36,963 bases of DNA from the NCBI GenBank assembly GCA_020425695.1, contig JAGQRE010000023.1, positions 1 through 36,963 on the forward strand, written 5' to 3'. Source of the stretch: Planctomycetota bacterium (GTDB taxonomy: Bacteria > Planctomycetota > UBA8742 > UBA2392). Positions 1 through 36,963 of this stretch are shown piece after piece (the first letter of the stretch is position 1; each line of letters begins with the position of its first letter). The position numbers were made by a program, and so were the translations under genes. The notes under the pieces were generated by a model. That model was not told where the DNA came from. It did not search any database and saw only the letters and a program-made list of their open reading frames with translations.

Positions 1-323
1 CTGAAGCCCAGGCCTTCAAAGAAGTCCTGGTCAACGACGATAGCGCCGGTGCTGACGATGGCGTCAACCATGTTGTTGTTGACGAGATCAGTGATGACTT
101 TCTTCAGACCCGCACTAACGAGCGAGCCGGCGAGGCACAGCACCACGCTGCAGTTTTTGTCGCGCAGGGCCATGTCGAAAATGTCGGTTGCGCGTGACAG
201 GTTGCGGGCCTGGAAGCTGGTGTCGCCCATCATGGCGACCAGCTTGTCCATATCTCGGACCTTGGTGATGTCGATGTGTTTAACGAGCTGCTTCTTGTTC
301 AGGAAATCGGTCTTCTCTGCCAT
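1..323 (-). CDS. Deoxyhypusine synthase-like protein (partial, C-terminus outside window)
   Basis: The first 107 codons of a minus-strand gene that runs off the left edge. The protein starts MAEKTDFLNKKQL and carries the family-like stretches HIDITKV near residue 15, ATDIFDMAL, VVLCLAGSLVSAGLKKVI and VDAIVSTGAIVVDQDFFEGLG. These match the N-terminal half of the deoxyhypusine synthase / homospermidine-synthase-like fold, which uses NAD and spermidine. Bacteria have no eIF5A, so bacterial members are usually thought to act in polyamine metabolism (family knowledge). The NAD-binding C-terminal half and the active-site lysine cannot be seen here. The start is fixed by a strong AGGAGA Shine-Dalgarno (complement of 331-336) 7 nt upstream of the ATG. 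It lies downstream of mazG on the same strand, 257 nt away, so it probably has its own promoter. Confidence 0.8.
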   Translation of the reverse strand, partial: MAEKTDFLNKKQLVKHIDITKVRDMDKLVAMMGDTSFQARNLSRATDIFDMALRDKNCSVVLCLAGSLVSAGLKKVITDLVNNNMVDAIVSTGAIVVDQDFFEGLGF

Positions 324-580
324 GTCGATGTCTCCTACGGGTCAACAACGCGGGTAGCGTCGAGCGCGTAAAGTGCGATTGTTCAGCCCGGTAGTTGTGG
401 GGCGTCTGGCCCCTTGAGTGTCGTGGCTACTTCGTTTGAGCCCTGAGAGGCCAACTCCCCACAAGGCTGAACCGCAGCGGCGCGAATGCGCTTTTCACGA
501 CGACAGAAACTCTACAGCATGAACGCCAGTACGCAAATGAAACCGCCCGATTTCCAATTGATTTCTTGCACCCGGCCAGC
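324..580. other. Intergenic stretch between mazG and the DHS-like gene
   Basis: No supportable gene lies here. It should hold the promoter of the DHS-like gene (minus strand), but I could not pick a convincing -35/-10 pair. A short GGGGC/GGCCCC inverted repeat near 399-413 has no U-tract and is not called a terminator. Confidence 0.4.
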
Positions 581-901
581 TCAACACCGGTAGGCGCGGG
601 GGCGTTGTTTTACTTCGTCACACTTGCAGGGGATGGCTTTGCAGCGGGGGCAGCCCTTGCCGTACCGCTTGGCGCTTACTTCCTCTAGATCGACATTGGC
701 GATGCTGGCCAGTGTTGTCAGCCAGGCAAGCACGTCGGCGAACTCTTCACGCAGGTTCTCGCGGCTGGTGCGCCCGTTGATGGCGCGGGCAAGCTCCCCT
801 ACTTCTTCGCTGAACCAGAGCCAAGTGTTTTCGATACCCCGCTTGCGGTCCTTCTCGCCGTAGGTCTCTTCAATCAGCTTCTGGAACTCGTTGATCTGCA
901 T
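581..901 (-). CDS. MazG-like nucleotide pyrophosphohydrolase with C-terminal cysteine cluster
   Basis: 106 aa, all-alpha NTP pyrophosphohydrolase of the MazG/dUTPase-like superfamily. Members hydrolyse (d)NTPs to the monophosphate and PPi, using Mg2+ held by an EExxE...ExxD signature. Here the metal ligands are E32/E33/E36 in SEEVGELARAI and E52/E53/D56 in REEFADVLAW, so the catalytic set is complete. The length fits a single-domain MazG-like protein. Unusually, the C-terminus after residue 83 carries C84, C87, C92 and C94 (CPRCKAIPCKC) and ends in C106, which suggests a zinc-binding or redox tail. The start has a GGAGG Shine-Dalgarno 5 nt upstream and a TATACT -10 element further up. It is divergent from the TPR protein. 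Its substrate cannot be told from sequence. Confidence 0.85.
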   Translation of the reverse strand: MQINEFQKLIEETYGEKDRKRGIENTWLWFSEEVGELARAINGRTSRENLREEFADVLAWLTTLASIANVDLEEVSAKRYGKGCPRCKAIPCKCDEVKQRPRAYRC

Positions 902-922
902 GTCGCCCTCCGTGTGTCACGC

Positions 923-928
923 AGTATA
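923..928 (-). promoter_or_regulatory. Probable -10 element of mazG-like gene
   Basis: The minus strand reads TATACT about 22 nt upstream of the mazG-like ATG (901). No good -35 hexamer sits at 16-18 nt. The same ACTATACT string recurs upstream of pgk, which supports a real -10 element. Confidence 0.45.
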
Positions 929-957
929 GTTCGATCCTCAACGAAGTCCGGGACAAC

Positions 958-2400
958 GTGACGCACGCCGAAGACATCTACTTCTTTTCACACGCGGTAC
1001 TGCAACAGGCGGCGTATCAACTCCTGCCGCCTTCTGTTCGCGCCCAATTACACGAGGTCACAACCGGACTGCTGACAAACCTACCGGAGCCCCCGGCCGC
1101 GGACATCGCGCTGCATGCGCGATTGGCACAGGAAGGCGTCACGCAGTTTGACGATCGGTTGCTAAAGCTGGAACGCCACTGGGTCCGGCAGGCGGGTGAG
1201 GCCGCCGAGGCAGCGTACCGAATTCAGGACGCGCTACGTTTCTATGAACGACTCACGGAGATAGTCGCGGCAGGCACCAGCGATCATATCCGTGTCCGCT
1301 GCAAGATTATCGACCTATTGATGCAACTTGATCGGACTGCAGAAGCGCTGCCCTTGGCCGACAAAGCCGTTGTGGATGCACGACAGCTCAACGACGTCAG
1401 GCTAGAGGCCACGGCACTTTCAGCGCTCGGCGCTGCGGTGCGGGACGGCACCCGCAACGCCGAGTCCGTCGACTACTTCAGAAGTTCAGTGTCGCTGTTT
1501 CGGAAGACAGACGACGAGGCTGGCTTGGCGAAGGCGCTACTCGGGCTGGCTGGTTCACTTTGGACGAAAGGTCAGTTAGGCACCGCAGAGCACGCCGCGA
1601 CGGAGGCATGCACCATCGCCGATCGTTCAGCCGACACCAAGACCAGAGCCAGTGCCTGGATGAACCGCCTCGGCATTGTGCTGCACGCACAGCGGTTTGA
1701 AGAAGCTGAGTCACTGATTGCGAAACTCGCAATAATCGTTGGTGATACTCCTGACCCGGCGCTACGAATGCGCCTGCACGCGTTCCGAGGTTACGCGATG
1801 GATGTCATGGGGCACCCCGCCGAGGCGCGCAGCGACTATGATAAAACCATCGAGCTGGCCAGTGAAATCGGAAACAAGGCGGAAGTAGCACGAAGCCAGA
1901 CAAACCTTGCATCGCTGGATGCTAACGAGATGCGGTATGCCCAAGCTCGCGCCCGTCACGTTGAGGCCGAGCGCGTCGCGCGTGAACTCGGCGACCTTCG
2001 CATCGCGGCGTACGCATGTGCCGGACAGGCAGCCATTGACGAAGCCCTCGGCGACTATCGCTCGTCTCTTGAAAGATACTACGCGGCGATACGCATTGGC
2101 CAAAAACTCGGGATGAACGTGATTCTGCCAGCCTGGAGCATTTCGGCAGGGCTGACACACGCCGAGTTGGGCGACTGGGACGCAGCCACTGAGCTGCTGC
2201 TCAAGTACAGGGGCAATCAACACCTCGGCCTTGAGGCCGGCAGACTCAGCGCGCTGGCCGTCTTTGAATCACAAAGCGGCAACACTCCAAGGGGCATTGA
2301 ACTCGCCCAACAAGCCCGCGACATCCTTCCGGATGACTACGAAATAGGCGACCCACTGCCGAGGCAGTGGGTCGAGAGGGCTTCAAAGCTTTTGGACTAA
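958..2400 (+). CDS. TPR-repeat protein, probable N-terminally truncated remnant of a large AAA/TPR regulatory ATPase
   Basis: 480 aa from a GTG codon. The start is abrupt. Residues 5-35 contain the FSHAVLQQAAYQLLPPSVRAQLH pattern (shortened here as FSHAVLQQAAYQLLPPSV), which normally marks the end of the NTPase region in MalT/AfsR- or PknK-like regulators with an AAA_16 ATPase. The remainder is helical TPR-like repeats with recurring A..LG...E.. units (for example AKALLGLAGSLWTKGQLGTA). The kinase, cyclase or ATPase part expected upstream is missing; mazG occupies that place. There is no Shine-Dalgarno before the GTG, and the frame stays open back to a stop at 892-894. The stop codon overlaps the stop of the convergent tricorn gene by 4 nt. 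It may be a decaying remnant or a stand-alone TPR scaffold. Confidence 0.6.
   Translation: MTHAEDIYFFSHAVLQQAAYQLLPPSVRAQLHEVTTGLLTNLPEPPAADIALHARLAQEGVTQFDDRLLKLERHWVRQAGEAAEAAYRIQDALRFYERLTEIVAAGTSDHIRVRCKIIDLLMQLDRTAEALPLADKAVVDARQLNDVRLEATALSALGAAVRDGTRNAESVDYFRSSVSLFRKTDDEAGLAKALLGLAGSLWTKGQLGTAEHAATEACTIADRSADTKTRASAWMNRLGIVLHAQRFEEAESLIAKLAIIVGDTPDPALRMRLHAFRGYAMDVMGHPAEARSDYDKTIELASEIGNKAEVARSQTNLASLDANEMRYAQARARHVEAERVARELGDLRIAAYACAGQAAIDEALGDYRSSLERYYAAIRIGQKLGMNVILPAWSISAGLTHAELGDWDAATELLLKYRGNQHLGLEAGRLSALAVFESQSGNTPRGIELAQQARDILPDDYEIGDPLPRQWVERASKLLD
2351..2372. repeat. Perfect 10-bp inverted repeat inside the 3' end of the TPR gene
   Basis: ACCCACTGCC (2351-2360) and GGCAGTGGGT (2363-2372) are perfect complements with a 2-nt spacer; an actual loop would be CCGAGG. 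It codes for part of the TPR C-terminus, and it also lies 25 nt beyond the tricorn stop codon on the minus strand. It may therefore act as the 3' end or processing site of the tricorn mRNA. No clear U-tract follows on either strand. Confidence 0.5.
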
Positions 2401-5400
2401 CGGTCCATCTGTGCAAGCAGTTCCTTCACGGTGCGCTCGGTCTGGCGGTCAATTCCCTTATCGAGTTCATCGGGTGTGTTCTCGACAAAGATGTCCGGCT
2501 TGCGCCCGACCAGCTCAAGATTTTCGCCATCCACAGTGTATGCACCCGTACTGGGCAGGCGCATACGGCTTCCGTCCAGCAGCGTGTAGCTGCCTGTTCC
2601 GATGCACCCCCCGGCCGTATCAACACCGACGACAGTGCCGATGCCTAGCTGGCGGAAACCCTCGGCCATGATTTCGGCGTTGCTGAAACTGGCTTGATTG
2701 ATCATGAGAATGCTTGGCTTCTCAAGCGCGATTGAGCGGTAGATGTTCTCGCTTACTTCATTCATGCCGCCGTACTGGCGCTTAAGCCAGGTACGCTTGA
2801 TCAAAATCTCAAGTATGTCGACTGAGGTTGACCCGCCGCCGTTATAACGCACGTCGATCACCACACCTTCTTTGTCGAGCATCTCATCGCCGAGCTCGTG
2901 CTTGAAGTCGGCAAGTGAAGGCCCGTTCATGGCCTGAATGTGGACATAGCCGAGCCGCCCGTCCGAAAGTCGCTCCACCAGATCACGCTGGAACTGAACC
3001 CAGCGGTCGTAGTACAGCCCGTAGGTCTCGCGGCGCGAAATCGGTTTTACGGCGACGTCCCAGGTCGCGCTGGTGCTTTCACTGGCAGTAAACGTCAGCA
3101 CGGTTTTCCTGCCGATCGCGCCCAGCATAATCTCCGCCATGTTGTCGCCCGGGCTGAGCATGCGCCCGTTGATCTTCAACAGAATGGCACCGGGCTCCGG
3201 CTTGCCTTCAGGCAGGTCGCAGGGGCCGCCCTTCACGACTTCAGTAACCTGATAGCGCCCGTCGGCAAGCATCTTCGGTTCAAACATCAGCGTGAGACAG
3301 CCAGTCGAGTCGTTTGCGCCGTCGCTGCGAGAATCTACGCCCGTGAAACCCTGGTGGCTGCTGTTGAGTTCACCGAGCATCTCGTCCATCAGGGCGTCGT
3401 ATTCGTCGCCTGTACTGACGGAGTCCAACGCTTGCTTATAGCGCGCTGTCGTTGCGTTCCAGTTGATGCCGTGGTGGTTGCTGTCATAGAAATAGCTGCC
3501 CATCACCCAGGCCGCTTCGTCGAAGGCTGCGTTTCGAACTTCCATACGATTGCGGCGTTGCTCAACGCGGAAGTTGTAGGTGGTGGTCTTGGTGCTGGCT
3601 ACAGGCATGCTGGTGATCTTGCCGGAGTCCAGCCACCAGAGCGTCTTGCCGTCGGCACTAAGCGACAGCGCTGACTTGCTGCTGCGACTCTGTGTGATCT
3701 GCTTCAGGTCGGGCCCCTTGTCGGGGTCCAGGACCAGCTTCCAGACGTTTGACTGACCCTGCGACGTTCCTACAAAGAAGTAAGTCTTTCCGTCGGGCAG
3801 CGCGACTGGATACAGCTCACGCCCGTCAAGGCTGGTGATGCGCTTTGCGCGGTCCTTGATGCCTTCCCATTCGACTCTTACTTCGGGCTTCTTGGGTTCC
3901 GGTTTGTCGTTCCCGTTGCCAGCGTCGTCAGTCTTGTCTTCTTTGGGCTCAGGCTTCTTGAAAAGCTTGTCGAGCTTGTCTTCCTTGAACGTCGGCGCTT
4001 CCGGGGCCAACTCTACGCTGTAGACGTCGTAGTCACCTTCCTGGTTGTTGATGAAGACTACGCGCTTGCCGTCGGCCGAGAAACGTGCATGACCACATGA
4101 GCCAAACAGATGGGACAGGGCACGCCCTTCACCCGTCACGGCATCCGCAAGCATGATGACGTCGTCGTACAGTTCATTGGATTGCTCATAGAGAACCCAA
4201 CGCCCGTCGGCGCTGATCTGGAAAGCATCTCCGCCCCACAGACCGCCGCCGTGGAAGTTGCCTAGGATCGCCTTTCGATCTGCCATCGGGCTTTCTGACT
4301 TGTCAGCGATCATTCGAATAGAAGCTTCGTTTTCGAGGGCCCACAGGTTGCCGTCGCTGTCGTACGCTGGATGGGCGTGTCGAACGGTCGCGTCGGCGGG
4401 AATAGCGGGCGAGATCTTTGGGCCGCCCGTTTCGAAGTCAGTCATGTCGGCAGTCATCACAACGCCGTCGAGATGGTCCAGAAACGTCAGCCTCAAGCTG
4501 TCTGGTGCCCAGACAATAGAGACTTCTTTCTTCGGCGTGTCGGTTACCTGATACGGCACGGCGTCGTCATCAACCGGCATCACAAACACGTCGCCGCCGG
4601 CGATGAAGGCCAGCTTCTTGCCGTCGGGGCTGACAGCGTATTCGTCGGCCGAAGTCAGTGTGCTGGTCTGTGTTTCCGCACGGCGAACGTCGCTGGCCAG
4701 TTTGATATCGGGTGTTGAGAGCTTCGTGGGCGGGCGCTTACCGAGCTCGCCAACGTGAAGCTTCCAGCCACTGTAGTTACCGGTCGCGAAGGCGATCTTG
4801 CCCCCACGGACGCTGATGTCTTTCGGGTCAAGGCGCGTTTCGCCACCCCACCCCTGCAGTGTCTTGCCATCCAGACCCATCGCCGTCAGACGACCAATCT
4901 GCGAGCTGGCCGACTTGCCGTCCGCATAGGTCACGTAAACCATCTCTGTATCGCTTGTGAACACGGGCCACGCGTCGTGGCTGCGGTTGTTCGTGAGGCG
5001 ACGATGGTTTGTGGTCACGACCCCATCAAAGTCGCAAAGCCAGATTTCACTGTCGGCCGTGCCGTTGTATGCACGCCGGCGGGCAGGGTCGCTGCCGCTT
5101 GTACAGTAAGCGATGTGTTTACCATTAGGCGTAATGCTGGCCTGGTACTCGTGTAGTCCGAAGCCGCCACCGGTGATCGGCCAAGGCTCGCCGCCTTCGA
5201 GGCGCACGATCCATAGGTCGCGACCGTTTTCACGCCGGTAGCTGTTGAAGATGATGCCTGAACTGTCAGGCAGCCAGCAGTCCGGGGCGTCGTAGGAATC
5301 TGCGAACGTCAGTCGCTTCGCTGTTCCGCCTTCTGCGGGCATCACGAAGACGTCGTCATTTCCGTAGCGCCGACTGCGGAACGACAGCCACCTTCCGTCG

Positions 5401-5654
5401 GGTGAAAAGCAAGGGCTGCCATCGTTGTCTTCTGTGATGGTCAGGCGACGCGCATGGCCGCCTTTGCTGGGTACGCTCCAGATATCGCCGTCATAGACAA
5501 ACGCTAACGTGTTGCCGTCCGGCGACAGGGCCGGCTGGCGAAGCACGTTGGTCGCAATCTCCGGCAGCGAGCTGTCCTGCGCGACTGTCTGCTCTGGTTG
5601 GATCGCAAGTAAGGCCAGCAGAATCGCGGGCAACAGGCAGGGAACGTATTTCAT
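2397..5654 (-). CDS. Tricorn-type S41 family peptidase (beta-propeller, PDZ, tricorn core), secreted
   Basis: 1085 aa with a signal peptide (MKYVPCLLPAILLALLAI, then ...TVAQ). Residues ~30-560 hold WD40/PD40-like propeller blades (repeats such as LSPDGNTLAF, FSPDGRWLSF and SPDGKKLAF). A Lys/Glu/Asp/Pro-rich linker follows at ~575-615, then a tricorn C1-like helical domain, a PDZ domain (~770-870) and the S41 protease core. Likely catalytic residues are His in ELNSSHQGF (~765) and Ser in NQASFSNAEI (~988), with the DTAGG oxyanion region after it. Tricorn homologues degrade peptides, in archaea downstream of the proteasome; the signal peptide here implies periplasmic or exported action. GGAG lies 6 nt before the ATG but inside a hairpin. 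The stop overlaps that of the TPR gene. Confidence 0.9.
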   Translation of the reverse strand: MKYVPCLLPAILLALLAIQPEQTVAQDSSLPEIATNVLRQPALSPDGNTLAFVYDGDIWSVPSKGGHARRLTITEDNDGSPCFSPDGRWLSFRSRRYGNDDVFVMPAEGGTAKRLTFADSYDAPDCWLPDSSGIIFNSYRRENGRDLWIVRLEGGEPWPITGGGFGLHEYQASITPNGKHIAYCTSGSDPARRRAYNGTADSEIWLCDFDGVVTTNHRRLTNNRSHDAWPVFTSDTEMVYVTYADGKSASSQIGRLTAMGLDGKTLQGWGGETRLDPKDISVRGGKIAFATGNYSGWKLHVGELGKRPPTKLSTPDIKLASDVRRAETQTSTLTSADEYAVSPDGKKLAFIAGGDVFVMPVDDDAVPYQVTDTPKKEVSIVWAPDSLRLTFLDHLDGVVMTADMTDFETGGPKISPAIPADATVRHAHPAYDSDGNLWALENEASIRMIADKSESPMADRKAILGNFHGGGLWGGDAFQISADGRWVLYEQSNELYDDVIMLADAVTGEGRALSHLFGSCGHARFSADGKRVVFINNQEGDYDVYSVELAPEAPTFKEDKLDKLFKKPEPKEDKTDDAGNGNDKPEPKKPEVRVEWEGIKDRAKRITSLDGRELYPVALPDGKTYFFVGTSQGQSNVWKLVLDPDKGPDLKQITQSRSSKSALSLSADGKTLWWLDSGKITSMPVASTKTTTYNFRVEQRRNRMEVRNAAFDEAAWVMGSYFYDSNHHGINWNATTARYKQALDSVSTGDEYDALMDEMLGELNSSHQGFTGVDSRSDGANDSTGCLTLMFEPKMLADGRYQVTEVVKGGPCDLPEGKPEPGAILLKINGRMLSPGDNMAEIMLGAIGRKTVLTFTASESTSATWDVAVKPISRRETYGLYYDRWVQFQRDLVERLSDGRLGYVHIQAMNGPSLADFKHELGDEMLDKEGVVIDVRYNGGGSTSVDILEILIKRTWLKRQYGGMNEVSENIYRSIALEKPSILMINQASFSNAEIMAEGFRQLGIGTVVGVDTAGGCIGTGSYTLLDGSRMRLPSTGAYTVDGENLELVGRKPDIFVENTPDELDKGIDRQTERTVKELLAQMDR

Positions 5655-5658
5655 TCTG

Positions 5659-5698
5659 GGCTCCGATTCGGGGTATGACCTTCATACGAATCAGAGCC
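5659..5698 (-). promoter_or_regulatory. Hairpin in the tricorn mRNA leader that covers the Shine-Dalgarno
   Basis: GGCTCCGATTCG (5659-5670) and CGAATCAGAGCC (5687-5698) are complementary at 11 of 12 positions. An inner TATGA/TCATA pair extends the stem. On the minus-strand transcript, the 3' arm contains the GGAG Shine-Dalgarno, and the stem ends 4 nt before the ATG at 5654. This geometry could limit ribosome access until the stem is opened. Confidence 0.5.
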
Positions 5699-5738
5699 GG
5701 TTGGGCTACCTGCCTCTTGGTGATTTTGGTGCTAGCCA

Positions 5739-5975
5739 CTAATCCTGCTTGTCGCCGCGTTGGACGGTTGACTGAGTGCTGGCCTCGTCAGAGGCGCCGC
5801 AGGCATTCCAGGCTTCGCGTAGTCGCCGACCACGATCCAGCGCATCGTCGACATCCTTGCGCAAGCGCGGGACGTCGCCATCTATGGAGTGTTCCGGGTG
5901 CAATTGATAAAAGTACGCACCGGCTGAAATCAGCCCGACGGTGAAAAAGAAGATGTAGCCAATGATGCCGCGCAC
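5739..5975 (-). CDS. Small single-pass membrane protein of unknown function
   Basis: 78 aa from a GTG start. I chose this over a longer frame reaching 6068 because GGGAG lies exactly 7 nt upstream of the GTG and because the transmembrane segment then begins right at the N-terminus (MRGIIGYIFFFTVGLISAG). The rest, residues ~25-78, is charged and helical (VPRLRKDVDDALDRGRRLRE), with a polar Ser/Thr/Gln C-terminus. The topology suggests an N-terminal membrane anchor with a soluble tail. I do not recognise a family. It lies upstream of the tricorn protease on the same strand, 84 nt away, and could be co-transcribed with it. Confidence 0.55.
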   Translation of the reverse strand: MRGIIGYIFFFTVGLISAGAYFYQLHPEHSIDGDVPRLRKDVDDALDRGRRLREAWNACGASDEASTQSTVQRGDKQD

Positions 5976-6241
5976 AGACGAGCTCCCGCGGGTGAATCGG
6001 CAACAAAAGGGCCTAAGCTTCAGTAATTCATGGCCCCGATGGCAGCCACGACCGACTTCGAACGTCATGAGACTGTCAAAAACATTGTCAGCAAAAACGA
6101 CTGGTCCGTGAAACTCTTGTGATAGTGACCGGTTACAGTTACACGCGTCGCCAAGGCGACCTAAAGATAAGAGCTAAGGCCGCTGTGGGAGATGTCGCTA
6201 GTTAAGGGGGGGCGGTATCTTCAAGGCCTTTACTCCGGCAA

Positions 6242-6276
6242 GGGCGATCGGGAAACCGGTCGCCCTTGTCCTTTTT
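6242..6276 (+). terminator. Rho-independent terminator without an obvious upstream gene
   Basis: GGGCGATCGG (6242-6251), GAAA tetraloop, CCGGTCGCCC (6256-6265): a 10-bp stem with one G-U pair. It is followed by TTGTCCTTTTT (6266-6276). The U-rich tail is only on the plus strand. Neighbouring genes to the left are on the minus strand, so this ends either an unannotated short transcript or an attenuated leader. Confidence 0.7.
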
Positions 6277-6349
6277 CGCAGCATCCCGACGCTCCAGAAC
6301 ATCTCAAGATCAACAAGCTGCCCAGTTTGCAGCGCAATCCCGCAACCGT

Positions 6350-6358
6350 TGCTACAAT
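6350..6358 (+). promoter_or_regulatory. Extended -10 promoter of the thioesterase/acyl-CoA synthetase operon
   Basis: TGCTACAAT gives an extended -10 (TG-N-TACAAT). A TTGCAG further upstream is 20 nt away, too far for a normal spacer, so the TG extension may compensate. The predicted start near 6365 yields a ~50-nt leader. Confidence 0.45.
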
Positions 6359-6382
6359 CTCGCGCCTTGCAAGGATTTGTGA

Positions 6383-6403
6383 GCGACCCCGGTAACGGGT
6401 CGC
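6383..6403 (+). promoter_or_regulatory. Leader hairpin abutting the Shine-Dalgarno
   Basis: GCGACCC (6383-6389) pairs perfectly with GGGTCGC (6397-6403) around a 7-nt loop. The AAGGA Shine-Dalgarno begins at the next base (6404) and the ATG is at 6414. It may tune translation; it is not a terminator. Confidence 0.4.
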
Positions 6404-6413
6404 AAGGACCGGA

Positions 6414-6818
6414 ATGCCCTACGTCAGTACGTACGAGTTGGAAGTTCGCAGCTATGAACTGGACGTTTACGACCACGTCAACAACGCTGTGTACCTCAAC
6501 TGGCTCGAGCACGGTCGAAGCAAACTGTTGCAGGACAAAGGCTTCAATTACTTGTCGATCATGGACACGTGGGGTGTACAGTTCATGACCGTGAGAACTG
6601 AGATCGACTATCGCAAAGCCCTGAAACTGGGTGACCGGGCAGTCATACGTACGCAGGTTGACCGCGTGGGTAACACCAGCGTGACCATTGCGCACCAGAT
6701 TGTTGTCGTCGGTGACCCCGAGCCCGCCGCCGAGGCCAAAGTCGTAATCGTCTTCACGGATGCCAAGTCGGGTAAACCCACGCCGGTGCCCGAACACTTC
6801 ACGAGGCTCTACGCTTGA
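6414..6818 (+). CDS. Acyl-CoA thioesterase, hotdog fold (4HBT/YbgC-like)
   Basis: 134 aa, the usual size for a single hotdog domain. The N-terminal signature ELDVYDHVNNAVYLNWLEH (residues ~15-33) matches the D...HVNN..Y...E motif of 4-hydroxybenzoyl-CoA and YbgC-type thioesterases. The likely catalytic aspartate is D17 or D20. These cytoplasmic enzymes hydrolyse acyl- or aryl-CoA thioesters and work as oligomers. AAGGA precedes the ATG by 5 nt. The stop codon overlaps the TTG start of the next gene (TTGA at 6815), an acyl-CoA synthetase, so the two look translationally coupled and functionally opposed, forming and hydrolysing CoA thioesters. The substrate cannot be assigned. Confidence 0.88.
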   Translation: MPYVSTYELEVRSYELDVYDHVNNAVYLNWLEHGRSKLLQDKGFNYLSIMDTWGVQFMTVRTEIDYRKALKLGDRAVIRTQVDRVGNTSVTIAHQIVVVGDPEPAAEAKVVIVFTDAKSGKPTPVPEHFTRLYA

Positions 6819-8437
6819 GCGGTACCCCGAACTGGCAAGCGCTTTACCCCGAGGGCGTATCCCGTGAATACGCGCCGCCAAAACGGTATTTGTGGCAGTT
6901 CCTTGAAGACAACGCCCGGGAACGTCCAGACAAGACAGCCATCCTTTTCGAAGACCTGAAGATCAGCTATGCCCAGTTGTGGCACCGTGTAAAGATATCC
7001 GCTTGCGTCTTGCGCTCACGGGGCTTTGCCCGTGGCAAGCGGGGCGATCGTGTTCTTCTCGTACTGCCGAATTGTCCTGAGTTTATCGTCCAGTATTTCG
7101 GGGCCCTGCGTGCAGACATGACACCCGTGGCTGTCAGTCCGGCGCTGACCCGCGACGAGCTGACAGCGGTCATCCGGGCAGTTGAGCCGCGCGCCGCCTT
7201 CGTTGACCGCGAAATCGCGGGTGAATTCGAGGCCGCCCGCGTCAGAGCCCACATTCGCGAACCCAAGGTCTTCTTCGTGAACCCAGGCAGCGAGTTCCAA
7301 GCCGGTGCAGGCGACAGCTCCGTGCTGCCGGCGGTACTCGGTGAGCCGGACGATTCGCAGCAACGCAACGACGTAGACATCGCCGTACTGCAATTCACAA
7401 GCGGGACAACCGGCAGCTCCAAGATTGCCATGATCAGCCACCGCAATCTCGTCGCGAATGCTGAACAGAACAACCGTTGGTTTGGTTGGACCGCCGACGA
7501 CATCATCCTGGGCGCACTGCCGCTGTATCATACCTGGGGTATGTGTTGCGCCATGAACGCTACGTTCGCAGCCGGGGCAACCCTTGCACTCGTTGGCGAG
7601 TTCAACGCGCCCATCGTGCTGGACACGATTGAGCGTCATAAGGTGACCGTGGCATACGGAAGCGGCACAATGTTCACTCGTCTACTTGACTGTGCGGGTG
7701 ACGCCGCTGCGACGAAATTCGCGTCGCTACGCTACGTGAAGGCCGGTGCCATGTTGATCGACCGCACGCTGAATCAGCGCTGGGCTGATGCGGTGCCAAA
7801 CGTACCGATGATCAACGGCTACGGTTTGACGGAAGCCAGCCCCGAGGTCACGAACAACCCGCCGGGTCGCGTAAAGCCGGGTACCGTCGGCATTCCGCTC
7901 CCCGGTACGGAAGTGCGCGTATGCTCAACGGACGATCCACTCAAGCTGGTTGAGTCCGGCATTGAGGGTGAGATTCAAGTGCGCGGTCCACAGGTGATGC
8001 TCGGCTACTGGAGCCTGCCCGCCGAGACACGAGCCACGGTGCTGCCGGGCGGTTGGTTGCGCACCGGCGACATCGGGAAGTTTGACCCCGACGGCTATCT
8101 CAAGATCGTTGACCGCCTGAAAGACCTGATCAAGTTCCGCGGTTACAGCGTCTCACCAAGCGAAGTAGAACGCGTGCTTATGACCCATCCGTCTGTGCAG
8201 GAAGCCACGGTTGTCGGCATCCCCGATGAGACAGACGGTGAAGTCCCGGTCGCGTATCTCGTATTGAAGGAAGGCGCACCGACTGAAGTCGCCGATATGC
8301 CGGATTTCGTCGAGCCGCATCTGGCCAGCTTCAAGCGCCCACGCCGCTATCACGTCGTACACGAGATTCCGAAGAACCACGTCGGCAAGCCGCTGAAGCG
8401 CGTGCTCAAGGAAATGCCCGAACCGGGCGCTTTCTAG
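6815..8437 (+). CDS. AMP-binding acyl-CoA synthetase (ANL superfamily)
   Basis: 540 aa from a TTG overlapping the thioesterase stop (TTGA). It activates a carboxylic acid to acyl-AMP and then acyl-CoA. Visible ANL motifs in order: TSGTTGSSKIAMISH (A3 P-loop, near residue 193, with Ser and Ile replacing the usual Pro and Gly), YGLTEASPE (A5), GWLRTGDIG (A7), DRLKDLIKFRGYSVSPSEVE (A8 hinge), and a C-terminal GKPLKRVLK carrying the catalytic lysine. The layout and length fit long-chain or 4-coumarate-type CoA ligases; specificity is not readable. It converges on the DUF169 gene, sharing the 4-nt CTAG as a stop on both strands. Confidence 0.9.
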   Translation: MSGTPNWQALYPEGVSREYAPPKRYLWQFLEDNARERPDKTAILFEDLKISYAQLWHRVKISACVLRSRGFARGKRGDRVLLVLPNCPEFIVQYFGALRADMTPVAVSPALTRDELTAVIRAVEPRAAFVDREIAGEFEAARVRAHIREPKVFFVNPGSEFQAGAGDSSVLPAVLGEPDDSQQRNDVDIAVLQFTSGTTGSSKIAMISHRNLVANAEQNNRWFGWTADDIILGALPLYHTWGMCCAMNATFAAGATLALVGEFNAPIVLDTIERHKVTVAYGSGTMFTRLLDCAGDAAATKFASLRYVKAGAMLIDRTLNQRWADAVPNVPMINGYGLTEASPEVTNNPPGRVKPGTVGIPLPGTEVRVCSTDDPLKLVESGIEGEIQVRGPQVMLGYWSLPAETRATVLPGGWLRTGDIGKFDPDGYLKIVDRLKDLIKFRGYSVSPSEVERVLMTHPSVQEATVVGIPDETDGEVPVAYLVLKEGAPTEVADMPDFVEPHLASFKRPRRYHVVHEIPKNHVGKPLKRVLKEMPEPGAF

Positions 8438-9237
8438 CTCTCGTCCTCAGGCCAGTACTTGCGCAACTCTTCGTAGCTCGGCGGAAACGTGCCGGTGTAT
8501 CGAAGGTAGTTTGGTATCGGGTAGCGAACGCCGCCCTTGTGGGTGCCTTCCAGCCCGTCAACCAGCGTCTGGGCGAAGCTCCATGGCAGGCTGAACGCCA
8601 TTTCGTGATCTTGTGTTTGCGCGAAAATCCGGTCGCCGTAGCACGGTAGGATCACCTGCGGTTTGCCTGTCTGCATGGTCTCTATGACTTCGTCGGCGCA
8701 ATCCGTACGTCCCGAAAACTTCGAGTGGATGTACCCCCCACTCTCCCACAACGAACCGGTAACCAGGCGCATGACCTGTGCGGGGTTGCCAAAAACCAGC
8801 ACGACGTCAGGCGTGAAGTCGATCCGGTTCAGTGGGCCGCTGACCATCGCGTAGTACTTGCCGAAGTCAAAGCAGGGCGCAGCAGCTTCTGTCTTGGCGC
8901 CGGCCGCAGCATCCTTGGTGTACATACCGGCGCAGCAATGACCCTGGGTGAAGTGGTCAACCTTCGGCTGAAGCCCGAACAGCGTCGCGCCAATCGGGCA
9001 GGAGATGTCTTTGCGGCTGACGGCCACCGTCCAGCCGTAGTGTCGTGAGATGCTCATTCCCTGGCACAGCGCGCTGTCGAAGTGCAGGTCTCGGCCCGGG
9101 CGTTTTGCTCTCTCCGGGATGTCACCTTCGCGCTCAACCATCTTGATTCCGAGCGGGAATGTGTTTGGGCGGATGTGCTTCTCAATCGCTTCGTTCAGGC
9201 TCGTCGGATTCAGCTTCTTCGTTTGTGTCTGGCTCAT
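8434..9237 (-). CDS. DUF169 family protein
   Basis: 267 aa. Recognised as DUF169-like from its organisation: N-terminal helices (SLNEAIEKHIRPNTFPLGIK), LCQGMSISRHYGWTV, a Cys-bearing GHCCAGMYTKD stretch, DVVLVFGNPAQVMRL, and a C-terminal PCYGDRIFAQTQDHEMAFS. The family's function is unknown; members are common in anaerobes and archaea. There are several conserved-looking cysteines (C in SCPIGATLFG, HCCAG and DCADE). The start at 9237 was chosen over a longer frame because GAGGAGA sits 7 nt upstream. It overlaps the end of lgt by 56 nt, implying translational coupling. Confidence 0.75.
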   Translation of the reverse strand: MSQTQTKKLNPTSLNEAIEKHIRPNTFPLGIKMVEREGDIPERAKRPGRDLHFDSALCQGMSISRHYGWTVAVSRKDISCPIGATLFGLQPKVDHFTQGHCCAGMYTKDAAAGAKTEAAAPCFDFGKYYAMVSGPLNRIDFTPDVVLVFGNPAQVMRLVTGSLWESGGYIHSKFSGRTDCADEVIETMQTGKPQVILPCYGDRIFAQTQDHEMAFSLPWSFAQTLVDGLEGTHKGGVRYPIPNYLRYTGTFPPSYEELRKYWPEDES

Positions 9238-10729
9238 CCGTCTTCTCCTCGCTGGGGCTTGTTTCAGACCCTTCAACTTCGCGCTGGATACCTGCGTCCT
9301 TGTCCCACTCCTTCTCTTTCTCGGCCAGGGCGGCGCGTACATCACTCAGCCCGGCGATGCTTCCTGCACCGGTACTTCCACCCATGCCCTTTTCAAACGG
9401 GACGCTGAGTGGCTGGTTCTTCTTGCTTTTGGAACTGGCCTTTTCGCTGTCCTTTGAGGGAGGATACATCGGCTCATCGGCGATCACGCGCCCTCGCGCA
9501 CGGAAGTAGACCAGCATGCCGATGCCCACGCAGACCATGATCAGCGACAGCACCTGCCCCATGCTAAGCCCGAAGAACACAGTCCCCAGCGCGTTACCTT
9601 CACTTTCGAACTGAACATCCGGCTGCCTGAAGAACTCGCCAATGAACCGCGCAATCGGATATGCGATGAAGAAACCCGCCGCGACCATGCCAGCGCGCTT
9701 CACACGTCTGCGCAACCACAGCAGGAAAATGAAGACCAGTACTCCTTCCAGGATCAGCTGATAGAGCTGGCTGGGGTGCCGGGGCGTGGTAACTACTTCT
9801 TGAAAGCCGATGAAGATCTGGCTGTGGTCGTTGGTCTGATGGTATTGCACACCTTCGGCCGTCCGGCTCATGAGCTCATAGCTTTGGTGGTATGCGTCCG
9901 GGTTTTTGTAAAACACTGCGCCGCCCTGCTGGATTACTCCGTCAGGGTTGGCTTGCTTCAACGTCGCCAGCCAACTCTCAAACTGTGCCGTGTCCGCGGG
10001 CGGGGACATGCGCTCATACAGTTCGCCGTTCAGGTACAGAACCTTGTTGCCTTTTCCGCTGCGTACCGGAAAACGCATCGCCCACGGCAACCAGTCGGGT
10101 GCAACTCGCCCGTACAGCTCGGCATTCATGAAGTTGGCAAGTCGAATCCAGGCCGCCCCGAACGCGCTCGCAATCGCACCCAAGTCACCAATCTGCGCGA
10201 TGGGGAGCTTCTTGCCGGCGCGAAGACGCCATAAGAAAGCCATCGTCAACACACCGGCTGCCGCACCATGACTGGCCATGCCGGACCAATTCAGGAAAAT
10301 GCGCCGCAATTGATCGGCCGTATCGACCGGGCCATAAGGCGGCGGCCCAAAGTAGAAGTCTGGATTATAGATGAAGATGTAGGCCGTCTTTGCGCCGACC
10401 AGCACACCGATCATGGCCAGTAACAGCGTGTCATACGGGACGTGCGGCTTGATCTTGAGCCAGCCCGTACGCCTGTAGTGGGTGAAGATGACCAGCACGC
10501 CGATGAAGGCTATCAAGTAACACAGGTAGTAGAAATCGAGCAACACTTCGCCGCCGCTGCCCGTCCACTCATGGAACCCGTCACTGTTCACCACCCAGCG
10601 TTCATAGATCACCAGCCCGTCCGCCGACCAACGCAACAGCGTCGTCGTGAACCAGTCGTAGATCAATCGCGGATGACTCAGTACGCCAAGCATGGAATCA
10701 TGTAACCACACAGGCCCGCACATGAACAC
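9182..10729 (-). CDS. lgt: Prolipoprotein diacylglyceryl transferase (Lgt) with insertion and long C-terminal tail
   Basis: 515 aa, polytopic inner-membrane enzyme that moves diacylglycerol from phosphatidylglycerol to the lipobox cysteine of prolipoproteins. Lgt hallmarks: GMASHGAAAGV (the catalytic-loop His), IRLANFMNAELYGR (Arg/Asn equivalents of R143/N146 in E. coli), PRHPSQLYQLILEG and RFIGEFFRQPD (Arg/Glu equivalents of R239/E243). It is much longer than the usual ~260-300 aa. About 85 extra residues lie between the ELYGR motif and PRHPSQ, and a ~115-aa charged Ser/Glu/Lys tail follows the last membrane helix. The start is uncertain: GTG 10729, ATG 10723 and ATG 10693 all lack a clear Shine-Dalgarno. 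Probable substrates in this window are the three lipoproteins. Confidence 0.88.
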   Translation of the reverse strand: MFMCGPVWLHDSMLGVLSHPRLIYDWFTTTLLRWSADGLVIYERWVVNSDGFHEWTGSGGEVLLDFYYLCYLIAFIGVLVIFTHYRRTGWLKIKPHVPYDTLLLAMIGVLVGAKTAYIFIYNPDFYFGPPPYGPVDTADQLRRIFLNWSGMASHGAAAGVLTMAFLWRLRAGKKLPIAQIGDLGAIASAFGAAWIRLANFMNAELYGRVAPDWLPWAMRFPVRSGKGNKVLYLNGELYERMSPPADTAQFESWLATLKQANPDGVIQQGGAVFYKNPDAYHQSYELMSRTAEGVQYHQTNDHSQIFIGFQEVVTTPRHPSQLYQLILEGVLVFIFLLWLRRRVKRAGMVAAGFFIAYPIARFIGEFFRQPDVQFESEGNALGTVFFGLSMGQVLSLIMVCVGIGMLVYFRARGRVIADEPMYPPSKDSEKASSKSKKNQPLSVPFEKGMGGSTGAGSIAGLSDVRAALAEKEKEWDKDAGIQREVEGSETSPSEEKTDEPDTNEEAESDEPERSD

Positions 10730-10768
10730 GGTGTAGACGGGAGTGGAGTCTACGAAAACAGAAAGTCC

Positions 10769-12799
10769 TTACCCGCGTAGCTGCCCGCCCAGTTGATCGG
10801 TAACCGCCTTGATCACGGCATCCAAACGACTCTGGATTTCTTCGCTGGTCAGGGTCTTGGCGTCGTCGCGGAAATACAAACGGAAGGCGAGGCTCTTTTT
10901 ACCGGCGCCGATCTGCTTGCCCGTGAACTCATCGAACAGGCGAATCTCGCGCAGCATTTCACCGCTTGCTTCGCGGGCCGTGCTCTCGATCTGCGACCAC
11001 GTAACGGCATGGTCGAGCACGAAAGCCAAATCCCGCTCGGCCGTCGGAAAGCGAGACAGCTCGGTCATCGTCGGCACCGGCACCCAAGCGTCCACAACCG
11101 CGCTGAAATCAAGCTCGGCGAGGGCGCACTTTCCCTCAACACCGTACTCGGCCATGGCCTTGGTGGTCGCTTCACCGATCACGCCGAACCTGCGTCCGCC
11201 GAGCTTCAGTTCGGCCGCGTGCCCCGGCGCGAAGACAGCGTGCTCAATCGAGTTTGCTTCAAGCTTCTGCTCGCAGCGCAGCCCTTGCAGCAGACTCTCG
11301 ATCGCACCTTTCAGATCAAAGTAGTCCGCTCCGATCAAGCCGAGGACTTCGGTTTCGCCGCTGCTTGATCCGTCGCCACTCGGCAGGAATACGTTGGCGA
11401 CCTCATACAGACGCACGTGATCCAGTCCCTGTCTCTGGTTCGTACCCATGGCAAGCAAAAGGCTGCCGATCAGGTTGCGTCGAAGCGACGGCGTCTCGGC
11501 ATTGACCGGGTTGCGCGCTTCGAGGCGCACCGCGCCTGTGTTGAATGGGCTGAACTCGCTGATTGCCGTCTTTGCGGTAACGAAAGTGTCGGTCAGGGCC
11601 TCGCTGAAACCCATGCCCTGAAGCGCGAGACGCACAAGCTTGCGTACCTTCTGACGGCGGCTCGGCTTAGCGATTTCCACAACCATGCGCAGCGGTGCCG
11701 GTACGTTGTCCAGCCCGTAGACGCGCGCAATCTCTTCGACAAGGTCAATGCGCCGGGTCAGGTCCGGGCGGAAGCTGGGAACCGTGACCTCAACACCATC
11801 CGCGTGGGTCTTCGTTACGGGAACATCCAGCCCGCTGAAAATTGCCTGCATCGACTCAGCAGAAACACGAACACCCATGAAGCGCTGAATGTCTTGTGAA
11901 GAAACGTTCAGGCTGCGTGTCTGGGGCGAAAGCACACCTGCCTCCAGCACGCCATCAAGCACTTCTCCGCCCGCGATCTCGGCGATCAGTTGCGCCGCGC
12001 GGCGACTGGCGTGCAGGACGCTGCCCTGGTCAACATCGCGCTCAAAGCGATAGCTGCTGTCGCTTTCAAGCTTCAGGCGACGGCTCGTGGCGCGAATGCC
12101 GGCTGGGTTGAAATACGCACTCTCAAGCAGAACGTCCGTTGTCGCTTCTGTAACGCCGCTTTCAAAGCCGCCCATCACTCCGCCGACTGCCTGCGGTTTC
12201 TCGGCGTCGGCAATCACGAGCGTCTCAGGGTCGAGCCTGATTTCTTCACCGTCGCCTACGACCGGCTTGAAACGCTCATCCTTCTTCGCCATGCGGACAA
12301 CGATGTGCTTGCCGTTGAGCTTTTCAAGGTCGAAAGCGTGCAGCGGCTGCCCGGTTTCGAACAGCACGAAGTTGGTGATATCAACGATGTTGTTTATCGG
12401 CTTAAGCCCGATGCTTTCTAGGCGTTTCTTCAGCCAATCCGGTGACTCGCCAACCTTCACGTTCCGAATCACCTGCGCGCTGTAGTATGGGCACGCTGCC
12501 AACGCGTCTGGTTCAATCTCGACGCTGCTGACCTCTGACGCCTTGCCCGTTGTCTTGTATTCGACAACAGGATGCACGACGACTTTACCAGTGCACGCCG
12601 CCAATTCACGCGCCAGCCCGATGATGCTGAGACAGTCCGTGCGGTTTGAGGTGACCTCCAGGGTGAACCGGACGTCGTCGCCGACCTCTTCCATCTTCTC
12701 GACTTCCGTGCCGGAGAGCGTGAGCTTGTCCGCGATCTCCTGTGCGCCGAGACCTGTTTTCACGTAACTGTCGATCCAGTTGGCGGTGGCCTTCATCAT
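10769..12799 (-). CDS. pheT: Phenylalanine--tRNA ligase beta subunit, short form lacking the EMAP domain
   Basis: 676 aa. The beta subunit forms the alpha2/beta2 enzyme that charges tRNA-Phe. Recognised from LTLSGTEVEKMEEVGDD followed at once by LEVTSNRTDCLSIIGLARE (residues ~48-68), the B3/B4 editing region (INNIVDITNFVLFETGQPLHAFD), the B5 domain (FRPDLTRRIDLVEEIARVYG), and a C-terminal FDX-ACB anticodon-binding domain (SRFPTAERDLAFVL onward). Typical PheT has ~790-800 aa with an EMAP/OB tRNA-binding domain inserted after residue ~40; that domain is absent here. No pheS is adjacent, although pheST is usually one operon. Two consecutive ATGs (12799, 12796) could serve as the start. Confidence 0.93.
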   Translation of the reverse strand: MMKATANWIDSYVKTGLGAQEIADKLTLSGTEVEKMEEVGDDVRFTLEVTSNRTDCLSIIGLARELAACTGKVVVHPVVEYKTTGKASEVSSVEIEPDALAACPYYSAQVIRNVKVGESPDWLKKRLESIGLKPINNIVDITNFVLFETGQPLHAFDLEKLNGKHIVVRMAKKDERFKPVVGDGEEIRLDPETLVIADAEKPQAVGGVMGGFESGVTEATTDVLLESAYFNPAGIRATSRRLKLESDSSYRFERDVDQGSVLHASRRAAQLIAEIAGGEVLDGVLEAGVLSPQTRSLNVSSQDIQRFMGVRVSAESMQAIFSGLDVPVTKTHADGVEVTVPSFRPDLTRRIDLVEEIARVYGLDNVPAPLRMVVEIAKPSRRQKVRKLVRLALQGMGFSEALTDTFVTAKTAISEFSPFNTGAVRLEARNPVNAETPSLRRNLIGSLLLAMGTNQRQGLDHVRLYEVANVFLPSGDGSSSGETEVLGLIGADYFDLKGAIESLLQGLRCEQKLEANSIEHAVFAPGHAAELKLGGRRFGVIGEATTKAMAEYGVEGKCALAELDFSAVVDAWVPVPTMTELSRFPTAERDLAFVLDHAVTWSQIESTAREASGEMLREIRLFDEFTGKQIGAGKKSLAFRLYFRDDAKTLTSEEIQSRLDAVIKAVTDQLGGQLRG

Positions 12800-12838
12800 G
12801 CCGAGTCTTTTAGCGGAAGTTCGCCGACTGGCAATGAC

Positions 12839-12886
12839 GTGGGGCAGGCATCTTGGCTGACCGGGCAGGCTTGAAGCCTACCCCAC
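12839..12886. repeat. REP-like palindromic repeat between pheT and the S41 protease gene
   Basis: GTGGGGCAGGC (12839-12849) is the near-perfect complement of GCCTACCCCAC (12876-12886). Inside, AGGCTT-G-AAGCCT forms a second hairpin, and CAGGC occurs twice as a direct repeat. The unit fills the 87-nt gap between the two genes and ends next to the protease stop codon. It resembles dispersed GGGCAGGC...GCCTGCCC elements that I recall from planctomycete genomes (recollection, not searched). Confidence 0.5.
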
Positions 12887-14239
12887 CTAGTGCTTGACCG
12901 TTACCGGCTTGCCGTTCATCAAGTCAAGCGCAGCGTTCAGCATGCGATCGTCGTAATCCCAGTAGTTGCTGGTCTTGGCGATCTCGTCGCGGTTGTGTCG
13001 GGCCTGACGAATGCGCAGACGGTAGTGAATCCTGTCGCGCTCGCCGTCTTTGTACTGAATCAGGAGATCCGGCTGGATGCCGCCCGGTTCGCCCTTCTGG
13101 CCTTTGTGTACCTTGCGACCCAGCGGCGTGAAGTACTGCGTCGTGGTGATGTTCACTGAATAATTCGGGTCGCTCTCAAGGCGGTAGATCGTCTGGACGA
13201 CGCCCTTGCCGTAGGTGCGATCCCCCACCACATAGGCGCGCCCATGATCTTTCAACGCACCGGTAATGATCTCGGCCGCGCTGGCCGTCCCGTCGTCCAC
13301 CAGCAGGACAATCGGCAGATCGGTGATGCTCTCCGAGTCTTTGGTCCGGTAGGCCGAGTCGTTCTCGCGATTGCTCTCTCGGCTTGAATGCGTGAACACA
13401 CATAGCGCATCCGGCTCGTCAATCAGCCCGTCAATCATGGACACTGCGACACTGACCCGCCCGCCGCCGTTGCCGCGCAGGTCTATAACAAGCCCCTCCG
13501 CGCCCTTTGAAGTCAGTTCTTTGATGGCCGGCACAAACTGTTCGTCGTAGGTGTTCGCGTTGATGTCGCTAACCTGCAGGTAGCCGTAGCGGTGCCCGTC
13601 ACGCTCTTCAATGTGGACGTCGTGCACGCTGTAGATCACAACCCGCCCGCGCGTCACGTTGAAGTCAAGACGTACGCCCTTGGGGTCCGTCCCGATGGTC
13701 GGGTCGCCGCCGCGCAAGACGGTCAACTTTACGACGGAACCCTCTTCATCGCTCTTGATGCGCGCGATGCTGCTGTCGTACGTCTGGTCAATAATGGAAA
13801 CACCGTCCACCGCAATGACTACGTCATCTTTCAGAATGCCGGCCTCTTCCGCACCGCCACCGGGTTGCGGCTCCGTGATGCGTATGCTGCCGTCCTCGTT
13901 GGGATCAATGTAGGCACCTATGCCGAAGAACGCGCCGCCGAGATCACGCTTTTGTTCCTGCGCCTGAATCGGCGGCAGCACTCGCGTGTACTTGTCGCCG
14001 GTGCCGTTGGCCAAGCCCTTCAGGGCCTCGTTGCGAAGCTCGGATTCTTCGAGTTCACCGTCGTAGTGGTCAATCAGCTTCTGACGTACTTCGACGTAGA
14101 GTTGAAAGTCTTTCTCAAGCCCCTTAGCGTCGGATGGCTCGGCATCCTTCTTCGACGTCAGCGCAAGCGTTACCACGCCGGCGATCACAATCACCGGCAG
14201 GATGGCAAACGTCGCTACAAAGTAGGTGTATCGGGCCAT
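12887..14239 (-). CDS. C-terminal processing peptidase, S41 family (CtpA/Prc-like)
   Basis: 450 aa. An N-terminal membrane anchor (FVATFAILPVIVIAGVVTLAL, residues ~7-27) places the protease in the periplasm. Next come a helical segment with ALKGLANGTGDKYTRVLPP, a PDZ domain (~115-190: GGGAEEAGILKDDVVIAVDG) and the S41 core. The catalytic Ser is in VDDGTASAAEIITGAL and the general-base Lys in GDRTYGKGVVQT, giving the Ser-Lys dyad of CtpA/Prc enzymes. Such proteases trim or degrade periplasmic proteins. It lies between a rhomboid-like protein and pheT on the same strand; no Shine-Dalgarno is evident. The last ~60 residues (basic, RLRIRQARHNRDE) follow the core. Confidence 0.92.
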   Translation of the reverse strand: MARYTYFVATFAILPVIVIAGVVTLALTSKKDAEPSDAKGLEKDFQLYVEVRQKLIDHYDGELEESELRNEALKGLANGTGDKYTRVLPPIQAQEQKRDLGGAFFGIGAYIDPNEDGSIRITEPQPGGGAEEAGILKDDVVIAVDGVSIIDQTYDSSIARIKSDEEGSVVKLTVLRGGDPTIGTDPKGVRLDFNVTRGRVVIYSVHDVHIEERDGHRYGYLQVSDINANTYDEQFVPAIKELTSKGAEGLVIDLRGNGGGRVSVAVSMIDGLIDEPDALCVFTHSSRESNRENDSAYRTKDSESITDLPIVLLVDDGTASAAEIITGALKDHGRAYVVGDRTYGKGVVQTIYRLESDPNYSVNITTTQYFTPLGRKVHKGQKGEPGGIQPDLLIQYKDGERDRIHYRLRIRQARHNRDEIAKTSNYWDYDDRMLNAALDLMNGKPVTVKH

Positions 14240-14306
14240 AGTGTTGATACGGATTAGAGTACGCAGACAACCGTACTTCCGTCCGGTCGCCGCGACCAGC
14301 CAATCG

Positions 14307-15302
14307 TCACTTCTTCTTGCTTTGGCTATCGAGGAACTTCTTCTCGCTGCGGCTCAGACTGGTGATCCCCTTCTCGCTGATCTTCTCAAGGATCGCGTCA
14401 AGCTTCGCCTGGTCGCCCTTCTTGCGCTCAAGCTCCTTTTCTTCGGCCTTCCGTTGCTTGTCGGCGGTCGCGGCGAACTTTCGTTCATCGAAGGGTTTGT
14501 CCTCGTATTTGTTCAGATAACCGGGTTTCTCCCACTCCTGCAGATTTTCTTCCTGCTGGTAGCCGCCCGCAACACTCGGCACACGCCCACGCTTCTTGAG
14601 ATACAGCATGAAGACTGCGCCAATGCCCGCACCCCAGATCAACTGAGTCGGGCTTAGCACAGCAGGACTGCCGGTGTTGGCAACTGCCAGCAGCACTGAC
14701 AGACCGCCGAAGAAAGCAATCATGCCGAGCACAACGTTGCGGAGCTTCCAGCCAAAGAAAGACTTCTGGTTGGGCGCAATCCAGACAGGCGTAATGAAGC
14801 AGGCAAAGATTCCTCCGCTCGGCCCCATGATGACGCTGTAGCGGGCACCCACCAGGAACCAGTCAACGAGTGACGCCAGGAACCCCGAACCGATGCACCC
14901 GACCAGAAACAGAATCAGAAAACGCTTCGTGCCGAACAACTGCTCAACCAGACGCCCTACGAAGTAGATGAAAACTACATCCAGCAACGCGGCAAACAGG
15001 CTGGGCGGTACAATCCAATGGGTGAGCAGTTTCCAGTAGCCTGCGTGATACCCATCGAGAAACGGCACAACCGCATCCGGTGTCAGCACAAACAGCTGAA
15101 ACCCAAGCAGGGGCTTCGGATTGGCAGCGCCGACCGCGCGCCAAAACGCATCGTCCGCGTAGTTCAGCGAGTCGCTAATCACCAAAGCCGATATGTACGC
15201 GGCGATGACGGCGATCAGCAGCCCTTTGGTGCCGTTCATAAGCCCGGAAGAGAACTCGAACTTGGGCTTGCTCTGGAAGTAATCGCGGTCTTCGTAACCC
15301 AT
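14307..15302 (-). CDS. Rhomboid-family membrane protein, probable pseudoprotease, with DUF6576-like tail
   Basis: 331 aa with about six membrane segments between residues ~25 and ~220. The rhomboid serine motif is present as IMGPSGGIFACF (~155). The TM2 H..(3)N motif is replaced: AALLDVVFIYFVGRLVE lines up so that His becomes Ala and Asn becomes Asp. The TM6 histidine of the AHLGG motif is replaced by Leu in QLIWGAGIGAVF. Catalysis by the usual Ser-His dyad therefore seems impossible. The cytosolic tail is Lys/Glu-rich and ends with LDAILEKISEKGITSLSRSE...FLDS, the form of the DUF6576 motif found on many bacterial rhomboids. It may bind and hold or route clients, as iRhoms and derlins do (inference). 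First gene of the minus-strand cluster upstream of ctpA. Confidence 0.8.
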   Translation of the reverse strand: MGYEDRDYFQSKPKFEFSSGLMNGTKGLLIAVIAAYISALVISDSLNYADDAFWRAVGAANPKPLLGFQLFVLTPDAVVPFLDGYHAGYWKLLTHWIVPPSLFAALLDVVFIYFVGRLVEQLFGTKRFLILFLVGCIGSGFLASLVDWFLVGARYSVIMGPSGGIFACFITPVWIAPNQKSFFGWKLRNVVLGMIAFFGGLSVLLAVANTGSPAVLSPTQLIWGAGIGAVFMLYLKKRGRVPSVAGGYQQEENLQEWEKPGYLNKYEDKPFDERKFAATADKQRKAEEKELERKKGDQAKLDAILEKISEKGITSLSRSEKKFLDSQSKKK

Positions 15303-15618
15303 GTTGCTATCTCAACCGAGGTACTGTTCGCGGCGCAAGGCACTAGCTTCTTCAGTTCTTTTTCATGCGTCCGTGTCTCAGACCTGTAAATCCACGTCTA
15401 GCTGCTGTGATTCGCGAACTGAAGTACAGGGGGTACGCAGTCCACAAACGCCTATATTTATGGGTTTATGCCGACTACACGCGTTTGGAATGGCCAGTCG
15501 GCGATTGCAGTCCAGTTGTTGCGAGGAATAGCTGAAAGTGGCCTAGGGCACTTGCCGCTCAAAAGACCGTTGGGATTAGGCCAATTTTATGTAATTTTAA
15601 CCGCTGAGTGACCGGTCA
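15303..15618. other. Divergent promoter region, no gene
   Basis: 316 nt between the rhomboid-like gene (minus) and the HD-GYP gene (plus). It is AT-richer than its surroundings around 15450-15470 and 15580-15600. It must hold both promoters; only the plus-strand candidate at 15570-15597 could be proposed. No repeats or RNA genes are recognised. Confidence 0.4.
15570..15597 (+). promoter_or_regulatory. Candidate promoter of the FHA-GAF-HD-GYP gene
   Basis: TTGGGA (15570-15575), 16-nt spacer, TAATTT (15592-15597) in an AT-rich patch. The -10 is weak, but it is the best pair upstream. It gives a leader of ~90 nt to the ATG at 15697, or ~15 nt to the GTG at 15619. Confidence 0.35.
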
Positions 15619-15696
15619 GTGCCGATAACTAATCGGACAACCGACGCCATCACGACGAGTAATCACTACATCGACTTCGCAACGGGGCACATAGGT

Positions 15697-17301
15697 ATGA
15701 AGGCGAGTCTGGTAATCCGGGGGGGCTCCAGAGACGGACAGCGTGTTACGCTGACACCGTCCGGGCGGGTCACTTTCGGGCGCTCGCCATCCTGCGAAGA
15801 ACGTTTCGACGAAGACACTCTCAGCCGCGTACACTTCGCCATTGAGGGCAAGGGCAGCTTTTATCTGCTGACCGACATGCAGTCGTCGGCGGGTACCAGC
15901 GTCAACGGCAAGAAGGTCGCCAGCAAGATTCTTCACAACGGTGACCGCATCGTCGCAAGCAACATTGAGTTCGCGTTCAAAGTCACTGACACCTCAAGCA
16001 ACAAGGTTTCCGCCCACAGCGGGCTGCTTGATTCTGAGCCGTCAGCGGCCTCCATTCGTGTTGAGGCCAACTTTGAAGACGGCAGTTTCACCTTTGAAGA
16101 CACTGAAAAAGAGGGTGCGGCTCCGGAAGCTGACACCAGCCAGTTGCTGGGTCGCACCCGCCAGGCACTGCAAACGATCTACCACGTCGGGACCTTGGTC
16201 TACACGCAGGAAAGCCTCGACCGCGTCTGCCACACCATCATGGATGTGGCCATGGAAACGCTGGACCCGGACCGTGGCTTTCTGGTCATGTACGACCCGG
16301 ACGACAAAGTACTTGAGCCTGTTGTCGTACGCCGCAAGCGCAACGGAAATGGCAACGGCTCGGCCTCACGCAGCACGCGCCTCTTGCGCGCCGTTGATGA
16401 CGAGCTGACACTTTGCCGCCCGATCATCCTGCATAGCGTGAAAAAAGGCCTGAGCGTCATCAGCGACGCCGTATACCCCGAAACCGGCGACGCCAACAGC
16501 AAACACATCAAGAGCGCGATGTGCGTACCTGTGCGCACGAACACCGACATCATTGGCGCGATCTACCTTGATCGCGTGGACAATGATGAAGCCTTCCACC
16601 AGCACCAACTTGAGCTACTAGCGGGCATCGGGCGGCAGGCCGGTATCGCTGTCGAGCGCGCCAAGATGCTCGAAGAGATGGAAGGGCTGTTCTACAGCTG
16701 CGTACGCGCGCTGGTCACCAGCATTGAAGCCAAGGACCAGTACACCCACGGACACAGCGAACGCGTGACGGCCTTTGCCGTAACACTCGCTGAAGAGATG
16801 CAGCTCGATGCCGAGACACTCGACAACGTGCGCCTGGGCGCGCTGCTGCACGACGTCGGCAAGATCGGCGTGGCCGAGAAGATCTTGACCAAGCCGAGCC
16901 GCCTGACACCTGATGAAGTGAAGATCATCCGCCAGCACCCGGCCCGCGGCGGCGAGATCCTGAGCCATATCGGGAACATCCCCGGCGTGATCGCGGCCGT
17001 GAAGCATCACCACGAGATGTACAACGGGCTGGGCTACCCGGATGGGCTGGTCGGTGAAGAGATTCCGCAGACAGCGCGGATTGTCGCTTTGGCCGATGCC
17101 TTCGATGCCATGACCAGCAACCGCAGCTACCGCCGCAATTTCGATGTGGACGAAGCCATCAGCGAGTTCACCCGTTGCTCCGGCGACCAGTTCGACCCGG
17201 AAGTCTGCGAAGTCATGATCAAGCTGCTAAGAGACGGGCGCATCATCCCGTGCAACGAGCTGTTCGCCAAAGGCATCGACATCTCCAAGTCGATCTACTA
17301 G
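15697..17301 (+). CDS. FHA-GAF-HD-GYP domain signalling protein (probable cyclic-di-GMP phosphodiesterase)
   Basis: 534 aa from the ATG at 15697; the frame also allows GTG 15619, which adds 26 unconserved residues. Domains: FHA phosphothreonine-binding (~1-90: GRVTFGRSPSCEERF, DTLSRVHFAI, SSAGTSVNG), linker, GAF sensor (~150-320), then HD-GYP (~335-520). The metal-binding set is visible: HGHSERV, LLHDVGKIGV, HPARGGEI, KHHHEMYNGLGYPDGL, and ALADAFDAMTSNRSYR. HD-GYP enzymes hydrolyse c-di-GMP to pGpG or GMP. The FHA input suggests control by a Ser/Thr kinase through a phosphothreonine partner, with GAF as a ligand sensor (inference). No GGDEF partner is nearby. The stop CTAG is shared with the convergent rpe. 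Confidence 0.92.
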   Translation: MKASLVIRGGSRDGQRVTLTPSGRVTFGRSPSCEERFDEDTLSRVHFAIEGKGSFYLLTDMQSSAGTSVNGKKVASKILHNGDRIVASNIEFAFKVTDTSSNKVSAHSGLLDSEPSAASIRVEANFEDGSFTFEDTEKEGAAPEADTSQLLGRTRQALQTIYHVGTLVYTQESLDRVCHTIMDVAMETLDPDRGFLVMYDPDDKVLEPVVVRRKRNGNGNGSASRSTRLLRAVDDELTLCRPIILHSVKKGLSVISDAVYPETGDANSKHIKSAMCVPVRTNTDIIGAIYLDRVDNDEAFHQHQLELLAGIGRQAGIAVERAKMLEEMEGLFYSCVRALVTSIEAKDQYTHGHSERVTAFAVTLAEEMQLDAETLDNVRLGALLHDVGKIGVAEKILTKPSRLTPDEVKIIRQHPARGGEILSHIGNIPGVIAAVKHHHEMYNGLGYPDGLVGEEIPQTARIVALADAFDAMTSNRSYRRNFDVDEAISEFTRCSGDQFDPEVCEVMIKLLRDGRIIPCNELFAKGIDISKSIY

Positions 17302-17936
17302 GCCACCCGTAAGCTTTTGATTCTTTCAGCGTAGTCGCCGCCGAAGACGTAGCTGCCGGCTACTATTACGTTAGCGCCTGCCTTCACTGCCTCGTGGATC
17401 GTTTCGCCGTTGATGCCGCCGTCGATTTCTATGTCGAGCTCGGGTGCCAACTGGCGGGCGGCGCGGACGGTTTCCAGAACCTTGGCGATGAACTTTTGGC
17501 CGCCGAAGCCAGGCCAGACGCTCATGACCAGCAGCATGTCGATCTGATCCAGCCACGGTTTCACGGCTTCGATCGTTGTGTCCGGGTTTACCACCAGGCC
17601 GGGCTTCACGCCGTGCTTGCGGATATCAGCGAGCGTGTCGCCTATTGGCGCGTTGGATTCGATGTGAATGGTCAGGTAGTCCGCTCCGGCCTCGGCGAAG
17701 GCTTCTACATAGCGTTGCGGGTCGGTCATCATCAGGTGACAGTCCAGCGGCTTCGTGGCGACGCTCTTGATAGCCTTCACGACGGGCGGGCCGATGGTCA
17801 GGTTCGGCACAAAGTGCGCGTCCATCACATCGACGTGCAGCAGGTCAGCACCGGCGGCTTCGATGGCGCGGACTTCTTCACCAATACGGGCGAAGTCGCA
17901 GGACAAAAGTGACGGAGCAATCTTCAGTTCAGGCAT
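17298..17936 (-). CDS. rpe: Ribulose-phosphate 3-epimerase
   Basis: 212 aa TIM-barrel enzyme that interconverts ribulose 5-phosphate and xylulose 5-phosphate in the pentose phosphate or Calvin pathway. Motifs: KIAPSLLSCDFARIGEE at the N-terminus, LHVDVMDAHFVPNLTIGPP (metal ligands His and Asp), KPLDCHLMMTDP, MSVWPGFGGQKFI (usual form MTVNPGFGGQ, so Asn is Trp here) and EIDGGINGETI. The ATG at 17936 was chosen because the conserved PELKIAPS begins there; an upstream extension to 18005 would be encoded by the repeat region and is unlikely. Same strand as pgk, 93 nt downstream of it, with an inverted heptamer repeat between them. Confidence 0.93.
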   Translation of the reverse strand: MPELKIAPSLLSCDFARIGEEVRAIEAAGADLLHVDVMDAHFVPNLTIGPPVVKAIKSVATKPLDCHLMMTDPQRYVEAFAEAGADYLTIHIESNAPIGDTLADIRKHGVKPGLVVNPDTTIEAVKPWLDQIDMLLVMSVWPGFGGQKFIAKVLETVRAARQLAPELDIEIDGGINGETIHEAVKAGANVIVAGSYVFGGDYAERIKSLRVA

Positions 17937-17951
17937 GGAGTCAGTCCAAAG

Positions 17952-18032
17952 TGGCTGGTGATTGGTGGCTAGTGTCTGGAGACTACCGAAGACACGCTTG
18001 CGCACCAGCCACTAACCACCATCCACCAGTCA
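17952..18032. repeat. Inverted heptanucleotide repeat between rpe and pgk
   Basis: Plus strand 17952-17979 is four 7-mers: TGGCTGG, TGATTGG, TGGCTAG, TGTCTGG. Read on the minus strand, 18032-18005 is TGACTGG, TGGATGG, TGGTTAG, TGGCTGG. The two 28-nt arms match at 23 positions and are separated by 25 nt, so they can fold into a long imperfect hairpin. The right arm includes the pgk stop codon (TGA, 18032-18030). Heptanucleotide short tandem repeats are known from cyanobacteria; this is a similar class but not the same unit. Confidence 0.65.
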
Positions 18033-19226
18033 CTTGATTAGCGCAGCGAGCGCCGGCATTTCTGCGCCTTGCAGCAACGTCAGGCTGGCGCCGCCGCCGG
18101 TGCTTACGTGGCTTACCTTTTCGGCAACGTCGAAGTGTTCGACGGCTGAGGCGCTGTCGCCGCCGCCAATGACACTGAACGCGCCTTCGCTCGTGGCGTC
18201 TGCGATTGCGCGCACGACGATCTGCGTCCCGTTGCTGAAACGCTCTTTCTCGAACACGCCCATGGGGCCGTTAAACAGGATGGTCTTGGCTCGCTTGATT
18301 GCGTCAGCGTAACGCGTGGCGGTATTGTCGCCGATATCGAACGCAGCCTTGCCGTCTGGCACGTCGCCGTTGACTTCCTCAACGCCCTCGGCGTCGATGC
18401 TGTCCCCCACCACATGGTCCGACGGCAGGTGCACGATCACGCCAAGCTCGCTGGCCTTCGCCAGGATCGCCTTGCAGTCATCAACCAGCGTGTCGTCGCA
18501 CAGGCTGTTGCCAATGCCGATACCCTGCGACAGCAGGAACGTGTAGGCCATTCCGCCACCGATGCAGACCTCGTTGACCTTCGGCAGCAGGTTGTTGATC
18601 AGCGGGATCTTGTCACTCACCTTCGCACCGCCGAGCACGGCCAGGCACGGGCGTGCGGGATTATCGAGAACTTTGGCCATGGCGTCCACCTCGGCCTTCA
18701 CCAGCAGTCCCGCCGCGCTTGGCAGTAGTTTCGCAGGCCAAACCATGCTGGCATCGCTGCGGTGGCAGGTGCCGAAAGCGTCGTTCACGTAGGCATCGGC
18801 CAGCGACGCCAGTTGCTTGCCGAATTCTTCAGAGCCTTTGCTTTCGGATTCGTGAAAACGAAGATTCTCAAGCAGCACGGCCGCGCCTTCGTGTATGCCG
18901 CTGACGCTCTTCTTCGTCTGGTCGCCAACACAATCCGGCAATAGAGAAACGTCAGCGCCGAGAAGTTCCGACAGGCGTTTCGCGACGGGCGCGAGCGAAT
19001 ATTTCTTTTCGAAACCGTTTCCGGCCGGGCGTCCAAGGTGGCAGGCAAGAATCAGCTTCGCACCTTTGCCCAGTAGCAACTGGATGGTGGGCAGGGCGGC
19101 CGTGATGCGCTGGTCGCTCGTAATCGACTCACCGTCCAGCGGCACATTGAAGTCAGCACGCATGAACACATGCTTGCCGTTCAGGTCACCCAGCGAATCA
19201 ATGTCCGGAATCTTCGAGAAGTCCAT
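18030..19226 (-). CDS. pgk: Phosphoglycerate kinase
   Basis: 398 aa, standard length. It transfers phosphate between 1,3-bisphosphoglycerate and ADP in glycolysis/gluconeogenesis. Visible: VFMRADFNVPLDGE (substrate-binding N-domain), SDQRITAALPTI, ACHLGRP, GTCHRSDASM, VLGGAKVSDKI, NGPMGVFEKERF, and the nucleotide-binding GGGDSASAVEHF with STGGGASL near the C-terminus. The start at 19226 is supported by AGGGG 7 nt upstream; a longer frame to 19295 would run through the promoter. It is followed by rpe, so pgk-rpe may be one transcript, although the inverted repeat between them could change the downstream level. Confidence 0.96.
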   Translation of the reverse strand: MDFSKIPDIDSLGDLNGKHVFMRADFNVPLDGESITSDQRITAALPTIQLLLGKGAKLILACHLGRPAGNGFEKKYSLAPVAKRLSELLGADVSLLPDCVGDQTKKSVSGIHEGAAVLLENLRFHESESKGSEEFGKQLASLADAYVNDAFGTCHRSDASMVWPAKLLPSAAGLLVKAEVDAMAKVLDNPARPCLAVLGGAKVSDKIPLINNLLPKVNEVCIGGGMAYTFLLSQGIGIGNSLCDDTLVDDCKAILAKASELGVIVHLPSDHVVGDSIDAEGVEEVNGDVPDGKAAFDIGDNTATRYADAIKRAKTILFNGPMGVFEKERFSNGTQIVVRAIADATSEGAFSVIGGGDSASAVEHFDVAEKVSHVSTGGGASLTLLQGAEMPALAALIK

Positions 19227-19263
19227 GTTCAGCCCCTGTACTCGATCAACCTTTTCTTCGTGG

Positions 19264-19269
19264 AGTATA
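19264..19269 (-). promoter_or_regulatory. Probable -10 element of pgk
   Basis: The minus strand reads TATACT, 38 nt upstream of the pgk ATG, within GGACTATACTCC. The -35 is not clear. It resembles the ACTATACT upstream of the mazG-like gene. Confidence 0.45.
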
Positions 19270-19338
19270 GTCCGGCTCAGCAACCGAACTAGCACAACCC
19301 TTGGGGATGCTGCAGTGAGTTAGTTAGACTTTCACGCT

Positions 19339-20067
19339 ATGCACCCGGAAACTTCTAAAAATCATCACAGTAGCGGCGGCGGCAAATTGACGAGTTGGGA
19401 CTTCCCTCACCCGAACCCGTACTTTCCAGATCCGCCTCGCCCAGTCGCACGGCTGGGCTGCCTTGGGCCGTTTCTGGCTCTCGGTTTGGCTTTCTTAGTG
19501 CTGCTTGGATACGCCTACATTGCGAAGGAATACCCGCTCGTCGCTTTCGGGCTGTTGGCCTTGGTGCTCATTCTGATTGGGATTTCTTTCGTGCTTGCAA
19601 ATGACCGATGGGAGGCCAAACCATGGCGCAAGGGAGTCGTGATTCCGGCGCGAGTCATTCACGCGCCTGTTGGATCGCCCGGCAGTCCCGTTTGGCACTT
19701 GCTTAACTTCGTACCTGGATTGGGGCTACTCGCAACGGCAGTTGTTCAGTTAGCGCTCGCTAGCCGAACAAACGCCACGATTGCCATCTGCATCGAGGGA
19801 CATTCTAGTGTTGTGCACCTGCAGACAAACGCTGACTGGAAGTACTTCCGCGACAACCTTGACGTCTGGGTCTTGGAAAACACCGATGGCACAATCATTC
19901 CGATACAGCGCTGTGCGCCAATTCATTGGCGGCGGCTAAGTGTCCCTCCGGAAGTGTCGGACTGGCTCGACCGCGTCCTGACGCCGGAAGTTCAGTTCAT
20001 GGCGGCCCATCATCGTCACATGCTCTTTGAACGAGCTATGGACGAGGCGGCGAAAGCAAACACGTAG
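19339..20067 (+). CDS. Membrane protein of unknown function
   Basis: 242 aa. A Pro/His-rich N-terminus (HPNPYFPDPPRP) is followed by two adjacent membrane helices (LGPFLALGLAFLVLLGYAYI and VAFGLLALVLILIGISFVLA, residues ~35-85). A soluble region follows with a possible third hydrophobic segment (~115-140) and a C-terminal helical region ending AHHRHMLFERAMDEAAKANT. I do not recognise a family. The order of two helices, then a 'PARVI' strand and a soluble domain, resembles the protein at 25516-26607, but I see no strong sequence identity. No Shine-Dalgarno is present. TTGGGG (19301) with TTAGAC (19324) at 17 nt would give a nearly leaderless mRNA. Divergent from pgk. Confidence 0.6.
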   Translation: MHPETSKNHHSSGGGKLTSWDFPHPNPYFPDPPRPVARLGCLGPFLALGLAFLVLLGYAYIAKEYPLVAFGLLALVLILIGISFVLANDRWEAKPWRKGVVIPARVIHAPVGSPGSPVWHLLNFVPGLGLLATAVVQLALASRTNATIAICIEGHSSVVHLQTNADWKYFRDNLDVWVLENTDGTIIPIQRCAPIHWRRLSVPPEVSDWLDRVLTPEVQFMAAHHRHMLFERAMDEAAKANT

Positions 20068-20423
20068 ACGCATCAACTCAGTCTTTGCCTTTTGGCGACG
20101 GCGAAAGTTGTTTGGCCGTTTGGCATAGGCAGTGCTATTGCGGATTTGTTTCTGCCAACCTTCTGGGATATCTTTCGTTCTAACACCAGACGCATCACCT
20201 GACTCAAGGAGACGACGCACCACACAGAACAGATTCCGGAGGACGGACTCCCATCCAGGCGCAGCACCCCACGGCTGTGCCTCCTCCCACCCACGATTCC
20301 GCAATGCGGACTCCGAAGTTCGGAACCTGGACTGACGCCAAAACCGCAAGGCCGCCTTCAGACTCTCCCGGATCTGCCAATCCACCAAAGGCCTTCACCT
20401 CGGCGTCTCCTGAGTCACCTTCC

Positions 20424-20452
20424 CGGGCCCCTTCAAGGGGCCCGCTTCTTTT
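20424..20452 (+). terminator. Rho-independent terminator
   Basis: CGGGCCCC (20424-20431), loop TTCAA, GGGGCCCG (20437-20444): a perfect 8-bp GC-only stem followed by CTTCTTTT. It acts on the plus strand. It lies 357 nt past the stop of the membrane-protein gene, so either that mRNA has a long 3' UTR or a separate short transcript ends here. Confidence 0.75.
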
Positions 20453-20494
20453 AACTAGCGGACGTGTGGCACACTCTCAAGGATTCTGGGGTGA

Positions 20495-20573
20495 GGGGAT
20501 CAGACCCTGTTTTCGCCCCAGTGGCTTTCATATCGCAGTCTGTGCCCGCGCGGCGAAATCAGGGTCTGCCCCC
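20495..20573. repeat. REP/MITE-like inverted repeat with GGGTCTG arms
   Basis: Arm 1 GGGGATCAGACCCTGTTTTCGCC (20495-20517, described in two parts: GGGGATCAGACCC and TGTTTTCGCC) pairs with arm 2 (20552-20573: GGCGAAATCAGGG plus TCTGCCCCC), with about three mismatches or gaps over 23 nt and a 34-nt spacer. GGGTCAGACCC-type palindromes occur as dispersed repeats in several phyla, sometimes near IS200-like transposases (recollection). No transposase gene is present here. Confidence 0.55.
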
Positions 20574-20593
20574 TTCCCGCCGTCACCTCTCAG

Positions 20594-21019
20594 CTATCCC
20601 GCCATGCGCTGCGGCGCTTCGTCTTTCAGTGCGCGTCGGCGGGCGACTTTGATTTCGATAATTCTCAGGGCCCGGTTCATCAGCGCGTTGGCGACACTCG
20701 GTGAAACCTCCCAGCGAGTCGTGACAGGCTCGCCGCGTTTGCGTGCTTCGTTGCGCTGGCGAGTTTCGGTGCGATTCAGCGCAATGGCCTCGCGGGCGGT
20801 CTCAAGCATCTCGTCCAGGAACTCGAGCTCGGACTGTTCCAGCATCTCGCCTGACGTTTCCAGCAAACGCTGCACGCGCTTACGGATCGGCTTCGCTTGC
20901 GACTCTTCAGTAGCTGTCGAATCCGCGTTCTGGGTTTCAGTCTGGGCTTGTGCCTGCGCTTCGGCCTGTCGCTGCTGCTTGCGTTGCATCCGGCGCAGTT
21001 TGCGTGAACTGTTGGTCAT
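20594..21019 (-). CDS. Small Gln/Ala/Glu-rich coiled-coil protein, unknown function
   Basis: 141 aa. The start at 21019 is supported by GAGGAG 9 nt upstream; a longer frame upstream would overlap the end of gap. The N-terminal third is basic and Gln/Ala-rich (RRMQRKQQRQAEAQAQAQTE), then a Thr/Glu linker, then charged helices (LLETSGEMLEQSELEFLDEML; LNRTETRQRNEARKRG) and a basic C-terminus (LRIIEIKVARRRALKDE). It is predicted to be soluble and helical, possibly nucleic-acid- or protein-binding given its charge pattern. No family recognised. It follows gap on the same strand (85 nt) and is the last gene of that cluster. Confidence 0.6.
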   Translation of the reverse strand: MTNSSRKLRRMQRKQQRQAEAQAQAQTETQNADSTATEESQAKPIRKRVQRLLETSGEMLEQSELEFLDEMLETAREAIALNRTETRQRNEARKRGEPVTTRWEVSPSVANALMNRALRIIEIKVARRRALKDEAPQRMAG

Positions 21020-21104
21020 GATCGTACACTCCTCGACGGCCCATTCCGTCCGTGCAAAGAAGTGTACTTCGACCTGCGACAATCCTGCTGCTAGCGCGCG
21101 ATGC

Positions 21105-22109
21105 CTATAAATACAGTAGTTCGGCCAGCCGGTTGGCGTAGCCCCACTCGTTGTCGTACCAGGCGATGATGCGCACAAGCGTGCTTTGCCCATTGGGTTG
21201 GACGTGCGTCAGTTGCGAATCATAGATCGAGCTGTGCGGGTTTCCGACGATGTCACTGCTGACAAGCGGGTCCGCGCTGTATTCGATCACGCCTTTGTAT
21301 GCGCCCTCCGCAGCCTGCTTGATCGCATCGTTGAGTTCACTGACCCCGACGTTACCTTCCAGCTCAATGACCAACTCGACGTTGCTGCCGTTCACGACAG
21401 GCACGCGCTGGGCCATACCGCTGATGCGCCCGGCCAGTTCCGGCATCACCTGCTCAAACGACACGAGGCTCTCCGTAGTCGTCGGCACGATGTTCTGTGC
21501 GCCCGCCCGCCCCCTGCGCGGGTCGCGTTCGTGCCCGCCATCAACCATGTTCTGGGCGCTGGTATAGGCATGAACGGTCATCATGTAGCCGCGCTGCACC
21601 TGCCAGCGCTCATGCAGCGTCTTCAGGATCGGGGCATAGCAATGGGCAGTGCAACTGCCCGCACTGATGATGCGATCTTTGGACTGCAGTTCTTGCTGGT
21701 TCACGCCCATCAGGATCGTGCGGTCCGCCACGCCGGACGACAGAGGCTTGCTGACAAACACACGATCGGCGCCGTGCTCAAGAATCGTCTCAAGGTTTTC
21801 GCGGGTGTTGTTTCGCCCTGACGAGTTCACGACGACGTCGCAACCGGACAGTTCACGCGCCGAGAGTCGCTCGCAGTGGGTGAGCGCGACGCGACGCCCG
21901 TTGACCATCAGCGCGCCCTCCTGAATCGACACCTCGCCGGGGAAGCGCCCCATTACGGTGTCGTACTTCAACAGATATGCGAGTTGATCCGCGGGCAATG
22001 GGTCGTTGATTGCAGCGACTTCCGCTTCTTTGCGGGTTTCAAGCAGTCTGAACAGCGCACGACCGACGCGCCCGAAGCCGTTTACGAGAATGCGTTTGGT
22101 ATGAGACAT
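21105..22109 (-). CDS. Glyceraldehyde-3-phosphate dehydrogenase-like, divergent active site
   Basis: 334 aa, normal GAPDH length. N-terminal Rossmann motif VNGFGRVGRALF, NAD-ribose Asp in AAINDPLP, KYDTVMGRF, catalytic Cys153 in SAGSCTAHCYAP (usual form SNASCTTNCLAP), His180 in TVHAYTSAQ (usual TVHAYTNDQ), Arg235 in QRVPVVN, and WYDNEWGYA at the end. The phosphate-site motif TTTGAAK is replaced by TTTESLVSF (~210-217), SAP by SKP, and ECTG by NSSG. The oxidoreductase chemistry is probably retained, but substrate or phosphate handling may differ, so erythrose-4-phosphate or another aldehyde is possible. I leave the symbol empty for that reason. Same-strand cluster with the conserved hypothetical upstream (45 nt). 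Confidence 0.85.
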   Translation of the reverse strand: MSHTKRILVNGFGRVGRALFRLLETRKEAEVAAINDPLPADQLAYLLKYDTVMGRFPGEVSIQEGALMVNGRRVALTHCERLSARELSGCDVVVNSSGRNNTRENLETILEHGADRVFVSKPLSSGVADRTILMGVNQQELQSKDRIISAGSCTAHCYAPILKTLHERWQVQRGYMMTVHAYTSAQNMVDGGHERDPRRGRAGAQNIVPTTTESLVSFEQVMPELAGRISGMAQRVPVVNGSNVELVIELEGNVGVSELNDAIKQAAEGAYKGVIEYSADPLVSSDIVGNPHSSIYDSQLTHVQPNGQSTLVRIIAWYDNEWGYANRLAELLYL

Positions 22110-22154
22110 GCACGGCTTGTAACAGGAGCAAGCGGATGGTTGTAGTGGCGGAGA

Positions 22155-22712
22155 TTACGCCAAGTCTGCGAGGCGATCCTGAATCTGTTCAACACCCTGT
22201 TCATCCAACTCGGGATTGAGCACTTCATACGTTTCGCGCTGGCTGGCCCTTCCGGGTGTTTCAAACACCAGATACTCACGCTTGCCGGATCGCCGTGTGC
22301 CTTTCAACTTGAGCTTCCGCAGGCGCATTAGTCCGAGCGCGGCCACGTATGCGAAACGGTCCAGATCCGGGCGCGAAAACTCTTCGGCCGGCTCGTCGCC
22401 GGGTTCGGTGTTTTCCTCGGCCTTGGTCGGCTCTTCGCCGTCTTTGCGGCGGGCTTTGTGAAACACCTCCCACAATGCGTCAGGGTCAAGCAGGGCCGGC
22501 TTGCGTTTGCTTGAGTGCTCTGTAGGCCACCAGGCGACAAAGCCTGCGTCGCCTTGTCTTTCCCACGCTTCCATGCAGATGTCGATGCGCTGGAAAACAC
22601 CCTCTTGCTCGCCCTCAACCTTCAGGGCGACGATGTACTGCTCGCCATCCTGAAACTCATGCCCCGTAATGGCACACTTGCCCTGCCCCCGGTTGATCTT
22701 GAAATCGCTCAT
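22155..22712 (-). CDS. Conserved hypothetical protein with N-terminal CxxTG motif
   Basis: 185 aa. The N-terminus KCAITGHEFQDGEQYIVAL (residues ~12-30) looks like a small beta domain that begins with a Cys-x-x-(T/S)-G turn; a second Cys follows (IDICMEAWERQG). A conserved-looking WW/P motif (FVAWWPTE), an acidic low-complexity linker (~100-120), a short helical segment (FAYVAALGLMRLRKLKLKG) and a C-terminal YEVLNPELDE follow. I recall proteins of this layout as widespread in Planctomycetota (recollection), function unknown. The start at 22712 was preferred to the longer frame because the conserved Cys motif begins shortly after; an AGGAAA lies rather far upstream. Between the HEAT-like lipoprotein (44 nt) and gap (45 nt). 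Confidence 0.65.
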   Translation of the reverse strand: MSDFKINRGQGKCAITGHEFQDGEQYIVALKVEGEQEGVFQRIDICMEAWERQGDAGFVAWWPTEHSSKRKPALLDPDALWEVFHKARRKDGEEPTKAEENTEPGDEPAEEFSRPDLDRFAYVAALGLMRLRKLKLKGTRRSGKREYLVFETPGRASQRETYEVLNPELDEQGVEQIQDRLADLA

Positions 22713-22756
22713 GCCCGTAAGTTTCCTGCGTTTGTCTTCAGCCCAGCAGCCTGCGA

Positions 22757-24070
22757 TCACTCGCCCTTCAAATCCACCTTCATGCTCTTGGCCAGTTCCC
22801 GAGCTTCCTCAAGCGACCGTACACGTTTGCCCGTTAGCTCAAAGATTGCGCCGATGGCCGGCACTTCGTGGAAGTCATCCATCTTCCACAGTTTGATCAA
22901 CGCGCGAATTCCCTCGGGATTTCCGAGTTCACCAATCGCTTCAATCAGATGCTCCCGCCAGGTAAATGCGGCCGTGTCGGTCGCGGCCTTGTCTATGACG
23001 CGCTTGCCCGCCCGCAACGCCTCCGGGTCGTACTCTTCCACAACGACCCGGTCGATCTCTGCTTCAAGCGACCTCAAAGCCTTCGGGTCGTGCAGGCGTC
23101 CGAGCAACTCAACGAAGTACTTGCGATAGCGCCATGTCGTTCCAACCGACTTTCCGTCGCTGTTGAGTGAATACTCAAGCTCATAGATCGCCTGTGGAAC
23201 CACACGCGGGCCAATCCGGTACAAAGTATCGCTGATGTATTTGTTGTAGTTGGGGTTGCCGAAAACCTTGTAGACGGTCTTGCTGATTCGCCGCCCCGTT
23301 TCCGGGTCGATTTCCTCTTCGGTCGCCATCACGAGTTGCCGGTGCGAGGTCCACATCGAAGCACACAGTGGCTCGACCGCCGGGTCGCCGATCTGCACGA
23401 GAATGTCCTGCGCGCGCAGGCAGACATCCTCAATCGGGTTACTCATGGCGACGATCATGTTCGCAATCAGCAACTCTTCGCCGTCTTCGCCGTAAGCAAG
23501 CAGGGATTCAGCGAATCGGCTCCAGTACTCGGTTTCGCGGGTCGGCGACGCATACGGCTGGCGCGTCTGGAACTCGTGCAACAACGCGTACATCCGACCG
23601 TAGTTGCTCAGGCGACGTCGGTTCTCTTCGCTGTCCCAGTCTTTCTTCTGCAGCAATTCACGGATGTGCTCAGGCCACAACAGGTAGGATCGCCACCTGC
23701 GCTGGCTGTCACTGAGATCATCCGGGTCTTCCGGCGGCCATTCGTAGTTCTTTCGCGCGACGCGCCCATCTTTGTCAAAGTCGTACGGCGCACGCGGAAT
23801 TGGGTAGACGTGGCGTCGAACCCGGTGCCAGTCATCAGGCTCCTGAGCTTCCAGCGACGACAGCAAGTCAACCATCTCGGTGCCACGGAACTTCTGCACA
23901 TCCGAGCGGTCGAGAACGATTGTCGGTTCTTTGATCTCGTCCCCGCCGTCGCCTTCGCCCGCTTCAGCGCCGAAACCGCCACCGTCACCCCCACCGCCGT
24001 CACTCGACTGCTGGCCGGAACAGCCGGCTAGGGCAAGTAAAAGCAACGCTAGAGCAAACCAGTTCTTCAA
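22757..24070 (-). CDS. Lipoprotein with HEAT-like repeats
   Basis: 437 aa from a TTG start, chosen because GGAG lies 8 nt upstream and the signal peptide then starts correctly (MKNWFALALLLLALAGC). The lipobox LALAGC gives lipidation at C17. After it comes a Gly/Asp/Glu-rich linker (~22-50). The mature part is helical, with HEAT/Armadillo-like units (VRRHVYP..., ICLRAQDILVQIGDPAVEPLC, LGRLHDPKALRSLEAEI, IGELGNPEGIRALIKLW), which suggests a protein-binding scaffold at the outer or inner membrane. It is a predicted substrate of the Lgt in this window. First gene of a minus-strand cluster ahead of gap; divergent from ald. The exact function is unknown. Confidence 0.75.
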   Translation of the reverse strand: MKNWFALALLLLALAGCSGQQSSDGGGGDGGGFGAEAGEGDGGDEIKEPTIVLDRSDVQKFRGTEMVDLLSSLEAQEPDDWHRVRRHVYPIPRAPYDFDKDGRVARKNYEWPPEDPDDLSDSQRRWRSYLLWPEHIRELLQKKDWDSEENRRRLSNYGRMYALLHEFQTRQPYASPTRETEYWSRFAESLLAYGEDGEELLIANMIVAMSNPIEDVCLRAQDILVQIGDPAVEPLCASMWTSHRQLVMATEEEIDPETGRRISKTVYKVFGNPNYNKYISDTLYRIGPRVVPQAIYELEYSLNSDGKSVGTTWRYRKYFVELLGRLHDPKALRSLEAEIDRVVVEEYDPEALRAGKRVIDKAATDTAAFTWREHLIEAIGELGNPEGIRALIKLWKMDDFHEVPAIGAIFELTGKRVRSLEEARELAKSMKVDLKGE

Positions 24071-24210
24071 AGCGAATCTCCGGGGGTACGCGAGCTGCAC
24101 GCGGTGAAACGGGGCAGCCCTATCCAACCAATGATAGGCCCTGTCGGCAATCTCCCGTCAGAAACCGGTGTCGGTCCGTAGGTCACCTAAACCTTCTGAT
24201 TTCCCGAGAA

Positions 24211-24246
24211 TTGCGGCGCGCCCAATGCAGCGTTATAACGCGCGCC
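24211..24246 (+). promoter_or_regulatory. ald promoter with flanking inverted repeat
   Basis: TTGCGG (24211-24216), 17-nt spacer, TATAAC (24234-24239). GGCGCGC (24215-24221) and GCGCGCC (24240-24246) are perfect 7-bp inverted repeats that bracket the -10 box, a position where a repressor would block RNA polymerase. The operator role is inference. Confidence 0.55.
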
Positions 24247-24266
24247 CCACTGAACCAGGAGTTGAG

Positions 24267-25373
24267 ATGAAGGTCGGAATTCCCCGCGAGATCAAGGACC
24301 ACGAATACCGCGTAGGTATGGTACCTGCAGGCGTCCACGCTTTGACACAGGCCGGACACCAGGTGTTCGTTGAGGTTGGTGCGGGGCTTGGCTCCGGCAT
24401 CCTGGACGAAGACTTTGAAGCTGCCGGCGCGAAGCTGTTGGCCACGGCGAAGGAAGTATTCGACGCGGCGGACATGATCGTCAAGGTCAAAGAGCCTCAG
24501 CCGGTTGAGTACGAGCTGATCAAGAAGGACCAGATCGTCTACACGTACTTCCACTTTGCGGCGTCCAAAGAGCTGACCGAAGGGATGCTCAAGACGGGCG
24601 CAGTCTGCGTGGCCTATGAAACCATGGAAGACAAGCGCGGCACACTGCCGCTGCTGACGCCCATGAGTGAAGTCGCGGGGCGCATGAGCGTGCAGGAAGG
24701 CGCCAAGTACCTTGAGCGACCGACCGAAGGGCGCGGCATTCTTCTCGGCGGCGTGCCGGGAGTTGAGCCGGGCAAAGTCGTGATCATCGGCGGCGGCGTG
24801 GTCGGCACGAACGCGGCCAAGATGGCGGCCGGCATTGGCGCACGCGTAACGATCATGGACGTGAGCCTGGATCGTCTGCGCTACCTTGACGACGTGTTGG
24901 CGGCCAATGTCGTAGAGATATACAGCAACGCCTACAACATTCGCGAAGAGATCCGCACGGCGGACCTTGTCATCGGCGCTGTGTTGATTCCGGGTGCCAA
25001 GGCGCCCAGCCTGATTCGCCGCGAAGACCTAGCCGACATGAAGCAGGGTGCGGTGATTGTCGACGTAGCCGTTGACCAGGGCGGTTGCGTCGAGACCACC
25101 AAGGCCACTACGCATAGCAACCCCACCTACATTATCGACGGCGTCGTTCACTACTGCGTGGCGAATATGCCGGGCGCGGTAGGTCGCACGAGCACGTTTG
25201 CACTCACGAACGCCACGACACGCTTCGCCGTTGAAATCGCGAAACTGGGCTGGAAGGACGCTGCCAAGAAGTGGGGCGAAATCCGCACTGGACTCAACGT
25301 CGTCGGCGGAAAGGTTACATACGAAGCCGTCGCTGAGGCTTTCGGTATGGAGTACGCGCCACTGGAACTGTAG
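24267..25373 (+). CDS. ald: Alanine dehydrogenase
   Basis: 368 aa (family ~371). NAD-dependent, reversible deamination of L-alanine to pyruvate and ammonia, cytoplasmic, usually hexameric. The start has AGGAG 6 nt upstream, and MKVGIPREIKDHEYRVG is the typical N-terminus. Catalytic residues are present: Lys75 in VKVKEPQ and His96 in YTYFHFAAS. The NAD fold is GGGVVGTNAAKMAAGIGA. The C-terminal signature includes VDVAVDQGGCVETT, GVVHYCVANMPGAVGRTST and ALTNATTRFA. A strong promoter precedes it and a terminator follows 22 nt after the stop, so it is probably monocistronic. The lone upstream neighbour is the divergent lipoprotein. Confidence 0.97.
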   Translation: MKVGIPREIKDHEYRVGMVPAGVHALTQAGHQVFVEVGAGLGSGILDEDFEAAGAKLLATAKEVFDAADMIVKVKEPQPVEYELIKKDQIVYTYFHFAASKELTEGMLKTGAVCVAYETMEDKRGTLPLLTPMSEVAGRMSVQEGAKYLERPTEGRGILLGGVPGVEPGKVVIIGGGVVGTNAAKMAAGIGARVTIMDVSLDRLRYLDDVLAANVVEIYSNAYNIREEIRTADLVIGAVLIPGAKAPSLIRREDLADMKQGAVIVDVAVDQGGCVETTKATTHSNPTYIIDGVVHYCVANMPGAVGRTSTFALTNATTRFAVEIAKLGWKDAAKKWGEIRTGLNVVGGKVTYEAVAEAFGMEYAPLEL

Positions 25374-25395
25374 CACGCCATGTTGATCAAGTATC

Positions 25396-25430
25396 GAAGC
25401 AGGCGTCGGTCACCGGCGCCTGCTTCTTTT
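25396..25430 (+). terminator. Terminator of ald
   Basis: GAAGCAGGCG (25396-25405) pairs with CGCCTGCTTC (25417-25426); an inner CGG-TCA-CCG extends the stem. It is followed by TTTTG. It lies 22 nt after the ald stop codon. Confidence 0.8.
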
Positions 25431-25515
25431 GTGATCTGAAATCTCGTTCGCCGTTTTTCTGACGCCCGCTGTGAAGTTTGCTACCATCGGGACTCACTCA
25501 TTCACGGGAAACACC

Positions 25516-26607
25516 ATGTCTGAGCTTGCACCTTGGGAGTCGGGCGAGGGGAAGCAGCCCTTCCACCCTGAAGCGCCCACACAAAAGGTCCCGCGGCGCA
25601 ACGCTGCCGGGCGCTTACCGGAAATCTATAAACGTCAAACGGAAGGTTTCGTCGTGCCATCGGGCAATGTTGTGCCACGCCCGCCACAGGCACCACGGGT
25701 GCTTGAGTCTCGAGGGCGCAATGCGCTTATCGCGCTGGGTGGAGTTGCCTTCCTTGGACTGACCTGGGCCGGGCTGTGCTTCGTCATCTTCTCTGCTGAA
25801 GCCGGTGCACTGCGTTTCATCTACGCAGGCATCGGCATTGCACTGGCTGCCGTAGCCGGAGTCGTTTTGCTGGCAGAGATGCCGCGTATCGCGATCTATC
25901 GCACCGGAAACTTCATACCCGGAATTCTCGTCTACGGTGCTCGCTCAAGTATTGAAAAAGTTGTGGGCCCGATGGCCATTCCTCCGCTGACGAGCAACCT
26001 GCTGAGTGGCTCGGGCTCGGGGCTTCTAAGCAAGATCTTTGATCGATCGGCCCATAACACTACGCCGCCTGAAATTGTCGCGCTGCATATCAACCGTGGC
26101 GGAACACCCATGCTGGTTGGCATTGAGTGGAGTGCAGTACATGAACTACAGCGCGGAGACATCGTCTGGTTTCAAAACAAGGGCGCAAACAGCCTGCTGC
26201 TGTTTCACAAGCTCGTGCCCTATGCGCCGTGGGTGAGTCAGGACGAAGCGACGAGGAAGGAAGTATTCGAGGCGCTACGCGTTGGCGAAATCGAGTATCA
26301 GGATCGCGCCGAGAAAAAAGCGATGGGCCAGACCAAGGTCTTCAATACCGACGCGGATGGCAATCTAGTCGTTGGTGGGAAGCAACCTAACGCGCAACAG
26401 CCGGGGCGCGGGCAAGACACAAAGCAACTCGGGTTGAGTTCGCAGGGCGGGCCACTGGGCGGGAACGACCAGTACAATCAGTCGGCCGAGGAGTATGCGC
26501 CGGAACCCTACGCACCCGATCCTCCGGCGCACGACTATCGTATTAGCGAACCCGGCAAGCCCCTTGGCGGTTACGACTACGACCCGGGTGCCGACAACCA
26601 GCAGTAG
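25516..26607 (+). CDS. Membrane protein with DUF3239-like layout, unknown function
   Basis: 363 aa from an ATG with GGGAA upstream; the frame extends further up but the first residues would fall in the untranslated region. An N-terminal soluble, Pro-rich ~75 residues is followed by two membrane helices (ALIALGGVAFLGLTWAGLCF and FIYAGIGIALAAVAGVVLLA, ~75-130). A soluble domain follows that begins YRTGNFIPGILVYG and includes IVALHINRGGTPMLVG and IVWFQNKGANSLLLFHKL, then PYAPWVSQDEA. The C-terminal ~90 residues are low-complexity Gly/Gln/Pro/Tyr (disordered). The layout reminds me of DUF3239 proteins, but this is tentative. It is 20 nt upstream of the DUF4863 gene and probably co-transcribed. 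Confidence 0.65.
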   Translation: MSELAPWESGEGKQPFHPEAPTQKVPRRNAAGRLPEIYKRQTEGFVVPSGNVVPRPPQAPRVLESRGRNALIALGGVAFLGLTWAGLCFVIFSAEAGALRFIYAGIGIALAAVAGVVLLAEMPRIAIYRTGNFIPGILVYGARSSIEKVVGPMAIPPLTSNLLSGSGSGLLSKIFDRSAHNTTPPEIVALHINRGGTPMLVGIEWSAVHELQRGDIVWFQNKGANSLLLFHKLVPYAPWVSQDEATRKEVFEALRVGEIEYQDRAEKKAMGQTKVFNTDADGNLVVGGKQPNAQQPGRGQDTKQLGLSSQGGPLGGNDQYNQSAEEYAPEPYAPDPPAHDYRISEPGKPLGGYDYDPGADNQQ

Positions 26608-26627
26608 ATAAAGACGATGGGAGAAAC

Positions 26628-27098
26628 ATGTCCGCAGATTCTGTGATTGATGCGTTGTCACCTGTGCTTGAGCGTCTGAAGACTCTCGACCTCAATGACC
26701 CCGGCGCGGCCAAAGAACTTCTGGACATGGAGTATCCGCTGCACACGGAGTTCGGTGACAAGCTGCGCGAGCTAGCAAAGCAGGGCGTGGATGCCGGCTG
26801 GTTGTGCGGACGCGAGGCCGGTGATTCAAAGTTCTCACGAGTTGCCAAGCCCGACGCCGGGCAGGGTTTCAGCATTGATGCAGTCATGCTGTGGGGCGAC
26901 GGCCCCTGGCACAAGCATGTAAAGGGTGAGGTAAACTGCATGCTGTCGTGGGAGGGCGAACCTGAATTTTGCGGTTTCAAGGAAGGCTGGGCGGTCTTCC
27001 CGCCGGGAAGCGCCCATGTGCCAAGCGTGAAGAACGGCAAGATGCTGATCTTCTATATGCTCCCCGATGGTGCGCTTGAGTGGAAGAAGCCTGAGTAA
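26628..27098 (+). CDS. DUF4863 / 4-hydroxylaminobenzoate lyase-like protein
   Basis: 156 aa with GGGAG just upstream of the ATG. The N-terminal ~50 residues are helical; the rest is a cupin-like beta domain. DAGWLCGREAGDSKFSRVAKP, FSIDAVMLWGDGPWHKHVKGE, and WAVFPPGSAHVPSVKNGKMLIFYMLP (shown in pieces) match the DUF4863 pattern, which includes PnbB, the 4-hydroxylaminobenzoate lyase of nitrobenzoate degraders. Histidines of WHKHVKGE and SAHVP could bind a metal. No other nitroaromatic genes are nearby, so the true substrate is unknown and I do not transfer the enzyme name. A hairpin terminator lies ~20 nt after the stop. Confidence 0.7.
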   Translation: MSADSVIDALSPVLERLKTLDLNDPGAAKELLDMEYPLHTEFGDKLRELAKQGVDAGWLCGREAGDSKFSRVAKPDAGQGFSIDAVMLWGDGPWHKHVKGEVNCMLSWEGEPEFCGFKEGWAVFPPGSAHVPSVKNGKMLIFYMLPDGALEWKKPE

Positions 27099-27116
27099 CT
27101 TAGGCATAAGCATTTC

Positions 27117-27157
27117 CGCACGGCATATCGGAAGTCGATATGCCGCGCGTTTCGATT
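27117..27157 (+). terminator. Hairpin terminator after the DUF4863 gene
   Basis: CGGCATATCG (27121-27130), loop GAAGT, CGATATGCCG (27136-27145): a perfect 10-bp stem, extended after one mismatch by CGC/GCG (27117-27119 with 27147-27149). TTTCGATT follows on the plus strand. The reverse strand has no U-tract. Confidence 0.6.
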
Positions 27158-27183
27158 GACCGGATGCTTAGACAGTAAATCGA

Positions 27184-27540
27184 TTACTCGAGCAGCAGAT
27201 TCGCTAGACGTGCGAGTTCTTCAAGGATCGCTTCTTTCTGCCTGAACGTGGGTAGTCCATCCACCTGAAGCCGCGTCTGAAGCTTGCGCAGTTTGCGAAT
27301 CGCGTTGGCAAGTTCGGGGCGCTGGTTGACGCGTGAGAAGTTCCGGCGTCCACACTCATACCAGAACCGTCGCCCTTCTATGTGCTCGATCGCGCGGTCC
27401 ACAACCCAGAGCCAGAAACGCTGTTGGTTCCACTCGGCTGTTGCGGCCTCGCTGTGCCCCTGCCCCAGACGTTCAATGACATCCTTGCGATAGGCTTCGG
27501 CGGCGGAGTGAGCAGCGCGATAAATTGAATCCGGCTTCAT
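27184..27540 (-). CDS. Small helical protein, possible four-helix-bundle
   Basis: 118 aa, almost entirely helical by composition: IYRAAHSAAEAYRKDVIERL, EWNQQRFWLWVVDRAIEHIE, PELANAIRKLRKLQTRLQ and a C-terminal KEAILEELARLANLLLE. There are no signal peptide, membrane segment or obvious metal motif; aromatic residues cluster in the second helix (FWLWV, RFWYEC). I recognise no family with confidence. The ATG at 27540 has no clear Shine-Dalgarno. It is the only minus-strand gene between the ald region and dnaA, so it is likely transcribed from the shared 338-nt intergenic region. Confidence 0.6.
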   Translation of the reverse strand: MKPDSIYRAAHSAAEAYRKDVIERLGQGHSEAATAEWNQQRFWLWVVDRAIEHIEGRRFWYECGRRNFSRVNQRPELANAIRKLRKLQTRLQVDGLPTFRQKEAILEELARLANLLLE

Positions 27541-27598
27541 GGCGTCACTTTGCGAAATCCTGCCGTCGTCGCCAGCCGAAATAGTATGCGTTGAAACA

Positions 27599-27607
27599 TG
27601 TTGATAA
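27599..27607 (-). promoter_or_regulatory. DnaA-box-like 9-mer (weak)
   Basis: The minus strand reads TTATCAACA, one mismatch from the TTATCCACA consensus. It is a single site, 280 nt upstream of dnaA. A lone 9-mer may be chance. Confidence 0.25.
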
Positions 27608-27739
27608 AAGTTTGAACGCGTTCGAGTCTCTGCCGATTGTCAAGGGGAAATCACCTCATGATGTTCAGGTCGCGATCAGTCGATCGACACGCGCCAAGCA
27701 CCTATTTTTAGGGCATGAAAGGTCACGCCCAGTCGGGAT

Positions 27740-27768
27740 TTGACGACAGTGTTTCTCGGTGCTACTTT
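27740..27768 (+). promoter_or_regulatory. dnaA promoter
   Basis: TTGACG (27740-27745), exact 17-nt spacer, TACTTT (27763-27768). The predicted transcript start near 27775 gives a ~100-nt leader to the GTG at 27879. Confidence 0.6.
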
Positions 27769-27878
27769 CGCCCCTCCACCGGTAGGAAGCTGCAAAACAA
27801 TCGGGGACGACTGTTCATCAACGCGAACTTTCACGTTGGATGCAGAGTTTCTACCGCTGATCGGGTGGAGGGGGCCGT

Positions 27879-29285
27879 GTGACTGAAATTCTCGCCAAAG
27901 AACATTGGAACAAGGTCCTCACTGACCTGCAGGATCACGTAGGCGAGGAAGTCTTCAACCTTTGGTTGAGGAACACGCTGATCGTCCGCCTCGAACCCGA
28001 ACTGATTGAAGTCGGAGTACCCAACCTAGTCGTATCGGACTGGCTCAAGAGCCAGTACACGCACGAAATTCTGGACAGCGTCAACCGCGTGGTCGGCTAT
28101 CGCCCGGGCGACATCAAATACAGCGTTAACGGACACCTCTTCCGTCAGCTTCGTAAACAGGAAGAGACGGCACGCCGCGCCGCCGGTGAACCCAGCCCGA
28201 CCGCGCGTAACCGCGCGAAAGTTGAGCCCGCGCCCAAGCAGATCTTCAACCTGAATGAGCGTTACACGCTGGACCGCGTGATTGTCGGGCCGAACAACCA
28301 GCTCGCCTTCAACTGCGCGTGGGAAGTCGCCCGCAAGCCTGGCGAAAGTTTCAACCCGCTCTTCATTTTCGGGCGTACCGGCGTCGGCAAGACACACCTG
28401 TTGCAGGGCATCGCCCGCGAGGTTCTGGAGCGCTTCCCCAGCAAAGAAACGCTGTATATCCCTGCCGAGTACTTCGTAAATCAGTACGTGCAGTCGCTTC
28501 AGAAGCGCGATGTTGAGCCATTCCGTCAGCGCTTCCGGAACCTGGACATCCTGATCATCGACGATCTTCACTTCCTGGCCGGCAAGGATGCCAGCCAGCA
28601 GGAGTTGTTGCACACGCTGAACGCGCTTGAGCAATCCGGCAAGCAAGTGCTGCTCGCAAGCGACCAGCACCCGCGCGATCTTGAAGAGTTCATGGAGCAC
28701 CTCACGACGCGGTTCATGCAGGGCATGATCGCCGAGATTGAGCTGCCACCGCGTAACACACGCCTTGCCATCATCAACAGCAAGCTTGAGGGGCACCGTC
28801 AACTGTTCCCAGTGGCCGTCATTGAGTTTCTCGCCGACAAGCTCGAATGCAACGTGCGCGAGATGGAAGGGTACGTCACACGACTGGTCGCACTGGCCGG
28901 GCTGACGGGTGAGAAGGTAACCCTGCAACTGGCAGAGCAGGCCTTGCAGGATTTCCTGAGCAGTCGCAGCCGGATGGTTGACCTGACGGATATCGAGAAC
29001 GTGGTAATCGCCCACTACGGTGTCAGCAGCGCTCAGCTTCACAGCCGGTTGCGCAAGCGCCCGGTGGCTCTGGCACGACAGGTCTGCATGTTTCTCGCGC
29101 GTCGTCTTACCAGCTACAGCCTGAAAGAGATTGGTCGTTTCTTCGGCGGCAAAAATCACACAACGGTTGTGTTTGCCGTACAGGCCATCGAAGAGAAGGT
29201 CAAAAAGTCCGCGGCGTTGAACGATGAAGTTGAGCATCTTCGCCGAACCTTGATGGGTGACGGACCTAACACTCAAACCCGCTAG
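27879..29285 (+). CDS. dnaA: Chromosomal replication initiator protein DnaA
   Basis: 468 aa, normal length, GTG start with GGAGG upstream. Domain I (LQDHVGEEVFNLWLRNT), linker II (~90-115, short), AAA+ domain III with Walker A FGRTGVGKTHLL and Walker B ILIIDDLHFLAGK, sensor TTRFMQGM, and domain IV with the HTH (RQVCMFLARRLTSYSLKEIG). The DNA-contact signature reads FGGKNHTTV where nearly all bacteria have FGGRDHTTV: the base-contacting Asp (E. coli D433) is Asn and the preceding Arg is Lys. Other DNA contacts (the Arg aligned with R399; His and Thr of HTT) are kept. dnaN, recF, rnpA and rpmH are absent from its surroundings. Confidence 0.97.
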   Translation: MTEILAKEHWNKVLTDLQDHVGEEVFNLWLRNTLIVRLEPELIEVGVPNLVVSDWLKSQYTHEILDSVNRVVGYRPGDIKYSVNGHLFRQLRKQEETARRAAGEPSPTARNRAKVEPAPKQIFNLNERYTLDRVIVGPNNQLAFNCAWEVARKPGESFNPLFIFGRTGVGKTHLLQGIAREVLERFPSKETLYIPAEYFVNQYVQSLQKRDVEPFRQRFRNLDILIIDDLHFLAGKDASQQELLHTLNALEQSGKQVLLASDQHPRDLEEFMEHLTTRFMQGMIAEIELPPRNTRLAIINSKLEGHRQLFPVAVIEFLADKLECNVREMEGYVTRLVALAGLTGEKVTLQLAEQALQDFLSSRSRMVDLTDIENVVIAHYGVSSAQLHSRLRKRPVALARQVCMFLARRLTSYSLKEIGRFFGGKNHTTVVFAVQAIEEKVKKSAALNDEVEHLRRTLMGDGPNTQTR

Positions 29286-29315
29286 AAATCATTCGGCAAC
29301 GCACTACAATTCCGG

Positions 29316-29343
29316 CTCGCCGCATTGCGGCGAGTTTCTTTTG
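29316..29343 (+). terminator. Terminator of dnaA
   Basis: CTCGCCGC (29316-29323), loop ATT, GCGGCGAG (29327-29334): a perfect 8-bp stem followed by TTTCTTTTG. It lies 30 nt after the dnaA stop codon. It separates dnaA from the following aro fusion gene, which must then have its own promoter or depend on readthrough. Confidence 0.8.
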
Positions 29344-29373
29344 CCTCGGGGGCATCACCCGCGGAGCTATCAA

Positions 29374-31380
29374 TTGGCAATGCAACAACCCCTTGTCGTT
29401 GGCGTTACGCCCATAACGGGTGAGCCCAAACGTGTACAGACCATCCCGGACGAACCAACCCGGACGGCCGTTGAGTTGCGCCTCGATCTCGGCGCCGGTT
29501 GGCACACGGTTCTGAACGACCCGGACAAATTCGTTGAGCTTGTGAGCTGGTTCGGCGACGACGTCGCCGAGACCTGCCCCCCACCGCTGGTTATCGGCAC
29601 ATGCCGTCGCCGCGAAGATGGCGGCGAGTTCAACGGCGACGAACAACAACGACTCAAGATCCTTGAGTTGTGCGGCAAGGTCTGCGACTTCGTTGACGTC
29701 GAGAGCGGTGTCCGTGCCAAGGTTCCCGAGAAGAAGATCATCCGCAGTTACCACGACCTTGATGGCGTTCCAGACTTCGACGAAGTCGCAAACGAGCTCG
29801 CCCTTGAAGGCGGAACCATCATCAAGATTGTGGGCACCGCAAAACGCCTGAGTGACAATCTGATCGTACGTGAGTTCCTGCAGGATCGCCTTGACGCAAC
29901 TGCATTCCTGATGGGCGAGTACGGCCAACCTTCAAGAATTCTGGCACTGGCCTGGGGTAGCCGCATGACCTACGGGTCGCTCAGCGGCGGCTCGATTGCG
30001 CCCGGCATGGTCGACTTCCAGCGCCTCGTGAACCTGTACCGGGCACAAGAGATTACACGCGACTACGAGTTGTTTGGCATCACCGGGCGACACGTAGGCC
30101 ACAGCCTCAGCCCTGCCATGCACAACGCTGCGCTTCGCGTATTGCAGCAGAAGCGCGTTTACCTGCCGCTGGCCGCAGCGGACGTGCAGGACTTTGTTGA
30201 GTTCGCGCGCGGCATAGGGCTTGTCGGTGCGAGCATCACCGTGCCGTTCAAGGAGTCCGTCGTGATGCGCTGCGCCAAGCTGGACGAGGTCACCGAGCGC
30301 GTGGAAGCAGCCAATACACTCATTTCGCTGGGCAGCGGCGGCTACCGCGGGCGCAACACAGATGTGCAAGGATTCATCGACGACCTGAAAGTCGAGTATG
30401 ATGGCCCCCTGTTCGGGCGGACCGCATTGGTTCTGGGTGCAGGTGGTGCCGCCCGGTCTGTCGTGTTCGCCCTGCGCCGTGAAGGTGTTGCGGTACAGGT
30501 GTTGGCCCGCCGCGAGGAACAGGCAACCGAACTCTGTAGTGAATTAGGCGGCGAGCCCGTTGCGGAAGCTTCAGGCAACTACGACCTGATCATCAATACA
30601 ACACCTTGCGGCATGCAGGGCAAACACGCCGGCGAAATTGCGGTTCCATGGCAGAGACTGCAACCTCACCTCGCTCACGATGCGCTGGTCTACGATCTGA
30701 TTTATGAGCCGGATGAGACTCCGCTGCTGAAGATGGCAGCGCAATCGAAGTTCCGGGTGGCAAATGGGCTAGGCATGCTGCGGGCGCAGGCTGCTCTGCA
30801 GGCGAAGATCTTCGGCTATCGTCTGTTGTTCGACCCACCTGAACCACCGAAACATTCGGAGCACATATGGTTGATCGGCTATCGCGGCGCAGGCAAGTCC
30901 GCTTTGGCCAGAGAGCTTGCCATCAAGCTGCGGCGTCGTGCCGTCGACACCGATGCGCAGATCGAGCTGAAGGGTGGCGCGCCAATAGCCAAAGTGTTCG
31001 AGACCCAGGGCGAAGAAGCCTTCCGCAAACTTGAAGTTGAGGCCGTAGCGAAAGCGGCTGTCGGCAAGCCGGATGCTGTGATCGCAGCCGGCGGTGGCGC
31101 GATTGAGCGCGAGGAAAACATCAAGGCGATGCGATCATCCGGCACGGTCATTTTTCTCGACGTGCCGGTGGATACGCTGATCAAACGCCTGTCGCGCGAT
31201 GACGACAGACGCCCATCGCTTACTGGCAAGCCCGTTGAAGAAGAAGTTCCCGAAGTGCTGTCCCGACGTCTGCCGCTGTACGAGCGCGCGGCGCACCTTC
31301 GATTTGAGCTTGAAAATAAGCCAATCCGGGAGCTGGCTGGCGAAATCGCCGCGAAGCTGGCAGAGTTCCGAGGTAAATGA
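29374..31380 (+). CDS. Trifunctional shikimate-pathway enzyme: 3-dehydroquinate dehydratase (AroD) - shikimate dehydrogenase (AroE) - shikimate kinase (AroK)
   Basis: 668 aa. Domain 1 (~1-225), type I dehydroquinase: ELRLDLG, IIRSYHDLDGVP (catalytic His), IIKIVGTAKR (Schiff-base Lys), SRILALAWGSRMTYGS. Domain 2 (~228-485), shikimate dehydrogenase: GRHVGHSLSPAMHNAAL, TVPFKESVV (catalytic Lys), GRNTDVQGF (catalytic Asp), VLGAGGAARSVVFAL (NADP). Domain 3 (~496-668), shikimate kinase: GYRGAGKSAL (Walker A), VDTDAQIE, FRKLEVE, AAGGGAIE, RRPSLTG lid. All three active sites look complete, covering three successive steps from dehydroquinate to shikimate-3-phosphate. The TTG at 29374 has GGAG 7 nt upstream; ATG 29380 is the alternative. 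The stop overlaps the next ATG (ATGA), starting an operon. Confidence 0.93.
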   Translation: MAMQQPLVVGVTPITGEPKRVQTIPDEPTRTAVELRLDLGAGWHTVLNDPDKFVELVSWFGDDVAETCPPPLVIGTCRRREDGGEFNGDEQQRLKILELCGKVCDFVDVESGVRAKVPEKKIIRSYHDLDGVPDFDEVANELALEGGTIIKIVGTAKRLSDNLIVREFLQDRLDATAFLMGEYGQPSRILALAWGSRMTYGSLSGGSIAPGMVDFQRLVNLYRAQEITRDYELFGITGRHVGHSLSPAMHNAALRVLQQKRVYLPLAAADVQDFVEFARGIGLVGASITVPFKESVVMRCAKLDEVTERVEAANTLISLGSGGYRGRNTDVQGFIDDLKVEYDGPLFGRTALVLGAGGAARSVVFALRREGVAVQVLARREEQATELCSELGGEPVAEASGNYDLIINTTPCGMQGKHAGEIAVPWQRLQPHLAHDALVYDLIYEPDETPLLKMAAQSKFRVANGLGMLRAQAALQAKIFGYRLLFDPPEPPKHSEHIWLIGYRGAGKSALARELAIKLRRRAVDTDAQIELKGGAPIAKVFETQGEEAFRKLEVEAVAKAAVGKPDAVIAAGGGAIEREENIKAMRSSGTVIFLDVPVDTLIKRLSRDDDRRPSLTGKPVEEEVPEVLSRRLPLYERAAHLRFELENKPIRELAGEIAAKLAEFRGK

Positions 31381-32312
31381 AGGAAGCCCTCGAGATCATA
31401 GGTGAAATGCCGCCCGCATTCTGGCTGGTGCTGGCGTTTTTCCTCGGGTCCTTCGTCGGCAGCTTCCTCAACGTCGTCGTGTATCGCCTGCCGCGTAACT
31501 GCCTATCAATCAACAATCCGAAACGCAGCTTCTGCCCAAGTTGCAAAACCCAACTGAAGTGGAGCGACAACCTGCCCATCGTCGGCTGGGCGGTCTTGCG
31601 CGGCAAGTGCCGCTACTGTGGCGTTCGTTTCGGTGTACGGTATCCGCTGGTCGAGTTGTTGACCGCGACGCTGTTCACGCTGGCGACTTGGCGGGTGCTT
31701 ATAAGTGACGGTAACGTCGCCAGCCAGCCTCTCGCTTGGCTGACGTTGCTGCATACGGTCCTTGTGATCAGCGTGTTGCTGCCATGGGCGCTGATCGACC
31801 TCGACCTGCGCATGATTCCTGACAAACTCACCCTCGGGCCACTGATCGTGTTCGTTCCGTTTGCGGCGCATGTGGACGCCATGAAATTCGGGCTTCCGGG
31901 CAGCGTCGATCCGCTGATCTTCCATTTCGGCCCCACATGGCTGAACGGAATCCTCAGTGCACTAACGGCCGGTATCGCGGCCTACGCCGGACTCTGGTTG
32001 ATCGGGAAAACCGCAAACGTCATCTTCGCCAAACGCGTTCAGGAAATGGGCGGCGAGGCCATGGGAGGCGGCGACATTAAGCTTATGCTGCTGATGGGCG
32101 TGATGCTGGGCTGGCCGAAACTGGTAGCTGCGTTCTTTATCGCGATTTTCGCCGGGGCGATCATCGGAGTTTTCCAGATCATCCTGCGCAAAGGGCCGGG
32201 CACACCGTTCGGGCCCTATCTGGCACTTGGGGCAATCACAGCAGCGCTTGGCACGAAGTGGCTTGTCGCGCTGTATGACTGGTACATGAGCTTTCTGCAG
32301 AGTCTGGTATGA
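31377..32312 (+). CDS. Prepilin peptidase (type IV leader peptidase, A24A)
   Basis: 311 aa polytopic membrane aspartyl protease that cleaves and N-methylates type IV prepilins or type II secretion pseudopilins. The N-terminal cytoplasmic domain has the two CxxC pairs (C53/C56 in FCPSCK, C78/C81 in KCRYCG) and the LGSFVGSFLNVVVYRLP opening. Catalytic Asp residues lie in LIDLDLRMIPDKL and GGGDIKLMLLMG. Length and layout are typical of PilD/GspO. No pilin genes are in the window. The ATG overlaps the stop of the aro fusion (ATGA), with GAGG just upstream, and its stop overlaps the next gene by 4 nt. Confidence 0.94.
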   Translation: MKEALEIIGEMPPAFWLVLAFFLGSFVGSFLNVVVYRLPRNCLSINNPKRSFCPSCKTQLKWSDNLPIVGWAVLRGKCRYCGVRFGVRYPLVELLTATLFTLATWRVLISDGNVASQPLAWLTLLHTVLVISVLLPWALIDLDLRMIPDKLTLGPLIVFVPFAAHVDAMKFGLPGSVDPLIFHFGPTWLNGILSALTAGIAAYAGLWLIGKTANVIFAKRVQEMGGEAMGGGDIKLMLLMGVMLGWPKLVAAFFIAIFAGAIIGVFQIILRKGPGTPFGPYLALGAITAALGTKWLVALYDWYMSFLQSLV

Positions 32313-33187
32313 GCGACTACGGCTACACCTTCAGTATTAACGGCGAATTCGTAGACGAGAGCGACGCGAAGATCAGCGTCCTCGATCACGGGTTTCTGTT
32401 CGGTGATTCGATTTATGAAGTCGTTCGAACGGTCGACGGAAGGTTGTTCGCAGCGGACCGGCACCTGAAGCGCCTTCACAACAGTGCCAATGCGCTGGGC
32501 ATGCCGCTGCAACGTGATGACGAGTGGCTCCTCCAACATTGGCGTGACATGCACGCCAAGCGCGGTGGCGGCGAGTCGTACCTACGCATCATTATCACAC
32601 GGGGTGTCGGCCCCCTGTCCCTGGACTTCTCGGACTGCGAAACCCAGAACGTCGTAGGCATCGCCAAACCACTGAATCGCTGGCCCGACGAAGACTACGC
32701 CCACGGCTGCAAGATCGTACTGGCCAAGCTGCGTCGAAACCCCAAGCAATCCACCGATCCCGCCATCAAGTCGGGCAACTACCTCAACAACGTCATGGCC
32801 TTGAAAGAAGCGCGCGCCCAGGGGGCAACAGAAGCAGTCATGCTGAACGTCGAAGGCAACGTTACGGAAGCCACCACCAGCAACATTTTCATGATCAAGG
32901 ATGGCATCGTGAAAACGCCCGCACTCAAGGAAGGCCTGCTTGAAGGCGTCACCCGCGGCTTCATCCTCGAAGTCTGCCGAGACGTTGGCTTGAAGTGCGA
33001 AGAGGCTGTGCTTTCCGGCGCCGACCTGCTGAACGCCGACGAGGTGTTCATCACCGGGACAACCCGTGACGTCATGCCCGTAGGCCAGATCAACGAAGAG
33101 AAGCTGTCGCGTGCGCCAGGATCATTGACCATCAAGATCGCCAACGCCTACCACGAGGTGTTGCACGACCCAAAGAACAGCCAGTAA
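32309..33187 (+). CDS. Class IV aminotransferase (PLP-dependent; BCAT / D-amino-acid / ADC-lyase family)
   Basis: 292 aa. Fold-type IV markers: DHGFLFGDSIYEVVRT near the N-terminus, SYLRIIITRGVG, the PLP lysine K154 in AIKSGNYLNNVMALKEA, AVMLNVEGNVTEATTSNIF, and VFITGTTRDVMPVG near the end. The family includes branched-chain aminotransferase, D-alanine aminotransferase and aminodeoxychorismate lyase; I cannot separate these by eye. The NYLNN and VTEATTSN forms resemble both ilvE- and dat-type proteins. Start ATGA overlaps the peptidase stop; the stop TAA shares its last base with the next ATG (TAATG), so translational coupling is likely. Confidence 0.9.
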   Translation: MSDYGYTFSINGEFVDESDAKISVLDHGFLFGDSIYEVVRTVDGRLFAADRHLKRLHNSANALGMPLQRDDEWLLQHWRDMHAKRGGGESYLRIIITRGVGPLSLDFSDCETQNVVGIAKPLNRWPDEDYAHGCKIVLAKLRRNPKQSTDPAIKSGNYLNNVMALKEARAQGATEAVMLNVEGNVTEATTSNIFMIKDGIVKTPALKEGLLEGVTRGFILEVCRDVGLKCEEAVLSGADLLNADEVFITGTTRDVMPVGQINEEKLSRAPGSLTIKIANAYHEVLHDPKNSQ

Positions 33188-34068
33188 TGCCTGATCGCCG
33201 TCTGCTTGTGATTGCCAACCCGATCTCCGGTCGTGGACACGCGAAGCGCCTTTTGCCGCACTTCGCGGAACTGGCGTCGGCGGCCGACGTCGAAATCGAA
33301 ATCAAGCTGACGGAACACGCCGGTCACGGACGCGAGATTGCAGCAAACGCGGCGGCTTCGGGTTTTGACGCCGTGATCGCCGTCGGCGGCGACGGTACAC
33401 TCAACGAAGTCATCAACGGGCTCGGACCTCACGGCTTGCCGATGATGGTGATTCCGCAGGGCACGGGGAACGTGCTGGCCAAGGAGATCCGCGCCTCTCG
33501 AAAGGTGATGGATTACATTGACGCGGTGAAACACTGGCGAGTTGCCAAACGGGATCTGGGCCGCCTGCAAGACGGGCGTCTGTTCAGTTGCTTTGTAGGG
33601 GCAGGCTTTGACGGGCAGTGCACAAGAGCCTTGGCTGAGCGCGACGGTGCCATTCACATCGCGCAGTACGTTCCGATCATGTGGAAGGCCATCAAACACT
33701 CCGACTTCCGGACTTTGAAGGTAGACGCCGAAGACCAGCAACTCGACAGCGTCAACTACACGCTGGTTTCAATCACTCCCGAGTACGGCGGCCCCATGTG
33801 GTTGACGGGCAAGGCCAAACCGGACGACGGGCGGTTTGACGTGCTGACGGTGCATGAGCGTGTAACACCGTTGTCGCTGGTGAAGCTCGTCAGCTTCGCA
33901 ATGATGCGCCGCATGGGGCGCGTCAACAGCACCAGGTTCTTTCGCACAAAGAAGGTGCGGGTAACCGCTGACGAAGAAGTCCCCATCCAGGTGGACGGGG
34001 ACTTCGCTGGTTTCTTACCGATTGAAGCGGAAGTGCTGCCTAACGCCTTGAGCTACTTCAAGCGTTAG
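33187..34068 (+). CDS. Diacylglycerol/sphingosine kinase-like lipid kinase (DagK/YegS/LCB5 family)
   Basis: 293 aa. N-terminal IANPISGRGHAKRLLP, then the nucleotide-binding VGGDGTLNEVINGLG motif (~residue 65) and MVIPQGTGNVLAKEIR, typical of the DAGK catalytic domain; the C-terminal beta-sandwich ends with PIQVDGDFAGFLPIEAEVLP, the conserved end motif. These enzymes phosphorylate diacylglycerol or other lipids at the membrane surface. The lipid substrate is not deducible. Last gene of the aro-pilD-aminotransferase operon; the 1-nt overlap TAATG supports coupling. Its stop codon abuts that of the convergent LysM gene. Confidence 0.9.
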   Translation: MPDRRLLVIANPISGRGHAKRLLPHFAELASAADVEIEIKLTEHAGHGREIAANAAASGFDAVIAVGGDGTLNEVINGLGPHGLPMMVIPQGTGNVLAKEIRASRKVMDYIDAVKHWRVAKRDLGRLQDGRLFSCFVGAGFDGQCTRALAERDGAIHIAQYVPIMWKAIKHSDFRTLKVDAEDQQLDSVNYTLVSITPEYGGPMWLTGKAKPDDGRFDVLTVHERVTPLSLVKLVSFAMMRRMGRVNSTRFFRTKKVRVTADEEVPIQVDGDFAGFLPIEAEVLPNALSYFKR

Positions 34069-34731
34069 CTATCGCCCGGCCGGTATCTTGACCGTTCTGC
34101 CGGCAACGAGCTTTACGCCGGGGTTCGCATTCGCGATGTCATCGCTGGTCAGCTCACGATCCTTGAACCTGACGTAAGCAATCTTCCACCACGAATCACC
34201 GTCCTGTACGACGTACTCTGTTTCCGCCGATCCGCTTGACGAATTTGTTGACTCACGTCTCGATGTCGCCGGCGCACCTTGGCCAAGGGCTTCCTTGTTG
34301 GGTGGGATGCGCATGACTTCGCCCGGGCGCAGCACCTTGCCCTTGTTCGCCTTCTCAATGTCTGTTGAGGAAAGCCCGCGGTCTTTGAACTTTACGTGGG
34401 CAAGTTTCCACCAGGAATCGCCGTCCTGAACGACGTAATCTGTCCATTCACTCTCGGTGACCGGCGTGGAATCTTCTTCGGCGCCATTCCCCTCTGCGGG
34501 CGCCATATCCACCGGCTGGATCGTGAAATTCGGGCCGATGTCTTCCGGCACCTCAAGGCGTTCGATGTCGGGCGAACCCATTCGGGCATTGATGACCTCA
34601 GGCGCCAGTTCGTCCGTGCTGGTCTGTTCAACCATCACTCGCGCGTGGCTGAGTACCTGGTCCCAGATCAGACCCAACCCCAGGCTGAGAATGCTGGCCA
34701 CGAAAATTGCGATCTTCACTCCACGGTCCAT
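34069..34731 (-). CDS. Membrane-anchored protein with two LysM-like domains
   Basis: 220 aa. Residues ~7-25 form an N-terminal membrane anchor (IAIFVASILSLGLGLI). After a ~60-aa acidic spacer come two ~45-residue repeats with the same opening, YVVQDGDSWWKLAHVKFKDR at ~100 and YVVQDGDSWWKIAYVRFKDR at ~175, each ending in a PGEVMRIP- or AGRTVKIP-like strand. The LysM signature is YxVxxGDSxxxIA...N...L..G..i.IP; LysM binds glycan, usually peptidoglycan. A Ser/Asn/Glu linker separates the modules. The near-identical openings imply a recent duplication or strong constraint. It converges on the lipid-kinase gene, with stops directly adjacent. No catalytic domain is present. Confidence 0.85.
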   Translation of the reverse strand: MDRGVKIAIFVASILSLGLGLIWDQVLSHARVMVEQTSTDELAPEVINARMGSPDIERLEVPEDIGPNFTIQPVDMAPAEGNGAEEDSTPVTESEWTDYVVQDGDSWWKLAHVKFKDRGLSSTDIEKANKGKVLRPGEVMRIPPNKEALGQGAPATSRRESTNSSSGSAETEYVVQDGDSWWKIAYVRFKDRELTSDDIANANPGVKLVAGRTVKIPAGR

Positions 34732-34861
34732 GTCTGCCTCCTTGATACCGACACTGCCGGCCTATCGTGTTTCGGCAGACGAGGCTCTGAACTTGAGTAA
34801 ACGCGCCGCTTCGCGTCCGCGATCCATGGGCAGCCTCGAAAACTCTGCTAAAACCTGCGCC
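34732..34861. other. Divergent promoter region between the LysM gene and truD
   Basis: 130 nt. TTGATA (34743) and TATCGT lie 15 nt apart, a short spacing, so it is only a weak promoter candidate. No other structure is seen. Confidence 0.25.
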
Positions 34862-36076
34862 ATGAAATACGCAAGCGAAGGCATTCCGCCCTGCCCGGGG
34901 CTGATCAAGTCAGCCAACGAAGATTTTCGGGTCTTCGAGATTCCGCTGTATGACTTCTCCGGCAGTGGAGACCACACACTGGTACACATTGAGAAGTCGG
35001 GCATCAGCACATTCGAGGCACAGCGGCGCATCTGCCGTGAGCTGAAGTTCAAAGAGCGCGATGTCGGCTACGCAGGTATGAAGGATGCTCGCGGCATAAC
35101 GCGCCAATGGTTCAGTTTCGAACACACAAACCCCGAGAGCTTTCTGGCCCTGGACATCCCCAAGCTGAAGGTTCTCGAAGTCACCAAGCACAGCAACAAA
35201 CTGAAGCGCGGACACCTCGCAGCCAATCGCTTTGAAGTCGTCCTGCGCGACGTTGAGCCCAGTGCTGTCCCCCACGCTCAGGCCACTCTTGAGCTACTGG
35301 CCAAACGAGGCGTACCTAATTGGTACGACACCCAGCGCTTCGGACGCCGCGGCGAGAACCCGAAGGCGGGGCTGGCACTGCTGCGCGGTGACCTCGAAGC
35401 CTACTTCCGCTGCGTGCTCGGAAATGCGGACGGCGAAACAGACAAGGAAGTTCACGCCGCACGCGAAGCCTACAACGCAGGGCGTCCAGAAGAAGCGATG
35501 CAACTCTGGCCATCACGGGCAAACCAGGAGCGCACCGCGTTGCGTGCCGTCATCAAAGACGGCCCGACCTGGAACGCACTGAAGAAACTGCCGCAGAAGC
35601 TGAAGCTGCTCCAGGTCTCCAGCGTGCAGTCGATGCTGTTCAACCAGGCACTGGATGCGCGTTTCGAAGACTTCGACAACGTCTGGGATGGCGACATCTG
35701 CAGGCTCGCCAATGGCGCTGATTTTGACGTAGAAGACGCAGATATTGAGCAACCACGGGCAAAGTCACTTGAGATATCGCCTACGGGGCCGATCTTCGGG
35801 CACAAGATGCGCTCGCCAAAAGGACGCGAATTCGAAATCGAACAGCAGGTTCTGGAAGCGTCCGGCATCACTCCCGAGATGTGGGACATCGGGCACGGGC
35901 TGAGCCAGAAAGGCGACCGCCGCCCATTCCGGTTCATCGCAAGCGACGTGGGCACCGAGTATGCTGAGGCTGACAAGTCACTGACCGTATGCTTCACGCT
36001 GCCGAAGGGCTGCTACGCGACGGTGCTGTTGAAGGAAATCACCAAGTCCGGCGAAGACCTTGCGTTTTCGTCGTAG
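34862..36076 (+). CDS. truD: tRNA pseudouridine synthase D (TruD)
   Basis: 404 aa; E. coli TruD is 349. It makes pseudouridine at position 13 of tRNAs, one of the TruD family's known targets. The ATG at 34862 precedes the family-typical PGLIKSANEDFRVFEIPL. Catalytic Asp75 lies in VGYAGMKDARGITRQWFS; NWYDTQRFGRRGEN matches the NxxxxQRFG motif, and RPFRFIASDV matches a conserved C-terminal motif. The longer frame upstream to 34457 runs into the LysM gene on the other strand and is not used. No Shine-Dalgarno is visible at 34862. The extra ~55 residues sit mainly in the middle insertion domain. Confidence 0.92.
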   Translation: MKYASEGIPPCPGLIKSANEDFRVFEIPLYDFSGSGDHTLVHIEKSGISTFEAQRRICRELKFKERDVGYAGMKDARGITRQWFSFEHTNPESFLALDIPKLKVLEVTKHSNKLKRGHLAANRFEVVLRDVEPSAVPHAQATLELLAKRGVPNWYDTQRFGRRGENPKAGLALLRGDLEAYFRCVLGNADGETDKEVHAAREAYNAGRPEEAMQLWPSRANQERTALRAVIKDGPTWNALKKLPQKLKLLQVSSVQSMLFNQALDARFEDFDNVWDGDICRLANGADFDVEDADIEQPRAKSLEISPTGPIFGHKMRSPKGREFEIEQQVLEASGITPEMWDIGHGLSQKGDRRPFRFIASDVGTEYAEADKSLTVCFTLPKGCYATVLLKEITKSGEDLAFSS

Positions 36077-36094
36077 TCACAGTGAGGTATAGGA

Positions 36095-36607
36095 ATGAAA
36101 GCATTACTTCTGGTCTGTTGTCTTGCACTTCTTGTGCCTGTCGGGTGTGTGTCGCGCTCGACCAGCGAGACCAAAGAACCGAAAAAGGAATCCGCATTGG
36201 AAACGCTTCGCAAAGACATCGCTGAGGTCGCCGCACGCGACGAGCGCAAGGCTGACGAGATTCAGGTACAACACCTTCTGGTAGCGCACAAAGATGCCGG
36301 CATCGGCGGCGTCACCCGTACAAAGGAAGAGGCCGAACAACTCACGGCCGAGTTGTACGAGAAAATCCGCAACGGTGCTGATTTCGATGCGCTGGTAAAG
36401 GAAAGCACGGATGACGCGCATCCCGGCATCTACGGCATGACCATGGTTGGTGGCGGAGACCGCAGCCGCAACGTCTACGCACGCAAAGGCATGGTCGCGG
36501 CATTCGGCGACGTGGGTTGGCGGTTGGACGTCGGCGAAGTGGGCGTGGCTCCCTTTGACTCAGGCACGAGCCCTTACGGCTGGCACATCATCAAACGACT
36601 GAAATGA
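36095..36607 (+). CDS. Parvulin-type peptidyl-prolyl isomerase lipoprotein
   Basis: 170 aa. Signal peptide MKALLLVCCLALLVPVGC with lipidation at C18, then a charged linker (~20-55) and a C-terminal parvulin fold: IQVQHLLVAHKDAG, ELYEKIRNGADFDALVKES, MVAAFGDVGWRLDVGEVGVAP, YGWHIIKRLK. Parvulins isomerise X-Pro bonds and help fold envelope proteins; the catalytic surface residues cannot all be checked here. GAGG lies 7 nt before the ATG. The stop overlaps the start of a second lipoprotein of the same family (ATGA). Predicted Lgt substrate. Confidence 0.85.
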   Translation: MKALLLVCCLALLVPVGCVSRSTSETKEPKKESALETLRKDIAEVAARDERKADEIQVQHLLVAHKDAGIGGVTRTKEEAEQLTAELYEKIRNGADFDALVKESTDDAHPGIYGMTMVGGGDRSRNVYARKGMVAAFGDVGWRLDVGEVGVAPFDSGTSPYGWHIIKRLK

Positions 36608-36963
36608 AGACAGCGAAACAGTACGGCATCTCGATCATCACCGCGTGCGGGGTTCTCCTCGCATGCGGTGTTTTGCTTTCGGGCTGCGGCAGCGGCATCA
36701 ACCATGCACCGCCCCCGGTCTCGAACAGCACGGCGCACGAGTACTCAGACCTCGAAAGGCAATTCCTTGACGACGCCGTTGAGCTGCAACTGAGAGACGA
36801 ACTGGACGTCGAAGTGGTGACGATCCAGTACGTGCTGATCGCGAACGGTATCGAGAGCACAGACCGAACGAAGCCTGAACTAAGCTTGGGTGAAGCGCTC
36901 ACGAAGGCGGCCGACGTCTACAAGCGCGCAAAAGAAGGGGCTGATTTCGACAAGCTGGTGTAC
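36604..36963 (+). CDS. Second parvulin-like lipoprotein (partial, C-terminus outside window)
   Basis: 120 codons to the window end. Signal peptide with lipobox VLLSGC (lipidation at C28), then a short Pro-rich linker and a helical region (DLERQFLDDAVELQLRDEL). VEVVTIQYVLIANG and ADVYKRAKEGADFDKLV parallel QVQHLLVAHK and ELYEKIRNGADFDALV of the preceding gene, so this is a tandem paralogue. The conserved C-terminal half is missing only because the window stops. ATGA overlap with the previous gene indicates coupling. Confidence 0.75.
   Translation, partial: MKTAKQYGISIITACGVLLACGVLLSGCGSGINHAPPPVSNSTAHEYSDLERQFLDDAVELQLRDELDVEVVTIQYVLIANGIESTDRTKPELSLGEALTKAADVYKRAKEGADFDKLVY

Follow-up and report, generated by a model that had tools for sequence, protein, structure and literature searches.

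Can one bacterial polypeptide carry out three successive steps of the shikimate pathway and, if so, how did such a protein arise? The question is raised by a gene, aroDEK, in the 36,963-nucleotide stretch of DNA analysed here (hereafter the window), which comes from a Planctomycetota MAG of 4.14 Mb in 341 contigs. A first-pass annotation made from the sequence alone described the product as a fusion of AroD, AroE and AroK within 668 residues, each part with its key residues visible, and viewed the domain order as a rearrangement of the tail of the fungal AROM protein.

Layout of the gene and its active sites

The forward strand is free of stop codons from 29257 to 31380, and reading from the TTG at 29374 gives 668 residues with no internal stop. 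In most close relatives the aligned codon is TTG or GTG with a GGAG ahead of it, and most have no counterpart of the ATG at 29380; the TTG start is thus well supported. Three Pfam families match above their gathering cut-offs, namely DHquinase_I at residues 32–222 (6e-25), Shikimate_dh_N at 236–316 (5e-17) and SKI at 504–662 (2e-40), and Shikimate_DH, at 21.8 bits, falls slightly under its cut-off of 24.3. The uninterrupted frame and the positions of these domains bear out both the proposed fusion of AroD, AroE and AroK in one polypeptide and the proposed order DHQase-SDH-SK. The features of the locus are collected in Table 1. The prepilin peptidase gene that follows is a common neighbour, adjoining aroDE or aroDE-aroK in many Planctomycetota, the window's family included.

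Table 1. Features of the aroDEK locus, in window coordinates
Feature	Position	Strand	Remarks
dnaA	27879..29285	+	directly upstream of aroDEK; precedes aroDEK in several family members
GGAG, probable ribosome-binding site	29363..29366	+	7 nt before TTG; kept in relatives
aroDEK, fused 3-dehydroquinate dehydratase (type I) - shikimate dehydrogenase - shikimate kinase	29374..31380	+	668 aa; TTG start, TGA stop
Type I 3-dehydroquinate dehydratase domain	29386..30045	+	residues about 5-224
Shikimate dehydrogenase domain	30064..30813	+	residues about 231-480; ends after Q472 helix
Tether, dehydrogenase to kinase	30814..30861	+	16 residues; core LLFDPPEPPKHSEH
Shikimate kinase domain	30862..31362	+	residues 497-663
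Prepilin peptidase (A24)	31377..32312	+	4-nt overlap with aroDEK stop (ATGA)

Active-site residues were mapped by reference to E. coli AroD, AroE and AroL. The dehydrogenase retains its catalytic Lys293 and Asp330 (Lys65 and Asp102 of E. coli AroE), and the kinase retains the Walker A sequence GYRGAGKS (502–509), Asp527, Arg551, the GGG at 573–575 and, in the lid and C-terminal region, Arg613 and Arg632. In the dehydroquinase the Schiff-base Lys151 and the catalytic His127 are kept. The statement that the key residues are visible therefore stands for these sets; it does not extend to three further positions of E. coli AroD, which are changed in the first domain (E86 to D82, S232 to I208 and Q236 to M212). 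We take Glu86, Ser232 and Gln236 to have roles in substrate binding and catalysis. The changes extend through the window's family, where the Gln236 position is Met in 15 of 15 members, the Ser232 position is hydrophobic and the Glu86 position is Asp in 11 of 15. The E. coli residues at these positions are not strict markers of type I dehydroquinases, since Asp at position 86 and other residues at 232 occur in unfused relatives; Met at the Gln236 position is also found in two fused proteins beyond the window's family.

Other sources of these activities were looked for in the same genome and in related ones. SKI, Shikimate_dh_N and DHquinase_I each have a single match in this genome, all within the aroDEK ORF, and profile searches of the genome, which is 88.7% complete, gave no DHquinase_II match and no separate aroD, aroE or aroK. 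Neither a type I nor a type II dehydroquinase occurs elsewhere in any genome of the window's family. A duplicated shikimate gene set was sought in this genome and in its relatives of the order, and none was found; no relative of the order carries a second full set. The genes for DHQ synthase (aroB) and chorismate synthase (aroC) lie on other contigs together with two EPSP-synthase-family genes, one of them presumably a putative murA, so that the pathway is otherwise present. It is most likely that the aroDEK protein supplies shikimate-pathway steps 3–5; the result comes from an incomplete genome, whose missing part could hold a separate copy, and is strengthened by the same result in relatives.

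The protein would convert 3-dehydroquinate to 3-dehydroshikimate, then to shikimate and then to shikimate 3-phosphate, at three active sites on one chain. We conclude, with considerable confidence, that aroDEK encodes a trifunctional enzyme for steps 3–5 that arose by loss of the stop codon between aroDE and a coupled aroK. From the sequence we infer that all three domains are active. The gene structure fixes their ratio at 1:1:1, and we infer that the fusion serves such fixed production; channelling of intermediates is possible. The authors of work on Candida albicans Aro1 doubt that the joining of domains by itself raises flux (PMC9074039).

The main alternative is that the protein is bifunctional in practice, the fused dehydroquinase being weak or dead and 3-dehydroshikimate being made by another, unrecognised enzyme. 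Q236M, E86D and a hydrophobic residue at Ser232 mean that the dehydroquinase could be weak, and there is a precedent in C. albicans Aro1, whose DHQase domain has been inactivated by substitutions in the active site (PMC9074039). Lys151, His127, Arg78, Arg188, Glu34 and Arg36 are, however, intact in all 15 family members, E86D is shared by 11 of the 28 unfused planctomycete AroDEs whose genes adjoin aroK, and the family's genomes offer no other dehydroquinase of either type. We consider this alternative improbable, and keep to the trifunctional reading.

Two further observations concern the active sites of fused proteins. The NADP-binding motif NRTxxR of AroE reads ARREEQ in the window (30505–30522, residues 378–383) and its last residue is Gln in 12 of the 15 family members; because the motif is altered in this way, cofactor preference may differ. 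Separately, the dehydroquinase domain is diverged in some fused proteins of families f59 (L044, L046, L048) and f62 (L045, L063–L065). Among these, three have Leu at the R82 position (including the translation of L044 from f59), the Arg at R213 is absent from four and the catalytic His is missing from one, and an f59 genome, G374, has no DHquinase_I match. To judge by these sequences, such proteins may have an altered or decaying first domain.

Origin of the fusion and nature of the junction

An AroD-AroE fusion has been reported for 198 Planctomycetes assemblies (PMC11237513). In our data the AroDE fusion is widespread across Planctomycetota and homologous to the N-terminal part of aroDEK, aroK is often the next gene after aroDE, and in trees the window protein clusters with other planctomycete AroDEs. 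In five families (f46, f28, f72, f6 and f70; L022–L035, L042, L047 and L049) aroDE and aroK share a reading frame and are separated by one stop codon, the kinase start falling a few codons past the aroDE stop; in L022 and its genus mates a GGAG is present within the last aroDE codons. Fusions are found in no fewer than ten planctomycete families (f1, f2, f4, f8, f31, f39, f59, f62, f64, f73, f98), and in the relatives from the order the fused frame is full length, which answers the call in the first-pass annotation for full-length homologues.

These arrangements suggest a route in which a planctomycete aroDE fusion gene was directly followed by a translationally coupled aroK, and loss of the intervening stop codon would have created a single three-domain frame. 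In a tree of the AroDE part with 75 rows, a single clade of all fused rows is rejected (p-AU 0.006) and the fused label needs 8 changes. Removal of many long-branched rows, leaving 46, gives the same outcome (p-AU 6e-5), with supported branches forcing at least 3 changes, and the kinase-part tree agrees weakly (p-AU 0.048 against one fused clade). As the fused forms are not one clade, repeated stop loss fits, and the fusion has probably arisen more than once in these phylogenies. In principle, repeated fusion and one early fusion followed by several splits are both compatible with the tree. The position of G368 bears on this choice: this fused form is sister to unfused, mostly neighbouring gene pairs inside a larger unfused clade, which speaks for a separate fusion in at least one case.

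The plant enzyme also has a place in these trees. Arabidopsis DHQ-SDH falls among the planctomycete AroDEs, with G010 as its neighbour (support 99/93), and in the 46-row tree the clade that encloses them has support of 100/99. An AroD-AroE fusion is also present in Acidobacteria. The position next to G010, in trees without Acidobacteria, would be consistent with descent of the plant gene from a planctomycete-like source.

The junction in the window's family differs from that of most other proteins compared. The family has 29–31 residues between the conserved Gln in the final dehydrogenase motif and the glycine that opens Walker A, as against 28–59 in the other proteins. The amphipathic last helix of the dehydrogenase, which unfused AroDEs retain, as do most of the other fused proteins, has left no trace in the family's junctions; it would have been lost there along with the stop codon. 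AlphaFold, run on 26 fused sequences, gives a mean pLDDT of 91.6 and a pTM of 0.88, the tether also being confident; docking of the kinase is a tentative prediction. A more elaborate proposal is that AroD-AroE-AroK proteins had several origins from the same coupled pair and that loss of the helix rigidly fixes the kinase beside the shikimate-releasing site for direct hand-over of shikimate; we think this unlikely as a whole.

No description of the AroD-AroE-AroK order was found in the literature searched, and an earlier mention in the literature or in database annotation is possible. One phylum offers a natural graded series, comprising separate genes, neighbouring genes, pairs with one in-frame stop and the full fusion, in which comparison of fused with unfused homologues could show what the joining of successive metabolic enzymes buys a cell.

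Known systems and the reality of the fused frame

The closest likeness in the PDB is to Arabidopsis DHQ-SDH (2gpt, 2o7q), the top sequence match to the window protein (2e-46), onto which the predicted AroD-AroE part fits as one unit in Foldseek (TMt 0.77, rmsd 4.5); unlike aroDEK, the plant protein has no kinase domain. Planctomycete AroDE matches aroDEK in its two N-terminal domains and in their order; aroDEK adds the kinase behind them, with the last SDH helix absent in the window's family. Methanomicrobiales, in the Archaea, have an AroE-AroK fusion for which no DHQase domain is reported (PMC11237513), and which by description shares the SDH-SK fusion with aroDEK.

Fungal AROM (Aro1) combines the three activities of aroDEK with two more in a single chain. 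Its order is DHQS-EPSPS-SK-DHQase-SDH, whereas that of aroDEK is DHQase-SDH-SK, with aroB and the EPSP-family genes elsewhere. Permuting SK-DHQase-SDH cyclically gives the order seen here, which is the argument in favour of a rearranged AROM tail, whether inherited from a common ancestor or acquired by gene transfer. The trees, profile scores and predicted arrangement are all against it. AROM lies outside all planctomycete sequences in both AroDE-part trees (75 and 46 rows); the SDH part scores 186 bits against the bacterial aroE model and 102 against the AROM SDH model; and the predicted AroD-AroE part fits AROM poorly (TMt 0.30–0.39, rmsd about 19, for fragments from Schizosaccharomyces pombe and C. 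albicans). Adjacent aroDE-aroK pairs, moreover, offer a local origin. Kinship with the AROM tail is accordingly rejected as very improbable. The likeness in content is best read as convergent, given the position of AROM outside the planctomycete sequences and the poor fold fit, and the cyclic permutation as a coincidence, since aroK would have been joined to the end of an aroDE fusion already in place. This indicates that shikimate enzymes became joined in AROM-like fashion independently in bacteria, in another order.

One full-length, stop-free aroDEK frame is present in 16 of the 17 genomes examined from the window's order, and identity to the window protein is highest, at 80%, in the nearest relative and lowest, at about 32%, in G166, an order mate. 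The remaining genome, G193 (84% complete), matched none of the shikimate families searched, and its assembly probably lacks that stretch of the genome. The frameshift or stop between domains that would have undone the annotation is thus absent from independent assemblies and, with the same single open frame in these genomes and the conserved start and GGAG, we conclude that aroDEK is not an assembly error. That sequencing or assembly had artificially removed a stop codon, an idea to which the fragmented MAG and the single in-frame stop at the junction of unfused relatives might lend colour, is scarcely credible, and is refuted by the independent assemblies, the stop-free frame being shared by 15 family genomes (with 29–31 residues between conserved points at the junction) and a fused order mate.

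Extra N-terminal domains were also considered for fused relatives with open frames of 800–1000 aa. They were rejected, the upstream parts looking like out-of-frame reading of the upstream gene, and a scan of the aligned, trimmed sequences of fused relatives gave no further Pfam domain.

Other observations in the window and the class

One genome of the same class, G151 (96% complete), lacks matches to all four of the shikimate families used in the searches; it is possibly an auxotroph or a user of unrelated enzymes. On the minus strand of the window, a 456-aa ORF at 22757–24127 has no NCBIfam match, and a 1085-aa protein at 2397–5654 has TolB-like propeller matches and, at its C-terminus, a match to S41 peptidases, a tricorn-like combination. 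At 26628–27098 the window encodes a 156-aa protein matching PnbB, of the 4-hydroxylaminobenzoate lyase family, and this gene is kept upstream of dnaA in close relatives.
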